This document shows positions 1-54,408 of a DNA stretch of 54,408 bases, piece after piece. How positions within the stretch are numbered: position 1 is the first letter of the stretch; every line of letters starts with the position of its first letter. The translations under genes were made by a program, and so were the position numbers. The notes below the pieces were generated by a model. The model saw only the letters and a list, made by a program, of their open reading frames with translations, was not told the origin of the DNA and made no database searches. The stretch comes from Pseudomonadales bacterium (lineage in GTDB: Bacteria > Pseudomonadota > Gammaproteobacteria > Pseudomonadales > Azotimanducaceae): assembly GCA_030749725.1 (NCBI GenBank), contig JASMJM010000025.1, positions 1 through 54,408 on the forward strand, read 5' to 3'.

Positions 1-1
1 G

Positions 2-1309
2 TCGTACCTCGATGACTTTTTCATCCCGGCGTTCGGAGATCCGGCTACCGGAATCGTGTTTGGCAGCTTCGGCGTGGGGTGTCCTACAGGTGGTGACAAC
101 CTGAGAAGCAGTTCTTTCTTCAGTTCGACGACATCCGATACCAAAGCGGCATTCGCGAACGTCGAGTACCAGCTAACCGACGAGTGGAATATTGCGGTCG
201 GTTTGCGTTGGACGGAAGATGAGAAGAAACGAACTGCGGTCATACCGGCCGATCTCGTTGCTGCCGCAGGGGACGTTGCCGTCGGCACGGTGCCGAATAG
301 CATTTTTGTAGGGGACTTCTTTGGCACTGGCGTACCAGTCGTATTTACAGGCAGTGCGGGGACGCCGACGCCAACAACATGGGACCAGGTCATCGGCCAT
401 GTCAGCCTCGAATACACGCCTGAAGACAACCTGATGTATTACGGGCGCATCTCTACCGGCTATCGTGCCGGTGGATTCAATTGGCAGTTCCTGGATAACA
501 AAGACAGCTTTGATGAAGAGGAGTTGACCAACTACGAAGTCGGTGTGAAAGGCCTCTTTCTGGACAACCGCCTGCAACTCACCACCGGCCTTTTCTACCA
601 GGATTTTGAGAATTACCAGCTCACGGCTAACCAACCGGTTGACGAGAGATTTATTGACCCAACGGATAGCACATTTCTCCGTGAACACACCATCAACGTC
701 GGTAGTAGTACCACGATATGGGGCTTCGAGGTGGAAGGCGTTTATTACCTGACTGAGCGCTGGCGGATTTCCGGGTATTACAATTATCTCAACTCCGAGC
801 TCGGCCGCCACAGCACCGTCGTCAGAGCGGACCCGGACCAGACGTTTGTCGATTATGTATACACAAATCCCGGGGCAGATCCAGCCGGACCGGACGGTGT
901 GATCGGCACGGCTGATGACTTCCAGGATACCAATCAGGTCGCGTTGCCACGGGACCATACCGGCGATGAGCTGCCGCAGATGCCGAACCACAAGTGGGCA
1001 ATCACTACGGCCTACACCTGGCCCCTGGCCCAAATGGGTTCCGTGCAGTTCCTGGGCACCTGGAGTTACACGGGCGAGCGTTGGCCACAGCGCGCTGGCA
1101 ATATCAGCAAGACGAAGGTACCCTCCTATGACCGTTTGGATCTCAGAGCAAGATGGGAATCGGCGGATGAACAGTGGTCAGCAAGCCTGTACGTGCAGAA
1201 CGCTTTGGACGACATCGGTGTTTCCGAGTCCATCTCCATTGACCTGCAAGGGTCCCTGACAGAGCCTCGACAGGTGGGACTACAGGTTCGTTGGCGTCCA
1301 GCGCTCTAA
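2..1309 (+). CDS. TonB-dependent receptor, C-terminal part (5' end outside window)
   Basis: The reading frame is open from the first bases of the window, so the N-terminal plug and most of the upstream barrel are missing. The visible 435 or so residues have the alternating polar and aromatic pattern of outer-membrane beta strands, with typical receptor phrases such as YGRISTGYRAGGFNW (roughly residues 145-160 of the visible part) and a C-terminal stretch of DRLDLRARWES and YVQNALDD type that is standard for TonB-dependent receptors. Such proteins import ferric chelates, vitamins or other scarce compounds across the outer membrane using TonB energy. The extreme C-terminus ends in WRPAL rather than the more usual terminal Phe. 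A GC-rich hairpin follows the stop, so it is probably transcribed separately from the exporter genes downstream. Substrate cannot be told. Confidence 0.9.
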   Translation, partial: SYLDDFFIPAFGDPATGIVFGSFGVGCPTGGDNLRSSSFFSSTTSDTKAAFANVEYQLTDEWNIAVGLRWTEDEKKRTAVIPADLVAAAGDVAVGTVPNSIFVGDFFGTGVPVVFTGSAGTPTPTTWDQVIGHVSLEYTPEDNLMYYGRISTGYRAGGFNWQFLDNKDSFDEEELTNYEVGVKGLFLDNRLQLTTGLFYQDFENYQLTANQPVDERFIDPTDSTFLREHTINVGSSTTIWGFEVEGVYYLTERWRISGYYNYLNSELGRHSTVVRADPDQTFVDYVYTNPGADPAGPDGVIGTADDFQDTNQVALPRDHTGDELPQMPNHKWAITTAYTWPLAQMGSVQFLGTWSYTGERWPQRAGNISKTKVPSYDRLDLRARWESADEQWSASLYVQNALDDIGVSESISIDLQGSLTEPRQVGLQVRWRPAL

Positions 1310-1326
1310 CCACTGAGGATACAAAT

Positions 1327-1360
1327 GCCCCCGCCGCAGTCGTGACGGGGGCCCCTCTTT
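1327..1360 (+). terminator. candidate rho-independent terminator after the TonB receptor gene
   Basis: Arms GCCCCCG (1327-1333) and CGGGGGC (1346-1352) form a 7-bp GC stem with a 12-nt loop, followed by a pyrimidine tract CCCTCTTTC. The U-tract is imperfect, so termination may be partial. It sits 17 bases past the receptor stop codon and about 40 bases before the ABC transporter start. Confidence 0.5.
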
Positions 1361-1399
1361 CGATCTGCTAGCAAGGGAACCCCCTGTCAGGACTTTAGA

Positions 1400-3358
1400 G
1401 TGAGTGAAGTGGGCGCAGATACCGCAGATTCTGCGCTGCAGGGCCGTGCCGGCGCTGCGTCAATGACCTTCAGCTTCATGTCATTGCTGAGGCTATTTCT
1501 CCGAACCTGGCCTTATCTAAAACCCCAGTGGAAACACATCCTCGCCTGGTTCAGCCTGCAGTTTCTCTCCGGCGTCGTCATCTCCCTCCTGACCCTGGTC
1601 CTGTTCGATGTCTTCAACAACAAGATTCTTCTGGCTGAGCCGTTGGAGCCGCTGCAAGCCACCTATCTATTGCTGGACACGGATTACGTAGAGACAGAAA
1701 CCCTGACAGTTGAGCAGCGTCGCGTGGTTCGAAATCGGACGATCATGTACGTCATCTTTGGCTACTTCCTGCTCATTGTTTTGATTCAGAGAATAGTGAC
1801 CACCTATTACGAGATGTGGATCGCCCAGAGAATCAATCAGCATCTGCGCGTTGCCATGGTGGAAAATGCTGAACACCTGTCGCTCCGCTATCACAGCCAC
1901 GCGCGCACGGGAGATGCCATCTATCGTGTATTCCAGGACAGCGCCATGATCAGCAGCATGATCGACACGGTGATTCTGGATCCAATCAACATGCTGTGGA
2001 GCTGCGGTCTCGCGTTCTTCATACTGTGGTTATTCAGTCCCTGGCTGGGTCTCCTGGTGGTCGCCGCTGCAGTTCCCATCATCTGGCTGGTGGCCTGGTT
2101 TACACCACGCCTGCAGCGTCGGTCGTGGCTTGCGCGACGATCCAATAGCGACCTGACCTCACGCATCCAGGAAATATCCGCCGGCATTCGCATCATCAAG
2201 GCAAACCAGGCTGAAGCGATTGCCATCGATCGTTTCAATGCGGACTCGCATAGCGCCCTCGACAATGCCTTCTGGTTGCGCATCGAGATGATCATCATGT
2301 ATGCGTTGATCGCGCTGATCATCGGCACTGCCATCATGCTCGGCGACTATGTCATGGCTGGATGGACCATCGACGAGGAGGCCACATATTTAGGCGGTGC
2401 GATAGCAATCGTTGGGTTTACCGTCTGGAACCTCGGCGCCTTTCAGGCGGCGAAGAGCCGCGCCGGACAATACTACTTCTGGGGTGCAGCGTTGATCAGT
2501 AAGTGGAGCATCATGCAGGACATGGCTATCGGGCTCGACCGGGCGTTTTTCCTTTTGGACCTGAAACCGGATGTAGAGGACAGCGAACAAGCAGTTGATG
2601 TGCCTGCCCCCATCGACGAGATCGGCTACGGCAACGTTCAGTTCGGCTATGATTCAGACCAGCCCATCCTCCAAGGCGTACATCTTACGGCCAGGGGCGG
2701 CACCATAACCGCTATCGTCGGCGACACCGGATCGGGAAAATCGACACTGATGTCCCTGCTGCTGCGACTCTATGATCCGGACTCCGGAACCGTTTCCATT
2801 AATGGAACGGACCTCAAGGACATCCGCATCGCCAGCTTGAGGCACAATGTGGCCATCGCACTGCAACAGAACGTGCTGTTTGCTGCTACGGTCAGAAACA
2901 ACATCGCCTATGCCGCTGACGGGGTAACTGAAGCTGACATTCACGCCGCTGCGCGGATCGCTTGCGCTGACGATTTCATCGAGGAACTGCCTAAGGGCTA
3001 TGACACCGAACTGGGCGAGCGGGGCGGCAGACTGTCCGCGGGACAACGCCAGCGGATCACCATCGCGCGGGCAATCGTCCGGGACACGCCGATCCTGATC
3101 CTCGACGAACCCACCGCAGCACTGGATGCCGAAACCGAGCAGCAAGTTCTCCGCAACCTGGCCGAGTGGGGGCGTAACCGGGTCCTGTTCCTCATTACCC
3201 ATCGCCTGTCGACCATAAGGAATGCCGACCAGATTGCGTTTCTCGAGGACGGGCGCATCCAGGAGACGGGTACTCATGAGACGTTGATGGCGATTCCCGG
3301 GGGCCGCTACCGGCGATTCGTGTTGGCCGAAGGTGGAGAAGCAGGCAGCGATGAGTGA
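1400..3358 (+). CDS. ABC exporter half-transporter, permease-ATPase fusion (first of pair)
   Basis: A 652-residue protein from a GTG start. The N-terminal 370 or so residues hold about six hydrophobic segments of the type I exporter transmembrane domain (MsbA/LmrA class). The C-terminal ATPase domain shows Walker A GDTGSGKST (about 441-449), the signature LSAGQRQR, Walker B ILILDEPTAALD with the catalytic Glu (about 565-576), and the H-loop LITHRLST. All ATPase motifs are intact. It overlaps the next half-transporter by 8 bases, so the two almost certainly form a heterodimeric exporter in the inner membrane. There is an unusual insertion between TM1 and TM2 (roughly residues 75-110, rich in Glu, Thr and Arg), probably an external loop. 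The substrate is unknown; lipid, peptide or drug are all possible. Confidence 0.9.
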   Translation: MSEVGADTADSALQGRAGAASMTFSFMSLLRLFLRTWPYLKPQWKHILAWFSLQFLSGVVISLLTLVLFDVFNNKILLAEPLEPLQATYLLLDTDYVETETLTVEQRRVVRNRTIMYVIFGYFLLIVLIQRIVTTYYEMWIAQRINQHLRVAMVENAEHLSLRYHSHARTGDAIYRVFQDSAMISSMIDTVILDPINMLWSCGLAFFILWLFSPWLGLLVVAAAVPIIWLVAWFTPRLQRRSWLARRSNSDLTSRIQEISAGIRIIKANQAEAIAIDRFNADSHSALDNAFWLRIEMIIMYALIALIIGTAIMLGDYVMAGWTIDEEATYLGGAIAIVGFTVWNLGAFQAAKSRAGQYYFWGAALISKWSIMQDMAIGLDRAFFLLDLKPDVEDSEQAVDVPAPIDEIGYGNVQFGYDSDQPILQGVHLTARGGTITAIVGDTGSGKSTLMSLLLRLYDPDSGTVSINGTDLKDIRIASLRHNVAIALQQNVLFAATVRNNIAYAADGVTEADIHAAARIACADDFIEELPKGYDTELGERGGRLSAGQRQRITIARAIVRDTPILILDEPTAALDAETEQQVLRNLAEWGRNRVLFLITHRLSTIRNADQIAFLEDGRIQETGTHETLMAIPGGRYRRFVLAEGGEAGSDE

Positions 3359-5363
3359 GGTAACCCCCAACGAGTTCGCCGGTGTCTTGACGCCGGAGCA
3401 GTTCGATGATCGGGTAGATATCCACACCGACATCACTAACCGCGAAGTCCTGACCATCATCGGTCGCTCACTCAAGCTACTGGCAGACGTCAGGAACCTG
3501 TTTGCAGCCAAGTTCATGCTGGCCATGTTGGCGCTGATACCCGGGCTGATTGCCCCGTGGATCGGCAAGATCGTTATTGATCAGGTCATCCTGGGAAAAC
3601 AGATTGACGAAGCCACGGTGCGTTTTCCACCCCACGTATCCCCCTTCATCGATTACATCCGGGGACTGGAGCCGCTTGAGACCATGCTGGCGATCGTCGT
3701 ACTGATGGGGATCATCCTGGTGCTGTTTGGCCGGGGTGGGTCGGGTGTTCTACTGTCCGCCGGAAGGGACAGCGCCACCCAATCGGAAGCCAAACTCAAT
3801 GCAGGGGGCAGTCAAACAGGCGGGATCTTCGGCGCCATCGAAGCTCTGATCCACATCCGTCTTAACCAACGCCTGGTCAATGGTCTGCGTACACGGTTGT
3901 TCTCGGGCCTCGCAAAGCTGCCCATGATTACCCTCGATGATCATCGCATCGGCGACTCGGTCTACCGGGTCATGTACGATGCCCCGGACGTACCACTCAT
4001 CTGTTTCGAACTCACCTTGCAGCCTTTCTTCACCCTCGTGGGCGTTGGCATCTCGCTATACCTGCTGCAGTACAGCTATGGTGCCGTGGCACCGGAACTG
4101 ATCTGGATATCCGCATTGCTGGTGCCCCTTTCCCTCGCTGTTACGCTTCCTGTTTCGAGTCTCATGCGGCGCGTGCAGCAGGCCAGCCGAGCGGCGGGCA
4201 CGGTGACCACCAATGCCATCGAGGAAAGCATGAGCAATATCCATGCGGTACAGAGCCTCGGGGGCATGTCCCGTGAGAAGGAGCGCATCGAAGGCAAGAG
4301 CAGAGAATCCTTCAGGCGCTTCCGTCATGTGCGGATCATAGAGATGGGACTCACTGTTTTGTCAACGGCGTTAATGATTGCTCTCGGTGTCTTCGTCACG
4401 GTTTATGTCACTGATCAGATCTTCGATGGAGCCATGACGCCTGGGGACTTCTCCGTGCTGTTTGGCATGGCATTTTCCATCGGTGGGTCGGGGCTTCAGA
4501 TCGGTATGTTATGGATCAATCTGCAGGGCAACGTCGCCGCGGTACGCCGGGTCTTCTTCTTTGTGGATCTCGACACCGAGGATGATCGCAAAGAGCTCGA
4601 CGATCTCACAGAGGTGCGCGAGGGCGTGCGCTTCGATCATGTGGGCTTCAGTTACCCGAATGGCCATCAGGCCCTGTCCGACATAAATATTGAGTTTGCT
4701 ATTGGCGAAATCATCGCTATCGTGGGTCCGACGGGGGCCGGCAAGACTTCTCTGGCTCATCTAATCCCGGGCTTCTACCGCCCAACCGAGGGTCGCGTGC
4801 TGATCGACGGGCACGACATTGCGGCCGTAAACGTTGCATCTTTGCGTTCACAGGTGTCCTACGTGTTCCAGGAACACCTGCTGATGAGCGAATCCATCCG
4901 CAGCAACTTCAGCCTGGTGAATCCAGCCGCCAGCGAAGCCGACATGATGGCGGCCTGCCGTATGGCGGAGGCCGAGAAGTTCATCGACAGCCTGCCTGAT
5001 GGCCTCGATACGGTGCTTGGCCGCTCGGGAGACACGTTATCGGTGGGTCAGAAGCAGCGGCTTTGTATTGCTCGTGGCCTGGTTCGCAATACCAGGATTC
5101 TGATTCTGGACGAGCCCACCGCTGCTCTGGATCCACGTAAGGAGAACGCTCTAGTATTAGCACTGCGAAGGGCGGCCGCCGGACGCCTGGTCGTCGTTAT
5201 CGCCCATCGCCTTTCCACCATTCGAAAGGCGGACCGAATCGTTTTTCTGGAGGATGGGAAGGTCAGGGATGTTGGCAGTCACGACGCACTGGTAGCCGAT
5301 CCGAAAGGGCGTTACCGGCGCTTCGTGGAGTTGCAGGGAGGCCTGGCGAGTGCCAAACAGTAA
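3351..5363 (+). CDS. ABC exporter half-transporter, permease-ATPase fusion (second of pair)
   Basis: About 670 residues. I chose the ATG at 3351 (MSEVTPNEF) over the upstream GTG at 3333 because it makes an 8-base ATGAGTGA overlap with the preceding stop, typical of translational coupling. The membrane domain covers roughly residues 40-400 and includes a long insert after TM2 (about residues 85-165, with a GGSQTGGIFG stretch). The ATPase carries Walker A GPTGAGKTS (about 458-466), signature LSVGQKQR, Walker B ILILDEPTAALD and H-loop VIAHRLST, so both ATP sites of the heterodimer look catalytically competent, unlike exporters with one degenerate site. It forms an operon with the preceding half-transporter and possibly with the phosphotransferase-like gene 56 bases downstream. 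Confidence 0.9.
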   Translation: MSEVTPNEFAGVLTPEQFDDRVDIHTDITNREVLTIIGRSLKLLADVRNLFAAKFMLAMLALIPGLIAPWIGKIVIDQVILGKQIDEATVRFPPHVSPFIDYIRGLEPLETMLAIVVLMGIILVLFGRGGSGVLLSAGRDSATQSEAKLNAGGSQTGGIFGAIEALIHIRLNQRLVNGLRTRLFSGLAKLPMITLDDHRIGDSVYRVMYDAPDVPLICFELTLQPFFTLVGVGISLYLLQYSYGAVAPELIWISALLVPLSLAVTLPVSSLMRRVQQASRAAGTVTTNAIEESMSNIHAVQSLGGMSREKERIEGKSRESFRRFRHVRIIEMGLTVLSTALMIALGVFVTVYVTDQIFDGAMTPGDFSVLFGMAFSIGGSGLQIGMLWINLQGNVAAVRRVFFFVDLDTEDDRKELDDLTEVREGVRFDHVGFSYPNGHQALSDINIEFAIGEIIAIVGPTGAGKTSLAHLIPGFYRPTEGRVLIDGHDIAAVNVASLRSQVSYVFQEHLLMSESIRSNFSLVNPAASEADMMAACRMAEAEKFIDSLPDGLDTVLGRSGDTLSVGQKQRLCIARGLVRNTRILILDEPTAALDPRKENALVLALRRAAAGRLVVVIAHRLSTIRKADRIVFLEDGKVRDVGSHDALVADPKGRYRRFVELQGGLASAKQ

Positions 5364-5419
5364 AAGCTTTCAATGGAGTAGGACCGTCTGCCAGGACGTG
5401 TCGTCAGTTGGGAATCTTG

Positions 5420-8146
5420 ATGGAACATGCTGCAAACGCATTAGGTTTTGATACGACAGAAGCACCCCTCGAAGTCGTTGGCGGTAAGGGACAATCACTG
5501 GCCAGGATGGCGTGTGCAGGAATGCCGGTCCCTGCTGGATTTCACCTGACGACCTCTGCGTATCGGCGCTTTGTCGAAGGGAGCAACCTGCAGGCAGGCA
5601 TACTGTCCCTGGCAATACCGACGGTACAGGAAGGCTCCGTATCGTTCGAGCTCGCGTCGACGAGCATTCGGAGACTGTTCACGCAGGCGAAGCTGTCAAC
5701 CGAAATTACGGCAGATATCCGAGCAGCTTATGCCGCGTTACAGGACTCGTCGCAGGCAGGTGAACCGGCGGTGGCAGTGCGTTCCTCAGCAAACGCGGAA
5801 GATTTGCCCGATATGTCCTTTGCCGGTCAACAGGACACCTACCTGAATGTACGCGGCGAGGAGGCGCTGCTGGCGGCTGTCTGCAGTTGTTGGGCATCGC
5901 TCTGGACTGCACGGGCAATGAGCTACCGGCATCAGATGGGTATCGAGAGTGACAAGGTGGCTATGGCCGTCGTCATACAGAGAATGGTCCCAGCGGAAGT
6001 ATCCGGGGTGCTGTTTACAGCCAATCCGGCGACCGGTGATCTTGACGAAATGATCGTCAACGCCAGCTATGGTCTTGGCGAAGCCATCGTGAGTGGTGAA
6101 GTCACACCGGACACCTATGTTCTGGATCGAGCAACGTTAACGGCGAAGGAGACCGTGATCGGAGCCAAGGAGCAGATGGTTATCGCCGATGGCGACAAGG
6201 GTACCAAGGTCGCCAGCGTGGATGCAGCGCGGCGAGGCACCGAGTCATTGACCGAGAGCCAGATTCGGGAATTGGCGACTTTGGCACTTGCTGTGGAACA
6301 GCACTTTGACGGCGTACCCCAGGACATCGAGTGGCTGTTCGCCGAGGGCAAGCTGTGGTTATTGCAGTCGCGACCCATCACCAATCTGCCGGCGCCGCCC
6401 CTCACGGATGTGAGCTGGGATCCGCCCGAACCGAGTGGTTACCTCGGCAGATCTCAGTTGGTGGAACATATCCCGGACCCCGTCTCAACCTTGTTTGAAG
6501 ATCTGCACATGAAGCGGTCGCTGCAGTATTACTGGGGGCTGAATCTAACCAAACGGGGCAATCACGACTTTGAAGATACGCAACCACCAGCGTGTTTCGT
6601 GGTGCAGACCACCATCAATGGTTTCGCCTACAGGCACCTGGGGGAACCACCGCGTACGGGCCGGCTAGAGGCTGCCAAAGCAACGCGATCATGGCTGCCT
6701 GGCCCGCTCCGGAATTTAGCAAGCAAGCTGCAGTTCTATCGATACCAGATGGGGCTCTATGGGCTGCTGATACCGGAGTGGCGTTACATCTCGCTGCCGA
6801 GATACCTCCGCAAGATTCGGCGCTGGGGTAAGCTGGATCCTGAAGCTGCATCGGTTGAACAGCTTTGGGCCGGGATCCGGGCCATGTCGAAGGCGGAAGC
6901 CCAGTACTGGTACCGGGGTGGAGTCTGGAATGCGTTCTCTCTTACCCGGGGCACCGAGTATGTGCTGCATAATTTTCTGCAGGAACATGCTCCTGATCGA
7001 TTTACCAGCGGACAGTTCTTGAGTGGTCTCAGGTCCCGGGCCTTTGATGCCCAAGTGGCACTGTGGAAGACCGCAAAACTGATACGCTCCAACGACGTGC
7101 TTTGTCGAGCTGTGATCGCAACGCCACCCAGGCGATTACTGGATATGTTGCGAGCACATCCGGCGGCAGATCGGGTATGTCGCGAGATTGACCGTTACTT
7201 CGATCACTACGGGCATCAGATATTCACCCTCGACTTTGCTGAACCGTCAGAAACAGACGACCCGGGTAACATCATGCAGAGCCTGTACTCGTTAGTGCTG
7301 CAAACTGATTATGATCCGAAGGACACTCAGCGCGCCGTCGCCCGGAAACGTAAAGCTGCGATAAAGGAGGCCACTCAGCACTTTGAGGGCATCCTCAAAC
7401 GACAGTTCCGATGGTTGCTCTGGAAGGCACGGCACTTCTATCCCAATCGTGAGGAAGCGATGTTTCACATGGGTAAGGCGTGGACCGTGCTTCGACCGTT
7501 TACCAAAGAACTGGGTCAGCGCCTGGTCGAAGCAGGGACCTTGACGCGCGCTGACGATATCTATTTTCTCACTACAGATGAACTGGCACGTGCCATCAGA
7601 ACGTTGGTCGCCGCTACGTCAAGATTGGCAAAGATGAGACCCGACGTCACATTCGTGACAGGATTGCCTGAGTATCGGCAATTGACCGCAGAGCGACGGC
7701 AACTGCGGGAGGCCAGACGAAGATTAACCCCACCGATGCATATACCAGGGCCCCCTCTCTGGGTTCCACCGGCGGACCTCGACGCAACCGAGGAGGACAG
7801 CGATACACTCAAGGGCTCGGCAGTCAGCCCGGGAAAGGTAACGGCAGAGGTGAGTCTGATTCTCTCTCCCGCGGATTTTGACAAGATGAAACCAGGCACG
7901 ATCCTCGTTTGCCCGACCACCACGCCTGCCTGGACCCAGTTGTTCCCCCAGGCCAGGGGTCTGGTGACGGACATCGGAGGCATTCTCGCTCATGGTTCCA
8001 TTGTTGCCAGGGAATACGGAATTCCGGCGGTGTTGGGTTTGGGTGACATAACCAAGCAGGTTGTCAGCGGGCAGCTGATTACCGTTGATGGTGATAAAGG
8101 CACTGTGACTCTGGAGCAATCCCCTGCTGACGATGGCACTCATTGA
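5420..8146 (+). CDS. PEP synthase / rifampin phosphotransferase-like enzyme
   Basis: About 908 residues from the ATG at 5420; an in-frame TTG at 5408 is an alternative start. The N-terminal 320 residues are an ATP-grasp domain of the PPDK_N type, with GGKGQSLARM (about 21-30), AVRSSANAEDLPDMSFAGQQ and DIEWLFAEGKLWLLQSRPIT. The C-terminal swivel domain carries GGILAHGSIVAREYGIPAV with the phosphorylatable His near residue 857. A large middle domain (about 330-780) replaces the PEP/pyruvate barrel of true PEP synthase. That three-part order (ATP-grasp, middle substrate domain, C-terminal His swivel) is the layout of rifampin phosphotransferase, which moves the beta-phosphate of ATP onto an antibiotic hydroxyl. 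The actual substrate here is unknown. It is followed after 15 bases by a phosphatase gene and preceded by an ABC exporter pair. Confidence 0.8.
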   Translation: MEHAANALGFDTTEAPLEVVGGKGQSLARMACAGMPVPAGFHLTTSAYRRFVEGSNLQAGILSLAIPTVQEGSVSFELASTSIRRLFTQAKLSTEITADIRAAYAALQDSSQAGEPAVAVRSSANAEDLPDMSFAGQQDTYLNVRGEEALLAAVCSCWASLWTARAMSYRHQMGIESDKVAMAVVIQRMVPAEVSGVLFTANPATGDLDEMIVNASYGLGEAIVSGEVTPDTYVLDRATLTAKETVIGAKEQMVIADGDKGTKVASVDAARRGTESLTESQIRELATLALAVEQHFDGVPQDIEWLFAEGKLWLLQSRPITNLPAPPLTDVSWDPPEPSGYLGRSQLVEHIPDPVSTLFEDLHMKRSLQYYWGLNLTKRGNHDFEDTQPPACFVVQTTINGFAYRHLGEPPRTGRLEAAKATRSWLPGPLRNLASKLQFYRYQMGLYGLLIPEWRYISLPRYLRKIRRWGKLDPEAASVEQLWAGIRAMSKAEAQYWYRGGVWNAFSLTRGTEYVLHNFLQEHAPDRFTSGQFLSGLRSRAFDAQVALWKTAKLIRSNDVLCRAVIATPPRRLLDMLRAHPAADRVCREIDRYFDHYGHQIFTLDFAEPSETDDPGNIMQSLYSLVLQTDYDPKDTQRAVARKRKAAIKEATQHFEGILKRQFRWLLWKARHFYPNREEAMFHMGKAWTVLRPFTKELGQRLVEAGTLTRADDIYFLTTDELARAIRTLVAATSRLAKMRPDVTFVTGLPEYRQLTAERRQLREARRRLTPPMHIPGPPLWVPPADLDATEEDSDTLKGSAVSPGKVTAEVSLILSPADFDKMKPGTILVCPTTTPAWTQLFPQARGLVTDIGGILAHGSIVAREYGIPAVLGLGDITKQVVSGQLITVDGDKGTVTLEQSPADDGTH

Positions 8147-8161
8147 TGGAGGACAAGAAGA

Positions 8162-8602
8162 ATGATGCACCAAGTCAGTGAGACGCTTTCGTGGGGTGAT
8201 GTCTGGAGCGTCTTGGAGGCCGCTGAAACATGTGACGCGGTCGTGAATGTTGGTCGAAAGATAAAGGACTTCCCCCTTCCCGGTGTTGAATACAAGCTGA
8301 AGTGGTTCGAGGATCATGATCCCTACCCCTGTGAAGACATTTGGGAATGCGTGTTGTGGATCGATGAGAGAATCGAAGAGGGAAAGAAGGTCTATGTGCA
8401 TTGCGAGCAGGGCAATTCTCGATCAGTATCCACGATCATCGCCTACCTGCACTATAAGGGAATGGCTTTTGAGGATGCCTGTGAGCTTGCCATCAAGCTC
8501 AAACCATATTACTCGGGGGCGGGCAAATATGGCGATCTCCCTCTGTCAATCAGACCCTGGTTTGAGAGGGACTGGCCCGGGTTCTTGGAAGGGATCCAGT
8601 AA
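8162..8602 (+). CDS. dual-specificity-type protein phosphatase
   Basis: A 146-residue cytoplasmic-looking protein carrying the cysteine phosphatase loop HCEQGNSRS (H80, C81, R87), which fits HCxxGxxRS of dual-specificity phosphatases. The likely general acid Asp lies in the segment KWFEDHDPYPCE (about 47-60). A GGAGGACAAGAAGA stretch gives a good ribosome binding site, and the gap from the phosphotransferase-like gene is only 15 bases, so the two are very likely co-transcribed. Family members remove phosphate from Ser, Thr or Tyr, but bacterial ones also act on small molecules or lipids. Given its neighbour, it could reverse the phosphorylation made by the preceding enzyme; that link is inference. 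Confidence 0.8.
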   Translation: MMHQVSETLSWGDVWSVLEAAETCDAVVNVGRKIKDFPLPGVEYKLKWFEDHDPYPCEDIWECVLWIDERIEEGKKVYVHCEQGNSRSVSTIIAYLHYKGMAFEDACELAIKLKPYYSGAGKYGDLPLSIRPWFERDWPGFLEGIQ

Positions 8603-8657
8603 GTAATCTGAGGCAGGCACGATCGGATCAGACCCGGATCGAGCAGGCGAATCAGCA

Positions 8658-10292
8658 CTACGTCTTAAGCAAGCTAAAGCCCTGGTAGTCATTAGCTACA
8701 ACCTCCTCGCATTTGCGCCGGTACCTGCCAACACCACCCACATAAGGCATGAACACTCTGGGCTTACCTTCTATGTTCGCACCCAGATACCAGGAGTTGC
8801 AGTTTGGTGCTTGGAGCATGGTGCCTTTCCCAACCTGACTAACGTGTTCGACCCATTCATCCTCGGCTGCAAGTTCGGCTTCAATTTCTGTATACTGATT
8901 TTCCTGCATATGAGTCATGCAATCTGATATCCACTCCACGTGTTGTTCGATGGATACCAGCATGTTGCTGAGTACCGACGGGCTGCCGGGACCGGTGATT
9001 GTAAAGAGATTCGGGTAGCCGTGAATTTGCAGTCCAAGATAAGCCCGAGGCCCGTCCTGCCATTTGTCTTTGAGCCGCTTTGCGTGTCTTCCTTCTATAT
9101 TGATTTGGTTCAGAGCACCCGTCATGGCATCGAAACCGGTCGCGTAAATCAGGACGTCCAATCCATACTCCGCCTGCGTCGTGTGCAGAGCTTTGGCTGT
9201 GATGATGTCGATTCCAGACTGCTGTAGATCAACCAGTTTGACGTGATCAAGATTGAAAGTCTCATAGAAGTTGGTGTCGAACACCTGGCGCTTGCAGCCA
9301 ATGGGATAGCCTTTGGGGGAGAGCGTCTCAGCCACCTGTGGATCATTCACCAACTGTTTTACCAAGTCGCGATAAAGCTCACAGGCTACTTCGTTTGCCT
9401 GAAGATCCGTATATACATCGTTATAAACTCGAAAAACTCCGAAACCGCTTTTTTCAAGTGCAGCTTGTCGCTCCTCGTGACTCGTTTCGAGAATACTCTT
9501 TAGCGGTGCTGGTTTTCCAGACTTCGGCTGCTGCATTCCAAAGTTGGAGATGCCAGCCGGGGAATTTCTCTGCATTTCCCTCACTTCCGGATAACTCTCC
9601 TTGTATCTTTTCTCCTGTTTGGCACCTAACGGTTTGTTGTTGGCGGGAAATGTGTAACCGGGTGTTCTTTGGAATATCGTTAACTCAGCAGCAGTTTCCG
9701 CGATGACGGGAATTGCTTGAACAGCCGATGAGCCGGTACCTATGATGCCAACTCGTTTGCCGGACAGGTCCACCCCCTCCTTTGGCCATCGGCCTGTGTG
9801 GTATATCTCGCCGGCAAAGTCGCTCTGCCCATCGATCTCCGGCGTGTGTGGTACTGACAAACACCCGGTTGCCATGATACAAAAACTGGCATGGTAATGT
9901 TCGCCCTGATCCGTGCTGACCCGCCAGCGGCAGGTTTGTTCATCGTATTTTGCATCGGTAACGCGCCTGTTGAAGTGCATGCCGCTGCGCAAGTCGAAAA
10001 TATCTGCAACGTGATTGGCATACTCCAGGATTTCGGGCTGCGCCGACATCGTTTCCGACCATCGCCACTCCTGTTCCAGTTCTTTGGAGAAACCAAAGGA
10101 GTATTCCATCGTTGGAACGTCGCATCGTGCGCCCGGATAGCGGTTCCAATACCAGGTGCCACCAACATCATCACCGGCTTCGATAACGATTGCCGACATA
10201 CCGAGCTGCCGCAATCGATACAACATGTACATGCCGGCAAAACCCGCCCCGACGATGACTGCGTCAAATGTATTTTCGTCTTGTTTTGTCAA
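8658..10292 (-). CDS. flavin-containing Baeyer-Villiger-type monooxygenase
   Basis: A 544-residue protein. The N-terminal FAD-binding Rossmann motif is GAGFAGMYMLYRL (about 15-27), the Baeyer-Villiger fingerprint is FAGEIYHTGRWP (about 160-171, consensus FxGxxxHxxxWP), and the NADPH-binding motif is GIIGTGSSAVQ (about 184-194). Length and motif order match cyclohexanone/phenylacetone monooxygenase class enzymes, which insert oxygen next to a ketone carbonyl using NADPH and O2. The start appears to be a TTG at 10292, with a GGAAGAG stretch just upstream and no better ATG nearby. It converges with the phosphatase gene and diverges from the PhyH operon. The natural substrate cannot be told. Confidence 0.9.
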   Translation of the reverse strand: MTKQDENTFDAVIVGAGFAGMYMLYRLRQLGMSAIVIEAGDDVGGTWYWNRYPGARCDVPTMEYSFGFSKELEQEWRWSETMSAQPEILEYANHVADIFDLRSGMHFNRRVTDAKYDEQTCRWRVSTDQGEHYHASFCIMATGCLSVPHTPEIDGQSDFAGEIYHTGRWPKEGVDLSGKRVGIIGTGSSAVQAIPVIAETAAELTIFQRTPGYTFPANNKPLGAKQEKRYKESYPEVREMQRNSPAGISNFGMQQPKSGKPAPLKSILETSHEERQAALEKSGFGVFRVYNDVYTDLQANEVACELYRDLVKQLVNDPQVAETLSPKGYPIGCKRQVFDTNFYETFNLDHVKLVDLQQSGIDIITAKALHTTQAEYGLDVLIYATGFDAMTGALNQINIEGRHAKRLKDKWQDGPRAYLGLQIHGYPNLFTITGPGSPSVLSNMLVSIEQHVEWISDCMTHMQENQYTEIEAELAAEDEWVEHVSQVGKGTMLQAPNCNSWYLGANIEGKPRVFMPYVGGVGRYRRKCEEVVANDYQGFSLLKT

Positions 10293-10657
10293 AGCTCTTC
10301 CTGGCTTGTAGTGTATATTCCGATCTTATCCTAAACGGAAAAACCAAGTCCAGCCAGGGGAGAGTGCCCGATTTGTGGGGTACGCCACGGTGCGGACCAA
10401 GCCCAACCAGCAAGATGTGCCATCTTGAGAGTCAGAATAAACCGCCTCTTTTCTCGGTCTACTATGCAGCGACAGGGCATTCAGCAGTAGATCCGGGTAT
10501 GCTACTGATCGGACAAGGGACGCGCCCACGGAAATCGCACCGCAGACCATCTATTGTCCTGCGCTGCACCTAATCCACAATAAGATGGAGCTCCGATTGC
10601 CTCAGATGCGATGAGGCCCGGTCCGCGCTCGGGGTCCTCGACCGGGGGCCGCGATCG
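10293..10657. promoter_or_regulatory. divergent intergenic region with inverted repeats
   Basis: A 365-base gap between the divergent monooxygenase and PhyH genes, with no convincing gene. It contains a perfect 7-bp inverted repeat CAAGATG-TGC-CATCTTG (10411-10427), a plausible regulator operator, and a GC-rich imperfect hairpin with arms GGCCCGGTC (10615-10623) and GACCGGGGGCC (10640-10650) just before the first possible PhyH start. No strong -35/-10 pair stands out. Confidence 0.35.
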
Positions 10658-11482
10658 ATGCATCCGGATAAGAAGCAGAAAGCCATGCAGATCACAGCAT
10701 CACAGAAATCACAATTCGATGAACTTGGTTATGCAGTCCTGCCGGATGCCCTCGACGTGGATCTGCTGCAGATGCTGAGGGAAGAGTGTGCCTACTTTGT
10801 CGGCTATATCGATGGCAGCATGAAAGCACGTGGTCGTGAAGTGTACGGCATTACCCATCGTGGCAAACGCTATTTCATCGCCAACCGTTATCGCCAGAGC
10901 AGTCGCCTGCCGGATTTTCTCTATGGTGAGGTCATGGCGAGCGTTAGTTCAGCTTTTCTAGGCGATACCGTCTATCTGTTCAATGAGCAGTGGGTTGTGA
11001 AGGGCCCGCAACAAGGCATGAAGTTCGCCTGGCATCAGGATTCAGGTTATGTGAACTTTCGGGATCCTGATAATGTCCATGCCCCATACTTAACCTGTTG
11101 GGTTGCGCTGGACGACATGAGTGAAGACAATGGCACGATTTTCGTACTCCCTCACGATCGCGGGCAAAGTCGTAATCGGGTGTTCTCGCATAGGTCTGAG
11201 CCCGTCTCCAACGATCTGATTGGCTATGAGGGAGATGATCCCGGTGAGCTTATCGAAGTCAACGCCGGGTCTATCGTGGTGTTTTCCAGTACTTCACTGC
11301 ATCGCAGTACGGCCAATTCGACCCCGTATTCCCGCCGAGCCTATCTTGCCCAATACAGCAAAGAGGTCATCCATCACTCCGACGGCTCTATGTGGGCGCA
11401 AGCCGTGCCGTTTATCAAAAATGGGCGCAACATCTACAATCGCCATAAGGACATGGCCGAGGCATCAACTGAAAAGCTGTAA
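10658..11482 (+). CDS. phytanoyl-CoA dioxygenase (PhyH) family protein
   Basis: 274 residues from the ATG at 10658, or 265 from the ATG at 10685; neither has a strong ribosome binding site. The double-stranded beta-helix iron site shows as WHQDSGYVNF (His and Asp ligands near residues 126 and 128) and the distal His and 2-oxoglutarate Arg region as LHRSTANSTPYSRRAYL (about 213-230). Members use Fe(II), 2-oxoglutarate and O2 to hydroxylate small molecules, often lipids or secondary metabolites. It heads a run of four + strand genes (PhyH, a 514-residue unknown, PNPOx-like, VOC), which points to an oxidative pathway. Cytoplasmic; no signal peptide. Confidence 0.85.
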   Translation: MHPDKKQKAMQITASQKSQFDELGYAVLPDALDVDLLQMLREECAYFVGYIDGSMKARGREVYGITHRGKRYFIANRYRQSSRLPDFLYGEVMASVSSAFLGDTVYLFNEQWVVKGPQQGMKFAWHQDSGYVNFRDPDNVHAPYLTCWVALDDMSEDNGTIFVLPHDRGQSRNRVFSHRSEPVSNDLIGYEGDDPGELIEVNAGSIVVFSSTSLHRSTANSTPYSRRAYLAQYSKEVIHHSDGSMWAQAVPFIKNGRNIYNRHKDMAEASTEKL

Positions 11483-11514
11483 ATCCTGACCGTTTATTAA
11501 TCCGGAGCGAGTCC

Positions 11515-13059
11515 ATGTTTAAGGCGATTGAGTTTCAATCTGATGTAGAGGAGATGGTCCGATTCGTCGAGGAGACGGATCCTGCTGATATCGTTGCCAA
11601 GACCTACCAGAAGCTTAAGGCCGGGTCGTCAGGTGGCGGCCTGTTGCGGGCCAGCACATTGGCTGTGGTTCGTTCCACAGAGCTGCCGCCACAGCACCAT
11701 GGCGGCCCCGTGCATCCCGTCTGCGGTGTACACGCAGTCCAAAACGTGTCTGAGCGTCTGACGGGCGAGTTGAGCTTTCTGCCCATCATCCAACATACGG
11801 TTCTTTGCAATAACCACGTGCACTCCATACAGATGGGCCCGTATCTGATGCCGGTCATTGAGCCGATGCCGGGAGTACCGGGCGATATCGGCAGTTTTCA
11901 CATCAGCGACACCGATCTTACCGAGGGCATGTCCGCCGAGCAGAAGCGGGCCTCGACCGGTATTGAAGCGACCAAGGGTGCGTTTCACAAGAGTCTGAGG
12001 GCAATGCAGGCGCCGGCCGCAGAACACTATTACCTTTGGTTGCTGGAACACCTTTCACACGCAGAAGCAATAGACCAACTGCTGCCGTTGGCCATCGCAC
12101 GAAACGGTTTGGATGATCACAATTTTCTGTTTCCTGTCTATACCGCCCGTGCCCTCGACTGTATCGGTTGGGAGTGGGCCGGCGTCTTGTGCCGCGCTGC
12201 GGTGCGATTTCAAGCAAGGCGTGCGCCGCGATTGATCCGCAACGAATATGACTTCGCGGACATCGAGGCACTGATTAAGGAACACCGGTTACTCGACATC
12301 GATATTCCCGATCATAGCAACCCGGCTGAGTCAGATCAGATCATCCAACTTGGGTTGGCGTTGGGCAAATCCAAGGTATATCTGCGTAACAGTGAAGTTA
12401 TGGCCAAAGCATTGGCGGCCGGATTGTCACTGGAAGGTGCGGGAGAGGCACTATCCATCGGAGCCGCTGCAGCGTACCTATCCACCTCCTACGGAAACCC
12501 CATGGATTCACATCTACACACAGGTACCAATAACCGTCGTTATCTGCTCAACCAGACCGGCGTCAGCCTCGAGAACAAACTGCTGGGACTGCTGACAGGA
12601 TTCACCGGACCGGAGGTCATGCTGGCCGAGCGGCTGCTTAACTGGGAAGACAACCTGAACGGTGACGTCAGCAGGTCGGATCAAAGCCAGGAGCAGTTGC
12701 TGAATGCGATTATTGAGAGCATTGAGGGGCAACCGTGGATTGACTGGCGTAAGGTCGGCGTGGCGCAGACCGTTGCGCCAGACAGCGTCAAGGAGACGTT
12801 GACCCTGGCACGTCAGTATGCAGATAAAGGCTATGACGCGAAGGTGTATTTCGATCAACTTGCCGAGATCGCCTGCCGGGACGACTTCACCGAGATGCAT
12901 GCTTTGAAGCATTTTCAGGCGATCGCTGACGAGTACTATGCGACCAGGGCGGAGTGTCAGTGGTTGCATATGGTGGCAGCAGCCAAGTCCGCAGCCATCG
13001 TTCATCTGGGTCGCGAACACAGAGTGTACGAGCAGGCGAAGTCGTTAATTGCCGCATAG
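11515..13059 (+). CDS. hypothetical protein, 514 residues, His-rich N-terminal segment
   Basis: Not recognised with confidence. A good ribosome binding site (CCGGAGCGAG) precedes the ATG. The sequence is soluble, mostly helical in character, and has no signal peptide or membrane segment. A His/Cys-rich stretch LPPQHHGGPVHPVCGVHAV (about residues 57-75) is followed by further His at CNNHVHSIQ, LEHLSHAEA and DSHLHTG, the kind of spacing seen in metal-dependent oxygenases of the questin-oxidase type; that comparison is only a suggestion. It sits 32 bases after the PhyH gene and 8 bases before the PNPOx-like gene, so it is surely part of that operon. Confidence 0.75.
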   Translation: MFKAIEFQSDVEEMVRFVEETDPADIVAKTYQKLKAGSSGGGLLRASTLAVVRSTELPPQHHGGPVHPVCGVHAVQNVSERLTGELSFLPIIQHTVLCNNHVHSIQMGPYLMPVIEPMPGVPGDIGSFHISDTDLTEGMSAEQKRASTGIEATKGAFHKSLRAMQAPAAEHYYLWLLEHLSHAEAIDQLLPLAIARNGLDDHNFLFPVYTARALDCIGWEWAGVLCRAAVRFQARRAPRLIRNEYDFADIEALIKEHRLLDIDIPDHSNPAESDQIIQLGLALGKSKVYLRNSEVMAKALAAGLSLEGAGEALSIGAAAAYLSTSYGNPMDSHLHTGTNNRRYLLNQTGVSLENKLLGLLTGFTGPEVMLAERLLNWEDNLNGDVSRSDQSQEQLLNAIIESIEGQPWIDWRKVGVAQTVAPDSVKETLTLARQYADKGYDAKVYFDQLAEIACRDDFTEMHALKHFQAIADEYYATRAECQWLHMVAAAKSAAIVHLGREHRVYEQAKSLIAA

Positions 13060-13067
13060 TTGAATTT

Positions 13068-13538
13068 ATGGCAATGGCTAAAGTGCATAGATGGGAGGAT
13101 TTTGCTCGAGCGGCGCCTGAAATCGCTACGGCAGGGCTTCGTTTGCTGGCGCTCAACGAAGTAGCGTTTCTGGCCACCGCTTCAGGCACTGGAAGACCGA
13201 GACTTCATCCATTCGTTCCACGCGTTCTGCAGCAGAGGCTGGTTGCATTCATTATGGATTCATCGCCGAAAGCTAAGGATCTGGAATTGCGGCGACAATA
13301 TGCAGCCCACACGTTACCTGGCAGCGAAGACGAAGAATTCTTTGTAAGTGGCGAGGCGTGGACCTGCAATGACGAGACTGCGTTTCGCAGTTATGTGGCC
13401 AAAGAAATGGGGTTTGCAACCGGCGTCGATGAGCATCATATTCTCTTTGAGTTCGCAATTGATCGGGCGCTCTGGACGCAATGGCTCGATTTCGGTACAG
13501 CCAAGCACAGGCCCAGCTACGTGCGCTGGAAGGCTTGA
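13068..13538 (+). CDS. pyridoxamine 5'-phosphate oxidase-like flavin-binding protein
   Basis: About 156 residues. I chose the ATG at 13068 (MAMAKVHRWEDF), which lies 8 bases past the previous stop; the open frame extends into the preceding gene but has no reason to start there. The segment LNEVAFLATASGTGRPRLHPFVP (opening near residue 28) is the typical split-barrel opening of PNPOx-related FMN proteins, where substrate-access sequences of the form xATxxxxGxPxxxP occur. Members bind FMN, F420 or heme and carry out redox reactions on small molecules. Most likely a partner in the oxidative pathway encoded by the PhyH operon. Confidence 0.75.
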   Translation: MAMAKVHRWEDFARAAPEIATAGLRLLALNEVAFLATASGTGRPRLHPFVPRVLQQRLVAFIMDSSPKAKDLELRRQYAAHTLPGSEDEEFFVSGEAWTCNDETAFRSYVAKEMGFATGVDEHHILFEFAIDRALWTQWLDFGTAKHRPSYVRWKA

Positions 13539-13568
13539 TTACTACTCCTCTCACCACAAGGATCCGCA

Positions 13569-13964
13569 ATGACAGATCAGCTTGCACTTAATCAGCTTCA
13601 CCAGATTGCTATCAACACCGATGATTTAGCGACCTCGAAAGCGTTCTATGAAGACGTACTTGGTGCGAAGTTCATCGCCTCCTACGACCCACCCGGCTTA
13701 GTATTTTTTGACTTTCAGGGAGTGAGGCTGCTGCTGGAGAAGGGATCGACGCCCGGCACGATCTACTTTCGTGTTGATGATATCGATGATGCCGTACAAA
13801 AACTCCAGGCGAAGGGCGTTGAGTTCGATCAGCTGCCTCACGTTATCTTCAGGGACGATCAGGGCGTGTTTGGCCCCAAGGGATATGAAGAACTAATGGC
13901 CTTCTTCAAAGATCCTGCCGGGAACATCCTTTCCCTTGCATCTCAACGACCCGCATCATCCTAG
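13569..13964 (+). CDS. VOC (glyoxalase/bleomycin resistance) superfamily protein
   Basis: 131 residues with the VOC opening LHQIAINTDDLATSKAFYEDV (starting near residue 10) followed by the expected central segment YFRVDDIDDAVQKLQAKGVEF and the closing FFKDPAGNILSLAS. The paired beta-alpha-beta-beta-beta modules of this fold often bind a divalent metal; His12 and a late Glu/Asn would be candidate ligands. Substrate unknown. It ends the four-gene PhyH run, 30 bases after the PNPOx-like gene, with a ribosome binding site AAGGATC before the ATG. Confidence 0.85.
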   Translation: MTDQLALNQLHQIAINTDDLATSKAFYEDVLGAKFIASYDPPGLVFFDFQGVRLLLEKGSTPGTIYFRVDDIDDAVQKLQAKGVEFDQLPHVIFRDDQGVFGPKGYEELMAFFKDPAGNILSLASQRPASS

Positions 13965-14048
13965 TGGCATTTGGTTTGATATGAACGTGGAACCAAAGAA
14001 TCCGATGAAGTAGGTTCCCCAACTACGACAGCGTTGAAGACACTCTTA

Positions 14049-15011
14049 GTGAAGATTCTGATTATTGGCATTAACGGATTTCTAGGTCACGCCGTTGCAG
14101 CTCGCTCAACGGCGCAAGGCATGGAGGTCTTCGGATTGTCTCGCTCCAAAACACCCAATCGTCAGGTTAAGGGAACCTACCTTGTTGCGGATCGAACTTC
14201 ATCGAAAGCTATCGGAGAGATAATCAACGTATATAATATCGATGTGGTCATCGATGTCCTGGCAATGAAGCTCCCGGACACTCAAGCGCTCATCTCCGAA
14301 TTGGATGGTCACATCGCGCAATATGTAATGCTCGGCTCTAGTGACGTTTACCGTAACTATGAACTACTACATGGGTTGGCGCAGGGAACGCCGACTAGCA
14401 ATAGTATCGATGAAGATTCAGCATTGAGAACAACTCTTTATACATATCTTAAGGATCGACATAGGGCAGCTGCCGGTTCCAATCAGTATCTTGATGAATA
14501 TGACAAGATTCCAATTGAGGAACTGGTCCGAACTCTTGCTACGGACTGGACCATACTGAGGCTGCCGATGATCTACGGTCCTGGTGATAAACAGCGCCGA
14601 TTCAGCTGGGCCATAGGACACATGGTAAGGAGTGATGAACCGTTGGTGATGCCCCGAGTGTGGGCAGAATGGATCACGACGTATGGCTACGTTGAAAATG
14701 TTGCTGAAGGAATTGCCCTGACAATTGGAAACAGTCGTGCTTTGAAACGAGTGTTCAATATCGGTGAAGTCGCGCCAGTCAACCACTTGGAGTGGAGCAG
14801 GCGGATCGCAGAAGTCTTAGGATGGAATGGCGACATTGAGATCAGCGATGATCCAACCATCGAGTTTGCGCAACGTCTCAGCTCCTTAGATCTGTCGGTG
14901 CAATTCCAGATCGATAGCCGGAGAATTCGGGAACAGCTTGGATTCTATGAGACCGTTACCATTACCGATGGACTTACACGAACAGCTGTGGACGAAAGGG
15001 TACGTGGTTGA
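14049..15011 (+). CDS. NAD-dependent epimerase/dehydratase family protein
   Basis: About 320 residues. The GTG at 14049 gives the canonical opening MKILIIGINGFLGHAV with the GxxGxxG nucleotide motif right at the N-terminus; a TTG at 14034 would add five residues. The rest follows the extended SDR pattern: a V-I-D-V-L segment near residue 70, a serine region YVMLGSSDVYR, and a substrate-binding C-terminal half with YGPGDKQRRFSW and TTYGYVENVAEGIAL. The catalytic Tyr-x-x-x-Lys is not clear: YLDEYDKIPIEE may occupy the place, so activity may differ from classic sugar epimerases. Base composition is somewhat AT-richer than the neighbours. Confidence 0.8.
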   Translation: MKILIIGINGFLGHAVAARSTAQGMEVFGLSRSKTPNRQVKGTYLVADRTSSKAIGEIINVYNIDVVIDVLAMKLPDTQALISELDGHIAQYVMLGSSDVYRNYELLHGLAQGTPTSNSIDEDSALRTTLYTYLKDRHRAAAGSNQYLDEYDKIPIEELVRTLATDWTILRLPMIYGPGDKQRRFSWAIGHMVRSDEPLVMPRVWAEWITTYGYVENVAEGIALTIGNSRALKRVFNIGEVAPVNHLEWSRRIAEVLGWNGDIEISDDPTIEFAQRLSSLDLSVQFQIDSRRIREQLGFYETVTITDGLTRTAVDERVRG

Positions 15012-15105
15012 ACAGCAAGCGCATTCCGGCCGCTTCCTCATCTAATCGCTCTTGAGCGAGGGCGTAGGAATCAGTTGTAGCTATTTGAGGCACAAGGCGT
15101 GAGGC

Positions 15106-15660
15106 TCAATCCGAGCTCACAGCTATTCTCTTTTCCCATTCATCGATCTTAGTGATAAACGCAGCGGGACAGTGGTGTTCCTGCGCTTTTTGTCCGGTTG
15201 CACGTCCCAGTAACTCGGGTATCGACCGCATCTCGCATCCCGGTGTTGCGATAGCTGCTGCGATCGTGAACGAAATGCCCAGGTGACCATAGAAATATGT
15301 GAGCCACATGAATAGTGGTACCCCTAGGATAGGGCTATCCCAATCACCCCCAACGAGGTAACTCACTCCCGCAAGTATCCCAAAAGCAGCGAGTGAAATG
15401 TAGGCGGGCATGCGGCCCCAACTCTTTGAAAAGCCAATATTGACCACGTAGTTGATGATGCAGAGACCGATGGCAAGCATCACAGAGAAATTGGGTATCA
15501 CACTCACCGGGGTGTCGATGAGTTCCTCTCGATAGATAATCACTTGCCACAACGCATATAGGCATAGAACACCCATTCCAAGTCGAACCATACGACCGAT
15601 TGATCCAGGTCGATCCAAGGTGCCGGGCGCCACAAGTTCAAGCGAGTCTGATTGTTTCAT
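15106..15660 (-). CDS. hypothetical inner-membrane protein linked to GDCCVxC gene
   Basis: 184 residues with about four hydrophobic helices (roughly 27-44, 55-75, 82-102 and 110-135) and a soluble C-terminal tail containing PGCEMRSIPELLGR and EHHCPAAFITKIDEWE, whose Cys and His could bind metal. An excellent ribosome binding site (GGAGAGGAGGTGCA) precedes the ATG. It lies 37 bases downstream of the zinc-ribbon gene on the same strand, so it probably belongs to the same small operon. I do not recognise the family with certainty; a transport or accessory role in metal or redox handling is possible but only by context. Confidence 0.75.
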   Translation of the reverse strand: MKQSDSLELVAPGTLDRPGSIGRMVRLGMGVLCLYALWQVIIYREELIDTPVSVIPNFSVMLAIGLCIINYVVNIGFSKSWGRMPAYISLAAFGILAGVSYLVGGDWDSPILGVPLFMWLTYFYGHLGISFTIAAAIATPGCEMRSIPELLGRATGQKAQEHHCPAAFITKIDEWEKRIAVSSD

Positions 15661-15697
15661 TGCACCTCCTCTCCGAGATAGTTCTGCAGTGCCTCGA

Positions 15698-15919
15698 TTA
15701 GCTGCAACATTCCCCTTGTTGGACAGGTGGACAGGCGAGGGTTCCGTATGAGCAAAAGACGCAACAGTCTCCCTTTAGAGGTCTCAGTAGTGATTTGCAG
15801 TTCTCACATTCATAAAACCACTGGCAGGCATCCGTTGGCATAGTCTCAGTCTTGCGATGACCGCACTCTGGACAAGTAATGGTGGATTCCAGGACAGTTG
15901 TGTTAACAGATTCCATCAT
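15698..15919 (-). CDS. GDCCVxC domain small zinc-ribbon-like protein
   Basis: 73 residues with twelve cysteines: CPEC (16-19), C32, CENC (38-41), GDCCVFC (50-56) and a C-terminal CC. The GDCCVxC signature marks a family whose members sometimes carry selenocysteine at one of these positions and are often found near mercury or arsenic resistance genes; here all positions are Cys. It begins with tandem ATGs, the first of which overlaps the stop codon of a tiny upstream ORF as ATGA. Downstream is a membrane protein gene. The cysteine arrangement suggests metal or metalloid binding in the cytoplasm. Confidence 0.85.
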   Translation of the reverse strand: MMESVNTTVLESTITCPECGHRKTETMPTDACQWFYECENCKSLLRPLKGDCCVFCSYGTLACPPVQQGECCS

Positions 15920-15990
15920 GGTTTTCCTTTTGCTTTGACCGCATCAATACAGACCGGACATACAGCGCCGGAAATTTCCACTCTGTGCAT
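15916..15990 (-). CDS. candidate 24-residue leader peptide/small protein with CPVC motif
   Basis: A short frame reading MHRVEISGAVCPVCIDAVK and ending KGKP. It has its own plausible ribosome binding site (AGGAAA, 5 bases before the ATG) and its TGA overlaps the ATG of the GDCCVxC gene as ATGA, the classic arrangement for translational coupling. An in-frame TAG lies three codons upstream of the start, so it is not the tail of a longer protein. The CPVC pair could bind a metal or act as a redox or regulatory sensor. It might instead be a chance frame; conservation would settle it. Confidence 0.4.
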   Translation of the reverse strand: MHRVEISGAVCPVCIDAVKAKGKP

Positions 15991-16039
15991 GATTTCCTAA
16001 ATACAGATGCAAGCCCGAGTATTATTGGGTATCCGGTCG

Positions 16040-16861
16040 TTACCGCTTGGCAACCTTAAATATGGCGGTGTGCCGGAGCCGCATCAGTTCCTCGGCATGT
16101 TCCGACCAGATGGCACCATCGTTGACAATGTAGTGGTGGTCCTTGCGTTCGTATACCTCATGGCAGTAGCCGGTCACCGTCAGGGTTTGTCCTGCATAGG
16201 CGGGAGCCAGATTCTGAATCTGGCTCTTGGCGTGAATTGCGGGCCCGTAATCATACGAGTGGTGCAGCAGATGGGTCATCTGTCCAGCCAACCAGGCTGG
16301 ATGGACCAGCGGCTTTTCTCCGTGGTAACGGGCATTGGAATCGGCCTGCAGCCGGGTACTGAAGTCACTGGCCTCGATGTTGGAAAGAGCTACCGCTTTC
16401 GGACGCAAGTTTCGGTGAACGGGCGCATTGGCGAGACTCAGTTGTGGCTTGGATTTGGGCGGCTGGTCACCAGGCATGAACGTAGGTACGTTTAGATCGC
16501 GAAACCAGGGAGCGGTTCCGAGGCCCAGTGTGCCCAGCAGACAGCGCTGTCCCTCTTCGTTATCCATCTGCAACTCGAACGCTTCTCCTGACGTGTCAAG
16601 AATGCGCACCGTCATCACATCACCCGGATAGGTGGGTCTGCGAAAAGCTACTTCGATCCATCCGTCCTCCAACCAGGTAGTGCCGATCGCTTCCAGTATG
16701 ACCGGTGTCGCCCAACCATAGACATTTACGCCGCCGATCAGGGCCGCTTTGTAACCGTACTCCCTGCCGCCATCAGTTGAATGAATGGGGTTACTGGGAC
16801 GAGGGGCATCCGGATCGTGCATGAATGCGGTAATCTGTCTTGTCACGATTGGTGTCGTCAT
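16040..16861 (-). CDS. MaoC-like hotdog-fold acyl dehydratase
   Basis: 273 residues from the ATG at 16861 (MTTPIVTRQITAFMHD); the open frame runs further upstream into the CoA-transferase gene but that part is not expected to be coding. The pattern is of a double hotdog enoyl-CoA hydratase-like protein: an N-terminal unit with YGYKAALIGGVNVYGWATPVI, and a C-terminal unit with VHPAWLAGQMTHLLHHSY and IQNLAPAYAGQTLTVTGY. The typical MaoC catalytic Asp/His pair is not clear in the N-terminal unit, so a binding or thioesterase-like role is possible. It lies 13 bases after the family III CoA-transferase, so it probably hydrates or dehydrates the CoA thioester made by that pair. Confidence 0.75.
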   Translation of the reverse strand: MTTPIVTRQITAFMHDPDAPRPSNPIHSTDGGREYGYKAALIGGVNVYGWATPVILEAIGTTWLEDGWIEVAFRRPTYPGDVMTVRILDTSGEAFELQMDNEEGQRCLLGTLGLGTAPWFRDLNVPTFMPGDQPPKSKPQLSLANAPVHRNLRPKAVALSNIEASDFSTRLQADSNARYHGEKPLVHPAWLAGQMTHLLHHSYDYGPAIHAKSQIQNLAPAYAGQTLTVTGYCHEVYERKDHHYIVNDGAIWSEHAEELMRLRHTAIFKVAKR

Positions 16862-16874
16862 TGACTGAATCCTT

Positions 16875-17981
16875 TTAAAGCCATTCCCTAAGCACTTCTT
16901 CATTGTGCTCACCAGGTTGATGGGGGGCGTTGCCGAAGTTGGCATCGATGCCATCCATAATGAATGGTCTGCCTGGAAGAAGTGCCGCGCGCGTGTTTGG
17001 TGCAGTGACTGGTTGGAAAAACCCCCGGTCCTTGAGCTGCGGACACTTAAAGAGTTCATCTACGGTTTGGACCAGTGCAAAGGTAAGATGCAGCTCTTCT
17101 GCTTTGGCAAACCACTCCCTGGAACTTTTCTTGGCAAAGGGGGGCAGTAACAGTCGCAGGTATTCATCCCAGTTCTGCATGCGTCCTTCTGCACTCCGGA
17201 AGCGCTCTTCAGCCAGTCGTGGTTCATCCAGCAGAAGAGCGATACCGTCCATGGCGAGATTGGCAACGGCGCCGGGCGCGCAATAGATGAATCCGTCGGC
17301 GGAGGGTGCCATTCGGAGCGCCTGTTTGACGCGCTGTTCACGTCTGGCGACCTCTCCCTTCAGAAAATATCGACTTACCTGGCCGTGTGTCAGCGCCACC
17401 ATGGCTTCAACTATGGCGAGATCCAGCATCCTTGTTTCCTTCTCCGGATCGATTCGGTGGGCGCGAACCGCTGCCATGATCACCGCTGCGGCAGCCACAC
17501 CCCCGGTCATCGCGGCTGCATAGGGCGGCAGTTGCATGGGCGCTTGATCCGCCTCGCCGGTAATAAACATCATACCGCTGGCCGCCTGCATGATCAGATC
17601 ACAACTCGCCCAATGGCTTCTGGGGCCACTCAGTCCGAAGGCGCTCACTGAACAGACGACCTCTCTGGGCGAGAGCTCATCGAGCGGCAATGCGTTCAAT
17701 CCTGATTCAAACCTTCCCTGGTGAGAAAAATCACCGACTACCACGTCGGCTTGCTGCGCTAACGCCGATACGGTGTCTGCATCCACCCGCACACCACGCT
17801 TACCGTGATTCACATAGGCAAATGCACCACCTTCTCCGCCTCCCCAACGGGAACTCAGTTTGCGCAGAGGATCGCCCTGTTCCGGCTCAACCTTGACCAC
17901 ATCCCAACCCACGTCGCTGAGCAGCTTGGTTGGGTAAGCCGCGCCGACGCCGGTGGCCAGATCCAATGCGCGCTTTCTCAT
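16875..17981 (-). CDS. family III CoA-transferase (CaiB/BaiF), subunit lacking the catalytic Asp
   Basis: 368 residues with the family III layout: RALDLATGVGAAYPTKLLSD near the N-terminus, KVEPEQGDPLR (about 35-45), YVNHGKRGVRVD (about 56-67), and a DLIMQAASGMMFITGE segment. At the position of the nucleophilic Asp (alignment by eye to xxxDxxxGxxxA) the sequence reads AAAMTGGVAAA, with no acidic residue. It overlaps the upstream CoA-transferase by 4 bases (ATGA). The pattern of one complete and one incomplete subunit is known from heteromeric family III enzymes such as benzylsuccinate CoA-transferase, so I read this as the non-catalytic partner. Substrate unknown. Confidence 0.85.
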   Translation of the reverse strand: MRKRALDLATGVGAAYPTKLLSDVGWDVVKVEPEQGDPLRKLSSRWGGGEGGAFAYVNHGKRGVRVDADTVSALAQQADVVVGDFSHQGRFESGLNALPLDELSPREVVCSVSAFGLSGPRSHWASCDLIMQAASGMMFITGEADQAPMQLPPYAAAMTGGVAAAAVIMAAVRAHRIDPEKETRMLDLAIVEAMVALTHGQVSRYFLKGEVARREQRVKQALRMAPSADGFIYCAPGAVANLAMDGIALLLDEPRLAEERFRSAEGRMQNWDEYLRLLLPPFAKKSSREWFAKAEELHLTFALVQTVDELFKCPQLKDRGFFQPVTAPNTRAALLPGRPFIMDGIDANFGNAPHQPGEHNEEVLREWL

Positions 17982-19201
17982 GGTACTCGGTCACGTACGA
18001 GTCGCCAACGACCCTTGTCTGCGTCAACGCGGGATAACTCACCCCTGCTTATGCGCTCGTCGGTGGTCGTATTGCGTGGCGGCGCCCGCTGCGGTTTCAG
18101 TTCACCAATGGTGCCACTCGCCGCGAGCTCGCTGACTTCTGCATCAGAATACCCTGCGATTGATCCGAGCACTTCGCTGTTGTTCGCGCCCGTGTGATGC
18201 GGGAACCGCATGTCCAGTCGCCCGCCTGAGCCCCAGGCTGGTCCGAACTGTGGTATCGGTTCTGCATGGTCATCAAAAAAGCCGAAGTACTGTCGTGACC
18301 AAAGCTGCGCATCAGCCGAAACATCTGCGGCATCCGCCACCGGGCTGGCGGCGATACCAACGGACTGCAGTTTTTCCGCAATCTCTTCGCCGAGTTCCTG
18401 CTTCAGCATCGCCTCCAGGCGCTCCGGCGAATCCAGTGCCAACGCATCTAGAAATGTCTCCAACTGCTCATCCGTTACTGCAATGGCAATGTGACGATCC
18501 TGTCCTCGAGTTTCAAACACCCCGTGAATGGCGTAATTATCGTCCCGATTTCCGCTTCGTTGCGGCAGTGCTCCGCCGAAGGAATATTCGGCAATAGCAG
18601 CACCCACCTGGCATACGCCGGTTTCATAAAGAGAGATGTCGATATGTTGGCCACAGTTGTCGACATCTCTTCGCTCCAGCGCGGCCAGGATGGCAAATAC
18701 CAGATTGAGCCCGCAGATGTTGTCCGCATAGGTGATGGTGCCAGGCCTGCCCGGGGTCATGGCCTGGGGCTCGCCGATCATCAGGTTGTGGCCGGACATG
18801 GCTTCAGCACCGGGGCCATAAAGCGGCCGGTCAGCCCATTGGCCGGTAGAGCCGAAGCCCGTTAGGGAGCAGTAGATGACCGTCTCATTGACGGCCTTTA
18901 CGGAAGCGTAATCGATACCGTACTTGTGCATGACGCGAGGCGTAAAGTTGTGTGCCACCACATCGCAAGCTGCCGCGACCTTGAGGAAAACTTCTGCTCC
19001 TTGGGGGGTGGCGAGATCCAGGCCGAGCATCAGTTTGTCTCTATGCAACGATCCGTCCAACATTGCTCCGGCAGGTCGTTTGTGGGATTGCACACGAATC
19101 ACTTCAGCGCCCAGATCAGCCAGGTGGCGCGTGGCGAAGGGGAGGGCAGCCGCCTGCTCCATGGAGAGAACGCGTATGCCCTGCAGCGGTTGATCCAGCA
19201 T
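17978..19201 (-). CDS. family III CoA-transferase (CaiB/BaiF), probable catalytic subunit
   Basis: 407 residues. Family features include IRVLSMEQAAALPFATRHLAD at the start, ADLGAEVIRVQ (about 29-39), LDLATPQGAEVFLKVA (about 61-76) and the key segment TITYADNICGLNLVFAILAAL, in which the Asp (near residue 172) sits where the nucleophilic Asp forms the aspartyl-CoA anhydride in formyl-CoA transferase. It is coupled by a 4-base overlap to a second CoA-transferase that lacks this residue, and then to a MaoC-like hydratase. Together they would activate an organic acid by moving CoA from a donor thioester and then act on the double bond or hydroxyl. Confidence 0.85.
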   Translation of the reverse strand: MLDQPLQGIRVLSMEQAAALPFATRHLADLGAEVIRVQSHKRPAGAMLDGSLHRDKLMLGLDLATPQGAEVFLKVAAACDVVAHNFTPRVMHKYGIDYASVKAVNETVIYCSLTGFGSTGQWADRPLYGPGAEAMSGHNLMIGEPQAMTPGRPGTITYADNICGLNLVFAILAALERRDVDNCGQHIDISLYETGVCQVGAAIAEYSFGGALPQRSGNRDDNYAIHGVFETRGQDRHIAIAVTDEQLETFLDALALDSPERLEAMLKQELGEEIAEKLQSVGIAASPVADAADVSADAQLWSRQYFGFFDDHAEPIPQFGPAWGSGGRLDMRFPHHTGANNSEVLGSIAGYSDAEVSELAASGTIGELKPQRAPPRNTTTDERISRGELSRVDADKGRWRLVRDRVP

Positions 19202-19234
19202 GGGGTGGCGTGTTCCTGTGGTTGTGGCGGGAGA

Positions 19235-20359
19235 CTACTTTGGCGCAGGTGGGATAGCGCTGTCATCGGCTGCTTGGGAACTAACGGCGGCCGCAGCGAT
19301 CAACGCATGCGTTCTGGCTTGGGCGTTTTGTCGAATATTCATGTGGAAGAGGGCGTAATCGAAGATGTGATAGTTGTTGGGTCCCAGCATCGTATTGATG
19401 TAATCCTCTATGGGATTGGATATCTGCAGTTGGCCGTTTACGCACTGGCCGTCAGCCACGGCGATATCCAGGTCGGGAGGTTCGTTGCCATCATTTCTGA
19501 ACAGTACGCCACCTTGATTATGGGAGTGGTCGACATAGGCATCGTTGGCCTGCCAGCTCAAAGGATTAACGCAGATGGAATCGCCGTAGCCCAGGCCTCC
19601 GGTTGACTGCTTACCCACCGTGTTCCAAGTAAGCTGGCACCGGATCTGCAAAGGGGCATTGCAGACCGGGATATCCGGGGTCTTCTGCAGGTGTTCGTCA
19701 ACCATGGGCCCCCCAACCAGGTATGCGCCAATCAGTTTATCTAACAGGGGTTTTCCGCTGACGTAGTCCTCCAGCAGACGTACTCCGTGGAAGGACCCCT
19801 GACTGTGGGATGCCAGGATGAATGGGCGGTCATGGTTGTAGTGCTCAAGAAAGTACTCGAATGCCACTTTGACATCGCCATAGGCAAGCTCTAAGGCCTG
19901 CTTACCATCCCCCTTCTGGTCCATAAAGGAAAACAGCGTCGCCTGTCGGTAACGGGGTGCATAGATCTTGCAGCAGGAGTTGAACACGCTGGCTTGTCCG
20001 CGCAATACACCGCTATCGGTGATCTGGTTAGCCGTTGCATCCTGCAATGGCTGATTCCATGAATTGCCGGAGTAGTAGGTGGTGGGATGAATGAAAAACA
20101 CGTCTGCGGGGGCGTTGGCCTGCTCGTCGGTTACCGCAGCATTGGGTAGAACGTCGGCCTTGTCGGCCCTTCCCGGCAATGCGGCCCAGGTGTCCTGCCG
20201 GCTGTAATCAGGTGATGCTGGCGGCTTGGTGTCGGCAAATCTGTCCGCAGGCTCCAGCAGATAGGACATATAAAGCTGCGTCAGATTGCTGCGAAATAGG
20301 AAGCCCAGACCGGCAATGACTAAGATGCTGACCAATAGGATGACGATGACTCTGGTCAT
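19235..20359 (-). CDS. DUF3089 family alpha/beta hydrolase-like protein
   Basis: 374 residues. The N-terminus has one hydrophobic segment (about residues 4-22, VIVILLVSILVIAGLGFLF), either an uncleaved membrane anchor or a signal for export. The family marker is DVFFIHPTTYYSGNSWNQPL (about 87-106), and a serine nucleophile elbow appears as ASHSQGSFHG near residue 180. DUF3089 proteins resemble lipases/esterases; the true substrate is not known. It lies 33 bases upstream of the CoA-transferase pair on the same strand, so ester hydrolysis may provide the acid used by that operon; this is inference. Confidence 0.8.
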   Translation of the reverse strand: MTRVIVILLVSILVIAGLGFLFRSNLTQLYMSYLLEPADRFADTKPPASPDYSRQDTWAALPGRADKADVLPNAAVTDEQANAPADVFFIHPTTYYSGNSWNQPLQDATANQITDSGVLRGQASVFNSCCKIYAPRYRQATLFSFMDQKGDGKQALELAYGDVKVAFEYFLEHYNHDRPFILASHSQGSFHGVRLLEDYVSGKPLLDKLIGAYLVGGPMVDEHLQKTPDIPVCNAPLQIRCQLTWNTVGKQSTGGLGYGDSICVNPLSWQANDAYVDHSHNQGGVLFRNDGNEPPDLDIAVADGQCVNGQLQISNPIEDYINTMLGPNNYHIFDYALFHMNIRQNAQARTHALIAAAAVSSQAADDSAIPPAPK

Positions 20360-20414
20360 GGCTGACTCGCTCGCTCAGTTGCCGGGATGATAACAGTATT
20401 TCACAACAAACCCA

Positions 20415-21287
20415 TCAGGCGTTGTCCGCCCCCTTACGACGGTGGCGGCTGCTCTCTTCGGCCACCCTGTCCGGGTCCGCGTCAAACTCCAGCCGGTGCT
20501 CGCCGGATAACACCTGAAAGTGCTTACCCTTGGCACGCCCGATCAGCGTCAGATCGGCCTGACGAGCCAACTCCACCCCCCAGGCGGTAAAGCCAGAGCG
20601 GGACAGCAATATGGGTATGCCCATCTGCACCGTTTTTATCACCATCTCGCTTGTCAACCGGCCGGTCGTAAAAAAGATCTTGTCGTCGGCAGCGATATCA
20701 TTGAGATACATGTGCCCGGCAATCTTGTCGACGGCATTGTGCCGTCCTACGTCTTCCATATATATCAACGGTGTGTCCTCGTGACACAGCACACAGCCGT
20801 GAATGCCGCCGGCCTTGAGATAAAGGCTCGGCTGGTGATTGATTTTGTAAAACAGATTGTACAGCCAGGAAGTTTTGAGCACTGCGTCCTGCGCCAGGCT
20901 CACCGTATCGAACTTTTCCATGATATCGCCAAAAACCGTGCCCTGAGCACACCCGGAAGTGCGAATCTTGCGTTGCAGCTTTTCCTCATAGCTGGCCTGT
21001 CCGGTGGTGCGCACCACCACCGTGGCGATATCGGCATGGAATTCGATGTCGGTGATTTCATCCTCCGGCTGCAGCATGTTCTGGTTGAGCAGAAAGCCAA
21101 CTGCCAGCTCTTTGGAATGATCTCCAACGGTCATCATGGTGACGACCTCTGTTCCGTTGAGCCACAGCGTCAGGGGTCGCTCCTCGACCACATCGACCTC
21201 GATCTCGTTGCCCAACTGGTCACGCCCAGCCAGTCTCCGGGAAAAGCGGCTATCGTCAACGTCCGGAGAGATCTCAAATTCACGCAT
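20415..21287 (-). CDS. fdhD: formate dehydrogenase accessory sulfurtransferase FdhD
   Basis: 290 residues matching FdhD in length and layout: LTLWLNGTEVVTMMTVGDHSKELAVGF type N-terminus (about 40-66), TSGCAQGTVFGD near residue 117, VGRHNAVDKIAGH (about 181-193) and FTTGRLTSEMVIKT (about 205-218). FdhD carries sulfur from a cysteine desulfurase to the molybdenum cofactor of formate dehydrogenase. The loop that in E. coli FdhD holds a CxxC pair here has only one Cys (GCAQG). Not in the formate dehydrogenase operon itself, which lies about 3.7 kb away on the same strand, but surely serves it. Confidence 0.93.
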   Translation of the reverse strand: MREFEISPDVDDSRFSRRLAGRDQLGNEIEVDVVEERPLTLWLNGTEVVTMMTVGDHSKELAVGFLLNQNMLQPEDEITDIEFHADIATVVVRTTGQASYEEKLQRKIRTSGCAQGTVFGDIMEKFDTVSLAQDAVLKTSWLYNLFYKINHQPSLYLKAGGIHGCVLCHEDTPLIYMEDVGRHNAVDKIAGHMYLNDIAADDKIFFTTGRLTSEMVIKTVQMGIPILLSRSGFTAWGVELARQADLTLIGRAKGKHFQVLSGEHRLEFDADPDRVAEESSRHRRKGADNA

Positions 21288-21446
21288 GTAATCGGGTCCT
21301 GGTGTTGCCGGTTAATGCCGGCCAATGCCCATCGCATCGACTGGCGCTAAGATAGAAGTGGAAAACACTGACAGCTATATACCCGCTCTAGACGCACTTT
21401 TCAAATGTTGTTGGCTCGCTATACCCCCAAGACCATAGGGGCTTTG

Positions 21447-22226
21447 CTACAAGCTGTTCCATGTGTCTCTGATGTGATTGACACTGAATTCCAGGTCGTC
21501 CCTGCCGCCCGCCAAGGGCTCCAGGGAAACCCAGCCGTCATAGTCGTTGTTCTTTAGAATGCCCAGAACGCTCTTGAAGTCTACGTCGCCCTTGCCGATA
21601 ACGATGCCGTGTCTGTTGTTGAGGAGTTCGCTGCAGTGGGTATGTACGACACGATCCTTAACCAGTTCTGTCAATTCGACGATGTTCTCGCTGCCGACAT
21701 TGGCCGTATCCAGATTGACCTTCAGACGATCGTCTCCAACCAACTCGAGAATCTTCATGAAATCCGGAACGTTTGTACCGATTCCCCAATGGTCTTCAAA
21801 TGCAAGCCTTACGCCTTTCTCTTCAGCATAGTCAAGACATGCACTTATGCCGTCAGCGATGGATTGAAGAACGACGTCTAACTCCAGGTCCTTGCTGCCG
21901 TGACCGGAGACAACACGTACGATGTCCGTCCCGAATATCAGCGCTCCGTCGACAGCTTTCTTGATGCGTGCAACACCCACCTCCCTGTCTGCGGGGTTGC
22001 AGAGGTGCGGTTCGGCAGTGAACATTGAGGCCTCCAGTCCTTTCTCGTGTACGTAGTCAGCCAGCTTTGCCATGCCGGATTCGTCCCGATCGGTGACAAA
22101 ATTCTCATAGATTTCCGTTCCGTCCAGACCGAAATCCACTGCCATGTCTATCCAGTCTTCATAGGTCATGGTCTTGTCGCGCGCGAGTTCTCTACCAAAA
22201 TTGAGGGGAATACAACTGAATTTCAT
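21447..22226 (-). CDS. sugar phosphate isomerase/epimerase family (TIM barrel) protein
   Basis: 259 residues of the AP endonuclease 2-like TIM barrel family. Signature stretches are the N-terminal MKFSCIPLNFGREL, DGTEIYENFV near residue 35, VRLAFEDHWGIGTN (about 139-152, Glu and His metal ligands), KVNLDTANVG (about 172-181, with the Asp ligand) and the C-terminal YDGWVSLEPLAGG (about 232-244, Glu ligand). Members isomerise or epimerise sugars, hydroxypyruvate or inositol derivatives with a divalent metal. A strong CAGGAGGACGTT ribosome binding site precedes the ATG. It stands alone, divergent from the hemerythrin gene, so its pathway is not evident. Confidence 0.85.
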   Translation of the reverse strand: MKFSCIPLNFGRELARDKTMTYEDWIDMAVDFGLDGTEIYENFVTDRDESGMAKLADYVHEKGLEASMFTAEPHLCNPADREVGVARIKKAVDGALIFGTDIVRVVSGHGSKDLELDVVLQSIADGISACLDYAEEKGVRLAFEDHWGIGTNVPDFMKILELVGDDRLKVNLDTANVGSENIVELTELVKDRVVHTHCSELLNNRHGIVIGKGDVDFKSVLGILKNNDYDGWVSLEPLAGGRDDLEFSVNHIRDTWNSL

Positions 22227-22485
22227 AACGTCCTCCTGATCGTATGGTCGTATTCAATAAAACACGTTTTTTTCAGGGTGTCAAAACTAAAAGGTCCGTA
22301 GGCTGGGGCGACACAACCGTTGTGTTGCGTGACGTGATATATTGACGTACGGATGCTGCATCGAGGTGCGCACTTCCACTATAATCGAGGTGTGCTGGCT
22401 GCAGCCAACGGGAATCTAATGTAGCGGGTTGTTGCAGCCGGTCAACTCGTTCACATACCCTTTAACAGTTTCTAAGGAACGCGAA
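22227..22485. promoter_or_regulatory. divergent control region with palindrome and -10 element
   Basis: 259 bases between the isomerase gene (-) and the hemerythrin gene (+). It holds a perfect 15-base palindrome ACACAACCGTTGTGT (22311-22325), a plausible operator, and a perfect -10 hexamer TATAAT at 22380-22385 facing the hemerythrin gene; the matching -35 is weak. No gene seen. Confidence 0.35.
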
Positions 22486-22920
22486 GTGACCAACCTGGTA
22501 GAGTATATGCTTGCTGAGCATGAGTATTGTAATGACCTGTTCTGTGATGGTGAGAATCTCGCCACTGAATCGAAGTGGTCAGAGCTGAAATCTGTCTTTG
22601 AGAAATTTGTCATGGAAACAGAGAAACACTTCGCTAAGGAAGAGAAGGTGCTTTTTCCCCACGCCGAACAATCCATGGGAAGCGACGCGGGCCCAACAGC
22701 GGTGATGCGAATGGAGCATGAGCAGATGCGAGCACTGATCGGGAACCTGAAACCACTGATTGAAAAAGAAAACAAGGAAGGCTTTCTCGGTGAAACTGAA
22801 ACGCTGCTTGTTCTGATGCAACAGCATAATATGAAAGAAGAACAGATCTTATATCCCATGATAGATCGAATGGTTGGGGCCAATCTGGCAGCAGTGATCG
22901 ATGCGATGGAAGCGCTTTAG
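22486..22920 (+). CDS. hemerythrin HHE-domain protein
   Basis: 144 residues from a GTG at 22486, chosen because AAGGAA lies 7 bases upstream; the open frame extends further 5'. A four-helix bundle with di-iron ligand pattern is clear: LAEHEYCNDLF (His near residue 11), KHFAKEEKVLFPHAE (about 46-60), RMEHEQMRALI (about 76-86) and QQHNMKEEQILYPMID (about 112-127). Hemerythrin-like proteins bind O2, NO or superoxide, or repair iron centres. The next gene, 63 bases on, encodes a multi-span membrane protein, and formate dehydrogenase genes are close by, so a role in NO or oxygen protection is reasonable. Confidence 0.88.
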   Translation: MTNLVEYMLAEHEYCNDLFCDGENLATESKWSELKSVFEKFVMETEKHFAKEEKVLFPHAEQSMGSDAGPTAVMRMEHEQMRALIGNLKPLIEKENKEGFLGETETLLVLMQQHNMKEEQILYPMIDRMVGANLAAVIDAMEAL

Positions 22921-22983
22921 TCGTTATTGTCTGCTTTCATGTCTCAAAGTGAGACAGCATTCATTCAGTTGATGGGATAACCG

Positions 22984-24291
22984 ATGGATCAACCTGCACT
23001 TTCTCTCGAACAGACGCCACCTTTGTCCGTACCGCTCATTTTCATGTTGAGCGCACCTTTTCTTGCGGCATTGGCTGGGATAACAGCGTTTGTCTATCCC
23101 GAGTCGTTTGATGAACGCTGGAGTCCAGCCATGCTGGCGATTACTCACCTGCTGACGGTGGGCTTCATAGGGATGGTCATAGTGGGAGCTCTTCAGCAGT
23201 TGTTCCCGGTATTGGTTGGGGTCAGATTGTCCCATCCTGTTTTCTTCAGTAGGCTGATATACGGTGGCCTGGTCATGGGCGTACTGTCTCTATGCGGTGG
23301 ATTTCTTATGGTTCAGCCCAAAGTTATCGGCTTTGGGGGGGCAATACTGGGGCTGTCCTTTTTGTGCCTGCTCGTTAGATTGGGTTCGGCGGTTTTCAAA
23401 TCCAAGGCGATCGCCAACGTAACAAAGGGGATGAAACTGGCGCTGGTTGGTATGTTGCTAACGATTGCATTAGGTCTGTATCTGGCGGCCGCATACACTT
23501 CGTCTGATATTCCGCTGCATCGATTCATGACCGAATTACACTTCCAATGGGGTATTCTGGGATGGGCCGGAATGTTGATCATCACAGTCTCCTACCAGGT
23601 TGTACCGATGTTTCAGGTTACACCGAAATATCCTCAGAAGATGATCACATGGCTGGGTCCGTCGATCTTTGTCAGTCTAATCATGATCACTGCAACCAGG
23701 TTCTGGTTTTTTCTCTCCGGTGATGTTGCCACCTATGAGATTTCAGCTCTTGAGCTTGTGCTTTTTTGTGGCTATTCGTTCTATGCCATAGTGACGATGC
23801 GACTGCAACTTCAGCGACGCAGAAAGGTACCGGACATCACCCTTGCATATTGGCGCTTTGGTCTGTCCTGCCTGCTTGCTGCTGCACTGATCTGGTCTTT
23901 GGTGAAAGGGACGCTAATCGACCATCAGCAACTCGAGTTGGCGCTGGGTGTGCTTATAATTGTCGGTTTCATCATGTCGTTGATCACGGGCATGTTGTAC
24001 AAGATCATTCCATTTCTGGTTTGGCTGCACTTGACCAATTCGATCGACATGAGCGCTCGTTGGGAGCTGAAGATTCCGAACATGAAAGAGATCATTCCGG
24101 ACAGGCACGCTCGAAATCAGTTTAGATTACACTTGCTTGCCGTCAGTCTGATTCTGATATCGTTGCTGGTGAAATGGCTCGTACCGTTCGCTGCAGGTGT
24201 ATTCATGGCATCGAACCTCTACCTCGCTTTCAACCTGGTGCGCGGAGCGCTTATGTACGGGCACACGCTGCAACAGGCACAACCGGCTTGA
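22984..24291 (+). CDS. polytopic membrane protein (about 12 helices), NnrS/oxidase-subunit-like
   Basis: 435 residues, almost entirely hydrophobic helices separated by short loops, about twelve in number. Conserved-looking His residues in helices (AITHLLTVGFIG near residue 53, ELHFQWGILGW near 186, WLHLTN near 350) resemble the heme or metal positions of the NnrS and heme-copper oxidase subunit I superfamily. It follows a hemerythrin gene on the same strand, which fits a function in NO or oxygen chemistry. No named subfamily can be assigned from sequence alone. The last segment overlaps no other gene; the flavodoxin-like gene converges from the other strand. Confidence 0.75.
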   Translation: MDQPALSLEQTPPLSVPLIFMLSAPFLAALAGITAFVYPESFDERWSPAMLAITHLLTVGFIGMVIVGALQQLFPVLVGVRLSHPVFFSRLIYGGLVMGVLSLCGGFLMVQPKVIGFGGAILGLSFLCLLVRLGSAVFKSKAIANVTKGMKLALVGMLLTIALGLYLAAAYTSSDIPLHRFMTELHFQWGILGWAGMLIITVSYQVVPMFQVTPKYPQKMITWLGPSIFVSLIMITATRFWFFLSGDVATYEISALELVLFCGYSFYAIVTMRLQLQRRRKVPDITLAYWRFGLSCLLAAALIWSLVKGTLIDHQQLELALGVLIIVGFIMSLITGMLYKIIPFLVWLHLTNSIDMSARWELKIPNMKEIIPDRHARNQFRLHLLAVSLILISLLVKWLVPFAAGVFMASNLYLAFNLVRGALMYGHTLQQAQPA

Positions 24292-24332
24292 ACTTGCGCC
24301 TCAAGTTAACTGGCCATCCAGTGGTTGTCGAT

Positions 24333-24923
24333 TCAGTGCGTATGCGTGCCGAAGCCATGGAAGTTGCGCCCGAATCCTTTCGGGTATTGGAATCCCTTTT
24401 CCGCGATTTGCACCATCTCTCTGCCAAGATTGTGGGCAGCCTTCATTCCCTGCTCCATCTTGCGCACCTCACCTTTGGAAGTGGCGTATACGGCAACGAG
24501 GTTCGCCGGGAGCATCTTCTTGACGACCATATTGAAGTACAGGTCTTTGATCGGGTCGATGCTGCCGAGGCTGCCAGCGACGACGACCACCCCACCGACC
24601 TTGTTGGCAAGCCTCAAGTGGGACGTCCGGTCCATTATGACTTTGGCCTGGCCCGTCATGGAGTAGATGTAAACCGGCGTGCCGAAAATGATGCCATCGG
24701 CCGCCAGCATCTTCTCACTGAGTGACTGCATGTCGTCTTCGATGTGGCACCGCCCTTCTCTCAGGCAGACCCAGCAGCCATCGCATGGTTGGATGTCCTT
24801 GCCAAATACGCTGAAGAACTCGGTCTCGGCTCCTTCTTCCTGAGCGCCATCGAGAGCGTGTTGCAGCAGGATGCTGGTGTTACCGGCATCACGGGGACTG
24901 CATGAAAGTCCTAGTATCATCAT
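24333..24923 (-). CDS. flavodoxin-like NADPH-dependent FMN reductase / iron-sulfur flavoprotein
   Basis: 196 residues. The opening MMILGLSCSPRDAGNTSILL is the FMN phosphate-binding loop of the NADPH-dependent FMN reductase family, followed by CDGCWVCLREGRC (about 49-61, spacing C-x2-C-x2-C-x5-C), the compact cysteine motif of archaeal-type iron-sulfur flavoproteins, and by GIIFGTPVYIYSMTGQAK (about 76-93) at the flavin site. Cytoplasmic. A ribosome binding site AAGGAGAAGA precedes the ATG, and the gene lies 73 bases downstream of the formate dehydrogenase catalytic subunit, so it may be an electron acceptor or helper of that enzyme. Confidence 0.85.
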   Translation of the reverse strand: MMILGLSCSPRDAGNTSILLQHALDGAQEEGAETEFFSVFGKDIQPCDGCWVCLREGRCHIEDDMQSLSEKMLAADGIIFGTPVYIYSMTGQAKVIMDRTSHLRLANKVGGVVVVAGSLGSIDPIKDLYFNMVVKKMLPANLVAVYATSKGEVRKMEQGMKAAHNLGREMVQIAEKGFQYPKGFGRNFHGFGTHTH

Positions 24924-24996
24924 TTCCCATCTTCTCCTTCAGTGGGCGGCTGTGCCTGTCTAATCGAGATTTCATCGAGATTCTCAATACTGACTT

Positions 24997-27771
24997 CTAC
25001 TCACTCTTTTCAATGCGCACCGCGCAGAACTTAAACTCGGGTATTTTTCCAACAGGATCCAGCACCGGATTGGTCAGCTTGTTGGCGGCCCCCTCGGCGA
25101 AGCAGAACGGCATAAACAGGCTGCCGTCAGCCACGCCGTCATCGAGGCGCGCCTTGACCCGTGCCTTACCGCGACGGCTGACCACGTCGATGATCTCCCC
25201 GGGTACGATGCCCGATCGCTCACACTCGGCACCGTTGAGGGCAACGATGGCTTCCGGTTCAAGATCATCCAGCAGATTGGAACGGCGTGTCATGGAACCT
25301 GTGTGCCAGTGCTCCAGAACGCGCCCCGTCGAGAGCACCAGAGGGTACTCGGAATCCGGTAGTTCATGGGGCGGGACAATGCCTGCCGGCACCAATGTCG
25401 CCTTGCCGGTTGCGGAGGGAAAGCGATCGCCAAACACCACTGCATTTCCAGGGTGATCCGGCGCCGGGCAGGGATAGGTGATGGATGACTCCCGCTGCAG
25501 CCTGTCCCAGGTAATATTCGTCAGTGAAGGCATCGCCTGGTGCATCTCGGCAAAGACATCCCGTGGATGCTGGTAATCCCAGTCGAGCCCCATGCGTCGG
25601 GCAATTTCCTGAATCAGCTGCCAATCCTGTCGCGCCTCCCCGGGCAAAGGTAGCGCGGCACGCCCCAATTGCACCTGCCGATTGGTGTTGGAGACCGTGC
25701 CATCCTTTTCCGGCCAGGCAGAGGCCGGCAATACCACATCTGCGTAGATGGCGGTTTCCGTGAGGAACAGATCCTGTACCACGAGATGGTCCAGACTCGC
25801 CAGGGCCTGCCGGGCGTGGTTAAGATCCGGATCTGACATGGCCGGATTTTCTCCCATTATGTACATGCCGCGAATCTCACCCATGTGAATGGCGTCCATG
25901 ATTTCTACCACGGTCAGACCTGGTTGGTCGTCCAGTTCTGCGTTCCACAAAGCTTCCAGATGCTGACGCGATTGCTCATCGCCCACTCTCTTGTAGTCTG
26001 GAAAGAACATCGGAATCAGACCGGCATCCGAGGCCCCCTGAACGTTGTTTTGTCCGCGCAAAGGGTGCAGTCCGCTACCGGATTTGCCCACGTGCCCGGT
26101 CAGCATGGCGAGTGCAATCAAGCATCGGGCGTTGTCGGTACCGTGGGCGTGCTGCGACACCCCCATTCCCCAGAAGATGATGGCGGATTTTGCCTTGGCG
26201 TAGAGCCTGGCAACAGTGCGAATGGTCGTGGCGTCGATGCCGCAGATCGTCGCCATGCTTTGCGGGCTGAATTGCTGTAGATGCTTCGCCAGGGCATCGA
26301 AACCGATGGTGCGGTTATCCAGAAAGCTTTTGTCGTACAGCTCTTCCTCGACGATGACATGCATGAGGGCGTTGAGCAGGGACACGTCTGTTCCGGCATT
26401 GAACTGTAACATGTGGGTGGCATGTTTTTTCAGGCTGTGGCCACGGGGGTCCATCACCACCAGTTTGACGCCCCGCTTGACCGCCTGTTTGAACAGATTC
26501 GCTGCCACCGGGTGATTGGATTCAGGGTTGCAGCCAATGGCGATGATCACCTCGGCATTCATCGCCTCCATAAAAGGCGCCGTCACGGCACCACTGCTAA
26601 TGCCCTCCATCAGCGCCGCCACGGATGAGGCGTGACACAAACGGGTGCAGTGATCTACATTGTTGGAGCCGAACCCGGCGCGTACCAGTTTCTGAAACAG
26701 GTAGGCCTCCTCGTTGCTGCCCTTGGCAGAGCCAAACCCGGCCAGTGCTCTGGGGCCGTGTTTTTCTCGTAGGCGTTTCAGGCCATCGGCCGCCTTATCC
26801 AGTGCTTCCTGCCAGGTGGCCTCACGGAAGTGGCTGTGCGGATTGGCCGGGTCGAAAGCCACTTCGCTGGTTTTGGGGACGTCCTCTCGTCGAATCAGCG
26901 GCTTTCTCAGGCGATCCGGATGGTGGACGTAGTCGAAGCCAAAGCGGCCCTTGACGCACAGCCGGCCATTGCTGGACGGTCCGTCGCGCCCCTCTACAAA
27001 GAGGATTTGATCATCCTTTACGTGGTAGTTGATCTGGCATCCCACACCACAGTAAGGGCACACGCTGGCTACTACTTTGTCAGCTGTCTGTCCCGGTTCG
27101 AATATACCGACCCCATCACCATCCAGCAGGGCCTTAGGTTGTAGAGCGCCGGTTGGACAAATCTGCACACACTCACCACAGGAAACACAACTGGACGCGC
27201 CCATGGGGTCGTCAAAGTCAAAGACGATTTTCGTGGAATGGCTGCGCTGACTCAGCCCGATAACGTCATGGATCTGAACATCGCGACAACCTTGAACGCA
27301 GAGTTGGCAACTGATGCAGGCATCCATGTTGACGGCGATGGCAGCATGGCTATCATCGGCGACAGGTTTGTCGGAGTGGGCAAAGCGGTCCGGGTGGACC
27401 CCAAGTTTTTCCGCCCACTGCCAGAAGGGCGCGTTCTTGTCGTAGCTGCTGTCACGGCCCGGTTGATCTGCTGCCAGCAATTCGAAAACCAGCTTGCGCG
27501 ACTGCTGTGCCCTGTCGGAAGAACTGCTCTTTACCTTCATGCCGGCTGTTGGCTGGCGCACGCAGGCAGCGGCCAGCACGCGCTCGCCTTCGATTTCCAC
27601 CATGCAGGCCCGACAGTTACCCGAAGCTTTGTAACCGGGCTTCGGCGAGTAACACAGATGGGGAATCTCTTCTGCATGACGTTTAGCTGCCTGCCAGATT
27701 GTCTCGCCCTCGAGAGCCTCTATCTCCGTGCCGTCGAGAAAGAATTTCACCCCGGCAAGTGACTCATTCAT
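24997..27771 (-). CDS. fdsA: NAD-dependent formate dehydrogenase, molybdenum subunit
   Basis: 924 residues. Domains in order: plant-type 2Fe-2S (C40, C53, C56, C70), a NuoG-type His-Cys region, two 4Fe-4S clusters (DACISCQLCVQGC and SSCVSCGECVQICPTG, about 150-215), a cluster near VCPYCGVGCQINYH (about 238-251), then the bis-MGD molybdopterin domain. The active-site segment is CTRLCHASSVAALM (about 373-386), with Cys as Mo ligand, so no selenocysteine is needed. It oxidises formate to CO2 and passes electrons through the Fe-S chain to the NADH-forming partner encoded just upstream, whose gene overlaps by 8 bases. Cytoplasmic, no Tat signal. Very secure call; the fds versus fdh name is by similarity of architecture. 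Confidence 0.93.
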   Translation of the reverse strand: MNESLAGVKFFLDGTEIEALEGETIWQAAKRHAEEIPHLCYSPKPGYKASGNCRACMVEIEGERVLAAACVRQPTAGMKVKSSSSDRAQQSRKLVFELLAADQPGRDSSYDKNAPFWQWAEKLGVHPDRFAHSDKPVADDSHAAIAVNMDACISCQLCVQGCRDVQIHDVIGLSQRSHSTKIVFDFDDPMGASSCVSCGECVQICPTGALQPKALLDGDGVGIFEPGQTADKVVASVCPYCGVGCQINYHVKDDQILFVEGRDGPSSNGRLCVKGRFGFDYVHHPDRLRKPLIRREDVPKTSEVAFDPANPHSHFREATWQEALDKAADGLKRLREKHGPRALAGFGSAKGSNEEAYLFQKLVRAGFGSNNVDHCTRLCHASSVAALMEGISSGAVTAPFMEAMNAEVIIAIGCNPESNHPVAANLFKQAVKRGVKLVVMDPRGHSLKKHATHMLQFNAGTDVSLLNALMHVIVEEELYDKSFLDNRTIGFDALAKHLQQFSPQSMATICGIDATTIRTVARLYAKAKSAIIFWGMGVSQHAHGTDNARCLIALAMLTGHVGKSGSGLHPLRGQNNVQGASDAGLIPMFFPDYKRVGDEQSRQHLEALWNAELDDQPGLTVVEIMDAIHMGEIRGMYIMGENPAMSDPDLNHARQALASLDHLVVQDLFLTETAIYADVVLPASAWPEKDGTVSNTNRQVQLGRAALPLPGEARQDWQLIQEIARRMGLDWDYQHPRDVFAEMHQAMPSLTNITWDRLQRESSITYPCPAPDHPGNAVVFGDRFPSATGKATLVPAGIVPPHELPDSEYPLVLSTGRVLEHWHTGSMTRRSNLLDDLEPEAIVALNGAECERSGIVPGEIIDVVSRRGKARVKARLDDGVADGSLFMPFCFAEGAANKLTNPVLDPVGKIPEFKFCAVRIEKSE

Positions 27772-29506
27772 GGCGCGTCTCCCTAACGATTACATCGTTA
27801 GGAAAGTGGCGCATGAGCGATTCGATCGGGTTGGATGCCGCCTGGCCTAAACCACAGATAGAGGCGTCGCGCATGACCTGACTGAGGTCGGACAGAAGTT
27901 CGATATGCCACTCTTTGCTTTCCAGGATTTGCACGATTTTTTCGGTACCATTGCGGCACGGACTGCACTGACCACAGGATTCATCGGCAAAGAAGCGCAT
28001 GACGTTCAGTGCTGCCGCGCCCATGTCGTCCTGATCTGACAATACCATGATGGCGGCCGAACCAATAAAACATCCCTGCTCCTCAAGGGTGCCAAAATCC
28101 AGTGGCAGGTTGTCGAGTGCCGCCGGCAAGATGCCCCCGGATGCACCGCCAGGTAGATAGCCCTTCAAGCGATGGCCTTCTTCCATGCCCCCGCAGTACT
28201 CCTCCAGCAACTCGCGAAGGGTTATGCCTGCCGGTGCCAGGTGTACTCCCGGCCTTGCCACTCGACCGGACACTGAATAGCTGCGCAATCCGCGCCCGCC
28301 ATTGCGTCCGTGGGACGCAAACCAATCTGCGCCCTTATCCAGTATCTCCCTCAGCCAGTAGAGTGTCTCCACGTTGTTTACCAGGGTTGGGCGATCAAAC
28401 AGTCCCACCTGCGCCACATAGGGAGGCCGTTCGCGCGGATAACCGCGCTTACCTTCGATGGATTCGATCATGGCGGACTCTTCGCCACAGATATAGGCCC
28501 CGGCGCCCCGGCGCATACGAATGTCTCCTTTGTTAATTAAACCTTCCTTTTCCAGACGTTCTATCTCGTCCTGCAAAACGATCCGCAGTGCCGGGTATTC
28601 ATCCCGCAGGTAAATGTAGGTGGCTTGCGCCTCAATGGCCCAGGCAGCCAGCAACACCCCTTCGAGAAAACGGTGGGGGTTCTGTTCCAGGTAGTGGCGA
28701 TCCTTGAAGGTGCCGGGCTCACCCTCGTCGGCATTGACTGCCAGGTAACGGGGCCTCGGTTCACGGCGAACAAGGTCCCACTTGCGTCCTGCAGGAAATC
28801 CTGCACCACCCAGTCCACGCAGACTGGCACTATTGAGCAGCTCGATGACGTCCTCGACACGACGTTCACCGTTGCGACAGGATTGCAGGAGCCCGTAGCC
28901 ACCCTCGGCCTGGTAGTCGTCAAAGGACGGAAACTGCGGCAGCACCGGGCTGAAGTCCCCGCCAGCGATACACGCGACGACGTCTTCGGAGGTGCTGTGG
29001 CCGAGGTGGCGATGGCCGACCTCGACCACGGGCGCCGAATCGCAGCGCCCCATGCACGGTGCCCGGACAACACGGACCCGTTTCGGATCCAAACCTTCCT
29101 GCAGGGCTCGCCGTAACTGTTCCGAGCCACGCAAGGCGCAGCTCAGGCTATCGCAGACCCGCACGGTCAATGCGGGGGGTGGTGTCTGGCCCTCCTTGAC
29201 CACATCGAAATGGGCATAGAAGGTGGCAACTTCGTAGGCCTCTGCCATGGGAATCGACATCTCGTCTGCCAGGGCCGCGAGATGGGCAGCGGTGATACAA
29301 CCGTAGCCATCCTGGATCAAGTGTAGATATTCGATCAGCAAATCACGGTTTCGAGGACGCTCTCCGAGCAGCGTCCGGATTTCATCCCGTGCCGTTGGGT
29401 CAACCTGTCGACCGCGATCGGTGACCCGTGCGCTACCTTTGCGGTTTCTCGAGGCGCGGCCCAACGACGTGCGGTTTGGAGAGTGTGGTTGTTTCGGCGT
29501 TGCCAT
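27764..29506 (-). CDS. fused NuoE/NuoF-type diaphorase subunit of formate dehydrogenase
   Basis: 580 residues. Residues about 35-190 are a NuoE/FdsG-like thioredoxin-fold 2Fe-2S domain with CDSLSCALRG and RAPCMGRCDSAPVV. From about 200 on is a NuoF/FdsB domain with GLGGAGFPAGRKW (FMN/NADH site), NADEGEPGTFKDR, GAGAYICGEESAMIESIEG and the 4Fe-4S ligand segment SCGQCSPCRNGTEKI (about 515-530). The FdsG and FdsB subunits, usually separate, are thus one chain here. The chain takes electrons from the molybdenum subunit and reduces NAD+. It leads the operon, which then continues into the catalytic subunit and a flavodoxin-like protein. The N-terminal 30 residues are basic and low in complexity. Confidence 0.92.
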   Translation of the reverse strand: MATPKQPHSPNRTSLGRASRNRKGSARVTDRGRQVDPTARDEIRTLLGERPRNRDLLIEYLHLIQDGYGCITAAHLAALADEMSIPMAEAYEVATFYAHFDVVKEGQTPPPALTVRVCDSLSCALRGSEQLRRALQEGLDPKRVRVVRAPCMGRCDSAPVVEVGHRHLGHSTSEDVVACIAGGDFSPVLPQFPSFDDYQAEGGYGLLQSCRNGERRVEDVIELLNSASLRGLGGAGFPAGRKWDLVRREPRPRYLAVNADEGEPGTFKDRHYLEQNPHRFLEGVLLAAWAIEAQATYIYLRDEYPALRIVLQDEIERLEKEGLINKGDIRMRRGAGAYICGEESAMIESIEGKRGYPRERPPYVAQVGLFDRPTLVNNVETLYWLREILDKGADWFASHGRNGGRGLRSYSVSGRVARPGVHLAPAGITLRELLEEYCGGMEEGHRLKGYLPGGASGGILPAALDNLPLDFGTLEEQGCFIGSAAIMVLSDQDDMGAAALNVMRFFADESCGQCSPCRNGTEKIVQILESKEWHIELLSDLSQVMRDASICGLGQAASNPIESLMRHFPNDVIVRETRHE

Positions 29507-29925
29507 TATCAGATCTCAGCACTGCGTGCGGCCCGCCGGTGCACTGTCTTAGTCGTGCTCAGCGGGTACTTCACTTGCATCCAGAGTGTACTTCGACGCT
29601 CCTTGAAAAACACGATTTATTCTGGCCAACCGGATAGGAGCATCATCTGAGGCGGTCCCCCAGCTGCCCTCACTTGGTCAGCATCCCCTTTGGGTCCGTT
29701 AGTGGCGCCCCTCCGTCCACGCGCTCGGCGCTGTCGAACGCGGCCCGACCTAATGCCTGGCGTGATGTTAGGAATTTGATCGAGAGGATCTGCAGGAGAC
29801 CAGGGGAAGGTTCATCCTTTATTCCGCTGATGGGGTTCCGGTAAATGGAGATATCGATCTGGTCAAGAGAATATCAGAATTCGTTGAATCAAAGCCTTTG
29901 CAGGGAGGTGCCGGGTCAGATTGGA
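29507..29925. other. intergenic region upstream of formate dehydrogenase operon
   Basis: No gene supported. It must hold the formate dehydrogenase promoter (transcribed leftward), but no convincing -35/-10 pair is visible. Bases 29651-29751 are a degenerate partial copy of the repeat element described at 29926-30187, sharing the segment AGCTGCCCTCACTTGGTC. Confidence 0.5.
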
Positions 29926-30187
29926 TGCCACTTACTTTAGGTCCAATCAAGGCTGTTCGCAGAAGGGGCTGGGTGTCGTGCGCGACCCCGGTCCTTTTCT
30001 TCGCGGCGCTGCGGCTCTCCCAGCTGCCCTCACTTGGTCGGGAGCCCCCTTGGGCCCGATGGCGGTACCCCTCCCTCCACGCGCTCGGCGCCGCGCCTGA
30101 TTGCTACGCAAAGGAAACCCCAGCCCCTTCTGCTAGGCTCCCCAAAATATCACGTCTGAACGAATCAGAACTCCTAGGCAAATGGCA
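29926..30187. repeat. MITE-like intergenic repeat element, copy 1 (about 262 bp)
   Basis: Nested inverted ends: outer TGCCACTTAC (29926) against GCAAATGGCA (to 30187), inner GCAGAAGGGGCTGGG against CCCAGCCCCTTCTGC. The interior (ACTTGGTC, CCCTCCCTCCACGCGCTCGG) matches, in reverse orientation, the element at 48519-48813. No transposase is encoded. Open frames in it are chance. Confidence 0.7.
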
Positions 30188-30265
30188 CTGCGGTCAGACC
30201 GGACATTTGATGAAAGACAGACCTGGTACTTCAGCTCACGAGTAATCAGCAAGCTTGCGGTTGGT

Positions 30266-30404
30266 TGAGACATGGGATGGGGGTGTTGCTGGGGCGCCTT
30301 CGGAGCGCGGTGGAGCCATGGATGGCGGAACCGTGATCCAGGTGTCCTAGGCCATGGATGGCCTAGGGCAAGTAGCGTAAGCAACACCCCCATCCCATGT
30401 CTCA
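30266..30404. repeat. long inverted repeat (25-bp perfect arms) with nested palindrome
   Basis: Arms at 30266-30290 and 30380-30404 are exact reverse complements, with an 89-base loop. Inside the loop is CCTAGGCCAT-GG-ATGGCCTAGG (30346-30367), and a related GCCATGGATGGC occurs at 30314-30325. The whole can fold into a large cruciform or RNA hairpin. It resembles dispersed palindromic extragenic elements and lies about 100 bases upstream of the MFS/acyltransferase gene. Confidence 0.75.
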
Positions 30405-30505
30405 GGGACTTGCCGACACGAACCGAAATGAACGCACCCGGCTACAATGATGTCCACCACACATGTATGATATTTGGGAATTGACACTGAAGAAGTCACC
30501 AACCG

Positions 30506-32332
30506 ATGACGAACCCGGTATTGCCACCCCGCTTTCACGCTTTCACTGCCACGCAGGCCCTTGGCGCATTCAATGACAATGTGTTCAGGACATTGTTGCA
30601 GCTGTTCGTCATCGGGGTGCTTATCGATGTGGATTCAGCCGAAGCACTTTCCAAGGCGACGTTTGTCTTCACCATCCCGTTTGTGCTGTTCGGTCCCTGG
30701 TCCGGCTATCTTTCCGATCGATTTGCAAAGCACAATCTGATGCGGGTTATCAAGATCTTCGAGATCCTCATTATGTTGTTGGGAGCGTTGGCATTCTATA
30801 TCGGCCATCTCAATCTCTTGCTGGTTATCCTCTTTCTGATGGCAACCCAGAGCGCATTCTTTTCCCCGGCAAAGCAGGGGATTATCCCGGAGATGTGCAA
30901 GGCAGAGTCCATCACCCATGCCAACGGCTGGGTGGAGATGACTACCTTTGTGTTCATCATCCTGGGTATCGTAACGGCCGGGGGGCTGATGACCCTGCAT
31001 GACAACCAGGGCATGTTAGCAGCGAGTTACTGTGTGGCGTTCGCGGTGGCCGGCTCGACCTGTGCTTTCTTCATTCCCAAAATGCCGGCGGCGGGGAGCA
31101 AGACAGCCTTTCCCTGGAATCCCCTGGTGGGCATTGCAAAAGACCTGAAGTTTCTGAAAGCGCAGCAGGGCCTCTGGCTGGCGGGACTTGCGAACAGCTA
31201 CTTCTGGATGATCGGCATGCTCTATTCCACCAACGTGCTTATATACGGTGACACGCTGCTCGGCCTTGGACCTGAGGACAACATCAAACTCGCAGTATTG
31301 CCAGCGTTTATGGCCATCGGCATCGGCACGGGATCCATGCTTGCCAGCCGTTTGTCTGCTCAGAAAGTGGAAATTGGGCTGGTGCCGTTAGGCGGGTTCG
31401 GCATTGCCGCAGGCTCAGTCGGGCTCTTTTTTTCGACTGGATCGTACCTCGCTACATCCATCTGTCTGATCTTTACGGGCGTTGCGGCCGGCCTTTATAT
31501 CGTTCCGTTGTTTTCCTATCTGCAATTCCGAGCTGACGAGCAGGAGAAGGGGAGAGTGCTGGCAACTGTCGGCATCTTGAATGGTCTGTTCCTGGTGTTG
31601 GGATCGATTATCTTCTACCTGCTCTCGGTTGAACTCAGCCTCAAGGCCAATACTGTTTTCTTGGTGATTGGCCTGGCGACTGTCGTCGAAGTCATCTATA
31701 TCTGTACGGTTATCCCTGAGTATTTCCTGCGCATGTGCAACTGGTTGATTACTCATACGTTTTACAATATCTCGGTTCGAGGAGACCACAATGTTCCCTT
31801 CAGGGGCCCGGCCCTGATCGTGCCCAACCACGTCACATTCATCGATGCCTTCCTTATCAGTTCGACGGTGCAGCGGCTGATCAGATATATCATGCTGAAG
31901 GACTACTACGATGTACCGATCATCAGGAGTCTTTTCGGTATCATGGACGTCATTCCAATCGCGCCGTCGGAAGGCAGGGAGTCGGTAGTGCAGACACTCA
32001 TTACTGCCCGCCAGAAACTGCTGGACGGTCATGTGGTCTGTATCTTTGCAGAAGGGGCATTGACCCGGGACGGCCAGATACAGGAGTTCAGGACGGGCTT
32101 GGAGACCATAATGGAAGACGTGGACTGTCCTATCGTGCCCGCCTGCATTCATGATGTATGGGGGAGCATTTTTAGCTGGCAACACGGTAAGGCCATCTGG
32201 AAGTGGCCGAAGAAAATACCCTATCCTGTGACGATTACGTTTGGCGAGGCCATGCCGCCCACTGCTACAGCTAACGAGGTGGAACAGGCGGTACGGGGTA
32301 TTGCAGCAGACTTCGAATCATCAGCTAGCTGA
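30506..32332 (+). CDS. MFS transporter fused to PlsC-type acyltransferase (Aas-like without ligase)
   Basis: 608 residues. Residues about 1-405 form a 12-helix MFS transporter like LplT, opening with FHAFTATQALGAFNDNVFRTLL, the lysophospholipid-flippase pattern. Residues about 415-605 are a 1-acylglycerol-phosphate acyltransferase domain with NHVTFID (His442 and Asp447, the HxxxxD catalytic motif), and FAEGALTRDG (about 513-522) in place of the EGTR block. E. coli-like Aas systems also have an acyl-ACP/AMP ligase domain; that third domain is absent here. The protein would flip a lysophospholipid inward and reacylate it, in the inner membrane. Transcribed alone; its neighbours on the right are on the other strand. 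Confidence 0.9.
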   Translation: MTNPVLPPRFHAFTATQALGAFNDNVFRTLLQLFVIGVLIDVDSAEALSKATFVFTIPFVLFGPWSGYLSDRFAKHNLMRVIKIFEILIMLLGALAFYIGHLNLLLVILFLMATQSAFFSPAKQGIIPEMCKAESITHANGWVEMTTFVFIILGIVTAGGLMTLHDNQGMLAASYCVAFAVAGSTCAFFIPKMPAAGSKTAFPWNPLVGIAKDLKFLKAQQGLWLAGLANSYFWMIGMLYSTNVLIYGDTLLGLGPEDNIKLAVLPAFMAIGIGTGSMLASRLSAQKVEIGLVPLGGFGIAAGSVGLFFSTGSYLATSICLIFTGVAAGLYIVPLFSYLQFRADEQEKGRVLATVGILNGLFLVLGSIIFYLLSVELSLKANTVFLVIGLATVVEVIYICTVIPEYFLRMCNWLITHTFYNISVRGDHNVPFRGPALIVPNHVTFIDAFLISSTVQRLIRYIMLKDYYDVPIIRSLFGIMDVIPIAPSEGRESVVQTLITARQKLLDGHVVCIFAEGALTRDGQIQEFRTGLETIMEDVDCPIVPACIHDVWGSIFSWQHGKAIWKWPKKIPYPVTITFGEAMPPTATANEVEQAVRGIAADFESSAS

Positions 32333-32373
32333 TAGCCGGCTGACAGTTCATGTTAGGCGGATAGTCATACCCC

Positions 32374-32577
32374 AGTGTACTGTCCCACAATTACGTGGCC
32401 TTATTCGCTGGCCTATTTTGTCCCTGGACTTCGACTGGGCGTCCCCGTTGTTCGTCGTTGTCGGGCGCCCGGCTAGGGGCGCCCGGCGAGGGTGCCCAAC
32501 CCACGGCGTCCTCGCGCCTTGCCAGGAACAAAATATGCCGACCGAATAACGACCACTTAATTGCGGGACAGTACACT
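32374..32577. repeat. MITE-like element with about 55-bp terminal inverted repeats
   Basis: The two ends start AGTGTACTGTCCC and match for about 55 bases with few mismatches (32374-32427 against 32522-32577). The centre holds a further hairpin of CGGGCGCC type (32461-32488). It is 204 bases long and encodes no protein. Its right end supplies the last two bases of the TAG stop codon of the CBS-domain gene. No clear target-site duplication is visible. Confidence 0.75.
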
Positions 32578-33037
32578 AGAACAGATCGCCGTCATCATCG
32601 AACTCCGGCGGATCAACGTCATCGAGTTGCTCCAACAGATTAATGGCCACTCCGACATAGTCGCTGTCGGTGATAATACCCACAAGCTTGCTGTCGCGCA
32701 GCACCGGCATGCAGCCTATTTTGGTCTGCTGCATTTTAATGGCAACACTTCGCAGTTCCATGGATTCTTCGACGCTATCCACTTTTTCGCGCATGACTTC
32801 CTGCACAGCCACCGATGATTCGTATTGGTGAACCGATGACTCCTCCGCGTTGGGAAGTGCAATGGTCGCGGCAAGCAGGTCCCTTTGCGTAATCAAGCCG
32901 AGCAAACCGCCTTCACGGTCGACGATGGGTATGTGCCGGATACGGTGTTGTGTCATCAGATTTCTGGCATCTTCCAGGGTTCCGTCGGCGCCCAGGGTGA
33001 TTGGGTCAACGGTCATTATTTCTTCTACGGTCATCAT
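32576..33037 (-). CDS. CBS-domain pair protein
   Basis: 153 residues from the ATG at 33037, chosen because a consensus AGGAGG lies 8 bases upstream; the longer frame to 33067 has no such site. Two CBS repeats: first MTVDPITLGADGTLEDARNLM with IRHIPIVDREGGLLGLITQRDLL, second VQEVMREKVDSVEESMELRSVA with IGCMPVLRDSKLVGIITDSDY. Stand-alone CBS pairs bind adenine nucleotides and sense energy state. An FNR-type palindrome stands about 50 bases upstream of the start. The stop codon is formed partly by the inserted repeat element, so the C-terminal tail (EFDDDGDLF) may be altered compared with relatives. Confidence 0.9.
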   Translation of the reverse strand: MMTVEEIMTVDPITLGADGTLEDARNLMTQHRIRHIPIVDREGGLLGLITQRDLLAATIALPNAEESSVHQYESSVAVQEVMREKVDSVEESMELRSVAIKMQQTKIGCMPVLRDSKLVGIITDSDYVGVAINLLEQLDDVDPPEFDDDGDLF

Positions 33038-33067
33038 TGTGTGCCTCCTGATTGACAAGAATAACAC

Positions 33068-33565
33068 CGCAGCATTGACAGCAATTGACCCTGGTCAATT
33101 GTTTATGTGCGGATTCGTCATACCCTAATACAAGAGTCCGTTCTGCGATTCTTGAGGGTCGGGCTTTAACGATGTTGAGTCACTCCATCCGGTACGAATC
33201 GAAGGCGTCTCTCGTATAGTGTTTCGCTTCCCGGAACACTGATCAAGATACACCGTGCAACCGTATGACTGAACTGCAAGAGTTGGTAAACGACCATGGT
33301 TAAGTAGCGCGACTTGACAATCTTCGCCCCAACGAATCGCTGTAAAGACAACATATCAACAGTTCCCATTAGCTCCCGCGGAATAGGGGCTGTGGGGGCG
33401 AATTCGTTGACCAGTGTCCTTACATCTGTTACGGTTTTGACGTACGACAACGTGTTCGTTTGGGGGCGGTGCGGCTGTCGGTGGAGTACGAAGAATAAAG
33501 ATCGAAGAACAAAGAAATGCAGGCTTTCAACACAATTCGCTTGCGTTCAAATTGGAGAGCAATAG
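33068..33565. other. intergenic region between CBS gene and molybdoenzyme operon
   Basis: About 500 bases holding divergent regulatory DNA. Apart from the FNR-type site at 33085-33098 I see no gene I would defend; a 94-residue frame on - (33166-33450) has only a TTG start, no ribosome binding site and no recognisable motif. A GGAGAG ribosome binding site for the downstream operon lies at 33550-33556. Confidence 0.5.
33085..33098. promoter_or_regulatory. FNR/DNR-type operator candidate
   Basis: TTGACCCTGGTCAA fits the TTGA(C/T)-N4-(G/A)TCAA plan of FNR/DNR family operators, within a larger inverted repeat CAATTGACC-CT-GGTCAATTG (33082-33101). It lies about 48 bases upstream of the CBS gene start and about 470 bases before the molybdoenzyme operon. 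The function is inferred from pattern only. Confidence 0.4.
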
Positions 33566-35785
33566 ATGACAATGCAGGACATAGCCAAATCTGACGACGG
33601 GGTTAAGATCATCAGGGCGACATCCGCCTTCGACTGTGGAGGGCGTTGCCCTTTGCGACTTCACGTTAAGGACAACGTCATCATCAAGGTTGAAGGAGAC
33701 GACACTGCCGGACCCGAATTCCAACTACGGGCCTGCGTGCGCTGCCGCGCATATAAGCATTACGTCCATCACAAGGACCGCATCATGCACCCGTTGAAGC
33801 GGGTTGGCCCGAAAGGGACCGGAGAATATGAGCGCATCTCCTGGGACGAGGCCCTCGACACCGTGGCATCGAAGATCAAAGAAACGAAGGATAAGTATGG
33901 CAGCCAGGCGATCTTCTTCCTCGCCGGTGGTGGTTACCACGGCAACCTGCACGGGGCAGGTCAGATTGGCAAACTGCTTGCCATGATGGGTGGCTTCACC
34001 ACTGACTATGGCAACATTTCTTCTGAGGGGGCAGTCTGGGCTGTAATGAGTACCTATGGCGACGTCATGGTGGGGCACAGTCGTGAGGACTTTCTCAACA
34101 GCAAGCTCATCCTAATCTGGGGATGGGACCCGGCCCGCATGATCTCAGGCACTAATACCATGTACCACCTCATCCAGGCCAAAGAGGCGGGCGTTAAGAT
34201 CATTTCCATCGGTCCGCGTTACGACGACACAACGTCGACGCTGGAGTGCGAGTGGATTCCGGTACGGCCCGGAACGGATACCGCGATGATGGTGGCCATG
34301 GCCAATGTGATCATCAAGAATAACCTGCAGGATCAGGCTTTCCTGGACAAGTACACGTTGGGTTTTGACAAGTTTAAAGATTACGTCCTGGGTGATGAGG
34401 ACGGCATAGAGAAGACACCTGAGTGGGCTGCCGAGATTACCGGCGTACCCGCCGAGCGGATCGAGGCTCTGGCCAAGGAATACGCCACCACGGATCCGGC
34501 CTGCCTGATGGACTGTCAGGGACCGGCGCGTAGCGCCATGGGTGAGCAGTACAACCGTTGCGCAATTACCCTCACTGCCATGACCGGCAACATCGGCAAG
34601 AACGGCGGTAGTGCTGCCGGTGGACTGATGGGGATTCCCGTTGGCCACATGTTCCGCAGCCCCGGCATACCGGGTATGAAAAATCCCGTCGAAGCAGGAG
34701 GCAAGTCGATACGTGGTACGCTGGATCTCAGGGACCGTGTGATCAAACGTGTGCACAAAGTGAAAATCTCGGACTGCCTGCTCGAGGGTACGGCTGGTGG
34801 CTATCCAGCCGACATCAAGATGGTGTGGTCGGTTAGCAACAATTACGTGAACCAATACGGTAACGCCAACAAGGCATCCAGGGCACTCAAGCAAGTCGAC
34901 TTCATGGTATCCAACGAGATATTCATGACGCCGACAGCCAAACACGCCGATATCATATTGCCCGTGACGACTGCCGCGGAGAAGAGCGATATTTCTCGGC
35001 CATGGCCGTCCGGCCCCTATTTCACGTTCATCAATCAGGCGATCCAGCCTCAGGGCGAGTGTAAGTCGGACCTTGAAATCGCCTACGCTCTGGCTGAGCG
35101 ATTGGGCTTCAACGATTTCAAGCAGGCAGAAAATGAGGAGTGGCTGCGGCTCTTTTGCGAGAACAACGAGCAGCTAAAGGAGCATATCAAGGATTTCGAC
35201 AAGTACAAGGAGGAGGGCGTCGTGCGCGTGGAACTCAAGGAGCCCATCGTCGCCTTCAAGAAGGAGATTGAAGACCCGGAGAACCACCCCTTCAAGACCC
35301 CGTCTGGCAAGATCGAGATCTTTTCGCAGCGTGCCGCAGACATTGATCTACCCAATGTCCCGCCAATACCAAAGTACCTGAGCACCGCGGAAGACCGCTA
35401 TGATCCACTCTATGAGAAGTATCCGCTGCAAGTATTGACTCCGCACGGGAGGAACCGCGTTCATTCCACCCTTACCAACATCGAGGAGTTGCAGGAGGTC
35501 GACCCGCACCGCGTGTGGATCAACCCGATCGACGCCGACCCCAGGGGCATCAAATCCGAAGACGATCTGTACATATGGAATGACCGGGGAAAAATCGCCA
35601 TCAAGGCATGGGTCACAGAACGCATCGTGCCTGGCGTGCTCTGCATCTTTCAGGGCACCTGGTACGATCCCGATGATGAAGGAATCGACCAGGGCGGCTG
35701 TGCCAACACATTAACTACCGATGCCTATTCAGGCGGCGGCGGTGCAATCCTGAATACACTGCTTGTAGAAGTAGCCAAAGCCTAA
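33566..35785 (+). CDS. dmsA: DMSO reductase-type molybdopterin oxidoreductase, catalytic subunit, cytoplasmic
   Basis: 739 residues with the bis-MGD oxidoreductase plan of DmsA/YnfE: GGRCPLRLHVKDN (about 25-37), WDEALDTVASKI (about 93-104), a Mo-ligand region GNISSEGAV (Ser152/Ser153 align by eye with the Ser ligand of DmsA GDYSSAQ), IGPRYDDTTSTLECEWIPVRPGTDTAM (from about 212), and a C-terminal molybdopterin domain. There is no twin-arginine signal, so it acts in the cytoplasm. Of the four cysteines that hold the N-terminal 4Fe-4S cluster, the first is replaced by Ser20; C24, C28 and C57 remain, with an additional C60. It leads an operon with a DmsB-like subunit and a MobA fusion. The true substrate is unknown; the symbol marks similarity only. 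Confidence 0.85.
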   Translation: MTMQDIAKSDDGVKIIRATSAFDCGGRCPLRLHVKDNVIIKVEGDDTAGPEFQLRACVRCRAYKHYVHHKDRIMHPLKRVGPKGTGEYERISWDEALDTVASKIKETKDKYGSQAIFFLAGGGYHGNLHGAGQIGKLLAMMGGFTTDYGNISSEGAVWAVMSTYGDVMVGHSREDFLNSKLILIWGWDPARMISGTNTMYHLIQAKEAGVKIISIGPRYDDTTSTLECEWIPVRPGTDTAMMVAMANVIIKNNLQDQAFLDKYTLGFDKFKDYVLGDEDGIEKTPEWAAEITGVPAERIEALAKEYATTDPACLMDCQGPARSAMGEQYNRCAITLTAMTGNIGKNGGSAAGGLMGIPVGHMFRSPGIPGMKNPVEAGGKSIRGTLDLRDRVIKRVHKVKISDCLLEGTAGGYPADIKMVWSVSNNYVNQYGNANKASRALKQVDFMVSNEIFMTPTAKHADIILPVTTAAEKSDISRPWPSGPYFTFINQAIQPQGECKSDLEIAYALAERLGFNDFKQAENEEWLRLFCENNEQLKEHIKDFDKYKEEGVVRVELKEPIVAFKKEIEDPENHPFKTPSGKIEIFSQRAADIDLPNVPPIPKYLSTAEDRYDPLYEKYPLQVLTPHGRNRVHSTLTNIEELQEVDPHRVWINPIDADPRGIKSEDDLYIWNDRGKIAIKAWVTERIVPGVLCIFQGTWYDPDDEGIDQGGCANTLTTDAYSGGGGAILNTLLVEVAKA

Positions 35786-35802
35786 GGCGGGAGAACAATA
35801 TT

Positions 35803-36393
35803 ATGCAAATGGGGTTTTATTTCGATCAGACGCGGTGCACGGGATGCAAGGCCTGCGTAGTAGCCTGTAAGGATTGGTTTGACATTCCCGTCGGGGATGC
35901 CACGCGTATCAAGATCCTCTACAACGAACATAACAAGTGGCCGGATGTCCGCGTCAAGTACCTGACCGCGACCTGCTACCATTGTTTGGATCCGGTGTGT
36001 GCGGACGCCTGCCCGGAAAATGCCATGTTCAAACGAGACGAAGATGGCATTGTGGACTTGAATGTCGATGCCTGTGTAGGCATTGACGAGTGCGGCGGCG
36101 GTTGCCTCAAAGCCTGCCCGTACGATGCACCTCAATTCGGTACCGAGAGCAATCCCAAGATGTGGAAATGCGATCTGTGCGCGGAGCGCCTGGGCAAAGG
36201 GCAGGAAGCGATCTGCGTGGAGTCGTGCCCAACGCGCGCGCTCGATATCGCGCCGCTGGATGAACTCAAGGCCAAGTACGGAGAGAAAGAGGTCGTTGTT
36301 GCCAGGGGCAGAAAGCTCAAGGAAGGCGATGAGTTCTTCTATTCTTCGAGGACCAATCCGGCCGTCTTGATCAATCCCAAAGTCACCACTTGA
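35803..36393 (+). CDS. dmsB: DmsB-like 4Fe-4S electron-transfer subunit
   Basis: 196 residues with four cysteine groups for four 4Fe-4S clusters: CTGCKACVVACKDW (about 12-25), CYHCLDPVCADACPENAM (about 60-77), CVGIDECGGGCLKACPYDAP (about 91-110) and CDLCAERLGKGQEAICVESC (about 123-142). This is the standard DmsB/HybA-type ferredoxin subunit that wires a molybdoenzyme to its electron partner. It begins 17 bases after the catalytic subunit gene. No DmsC-like membrane anchor follows, so the pair is probably soluble or uses a partner encoded elsewhere. Confidence 0.92.
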   Translation: MQMGFYFDQTRCTGCKACVVACKDWFDIPVGDATRIKILYNEHNKWPDVRVKYLTATCYHCLDPVCADACPENAMFKRDEDGIVDLNVDACVGIDECGGGCLKACPYDAPQFGTESNPKMWKCDLCAERLGKGQEAICVESCPTRALDIAPLDELKAKYGEKEVVVARGRKLKEGDEFFYSSRTNPAVLINPKVTT

Positions 36394-36437
36394 CGCCGCA
36401 AAGATAGCCGCTGACAATAGCTGGTTTCAAACCCAAC

Positions 36438-37631
36438 GTGTTGGCTACGTTTGAGTCCCCGCCCGGCGACGCGGTGATTGATGGAATGATCGAAGCACCT
36501 CGAATGCTGATAGTCGGTTCCACCGGAAAGAATTCCGGCAAGACCGACTTTGTCTGTTCATTGATCGATCGGTTCCACAGCAACCACGAGATCATTGCAG
36601 TCAAGGTCACCACCGTAAAGGAAATCGATGACAAGTGTACCCGCAGTTGTCTGGACTGTGGCGTTTGCACTGACCTGAGTAGCAACTACCTGATCACCAG
36701 AGAGATAGACGAAGGGCGCGACAAGGACACCGAACGCATGGTGGCCGCCGGCGCGAGCAAGGTATTCTGGCTGCGCGTGCTTCGAGAACACCTTCACGAA
36801 GGGGCGGCTGCGCTCCTGGACGGCATCAGCAAGGACGCACTTATCATATGTGAATCCAACAGCCTGCGTTCCCTGTTTGATCCTGGTGCGTTTGTTATGT
36901 GCAATCGTCGAGGAGAGAGCCGCTTCAAGGAATCGGCCGAAGCCGTCCGCGCTCACGTGGACCGGTTGGTTACGTTCACGGACAACGTTGATCGCCGCTT
37001 CGACCTGGACCTCGACGATATCGAAACCCTTTCGTCCGGGTGGGCGCTGCGTTCCGATGCCGCGGCGATCATCCTCGCCGGCGGCATGAGCCAGCGCATG
37101 CAGAGCGACAAGAGCACGCTGCCGATAGAAGGTGCCCCAATGCTGGCACACATTCACAGGCAGTTGCTGCCACATTTCAAACAGACACTGATCAGCGCCA
37201 ACGACGTGGACAAATATAAGTTTCTCGGCGTGGCGGTCGTGCCTGACAGCATCGCCGGATTTGGGCCTCTGATGGGAATCACCTCGGCATTGCAGGCATC
37301 CGAGCACGAGTTGAACTTCGTGACTGCATGCGATATGCCGCAGGTAGACATGGCTCTGGTGCGACGCATGCTAAGAGCGGCGGACGGCTATGATGCCGTT
37401 GTGCCCATAGCCGAAGGTCTAATAGAGCCCCTGTTCGCGATTTACCACAAGAGCGTGATCGGTGTCTTCCAGGACGCAATGGCACAAGGTACACGGCAGA
37501 TTCGAGCCGCCTTCAAAGGCTGCAATATAAACTATCTTGACATCTCCAAATCTGCACCACTCAAGAACCTCAATACCCAGGAAGAGTACACCGGATACAT
37601 TTCAGAGCTCACCGAAGATCAGAAGGACTAA
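36438..37631 (+). CDS. mobA: P-loop (MobB-like) plus MobA molybdenum cofactor guanylyltransferase fusion
   Basis: 397 residues from GTG 36438 (an ATG at 36486 is an alternative start). Residues about 20-190 form a nucleotide-binding domain with GSTGKNSGKT (about 27-36) and an unusual cysteine group CTRSCLDCGVC (C67, C71, C74, C77). Residues about 210-390 are a MobA domain, with IILAGGMSQRMQSDKSTLPI (about 211-230), a GTP/NTP-transfer pattern, then DSIAGFGPLMGI and FVTACDMPQVD. MobA makes the guanine dinucleotide form of molybdenum cofactor used by DMSO reductase-family enzymes. Placement directly after the DmsAB-like genes fits a dedicated cofactor maturase. MobB and MobA are usually separate or fused in other order. 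Confidence 0.85.
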   Translation: MLATFESPPGDAVIDGMIEAPRMLIVGSTGKNSGKTDFVCSLIDRFHSNHEIIAVKVTTVKEIDDKCTRSCLDCGVCTDLSSNYLITREIDEGRDKDTERMVAAGASKVFWLRVLREHLHEGAAALLDGISKDALIICESNSLRSLFDPGAFVMCNRRGESRFKESAEAVRAHVDRLVTFTDNVDRRFDLDLDDIETLSSGWALRSDAAAIILAGGMSQRMQSDKSTLPIEGAPMLAHIHRQLLPHFKQTLISANDVDKYKFLGVAVVPDSIAGFGPLMGITSALQASEHELNFVTACDMPQVDMALVRRMLRAADGYDAVVPIAEGLIEPLFAIYHKSVIGVFQDAMAQGTRQIRAAFKGCNINYLDISKSAPLKNLNTQEEYTGYISELTEDQKD

Positions 37632-37687
37632 CGACCGCGAACGGGCCCGCGACCCCCGGTCCGTCACCGGCGGCGGCATCTCGGAGA

Positions 37688-39004
37688 CTATTTCGTCGCG
37701 TTGATAACAGCGCCAAGATTTTCCACGATCTCATCGATCTGCTGTTTCTCGATGATCAGCGGCGGCGAGAGTGCGATCGTATCCGCGGTTACTCTAACGA
37801 GAACGTTCTGCTCGAAGAAACAACTGTTGAATACGTCGTAGCCACGGGTCCCCGAGGCATCCTGCCGGGGCGCCAACTCCACCGCAGCCATCAAACCGAA
37901 GTTGCGGATGTCGATCACATTCCGGCAGTTAGCCAGTGAGTGCACCGCCTCTTCAAAATATCCGCTTATGTCTGCAGCACGCTGGAACAGATCCTCGGCC
38001 GCGTAGATGTCGATGGTGGCAAGGGCTGCTGCGGCTGCAACCGGGTGGGCCGAGTAAGTATAGCCGTGGAATAGTTCGATGACGTTTTCCGGGCCCTGCA
38101 TAAACGCAGAGTGGATCTGATCGGATACAAACACTGCCCCCATCGGCAGCGCACCGTTGGTCAGACCCTTGGCAGTGGTGATGATATCCGGTGTTACGCC
38201 GAATTTCGTCGTGGCGAATGCAGCTCCCAAACGGCCATAGCCTGTGATCACCTCGTCGAAGATCAGCAGGATATCGTGTTCCGTGCAGATCTCGCGGATC
38301 CGTTCGAGATAGCCCTGCGGCGGCACGATCACACCGGCAGAACCCGCCACCGGTTCGACGATCACAGCCGCGATGGTAGCAGCGTCGTTGAGTGCGATGA
38401 TCTGTTCGAACTGATCGGCGATCTCGGCACCCTCTTCAGGTAGTCCCCGGCTGAAGGCATTCTCTCTACGTAAGGTGTGGGAGAGGTGCGCGGTCCCGGT
38501 CAGGCCATTTCCAAACGCTTTACGATTGTTAGCCAGACCGCCTACCGATATGCCACCGAATCCGACGCCGTGATAACCTTTCTCGCGCCCTATCAAGCGC
38601 TGCTTTCTGCCGAATCCCCTGGCCTGTTGGTAGGCCAACGCAATCTTTAAGGCGGTGTCTACGGCTTCGGAACCGGAATTTGTGAAAAAGACATGATCCA
38701 ATCCCGCAGGAGTCAGCTCAACCAGTTTCTTCGCCAGTCGAAATGGCAGTGGGTGTCCCATCTGGAAAGAGGGGGCATAGTCCAGCTTGGCGATCTGTTC
38801 TGAGACTGCGGTCGTGATTGCCTGTCGGCTGTGGCCGGCATTCACGCACCATAGTCCTGCTGTTCCATCCAGAATCTTGTGGCCGTCCATCGACCGGTAA
38901 TACATACCCTCAGCCGATTCCAGCAGGCGGGGTTGCGCCTTAAACTGACGGTTAGCTGTAAAGGGCATCCAGAACGGTTCCAGATTGAGGGGATGATCGG
39001 ACAT
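37688..39004 (-). CDS. class III pyridoxal-phosphate aminotransferase (omega-aminotransferase)
   Basis: 438 residues with the class III plan: LDGTAGLWCVNAGHSRQAI (about 45-63), FFTNSGSEAVDTALKIA (about 103-119, phosphate-binding), IFDEVITGYGRLG (about 248-260) and the PLP Lys in ITTAKGLTNGALPMGAV (about 275-292). Closest in style to beta-alanine:pyruvate or other omega-amino acid transaminases, which move an amino group from an omega-amino acid or amine to pyruvate or glyoxylate. It lies 29 bases downstream of an SDR gene on the same strand, so the two may form one operon. Exact substrates cannot be told. Confidence 0.9.
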   Translation of the reverse strand: MSDHPLNLEPFWMPFTANRQFKAQPRLLESAEGMYYRSMDGHKILDGTAGLWCVNAGHSRQAITTAVSEQIAKLDYAPSFQMGHPLPFRLAKKLVELTPAGLDHVFFTNSGSEAVDTALKIALAYQQARGFGRKQRLIGREKGYHGVGFGGISVGGLANNRKAFGNGLTGTAHLSHTLRRENAFSRGLPEEGAEIADQFEQIIALNDAATIAAVIVEPVAGSAGVIVPPQGYLERIREICTEHDILLIFDEVITGYGRLGAAFATTKFGVTPDIITTAKGLTNGALPMGAVFVSDQIHSAFMQGPENVIELFHGYTYSAHPVAAAAALATIDIYAAEDLFQRAADISGYFEEAVHSLANCRNVIDIRNFGLMAAVELAPRQDASGTRGYDVFNSCFFEQNVLVRVTADTIALSPPLIIEKQQIDEIVENLGAVINATK

Positions 39005-39033
39005 TTGTCTGTTCCTCAGGTGTGCTTAAGGCA

Positions 39034-39837
39034 TCAAGCGGGTGGCTCATGGAATATGGAAGTTCGGCCGCCATCTACTACCAGGTCGTGACAGTTGACG
39101 AAGCGACCCTCATCGCTGCCGAGAAAAAGTGCGGCCGTAGCGATGTCCCATGCCAGGCCCGCGCTTCTCATCGGCGTCGCCTTGACCAGATTCTTCTGCA
39201 GCTTGGCCATCTTGCGGTCGTTCTCTTCGTCGGACAGGGTATTGGCTCTGGCGGAGCCACCCCAAAAAATGGGCGTGGCAATGGCACCGGGCGATATGCA
39301 GTTGACGCGGATACCGAACGGGCCCAGTTCCACCCCGGCCATCTTCGAGTAGTGGGTTACGGCCACTTTTGCGGCGGCATAGAGGTGCCCCCCCTGCCCA
39401 TAGCGCAATGCCGCTATGCTGGAATTATTGATGATTGAGCCGCCACCTGACTCCTTCATCACTGGGTTGGCGTGTTTTATTCCCAATGCCACGCTGCCAA
39501 ACAGATACTGCATGGCATAGCCGATGGATTCCGGGGTAACGTCATCCAGGCCTTGAGCAGCCGGACCACCAGCGTTGTTAAACAGGATATCCAGACTGCC
39601 GAATTTCTCTGCAGCGAGATCGATTACAGCCTTGATCTCTTCCTCCTTCATTACATCGGCACGCTGATAGATTGCATTTTCACCCAACCGATCCGCAATA
39701 GCCTGTCCCTTTTCCTCGGATCTTCCGGCAATCACCACCTTGGCTCCTTCAGCGATAAACAACTCTGCCGTTGCTTCCCCGATACCACTTGTGCCACCGG
39801 TAATTACTGCGACCTTGCCTTCAATTCTGCCTGCCAT
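39034..39837 (-). CDS. short-chain dehydrogenase/reductase (SDR)
   Basis: 267 residues with classic SDR motifs: TGGTSGIGEATAELF (about 13-27, nucleotide-binding), NNAGG (about 88-92), the catalytic Ser in INNSSIAALRY (about 137-147) and YAAAK (Tyr and Lys near 152-156), then SPGAIATP. The Asp/Arg pattern after beta2 (AGRSEEKGQA) does not settle NAD versus NADP use. It lies upstream of the class III aminotransferase on the same strand; together they could interconvert an amine or amino acid, its carbonyl and the alcohol. Confidence 0.9.
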   Translation of the reverse strand: MAGRIEGKVAVITGGTSGIGEATAELFIAEGAKVVIAGRSEEKGQAIADRLGENAIYQRADVMKEEEIKAVIDLAAEKFGSLDILFNNAGGPAAQGLDDVTPESIGYAMQYLFGSVALGIKHANPVMKESGGGSIINNSSIAALRYGQGGHLYAAAKVAVTHYSKMAGVELGPFGIRVNCISPGAIATPIFWGGSARANTLSDEENDRKMAKLQKNLVKATPMRSAGLAWDIATAALFLGSDEGRFVNCHDLVVDGGRTSIFHEPPA

Positions 39838-39998
39838 CTGCGTGTCCGCCTCAAAAAAGTGTGTAGTCTATACTAGTACTCCAGGTAGTTGGAGTACCAG
39901 CTCCCTCGGGCTAATGTATAGATCTTCTGCTGCAACCAGTGATACGCTGCACCGTTCGTGAATAAATGGGCCACCATGGTCCAGATGGTCTGTCCAGT

Positions 39999-40652
39999 AT
40001 GATGAAGTGTTACATTATTATCGTTACCTCCCTGCAGCAGAACTGCACACTGCTCTGTTGCGAGAGTTCGGGCAAGGCGGCGATCGTCGATCCCGGTGGT
40101 GATGTCCCGGCAATTATCGACGCGATTCAGCAGGCGGAAGTGGAGCCGGAGAAGATATTTCTCACCCATGGCCATATGGATCACGTTGGCGGCGCGAAGG
40201 AGTTGGGGGAGCAGCTCGGACTCACCATAGAGGGTCCTCACCTGGACGACCGCGCCATGATCGCGAAAGTCGCTGACTCAGGCAGGCGCTTTGGCATGAA
40301 GTCGGCGCAGCCGTTTGAACCGGATCGATGGCTGAAGCATGGCGACCAGGTGAGCTTTGGCGATCAGCAACTGGAAGTAAGCCACTGTCCCGGGCACACA
40401 CCGGGTCACGTTGTCTTCTATCACCGGGGTGTCAACGTCGCTCTGGTTGGCGATGTATTGTTCCAGGGATCGATCGGTCGCACCGACTTTCCTGGTGGCG
40501 ATCATCGGCAACTGATCGACTCCATTACGCAGCAGCTCTGGCCCCTAGGCGACCAGGTTACTTTTATTCCGGGGCACGGTTCGCCGTCCACCTTTGGTCA
40601 GGAACGGCAGGTGAATCCGTTTGTGGCCGACACTGTGTTAGCGAACAACTGA
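39999..40652 (+). CDS. metallo-beta-lactamase fold hydrolase (glyoxalase II-like)
   Basis: About 217 residues, starting at one of the tandem ATGs at 39999/40002 (MMKCYIIIVTSL); a longer frame from 39966 is possible. The zinc-binding motif THGHMDHVGG (about 54-63) fits HxHxDH, with further His in SHCPGHTPGH (about 128-137), the Asp in VALVGDVLFQGSIGRTDF (about 148-165) and the last His in FIPGHGSPS. This is the compact GloC/YcbL type that hydrolyses thioesters such as S-lactoylglutathione, or other esters. It is monocistronic on + and divergent from the SDR. Confidence 0.85.
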   Translation: MMKCYIIIVTSLQQNCTLLCCESSGKAAIVDPGGDVPAIIDAIQQAEVEPEKIFLTHGHMDHVGGAKELGEQLGLTIEGPHLDDRAMIAKVADSGRRFGMKSAQPFEPDRWLKHGDQVSFGDQQLEVSHCPGHTPGHVVFYHRGVNVALVGDVLFQGSIGRTDFPGGDHRQLIDSITQQLWPLGDQVTFIPGHGSPSTFGQERQVNPFVADTVLANN

Positions 40653-40727
40653 CCGGACTCCACACCGCCAGCCGGCTGCATCGAAGCGGACCGATATGCT
40701 TGTGATGCACGGCTATAGTCTGGAATA

Positions 40728-41531
40728 ATGCGCTCCACGCAGGTTGACCGTTTCCTAAACAAATACATGAAAATAAGCTCAGTCCTCTACAGGATTTACG
40801 AACAAAGCTTGTGGCACCAGATCAAGAATGGTCGATGCCCGCATCATATTGGCTTGATCGTGGATGGCAATCGACGCTTTGCGCGGGGCAAAGGACTCGC
40901 CCTGAATCAGGGTCACTCGATCGGTTCGGACAGGCTGGAGGAGTTTCTCAGATGGTGTTGGCGACTTGAGATCAAGATCGTGACACTGTTCGGATTTTCA
41001 ACAGAAAACTACTCGCGCAGCGACGAGGAAGTGACTTACCTGATGGATCTGATTCTGAGAAAACTGAAGGAGTTCCAAGAGGATCCGGTCATCCGGAATG
41101 AGCGAGTCAAGGTCAAGGTGCTCGGTCGCCGCGAGGATCTTTCCGACGAGATCAATCGGGAGATCAATGCGGTGGAGGAATTGACCAAAGATCACGAGCG
41201 TTTCCAGCTCAATATCGCCATCAGCTACGGTGGCCGGGCTGAAATCATAGATGCGGTAAAAAAGATCGCCAATGAGATCGAGGAAAAGAGGATTACAGTT
41301 GACAGCATCGACGAAGAGCTGTTTGCACGCTATCTCTACACAGAAGGTATTGCCGATCCCGACCTGATTATCCGCACTTCCGGCGAGGAGCGGCTTAGTG
41401 GTTTCCTGCTCTGGCAAAGCGCCTATTCCGAACTGTATTTTACCGACGTTTACTGGCCTGCTTTCAGGATGATCGATTTCTGGCGCGCCATCCGTATCTA
41501 CCAGCAGCGAGAACGACGATACGGGAAGTGA
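40728..41531 (+). CDS. cis-prenyltransferase (undecaprenyl diphosphate synthase-like)
   Basis: 267 residues (ATG 40728; ATG 40767 gives MKISSVLYRIYEQ). Family blocks are clear: HIGLIVDGNRRFARGKGL (about 38-55, Asp that binds Mg and the diphosphate), TLFGFSTENYSRSDEE (about 88-103), SYGGRAEII (about 166-174) and the C-terminal DLIIRTSGEERLSGFLLWQSAYSE (from about 206). It adds isopentenyl diphosphate units in cis to an allylic starter. Standard bacterial UppS reads MDGNGRWA; VDGNRRFARGKG is more like actinobacterial short-chain or archaeal/eukaryotic enzymes, so this may be a second prenyltransferase besides the housekeeping one. Confidence 0.85.
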   Translation: MRSTQVDRFLNKYMKISSVLYRIYEQSLWHQIKNGRCPHHIGLIVDGNRRFARGKGLALNQGHSIGSDRLEEFLRWCWRLEIKIVTLFGFSTENYSRSDEEVTYLMDLILRKLKEFQEDPVIRNERVKVKVLGRREDLSDEINREINAVEELTKDHERFQLNIAISYGGRAEIIDAVKKIANEIEEKRITVDSIDEELFARYLYTEGIADPDLIIRTSGEERLSGFLLWQSAYSELYFTDVYWPAFRMIDFWRAIRIYQQRERRYGK

Positions 41532-41702
41532 GCCAATAGCTCAGAGACCACCTGGTCATCCCTCCAGCCCTCGAAGACCTCCAGACGCGAACATCCTTGC
41601 GCCTTATGCTAACAGATCAAAAGAGGGGAAAGTGTTGTGAGCGCCGCTGGATCTTTGTATGCCATTGTGCAACGATTGTCCGTATGCCGGTGGGCACATA
41701 CC

Positions 41703-41774
41703 CATCAGGAGTGCCCCCCTACCGACCATCAGGAGTCCCCCACTACCGACCATCAGGAGTCCCCCACTACCGAT
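41703..41774. repeat. minisatellite: three 24-bp tandem units
   Basis: Three head-to-tail units of CATCAGGAGTSCCCCMCTACCGAY (41703-41726, 41727-41750, 41751-41774); the last two differ only in the final base. Each unit contains AGGAG, like a ribosome binding site, and the array ends 16 bases before the ATG of the CoA-binding protein. Confidence 0.85.
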
Positions 41775-41790
41775 AAGAAGGACTATAGCA

Positions 41791-42255
41791 ATGACGGATA
41801 ACAATGCTCTGCGCAGAATACTGCAGGAATCGAAAACCATCGCCATGGTGGGTTTATCCGCCAACTGGTACCGACCCAGCTACTTTGCAGCAAAGTATCT
41901 GCTGGACAAAGGCTTTGCCGTGATCCCCGTCAATCCCAACTACGAAGAGGTGCTGGGGCAGAAGTGCTATCCGGATCTTGACGCCATCGATGAACCGGTG
42001 GATGTGGTGGATCTGTTCCAACGTTCTGAAGCGATTCCCCAGTTTGTAGAACCGGCGATCAGGATTGGCGCCAAAGTGCTCTGGATGCAGCTCGAAGTTA
42101 TCAACGAAGAGGCGGCGTCAGCCGCCAGGGCGGGGGGACTGGAAGTGGTGATGGACCGATGCATGAAGATCGAATACGCCCGCCTGTTCGGTGGGCTCAA
42201 CTGGGCCGGGGTCAATACCGGGATCATCTCGGCAAAAAGACCGAAACTGGTGCCT

Positions 42256-42258
<3 letters not shown>
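41791..42258 (+). CDS. CoA-binding domain protein (YccU-like)
   Basis: 155 residues; the ATG at 41791 (MTDNNALRRILQ) follows AAGAAGGA. A CoA-binding Rossmann domain typical of YccU and of the N-terminus of succinyl-CoA synthetase alpha: ESKTIAMVGLSANWYRPSYFAAKYL (from about 13), VIPVNPNYEEVLGQKCYPDL (about 43-62) and GAKVLWMQLEVINEEAA (about 95-111). No enzyme activity is established for these. It is flanked by tandem repeats and followed 88 bases later by an O-acetylhomoserine sulfhydrylase-type gene; this neighbour pair is widespread, which hints at sulfur or CoA metabolism. Confidence 0.88.
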
Positions 42259-43632
<1,374 letters not shown>

Positions 43633-43761
43633 ATCTGCACTGCATACCGTTTAGGTAAAGAAAGGCTCGGCACCAGAATCCGCAATCAGAGCATTAATCA
43701 GCAGGCTGTGGCATTATATTTCGCAGCAGCATGCGTGCCGTTCAGCAGATGAGGCAACAAT

Positions 43762-45273
43762 ATGGATGAGGAGCATACTCCCGTGATCGTGGGCACCGGC
43801 CAGTTGGTGGACCGCGATGCGGATCAGGACAATTACATCGAGCCTCTGGAGATGCTGACCAGAGTTGCCAACTCGGCTGCGGACGACGCAGGGGTGAATA
43901 GATCTACTCTGCAGAAGGTGGATACCGTAGCGCTGGTAGGCGTGACCGGCTGGCATCCCCAGAATGCACCGGGACTGGTTGCCGAAAAACTTGGGGCGCA
44001 TCCCGCCAATGAATTCACCACCGCGATTGGCGGACAGGTGGGAGTGACTCTGACCAATTATGCAGCCTCCCGGATCGTTGCCGGAGAAAGTGATCTCGCC
44101 TTGGTCGGTGGCTGCAATAACCTGCGGGTCCTGATGAAAGCGCGCGCTGTAAATAAGCAATTGTCCTGGACACGTGGTGGCACGGGCGAGCCGGAACTGG
44201 TGTTTGGCGACGAACTGGGCACCAATGAAGTTGAGACATCCTATGGCATGGCAGGTCCGCCGGAGATATACCCGCTGTTTGAGAATGCACTCAGAGCACG
44301 GCTAGGACTGGGTCTTCAATCGCACCGGCAGAGGATGGGCAGCTTGTTCGAGAAATTCACTGAAGTTGCGGTCGCCAATCCCTATGCCTGGTTCCCGGTG
44401 CAGCGCAGTGCCGAGGAATTGACCAGGGTTACCCGTGACAATCGCATGATCTCCTTCCCCTATCCCAAATATCTGAATGCCATACTGAATACCGAGCAGG
44501 CTGCGGCACTGATCGTGACATCGGTGGCGAAGGCCAGGACCCTCGGCATAGCGGAGCACAAATGGGTTTACTGGTGGGGAGGAGCCAACAGTCAGGAGGA
44601 AGCCTGGTGGGCAAGTGAGCGACCGGACTTCACCAGGTGCCCCGCCATGAAAGATTCCACCACCAGTGCGCTGGTCAATGCTGCGTTGGATATCAGCGAG
44701 ATCGATTATATGGATTTCTACAGTTGCTTTCCCGTTGCGGTGGAGATGGCTTGTGAGATGCTGGATCTGGACGTGAACGATGTGCGCGGATTTACAGTCA
44801 CAGGGGGTCTTCCCTACGCGGGGGGGCCCGCCAGTGCCTATACCCTCCATTCTCTGGCGACCATGGTGGACAAGTTGAGGGACAATTCCGGCAAAAAAGG
44901 ACTGGTCACTGGTAACGGTTGGTATCTGACCAAACATTCCGCAGCGGTACTGTCGTCCGAGCCCAAAGGAGGTGAGGCACCCAGGACCGGATTGCTCGAC
45001 TCCCTGCCTTCCGAGCAGATGGATACAGCACCCAGACGGCTGGCACAGAATCCTGCAGGTCCTGCCGACATAGAGGCCTATACGGTCAGTTACGGTCGCG
45101 ACGGCAAACCATCCAGAGGCATAGTCCTGGGTCGCACGGCCGGGGGAGAACGTTTTCTTGCCAACACGCCCAACGACAGTTCTCTGTTGGAGGAGTTTGC
45201 ATCATCCGAACAGGTGGGCCAGAAAGGATTATTGTCACAATGGGACAGCGGCACCCTGTTCGAACCCGCATGA
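43762..45273 (+). CDS. thiolase-like protein (acetyl-CoA acetyltransferase family)
   Basis: 503 residues with a thiolase fold: TPVIVGTGQLVDRD at the start, a GGCNNLRVLMKA segment (about 116-127), DFYSCFPVAVEMACEML (about 317-333) and FTVTGGLPYAGGPASAYTLHSLATMV (from about 342). The nucleophile region that in true thiolases reads with a Cys appears as FTTAIGGQVGVTLTNYAA, with no Cys, as in other thiolase-like proteins of this subfamily. Extra C-terminal domain (about 400-500) with YGRDGKPSRGIVLGRT is like the OB-type tail of thiolase-like type 1 proteins. It starts a + run with a luciferase-like oxidoreductase and an acyl-CoA ligase, so it probably acts in acyl-CoA breakdown or modification. 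Confidence 0.85.
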   Translation: MDEEHTPVIVGTGQLVDRDADQDNYIEPLEMLTRVANSAADDAGVNRSTLQKVDTVALVGVTGWHPQNAPGLVAEKLGAHPANEFTTAIGGQVGVTLTNYAASRIVAGESDLALVGGCNNLRVLMKARAVNKQLSWTRGGTGEPELVFGDELGTNEVETSYGMAGPPEIYPLFENALRARLGLGLQSHRQRMGSLFEKFTEVAVANPYAWFPVQRSAEELTRVTRDNRMISFPYPKYLNAILNTEQAAALIVTSVAKARTLGIAEHKWVYWWGGANSQEEAWWASERPDFTRCPAMKDSTTSALVNAALDISEIDYMDFYSCFPVAVEMACEMLDLDVNDVRGFTVTGGLPYAGGPASAYTLHSLATMVDKLRDNSGKKGLVTGNGWYLTKHSAAVLSSEPKGGEAPRTGLLDSLPSEQMDTAPRRLAQNPAGPADIEAYTVSYGRDGKPSRGIVLGRTAGGERFLANTPNDSSLLEEFASSEQVGQKGLLSQWDSGTLFEPA

Positions 45274-45328
45274 AGGGACAGGTAGTAGAGTGAGAGTCGC
45301 ACGCCACTAAAAACAGGAGGTCTGCACC

Positions 45329-46411
45329 ATGAAATTTGGCGCCATGATTGCACCCAAGATCGACGACTGGCAGCTGCTCCAATATGCCGAGAACCTGGGC
45401 TATGATCACGGTTGGGTTCCGGACTCGCAGATGATCTGGTCCGACTGCTATGCCGTTCTCGCCCTGGCAGCGCAGCATACCTCCAAGATCAGATTGGGAA
45501 CTGGCGTGGCCATTGCCGGCACGCGACTGGCCCCGGTTACAGCCCACTCAATCGCCACTATCAATCGCATTGCGCCCGGTCGTGTGTTTCTGGGCATCGG
45601 TACCGGCCACACCGCCATGCGCGTTATGGGAATGGATCCGGTCAAACCCCGTGATTTCAGGGAATACCTGCGCGTGGTACGAGCGCTGCTCCATGGTGAG
45701 GAGGTCGCCTATAGTCACAAAGGAGAAACCCGTAACATCCGCTTCCTGCATCAGGAGCTCGGTTTTATAGATACCGCGCACACTATACCCATCTATGTGG
45801 CCGCCAACGGACCACTTGCGCTGCGTGCAGCTGGCGCCTACGGAGATGGTCGCGTATCGGCTGGTCCTGAACAGGGTGCGGGCCTCGGCAACAGCATGGA
45901 ACTGATTCGGGAAGGTGCAGCCAAAGCGGGCCGTGACCTGCCTGCCGACTATCATACGGCGGCGCTGACTTACTCCTGCGTACTGGAGCCGGGAGAGAAA
46001 CTGAGCTCGGATCGGGTCATCGATGAGTGTGGCTCCATGGTAGCATCCGCTCTACATTACTGGTGGGAGATCTACAAGAAAATCGGTAACGATCGTTTTA
46101 TTCGACCCGCAGTACGTCCGGTCTGGGAGAACTATCTGGACTATGTAGACAGCATGCAGACGCCTCCGGATGCTCGTTACCAGGCGGTCCACGATGGTCA
46201 CTGTACCTACCTGATGCCAGAGGAGAGGCGCTTTATGACTTCCGAAGTCATAGCAGCCTCCAACGGCCTGGTGGGGGAACCGGACGCCATCATCGAACAG
46301 TTGCGGACGCTGGAAAAAGGTGGGCTCAAGGAGGTGGCGCTGCTGCCTCCCATGGCTTCAGCCAGAAAGTGCTTCCAGGATTTTGCCAAGCACGTGATGG
46401 AGCGTTACTGA
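45329..46411 (+). CDS. luciferase-like (LLM class) flavin-dependent oxidoreductase
   Basis: 360 residues with the bacterial-luciferase TIM barrel: MKFGAMIAPKIDDWQLLQYAENLGYDHGWVPDS at the N-terminus, AAQHTSKIRLGTGVAIAGTR (about 47-66), TINRIAPGRVFLGIGTGHT (about 77-95), and a C-terminal EPDAIIEQLRTLEKGGLKEVAL. Members use FMNH2 or coenzyme F420; here FMN is the likelier cofactor because no F420 genes are nearby. A strong AACAGGAGGT ribosome binding site precedes the ATG. It lies between the thiolase-like and acyl-CoA ligase genes. Confidence 0.9.
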   Translation: MKFGAMIAPKIDDWQLLQYAENLGYDHGWVPDSQMIWSDCYAVLALAAQHTSKIRLGTGVAIAGTRLAPVTAHSIATINRIAPGRVFLGIGTGHTAMRVMGMDPVKPRDFREYLRVVRALLHGEEVAYSHKGETRNIRFLHQELGFIDTAHTIPIYVAANGPLALRAAGAYGDGRVSAGPEQGAGLGNSMELIREGAAKAGRDLPADYHTAALTYSCVLEPGEKLSSDRVIDECGSMVASALHYWWEIYKKIGNDRFIRPAVRPVWENYLDYVDSMQTPPDARYQAVHDGHCTYLMPEERRFMTSEVIAASNGLVGEPDAIIEQLRTLEKGGLKEVALLPPMASARKCFQDFAKHVMERY

Positions 46412-46456
46412 GGCACGGATAGCGTCCCCCAACGATCAAACTATGGAGTGACAAGC

Positions 46457-48007
46457 ATGTACCCGGGTACCTATGCCAAGACGACACCCGATAAACCTGC
46501 GCTGATAGTGGCGCGAACGGGAGATGTCGTCACTTACGCACAACTGAACGATCGATCCAACCAACTGGCTCAATTCATGTGGGAGAAGGGACTTCGACGC
46601 GGCGATCATCTGGCGATTTTCATGGAGAACCACGCTCGCTTTTTCGATGTCATCTGGGCTGCCCTACGTTCCGGACTCTACTTGACCACCATCAATCGTT
46701 ACCTCACCCGGGAGGAGGCGGGATTTGTATTGAACGATTGTGGTGCCAGGCTGCTGGTCACCTCGCAAGCCATGGCAGAGACTGCTGAAGGACTGGCTGC
46801 TTTCGCGCCGGACTGTGACAATTGGTTGATGGTTGGCGGGAGCGAAGCAGGATACCGCTCCTTTGAAGAGGTGATCGCAGGCTATCCCGCCGAGCCGTTA
46901 GAGGAGGAGCCGGCCGGGTCATTCATGCTGTACAGTTCAGGCACCACTGGTAAACCCAAGGGTATCGCGCGCGCGCAGCAGGAAAGCAATATTGCAGATG
47001 GTGGTGCCAGAGCCGGATTGCAGGTTGCGCTGTGGAATTTCAACCAGGATATGGTCTATCTTTCGCCTGCCCCCATGTATCATTCGGCGCCTCTCGGCTT
47101 CTCAACGGCGGTGCAGACGATGGGGGGAACGGTGGTGATGATGGATCGCTTCGATCCGGTGGATGCCCTGCAATTCATCGAAAAATACAGGGTGACACAC
47201 AGTCAATGGGTACCCACCATGTTCACCCGCTTTCTCAAACTCCCGGAGCAGGACCGCTCGAAGTTCGATCTAAGCAGCCATCAGGTCGCCATTCACGCGG
47301 CCGCCCCGTGCCCGCAGAAGGTCAAAGAGCAGATGCTGGATTGGTGGGGACCGATCATCTACGAATATTATGGTGCCACCGAGGTGAACGGGCTGACCCA
47401 CACCACACCGACAGAATGGCTCAGCCATCCCGGAACCGTTGGCAAGGCGGTATTAGGAATCATCCATATCTGCAATGAAGAAGGGGTGGAATTGCCGGTC
47501 GGAGAAGAGGGCCTGGTCTACTTCGAAATGCCGGAAGTACCATTTGTCTATCACAATGATCCCGAGAAAACGCGCCAGGCCCAGCATCCCCAACATACTA
47601 ACTGGAGTGCACTGGGAGATGTGGGTTATGTGGATGAGGAGGGCTATCTGTACCTTACCGATCGCGCATCCTTTATGATCGTCTCCGGTGGCGTAAACAT
47701 CTATCCCCAGGAGATCGAGGATATCCTTGTCATGCACCCTATGGTGGAAGACGTCGCGGTTATCGGTGTTCCGAATGCCGAGATGGGGGAGGAGGTCAAG
47801 GCGGTGGTGCAGACCGTAAAGGCCGCCACAGCCGGGGAGGAACTGTCGGAGGAACTATTGGCATTTGTCAGAGAACACCTGGCTCACTACAAGTGCCCCA
47901 AGAGTGTCGACTTTGACGACAACCTGCCACGCCTGCCTACCGGCAAGCTATACAAAAGGCTTCTGAAAGACCGCTATTGGGGAGACAAGCAATCCCGAAT
48001 TGTGTGA
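46457..48007 (+). CDS. AMP-forming acyl-CoA synthetase
   Basis: 516 residues from the ATG at 46457, chosen over GTG 46448 because GGAG lies 9 bases before it. ANL superfamily motifs in order: the P-loop MLYSSGTTGKPKGIAR (about 157-172), YHSAPLGFSTAVQ, the adenine motif EYYGATEVNGLTHT (about 303-316), GDVGYVDEEGYLYLTDRASFMIVSGGVNIYPQEIE (about 390-424) and the C-terminal catalytic Lys in RLPTGKLYKRLL (about 495-506). It activates a carboxylic acid to its CoA thioester through the acyl-adenylate. Placed after the LLM oxidoreductase, so the acid is probably the substrate of this pathway. Confidence 0.92.
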   Translation: MYPGTYAKTTPDKPALIVARTGDVVTYAQLNDRSNQLAQFMWEKGLRRGDHLAIFMENHARFFDVIWAALRSGLYLTTINRYLTREEAGFVLNDCGARLLVTSQAMAETAEGLAAFAPDCDNWLMVGGSEAGYRSFEEVIAGYPAEPLEEEPAGSFMLYSSGTTGKPKGIARAQQESNIADGGARAGLQVALWNFNQDMVYLSPAPMYHSAPLGFSTAVQTMGGTVVMMDRFDPVDALQFIEKYRVTHSQWVPTMFTRFLKLPEQDRSKFDLSSHQVAIHAAAPCPQKVKEQMLDWWGPIIYEYYGATEVNGLTHTTPTEWLSHPGTVGKAVLGIIHICNEEGVELPVGEEGLVYFEMPEVPFVYHNDPEKTRQAQHPQHTNWSALGDVGYVDEEGYLYLTDRASFMIVSGGVNIYPQEIEDILVMHPMVEDVAVIGVPNAEMGEEVKAVVQTVKAATAGEELSEELLAFVREHLAHYKCPKSVDFDDNLPRLPTGKLYKRLLKDRYWGDKQSRIV

Positions 48008-48118
48008 CGCCCGCCTTGTCTGATGTGACCATAGATCTTAATATGGCAGCACAGTACAACGATCAAATCAGGTCTCAATGACACTCGTAAACTCAACAAC
48101 CGGGTTAAGGAGCAGCAA

Positions 48119-48511
48119 ATGATTACAGGCAATTGTTTGTGTAAGGGATATCAGTTTGAAGTGAGTGGCGAGTTCGGTGATATGATGGATTGTCATTGCT
48201 CCATGTGCCGTAAAGCGCATGGTGCAGCGTACGCGACCTTTGTGGCGTGTAACAGCAGCGACTTTAAGATCACCCAGGGCGAGGAGCTGATCAGTCAATA
48301 TCAGCCGTCAGCAGAGGGCAAACGAAGCTTCTGCAAGGTGTGTGGTTCCAACGCACCCATGGATGCCGGGGAGCAGGTTTACATTCCTGCCGGTCTGTTG
48401 GATGGCGATCCCGGCAGCCGCACCAGCGCGCACTATTTCGTCGCTTCAAAGGCACCCTGGGTGGAGATTACTGACGATGCAACTCAGTATGATGAGTATC
48501 CCAGCAGTTGA
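48119..48511 (+). CDS. GFA family zinc-binding protein
   Basis: 130 residues with the zinc ligands of the glutathione-dependent formaldehyde-activating fold: GNCLCKGYQFEV (about 4-15), MDCHCSMCRKAHGAAYATF (about 22-40) and FCKVCGSNAPM (about 73-83). The family also includes many proteins not proven to act on formaldehyde. An AGGAGCAGCAA ribosome binding site precedes the ATG. It ends just 8 bases before the left end of a MITE-like element. Confidence 0.88.
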   Translation: MITGNCLCKGYQFEVSGEFGDMMDCHCSMCRKAHGAAYATFVACNSSDFKITQGEELISQYQPSAEGKRSFCKVCGSNAPMDAGEQVYIPAGLLDGDPGSRTSAHYFVASKAPWVEITDDATQYDEYPSS

Positions 48512-48518
48512 CGGTTAG

Positions 48519-48813
48519 GGCACTTACCTAAGGGTTCTCATTCGTTAAAGGGTAATATCTTGGGGCGCGTTAGCAGAAGGGGCTGGGCGTCGTGCGCGAC
48601 CCCGGCCTTTTCGTAGCAATCAGGTCGCGCAGCGCAGGTCGCGCCGCGCAGGTCGGGCCGCGTTCGGACAGCACCGAGCGCGTGGAGGGAGGGGTACCGC
48701 CGGCGGGCCCGAAGGGGCTCCTGACCAAGTGAGGGAAGCTGGGAGAGCCGCGCGCCGCGAAGAAAAGGGAATGCCAGCCCATTCTGCGAAACAGGCTTGA
48801 TCGAGTAAGTGCC
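48519..48813. repeat. MITE-like intergenic repeat element, copy 2 (about 295 bp)
   Basis: Outer inverted ends GGCACTTAC (48519-48527) and GTAAGTGCC (48805-48813); inner ends GCAGAAGGGGCTGGG and CCAGCCCATTCTGC. Read on -, it matches copy 1 (29926-30187) through most of its length, with an extra GC-rich stretch carrying GTCGCGC-type short repeats (about 48624-48660). No protein is encoded. Confidence 0.75.
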
Positions 48814-48856
48814 ATTCGACGCTGATCCAATACCAGTAAACTGACAGGGCAAGATA

Positions 48857-50239
48857 ATGATGGCAAGTGAAGAACACCCCCTAATTACGGAATACCGCAA
48901 TTGGAGCCAAGAATCTGAACGGTTGAGTCGCAGAGCCAGGAAAGTGTTTCCTGGTGGCGATACACGGGCCAGTGCCCACTATGATCCCTACCCGCTGGTC
49001 ATGGAAAAAGGACGCGGCTGTCATCTGTATGATGTGGATGGGCATGAGATCATTGATTTCATGAATAACTTTACCTCGTTGATTCACGGGCATGCTCATC
49101 CTGCGGTAGTGGGAGCGGTATCCGAACAGGTAGCCTTTGGAACTGCGTACGCTGCGCCCAGCCTGAATCAGATTGAACTGGCTGAACTGATCGCAGATCG
49201 AATCCCCTCCGTGGAGCAATTACGCTTTTGCAGTTCCGGCAGCGAAGCGACCTTGATGGCGATACGTTGTGCCCGCGCCCATACCGGCAAAGAGAAGATC
49301 ATGAAGATGGAGGGCGGCTATCACGGCAGCTACGAGCTGGCGGAAGTCAGTCTGGTGCCTTATCCTGAGTCGAGGGGAGCATTGGATCACCCCAGCTCGC
49401 TGCCGGTGGACAAGAGCATTCCCAACAGCGTGCTTGAGGATACGGTCATCTGCCCTTACAACGAACCGGAGTTGGCTAAAGCGCTGATCCGGGAACACGC
49501 TGTTGAACTGGCGGCTGTCATTGTAGAGCCGGTGTTGGGGTCCATGGGTATGGTTGCTGCAACCACGGAATTCCTGCAGGCCCTGCGCAGCGAAACCGAA
49601 GAGCTGGGCATCGTGCTGATCTTCGATGAGGTGATAACGCTTCGGTTGAGTGGTGGGGGTACCCAGGCAATGCACGGCATCAGTCCGGATCTCACCAGCA
49701 TGGGTAAGATCATCGGTGGTGGTTTGCCGGTTGGCGCCATCGGGGGCAAGCGGGAGTTGCTGCAGATCTTCAGTCCCGACACCAGAGAAAATGTGTTCCA
49801 CGCCAGCACGTTTAGCGGCAACGCCTTGACCATGGCAGCAGGTTTCGCGGCCATGTCCCATTTCACCGATGCTGAGGCGAAGCGGCTCAACTGGCTCGGC
49901 GACAAACTGCGTGAGGGGTTCAACCTGATACTGCATCAGAACGGGATTTGTGGACAGGCCATCGGCTTGGGATCCTTGACGAATCTGCACCTGACGGATG
50001 AACCACTGCATGATTCGAGGGACACGCTCAAAGGCATAGCGGCAGCCGGTCACATCAGCAGATTGCTTCATCTGGGTATGCTGCGACGCGGTATCATGTC
50101 TGCCGGAAGGTTGATGTATTGTATATCCACTCCCATGGGAGAGGACGAAGTTACCGCGGCCATCACTGCCCTCAATGAAACACTGATTGAGTTGCGCCCC
50201 TTCATCAAACAAGAACGGCCTGAGTTGCTGGCTATGTGA
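48857..50239 (+). CDS. class III aminotransferase / glutamate-1-semialdehyde aminomutase-like
   Basis: 460 residues: RRARKVFPGGDTRASAHYDPYPLVMEKGRGCHLYDVDGHEIIDFMNNFTSLIHGHAHP near the N-terminus, FCSSGSEATLMAIRCARAHTGK (about 124-145), LIFDEVITLRLSGGG (about 255-269) and the PLP Lys in MGKIIGGGLPVGAIGGK (about 281-297). GSA-aminomutase-like in style, but the context (aminotransferase, acetyltransferase, exporter) points to an amine or amino acid reaction rather than heme synthesis. It is followed 32 bases later by an arylamine N-acetyltransferase gene. Frameshift-free and full length. Confidence 0.88.
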   Translation: MMASEEHPLITEYRNWSQESERLSRRARKVFPGGDTRASAHYDPYPLVMEKGRGCHLYDVDGHEIIDFMNNFTSLIHGHAHPAVVGAVSEQVAFGTAYAAPSLNQIELAELIADRIPSVEQLRFCSSGSEATLMAIRCARAHTGKEKIMKMEGGYHGSYELAEVSLVPYPESRGALDHPSSLPVDKSIPNSVLEDTVICPYNEPELAKALIREHAVELAAVIVEPVLGSMGMVAATTEFLQALRSETEELGIVLIFDEVITLRLSGGGTQAMHGISPDLTSMGKIIGGGLPVGAIGGKRELLQIFSPDTRENVFHASTFSGNALTMAAGFAAMSHFTDAEAKRLNWLGDKLREGFNLILHQNGICGQAIGLGSLTNLHLTDEPLHDSRDTLKGIAAAGHISRLLHLGMLRRGIMSAGRLMYCISTPMGEDEVTAAITALNETLIELRPFIKQERPELLAM

Positions 50240-50271
50240 GCCAATGGTCATTGTGTGGGAAGTGTTCATTG

Positions 50272-51027
50272 ATGAAAGTTGCAGATCTGCTACGGCGTAT
50301 CGATTATACCGGTTCGCTGCAACCTGATCTCAAGACCCTTACCGACCTGCAAACCCACTTCATCCACAGCGTACCGTTTGAGAATCTGGATATCCATCTG
50401 GGCAATAGATTGGTGCTGGAACTCGAGCCCATCTGGGAGAAGATCGTTCATCGGCGGCGCGGCGGCTGGTGCTATGAACTGAACGAGACGTTTCTGTACC
50501 TGCTCACAGAACTTGGCTATCGGGCTCACAGGGTCGCGGCGAAGGTATTGAGCAGTGATCATGGAGATCCATACGATCACCAAACCACCATAGTCAGCCT
50601 GTCAGATACGTGGCTCGTCGACGTTGGGTTCGGCACCACTTTCTCATCACCCGTGCTGTTGGATAACGATGCTCCCCAGCCCTGCAGGAGTGGCGTATTT
50701 CGCACGCTGGAGCAGCAGGAGCAGCTTTGCATCGAACGTGAAGCAGAGGGCGGTTGGCAGCCTCAATTGCTGTTTTCAAAGGATGAATGTCGGCGTGGAG
50801 ATTTTGCAGAGCGCTGCCATTGGTTGCAGACTTCACCCCAATCCAACTTTACCAAGAAACAGCTCTGTTCGATGCTGACGCCTGCAGGGCGTTGGACACT
50901 GTCGGGAAATCATCTGATGTTTGATGGGGACGTGAGGGAAACGGTTGCGGAAGAGCACTATCTCGATCGTCTGGGGGACGTGTTTGGCATTTCGCTTGGC
51001 ACGGCGAATTGGATCTCGATACGGTGA
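50272..51027 (+). CDS. nat: arylamine N-acetyltransferase
   Basis: 251 residues from the ATG at 50272; the upstream GTG at 50236 would extend it into the preceding gene. The catalytic triad is visible: Cys67 in RRRGGWCYELNE, His103 in YDHQTTIV and Asp117 in WLVDVGFG. N-terminal DLLRRIDYTGSLQPDLKTL and SVPFENLDIHLG are standard NAT segments. It transfers an acetyl or related acyl group from CoA to an arylamine, hydrazine, or to an aromatic amine building block. Overlaps a following MFS gene through a GTGA if that gene starts at 51024. Confidence 0.92.
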   Translation: MKVADLLRRIDYTGSLQPDLKTLTDLQTHFIHSVPFENLDIHLGNRLVLELEPIWEKIVHRRRGGWCYELNETFLYLLTELGYRAHRVAAKVLSSDHGDPYDHQTTIVSLSDTWLVDVGFGTTFSSPVLLDNDAPQPCRSGVFRTLEQQEQLCIEREAEGGWQPQLLFSKDECRRGDFAERCHWLQTSPQSNFTKKQLCSMLTPAGRWTLSGNHLMFDGDVRETVAEEHYLDRLGDVFGISLGTANWISIR

Positions 51028-52280
51028 CATTGGAACAGGGCAAAGTCGGACCCGCTGCTGACGGCGGGCAGAACGGCAGTGGCTCGATGGATCAGACAAA
51101 GGTTCTGCATCGACCGCTCTTCTGTGTCTCCTTTCCGCTCTTCTTTATATCCTTTGCCCTGCCTGTCTATGCCAAATCGATGGGGGCTTCCGCTTTAGAG
51201 ATTGGCGGCTTGTTTTCCGTTTTTACCGTCTCCCTACTGGTGATACGTCCACTGGTGGGAGTGGGCCTGGACCGATTCGGGCGACGGATCTTCCTGATAT
51301 CAGCACTGATCATTTACGGATTCGCCAACATCGCTTTCTCCTTCACCACGGAATTGCCTGGTCTCTATCTGGCACGATTTACCCAGGGTCTGGGTGCCTC
51401 GTTCCTGCTGATCACCATCGACACCATCACCGCCGATCTGACGACTCCGGACAACAGGGCTGCAGCCATGGGGAGAAACTTGGAAAAACAGACTCGCGGA
51501 GCAATGATTGGAACCTTCATGGGCTTTACATTGATCGGCGCATTGCCCATCGCGGTTGCCTGGAAATACTCTTTTATCGGGTATGCCGTACTGGCTTTTG
51601 TCGGTGCCTGGTTCAGCGCAAATCAGGTGCCTGAAACCAGGGCGCGGGATGTTGAAGTTATGCGTGGCAAGCCCTGGCGCGGTGTGAAACTGAAACCTCA
51701 GTTGATTCGCCTGATGCTGGTGGTGTTTGCGGCTGGATTTGCCAGTGCGCTCATTCAGCCCATCTATCTGATCTATCTGCAGGATAAATTCACGGTGGAT
51801 ATGGGGCGGCTGGCCGCCGCATTCTTCCCGGCCGCAATCGTCTATATGGTGTTACCGTCACGTCTGGGGACGCTCAGTGACCGGTTTGGGCGCTCCCGCG
51901 TCATGGCGCTGGGTATGCTGGCAACCGGATTGATGTACGCGTCGTTCCCCGTTCTGCCGAATATGATCTGGTTGGTCATTCTCTATACCCTATCCGCCGT
52001 TGGCTCGGTCATGGCTGATCTAGCCAAGACTGCGATGGTCGGCGACATCGCCGGCGAGGAGGAGAGGGGAAGGATCTTTGGTGTCTATCAGCTAACCGCT
52101 GGGATCGGTGCTTCTGTCGGGCCATTGGTTGGCGGCTGGGTCTATGACCATCTCGGCAACCATCTTCCTTTCTATATGAATGGTGCGCTGCTCATTTTAT
52201 CCGCTCTGTGGGCAGCACGTTATCTGGGCAGTGATGCAGAGGCCGGCTCGCCCTCCCGAGAGTCCAAGCAGAGAATCTGA
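51024..52280 (+). CDS. MFS transporter
   Basis: About 418 residues if started at GTG 51024, which overlaps the previous stop as GTGA; ATG 51087 (MDQTKVLHRPLF) gives a shorter protein with the first helix near the start. Twelve hydrophobic helices, with the MFS motif between TM2 and TM3 as LVGVGLDRFGRR (about 83-94) and its repeat LGTLSDRFGRSRVMA (about 283-297). The family exports drugs, sugars or metabolites. It probably forms an operon with NAT and the aminotransferase and could export the acetylated amine. Confidence 0.88.
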   Translation: MTLEQGKVGPAADGGQNGSGSMDQTKVLHRPLFCVSFPLFFISFALPVYAKSMGASALEIGGLFSVFTVSLLVIRPLVGVGLDRFGRRIFLISALIIYGFANIAFSFTTELPGLYLARFTQGLGASFLLITIDTITADLTTPDNRAAAMGRNLEKQTRGAMIGTFMGFTLIGALPIAVAWKYSFIGYAVLAFVGAWFSANQVPETRARDVEVMRGKPWRGVKLKPQLIRLMLVVFAAGFASALIQPIYLIYLQDKFTVDMGRLAAAFFPAAIVYMVLPSRLGTLSDRFGRSRVMALGMLATGLMYASFPVLPNMIWLVILYTLSAVGSVMADLAKTAMVGDIAGEEERGRIFGVYQLTAGIGASVGPLVGGWVYDHLGNHLPFYMNGALLILSALWAARYLGSDAEAGSPSRESKQRI

Positions 52281-52282
52281 CC

Positions 52283-52331
52283 GACCCCAGCCGGATCTAC
52301 TGGATAGATATCCAAGGGTAAACAAGTCCAT
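52283..52331 (-). pseudogene. remnant of the 5' end of a paralogue of the 53439-54032 gene
   Basis: On -, from an ATG at 52331, the sequence reads MDLFTLGYLSSR before diverging. The gene at 54032 begins MDLVSLGYSYSR. At the DNA level about 28 of 31 bases match (TATCCAAGG-N-TAA-N-CAAGTCCATTGCTA on +). Beyond this the match stops inside the MFS gene's 3' region. Confidence 0.45.
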
Positions 52332-52474
52332 TGCTAATGCAATCCAGCGGGTGCAAATTTAGCCTCGGATTCCTGTCGTAACAGCGAAAAAGGGGTCCAA
52401 AGAACGTTAGCCAGCCACAAGCCGGCATAACTGAAGGTTCTACCAGAACTTGAAAAGAGACGGGGATAAGACAA

Positions 52475-53362
52475 ATGATACGGCTACCGCAATGGTTGGA
52501 TCGGATCTCAATCGGCGCATCACTGGCCCTGATACTGGTGATCGGAATACCCTACATCCACTTTGCAGTGGAAGGCTTTAAGCAGTATTCGATTCCGAAG
52601 AGCCACATAACCATACCCGCTGGTGACAAGTCCCTTTCCAGAGGCGCTCACCTTGTGCAGACGCTGGGATGCAGTGGCTGCCATGGCGAAGATCTGGAAG
52701 GCAAGACATTCATCGAGAATTTTTTCGTACGAATCACGGCGCCCAACCTGACCAGGTTGGCACAACAACTGGATCCGGATGAATTGGAGCAGGCGATCCG
52801 CCACGGTGTGAAATCGGACGGAACCAGTTTGTTCTGGGTGCCTTCGAGCAGTTACTATCACCTAAGTGACGCCGATATTGGGTCGATCATCGCCTACCTG
52901 TACAGCAAGGACCCGGCCAAGGGACAGGCCACCGTGATCCACATGAATCCCCTCACCCCTTTGCTGCTTGTGGGGATAGAAAACCTGAGCTCACCGTTGG
53001 TAGCTGGACGGATGGACCACAGTGCCGCGCGATACCCTCTGGGCGATGCGGCAGACCGCGCCTCGGTTGGGAAATACCTGGCACTCACCCACTGTTCGGA
53101 CTGTCACGGAGAGGACCTACGAGGAATACACTCCGGCCGGTTTTCCACCCCCGACTTGGCTGACGTGGCAGACTACCCGCTACCGGAATTCGCCAGGATG
53201 TTGAACGCCGACGCCGGGTCAAGTGATCAGGAGTTTCTGCCGCTGATGGCTAGTGCATCAAAGAGTGGCTTTCGTCACTTCTCGAAAAGTGAAGTGGAAG
53301 CCCTGTATGCCTTTCTATCGGCATTGACGAGATCAGGTGTACAGGGAGCGGCGATGCCTTAG
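52475..53362 (+). CDS. diheme c-type cytochrome, membrane-anchored or secreted
   Basis: 295 residues. A hydrophobic segment at about 12-29 (IGASLALILVIGIPYIHFAV) serves as a signal or anchor, placing the rest in the periplasm. Two heme c motifs, CSGCHG (C66, C69, H70) and CSDCHG (C207, C210, H211), with Met ligands likely in the later parts of each domain. Two-domain cytochromes of this type pass electrons from alcohol, aldehyde or other periplasmic dehydrogenases to oxidases; no dehydrogenase is adjacent. An AAGAGACGGGGATAAG stretch serves as ribosome binding site. Stands alone. Confidence 0.92.
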   Translation: MIRLPQWLDRISIGASLALILVIGIPYIHFAVEGFKQYSIPKSHITIPAGDKSLSRGAHLVQTLGCSGCHGEDLEGKTFIENFFVRITAPNLTRLAQQLDPDELEQAIRHGVKSDGTSLFWVPSSSYYHLSDADIGSIIAYLYSKDPAKGQATVIHMNPLTPLLLVGIENLSSPLVAGRMDHSAARYPLGDAADRASVGKYLALTHCSDCHGEDLRGIHSGRFSTPDLADVADYPLPEFARMLNADAGSSDQEFLPLMASASKSGFRHFSKSEVEALYAFLSALTRSGVQGAAMP

Positions 53363-53438
53363 GGCCCCAACAAGCGCAAGTAGGTCGGGCACTGGTATCG
53401 GGCAGTGCTGCGTGTCAAGGCGTACCGAGCCCGGTCTC

Positions 53439-54032
53439 CTACTCGACAATTTCTATATCCCGTCTTGATAACTCGAAATCCAGTTGAGCCAGCCCATCCT
53501 CGAGAGAGCTGATCGCTTCGATGGTTTCCTGTCTGGCACGGAGTAAATCCTGATCGGAATCGTCCTGCAAACCGTTCGGTGCCAGTGCAACCAGATGGGT
53601 GATGGCTTCGGATGTTTCCTTGATGGCCGTCTGGATGCTGGCGAGGATATCACCCGTATGCGGTTCTACTTCACTGATGATCGATTTTCGCTTTAGATCC
53701 AGGTCGACCAGACAGGACTTTCTGTATTGCTCGTCCAGAGCCATTACCAGGTAGTCACCAAAACTGTAGGGCAGCTTGACCGTTTCGTAGGGACTGAAGA
53801 ACTTGTCGATCTGATGAGCCCAGGTTTTGGAATACTCTTCCAGATCGCCGTCGTCGTCGGGCGCCTTGAACACTGCATCGATATTCTTGTGAATGTCGGT
53901 GTCCGCAAGGTACGCCTTAACGGCTCGTCCGGCGATGGCTGTTTTGGAACTGCCCCTGTCATCCTTCCAGTTTCTTACATAATAATCGTGGATGATTCTA
54001 CTGTATGAATATCCAAGGCTAACCAAGTCCAT
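53439..54032 (-). CDS. hypothetical protein with C-terminal helical/coiled-coil region
   Basis: 197 residues from the ATG at 54032 (MDLVSLGYSYSR), chosen because GAGGAAG lies about 10 bases upstream and because a paralogous remnant elsewhere starts at the same residue; a longer frame reaches 54059. Soluble, acidic, with a long helical C-terminal half (from about 110: QYRKSCLVDLDLKRKS, ETSEAITHL, TIEAISSLEDGLAQ) that could form a coiled coil. No known domain recognised. No neighbour on its strand hints at a function. Confidence 0.7.
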   Translation of the reverse strand: MDLVSLGYSYSRIIHDYYVRNWKDDRGSSKTAIAGRAVKAYLADTDIHKNIDAVFKAPDDDGDLEEYSKTWAHQIDKFFSPYETVKLPYSFGDYLVMALDEQYRKSCLVDLDLKRKSIISEVEPHTGDILASIQTAIKETSEAITHLVALAPNGLQDDSDQDLLRARQETIEAISSLEDGLAQLDFELSRRDIEIVE

Positions 54033-54124
54033 TGCTATCCACTTCCTCTGCGCTAACATGTAGAACCAAGAGAATATACCAGATTCATTGAGGAGTTACA
54101 GTCCCCTTCTATGCGGTCCCCCTT

Positions 54125-54150
54125 GGCGCAGGTAATCTGCGCCTTTTTTT
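54125..54150 (+). terminator. strong rho-independent terminator with no evident gene
   Basis: GGCGCAG-GTAAT-CTGCGCC followed by seven T: a 7-bp perfect stem, 5-base loop, and full T-tract, on +. The nearest + strand gene ends 760 bases upstream, and the gene between lies on -. It may end the cytochrome transcript or a small RNA. Confidence 0.7.
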
Positions 54151-54292
54151 GACTCCCAGATCGTAACCTAACTGCCCGCACTGTTCCTTGAACAGACACG
54201 TCCATTGATGACTCGTTAGAGTTTAAAAAGAACCACTGATCTTTCCAGTTGGCTAGAGACGGCAGAGGCCATTGATTCAGCGTATGGAGCTG

Positions 54293-54406
54293 TTACGGCA
54301 CGGCGAGTACCGAGATGTACAGATCCGGCTCATCCTGAAAACGTATCAGAGACAAGGAGGTGCCCTCTATCATCTTCACGGTTTCTGCTCGACTCGGCAG
54401 TGTGTG
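54293..54406 (-). CDS. possible C-terminal fragment of a gene cut by the window end
   Basis: On -, a frame runs from the window end for 37 codons (HTLPSRAETVKMIEGTS at the visible start, ending DLYISVLAVP) to a TAA at 54293-54295. The residue composition looks protein-like, but length is too short for a family call. An overlapping frame on + from ATG 54284 is the alternative. Confidence 0.3.
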   Translation of the reverse strand, partial: HTLPSRAETVKMIEGTSLSLIRFQDEPDLYISVLAVP

Positions 54407-54408
54407 GG

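Follow-up and report, generated by a model that had tools for sequence, protein, structure and literature searches.

Organisation of the locus

On the minus strand of a 54,408-nucleotide stretch from a Pseudomonadales bacterium of the Azotimanducaceae (contig JASMJM010000025.1; hereafter the window), we found three consecutive frames: a 24-codon frame with a CPVC motif, a gene of the GDCCVxC family and a gene for a membrane protein (Table 1). All three are present as the first-pass annotation had described them, including the short frame's own ribosome binding site and ATGA overlap and the near-perfect ribosome binding site before the membrane gene. The GDCCVxC gene has a second ATG at 15916, directly after the first, and 37 nt lie between its stop and the start of the membrane gene.

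Upstream of the trio and on the same strand are two CoA-transferase family III genes (Pfam), followed by a frame at 17059-16040 that ends 49 nt before the 24-codon frame. The latter gene has no confident Pfam or NCBIfam match, its Pfam hits being weak throughout (GEMIN8, E 0.058; FAS1-like dehydratase region, E 0.1), and no terminator-like site was found in the 49-nt gap. An Rfam search of 14900-16400 returned no match at E ≤ 1, and we therefore rejected a described RNA leader at the locus.

Table 1. The three frames and their translation signals, in window coordinates
Feature	Position	Strand	Basis
24-codon frame, MHRVEISGAVCPVCIDAVKAKGKP, CPVC; candidate merP relic or chance frame	15916..15990	-	sequence
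AGGA, possible ribosome binding site for the 24-codon frame, 4 nt 5' of ATG	15995..15998	-	sequence
ATGA overlap: TGA of the 24-codon frame / ATG of the GDCCVxC gene	15916..15919	-	sequence
AGGA inside the 24-codon frame, possible ribosome binding site for the GDCCVxC gene	15925..15928	-	sequence
GDCCVxC-family gene, 73 aa	15698..15919	-	NF041374 match
AGGAGGTG, strong possible ribosome binding site for the membrane gene, 2 nt 5' of ATG	15663..15670	-	sequence
Membrane-protein gene, 184 aa	15106..15660	-	synteny in relatives, predicted structure

The GDCCVxC protein

The 73-residue protein matches NF041374, the GDCCVxC domain-containing (seleno)protein family, with 110 bits (E 4.8e-32; cut-off 40). 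Eight cysteines (C16, C19, C38, C41, C52, C53, C56 and C63) are invariant across a 64-member alignment, and the window protein has all of them; it is thus the cysteine form, as the first-pass annotation had stated. The additional claim that the family often has selenocysteine found no echo among the 105 loci that tblastn matched, which include the window's own place twice: none has an internal TGA, and the one internal stop is a TAG at a serine position, in a sample that was mostly retrieved with cysteine-containing patterns and therefore leans to cysteine forms, so that selenocysteine forms could be missed. MerP- and MerT-type selenoproteins are among the proteins listed in PMC2398784 and PMC9312934.

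The weak Pfam matches of the protein hint at zinc ribbons, among them the PaaD zinc ribbon (E 0.0012, below cut-off). For its AlphaFold model (pLDDT 78), Foldseek found nothing at E ≤ 0.001; VIA-align gave no hit with Z ≥ 5, its top score being Z 3.3 for MCM N-terminal domains. The best hit of a PDB sequence search reached only E 0.66. We found no publication that names GDCCVxC or the GDCCVxC domain-containing family, nor did we meet the family in titles or abstract openings of the wider literature on mer operons, MerP peptides and small or selenium proteins.

The membrane protein

No family in Pfam (E ≤ 1), NCBIfam or PHROGs matched the 184-residue membrane protein. Its structure model consists of four long helices at low confidence (pLDDT 63), and a simple hydropathy scan gives three peaks. 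Foldseek returned no match to the model at E ≤ 0.001, a PDB sequence search with the membrane family nothing at E ≤ 1, and a search of the plasmid collection with the relative from locus L160 nothing at E ≤ 0.01.

The protein has matches in 8 of 145 relatives' genomes, the window's own included. Long copies of the gene are present in G003, G007, G048 (twice) and G068, partial matches in G040 (a stretch of 70 residues) and G016 (26 residues); the match in G118, at 25% identity, covers part of a 512-aa frame and was taken as unrelated. Among 369 genomes sampled evenly across the class, the window's own and G388 gave matches. Three cysteines (C33, C142 and C164) are common to all seven aligned long members, that is, the window protein and six long relatives including that of L160. 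Three genomes of genus g8 differ in this gene: G007 has a long copy, G040 (L007) retains residues 109-178, and beside the GDCCVxC gene of G165 (L152) none was seen. Both G040 and G165 keep the order MerT-MerP-GDCCVxC.

In G068 a shorter membrane protein (L111:995-1516, minus strand) overlaps the end of the membrane gene and has a GCE motif in common with it. This shorter protein matches DUF6410 (PF19948) weakly, with 18.4 bits against a cut-off of 25; our literature search found nothing that names DUF6410.

Mer-type neighbourhoods in relatives

The relatives place the two larger genes in a recurrent company. In G388 (L160), merR on the minus strand is followed by merT, merP, GDCCVxC and the membrane gene; Pfam matches back the MerR, MerT and HMA assignments. 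G007, from the window's family, has MerR<>membrane gene-GDCCVxC-MerT-like, its MerT match of 28.2 bits lying below the cut-off of 32.9. The two copies of G048 stand in MerR<>GDCCVxC-MerC-membrane gene (C23, L025) and in MerR<>GDCCVxC, aspartyl-protease-like gene, membrane gene (C18), and G040 has MerT-MerP-GDCCVxC-truncated membrane gene. G003 shows MerR<>membrane gene, and the 3.5 kb read around the G068 membrane gene contain no mer genes. A MerR gene thus lies within about 1.2 kb of five of the six long membrane-gene copies outside the window.

For the GDCCVxC gene we counted neighbours at 80 loci, the best 80 of 570 relatives. A Mer-type match occurs in 55 of these 80, and MerT, MerP or MerC in 48; by family, MerR was found in 46, MerT in 32, MerP in 17 and MerC in 14. 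These profiles are broad, that of MerR spanning the regulator family at large, and MerR is the sole Mer-type match in 7 of the 55 loci. Two frames hit by the MerP profile, of 401 and 752 aa (in L077 and L107), are probably P-type ATPases. The remaining 25 of the 80 loci have no recognised Mer gene nearby; contig ends truncate some of the loci. On plasmids, 348 records match the GDCCVxC protein, and four regions were read: a Roseibium region with MerR, an unnamed small gene and GDCCVxC; a Sphingopyxis region with two helix-turn-helix genes, a hypothetical protein, GDCCVxC and a cation transporter; and regions from Cupriavidus and Methylocella with other neighbours around GDCCVxC. Because of these 25 loci and the two plasmid regions with other neighbours, the family is not confined to mer operons.

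A dyad, CTGTAGnnnCTACAGAT, is present in 18 of 160 loci, several of which are the same place repeated. It lies just upstream of GDCCVxC in L006, L010, L014, L025 and L147; in L015 and L110 it precedes the membrane gene. As judged by eye, the 19 nt that separate a -35-like from a -10-like hexamer in L014, L025 and L147 are taken up by the dyad; spacers of MerR-family promoters are typically 19-20 nt long. The MerR proteins of L160, G007 and G048 C23 remained under every NCBIfam cut-off, and since their scores for MerR, CadR/PbrR and CueR are close, they do not fix the metal.

Four of the mer-type clusters (L006, L010, L015 and L147, from G002, G016, G007 and G147) also contain a gene of about 198-212 codons, possibly for a redox protein, which an in-frame TGA splits at the same place in all four loci (GP[ST]-U-G-[VI]-C-LRGL). 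A GAGGTCTGGCAGACCTC-like hairpin, seen by eye, starts about 13 nt after this TGA. The split gene looks like a selenoprotein gene; it had no match in Pfam (three tested), NCBIfam (one tested) or the Rfam SECIS models.

Mer genes in the window's own genome

The assembly that contains the window is 96.6% complete in 173 contigs, and a mer operon could sit in the missing 3-4%. A MerT search of it came back empty at E ≤ 10, as did a MerC search at E ≤ 0.001. HMA occurs only within one 919-aa frame, with no free-standing MerP found, and the best MerA candidate, on another contig, scored 390.8 bits against a cut-off of 454.45. One protein, likewise encoded on another contig, is 43% identical to a relative's MerR, and the 1.9 kb fetched around it contain no mer genes. 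The mer-type dyad is absent from the window even with up to two mismatches allowed, which rules out a mer-type promoter of this kind before the GDCCVxC-membrane pair. Elsewhere in the genome the dyad has three places, one of them exact; the 3 kb surrounding each gave no match to mer genes.

The 24-codon frame

The frame occupies the position of merP in relatives, and because of this synteny we compared it with MerP. In 20 rows a frame with an HMA-like motif ends at most 40 nt from a GDCCVxC start; 18 of these show an overlap of exactly 4 nt (ATGA or GTGA), and 13 of 15 do so when repeats and identical junctions are counted once by our own reading. The distance from motif to stop is 61-68 residues in those MerPs versus 16 in the window frame. 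Like the window frame, the merP of Azoarcus sp. Aa7 (L090) has a CPVC motif and has KP as its last residues, ahead of the overlap. An origin of the frame as a partial copy of the GDCCVxC protein's own CPxC knuckle was rejected, its score on the GDCCVxC profile ranking 142nd of 4637.

This background of 4637 consists of mechanical 20-40-aa frames of the window and L029-L108. Against it, in a comparison picked after the resemblance had been noticed, the frame ranked second on a profile of the loci's MerP-type matches (8.3 bits) and first on a profile of 13 MerPs (7.5 bits). Free shuffles equalled it on the two profiles in 35 and 25 of 20000 cases, and shuffles that kept the CxxC in 270 and 146 of 20000. 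By best pairwise score it ranked fifth (tied), 8 of 3000 free and 26 of 3000 CxxC-kept shuffles being as good. It aligns without gaps over 18 residues with the MerP-type proteins of L016 and L030.

Pfam HMA was not reported in the frame at E ≤ 10, in a search where HMMER's filters drop most matches above 0.1, but all four 24-residue pieces of true MerPs matched it (E 9.8e-5, 0.0012, 0.017 and 0.18). The frame instead weakly matches zf-Di19 (E 0.0067) and DUF2387 (E 0.061); one of 14 CxxC-kept shuffles drew a Pfam match and 13 drew none. With 24 residues beginning MHRVEISG, it contains neither a signal peptide nor a complete HMA fold, and an in-frame TAG stands upstream of its ATG with two codons between.

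Among 100,000 first-order Markov sequences modelled on the window's own 121-nt upstream region, the frame in that phase reached 24 codons or more in 14.2%, and in 0.45% it contained CxxC as well. The length alone is therefore ordinary, and the CxxC moderately unusual. Codon usage places the frame below 45% of 1128 out-of-frame pieces and above 4.4% of 564 in-frame pieces, a position between the two distributions that favours neither; in bits per codon the GDCCVxC gene scores -0.21 versus 0.02 for the frame, and because that gene itself scores under the frame, the measure is weak for short genes here.

The first-pass annotation had taken the frame for a tiny gene coupled to GDCCVxC and proposed to look for it upstream of other GDCCVxC genes. 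We recognised no counterpart in the genomes searched. In a joined query (E ≤ 0.001), the half that represents the frame matched, of 206 family genomes, the window's own alone; a weak match in G067 (E 5.1e-4) touches the frame's last residues. The frame alone, a short query that would miss a diverged copy, gave a next best match of E 0.128 after its own among 145 relatives (E ≤ 10). CxxC stretches within 180 nt before GDCCVxC were listed for 100 of 105 loci, the other five having no assigned start; apart from L001 and L003, which are the window's own place, none resembles the frame by eye, though these stretches include full merP genes. The frame is also absent before GDCCVxC in G007, G048 and G388, which keep both downstream genes, and in G040, whose membrane gene is truncated. 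This counts against it at the level of the family or wider, as no genus-level relative was found and the gene order before GDCCVxC differs among relatives; the membrane proteins of the same-family genomes compared are 52-60% identical to the window's. The frame as an established gene is thus not supported.

Discussion

Our results suggest that the window's GDCCVxC gene and membrane gene form the tail of a soft-metal operon of mer type, probably for mercury, which has been orphaned in this genome, and we consider this the probable explanation of the locus. The fullest form of such an operon would be that of the relative with merR<>merT-merP-GDCCVxC-membrane gene, of which the window would retain the last two members. 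This tail would stand by itself, preceded on its strand by two CoA-transferase genes and one more gene, with no merR, merT, merP or mer-type operator next to it. Because the relatives place both larger genes in MerR-type clusters, a role in soft-metal handling is indicated for them, with mercury as the likely metal. From the cysteine-rich content, the first-pass annotation had suggested metal or metalloid sensing, binding or transport; the synteny with MerR, MerT, MerP and MerC supports binding or transport for the GDCCVxC and membrane genes, and this does not extend to the tiny frame. In the mechanism we propose, the membrane protein, which has a cysteine in the first predicted helix and two more close to the C-terminus, would carry a soft metal ion bound to thiols through the inner membrane; the GDCCVxC protein, small and rich in cysteines, could take up or buffer the ion in the cytoplasm.

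Some observations speak against an operon tail: the loci without a recognised Mer gene nearby (25 of the best 80 of 570 relatives), the two plasmid regions with other neighbours, the G068 membrane gene without mer genes in the stretch read, the MerR scores that leave the metal undecided, and the lack of a structure match that would indicate transport. The pair could instead serve the upstream CoA-transferase operon and have no part in metal handling, as the common strand, the gap in which no terminator-like site was found and the window free of the mer-type dyad would allow. Such a pairing with CoA-transferase genes occurs, however, in none of the relatives' loci read, and most relatives with both genes put them with mer-type genes, which makes this link very doubtful.

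For the short frame, a merP relic or a chance frame is the likeliest explanation; it would have no separate function, except that it possibly delivers ribosomes to the GDCCVxC start. That it arose by chance in untranslated sequence ahead of GDCCVxC, its CxxC being incidental, comes close to an even prospect: its length is ordinary for that phase, its codon score lies near the out-of-frame mean and no counterpart exists elsewhere in our searches, yet the CxxC lowers the odds considerably, and the frame draws two metal-site Pfam families where nearly all CxxC-kept shuffles draw none. The frame may instead be a merP that decayed after an internal deletion sparing the merP/GDCCVxC junction, an origin to which we give less than even weight. 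Slot, overlap and MerP-profile ranks agree with it, as do the missing free-standing merP and the signs of module decay in the family, where the membrane gene of genus g8 is long, reduced or not seen; intermediates with a longer merP remnant were not found, though, and Pfam HMA does not recognise the frame. The same slot, overlap, profile ranks, rarity of equally good shuffles and gapless alignment could also reflect a translated, miniaturised MerP, a cytoplasmic metal-binding peptide coupled to GDCCVxC that kept half of the HMA fold (strand, CxxC loop and first helix turn) and lost the signal peptide and second half. This is improbable, given that no other genome searched contains the frame, that Pfam HMA misses it and finds all equally long MerP pieces while zf-Di19 and DUF2387 appear weakly in its place, that it ranks only fifth (tied) by pairwise score, with 8 of 3000 free and 26 of 3000 CxxC-kept shuffles as good, that so few residues follow the motif, and that codon usage is uninformative. 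We give little credence to a still wider proposal, in which the frame would be a translated mini-MerP, a cytoplasmic half-HMA peptide that binds metal and is coupled to GDCCVxC, and the membrane protein would belong to an undescribed soft-metal transporter family that replaces MerT/MerP in this lineage.

The tail of a mer-type operon, our preferred reading for the two larger genes, is of interest beyond this locus. The merP-GDCCVxC junction provides a recurring genomic context for the uncharacterised GDCCVxC family, and an unnamed membrane family with three shared cysteines is added to mer-type operons. In addition, the short frame illustrates how a tiny frame can seem gene-like by occupying the slot of a lost or shortened gene.

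Relatives hold both genes inside MerR-MerT-MerP or MerR-MerC clusters, whereas the window has the tail only, with neither merR nor operator beside it, and its membrane protein fits neither the model of MerT nor that of MerC. The short frame resembles MerP in its slot and its 4-nt overlap, and possibly in the surroundings of its CxxC, but differs in being only 24 codons long, without a signal peptide and without a Pfam HMA match. DUF6410 may include the membrane family as a remote branch: the neighbour protein in G068 has the GCE motif and some further residues in common with it, although the window membrane protein itself gives no match to that model. The GDCCVxC protein, while present in the cysteine form and without mer genes beside it in its own genome, agrees with the NF041374 family both in its score over the cut-off and in all eight invariant cysteines.
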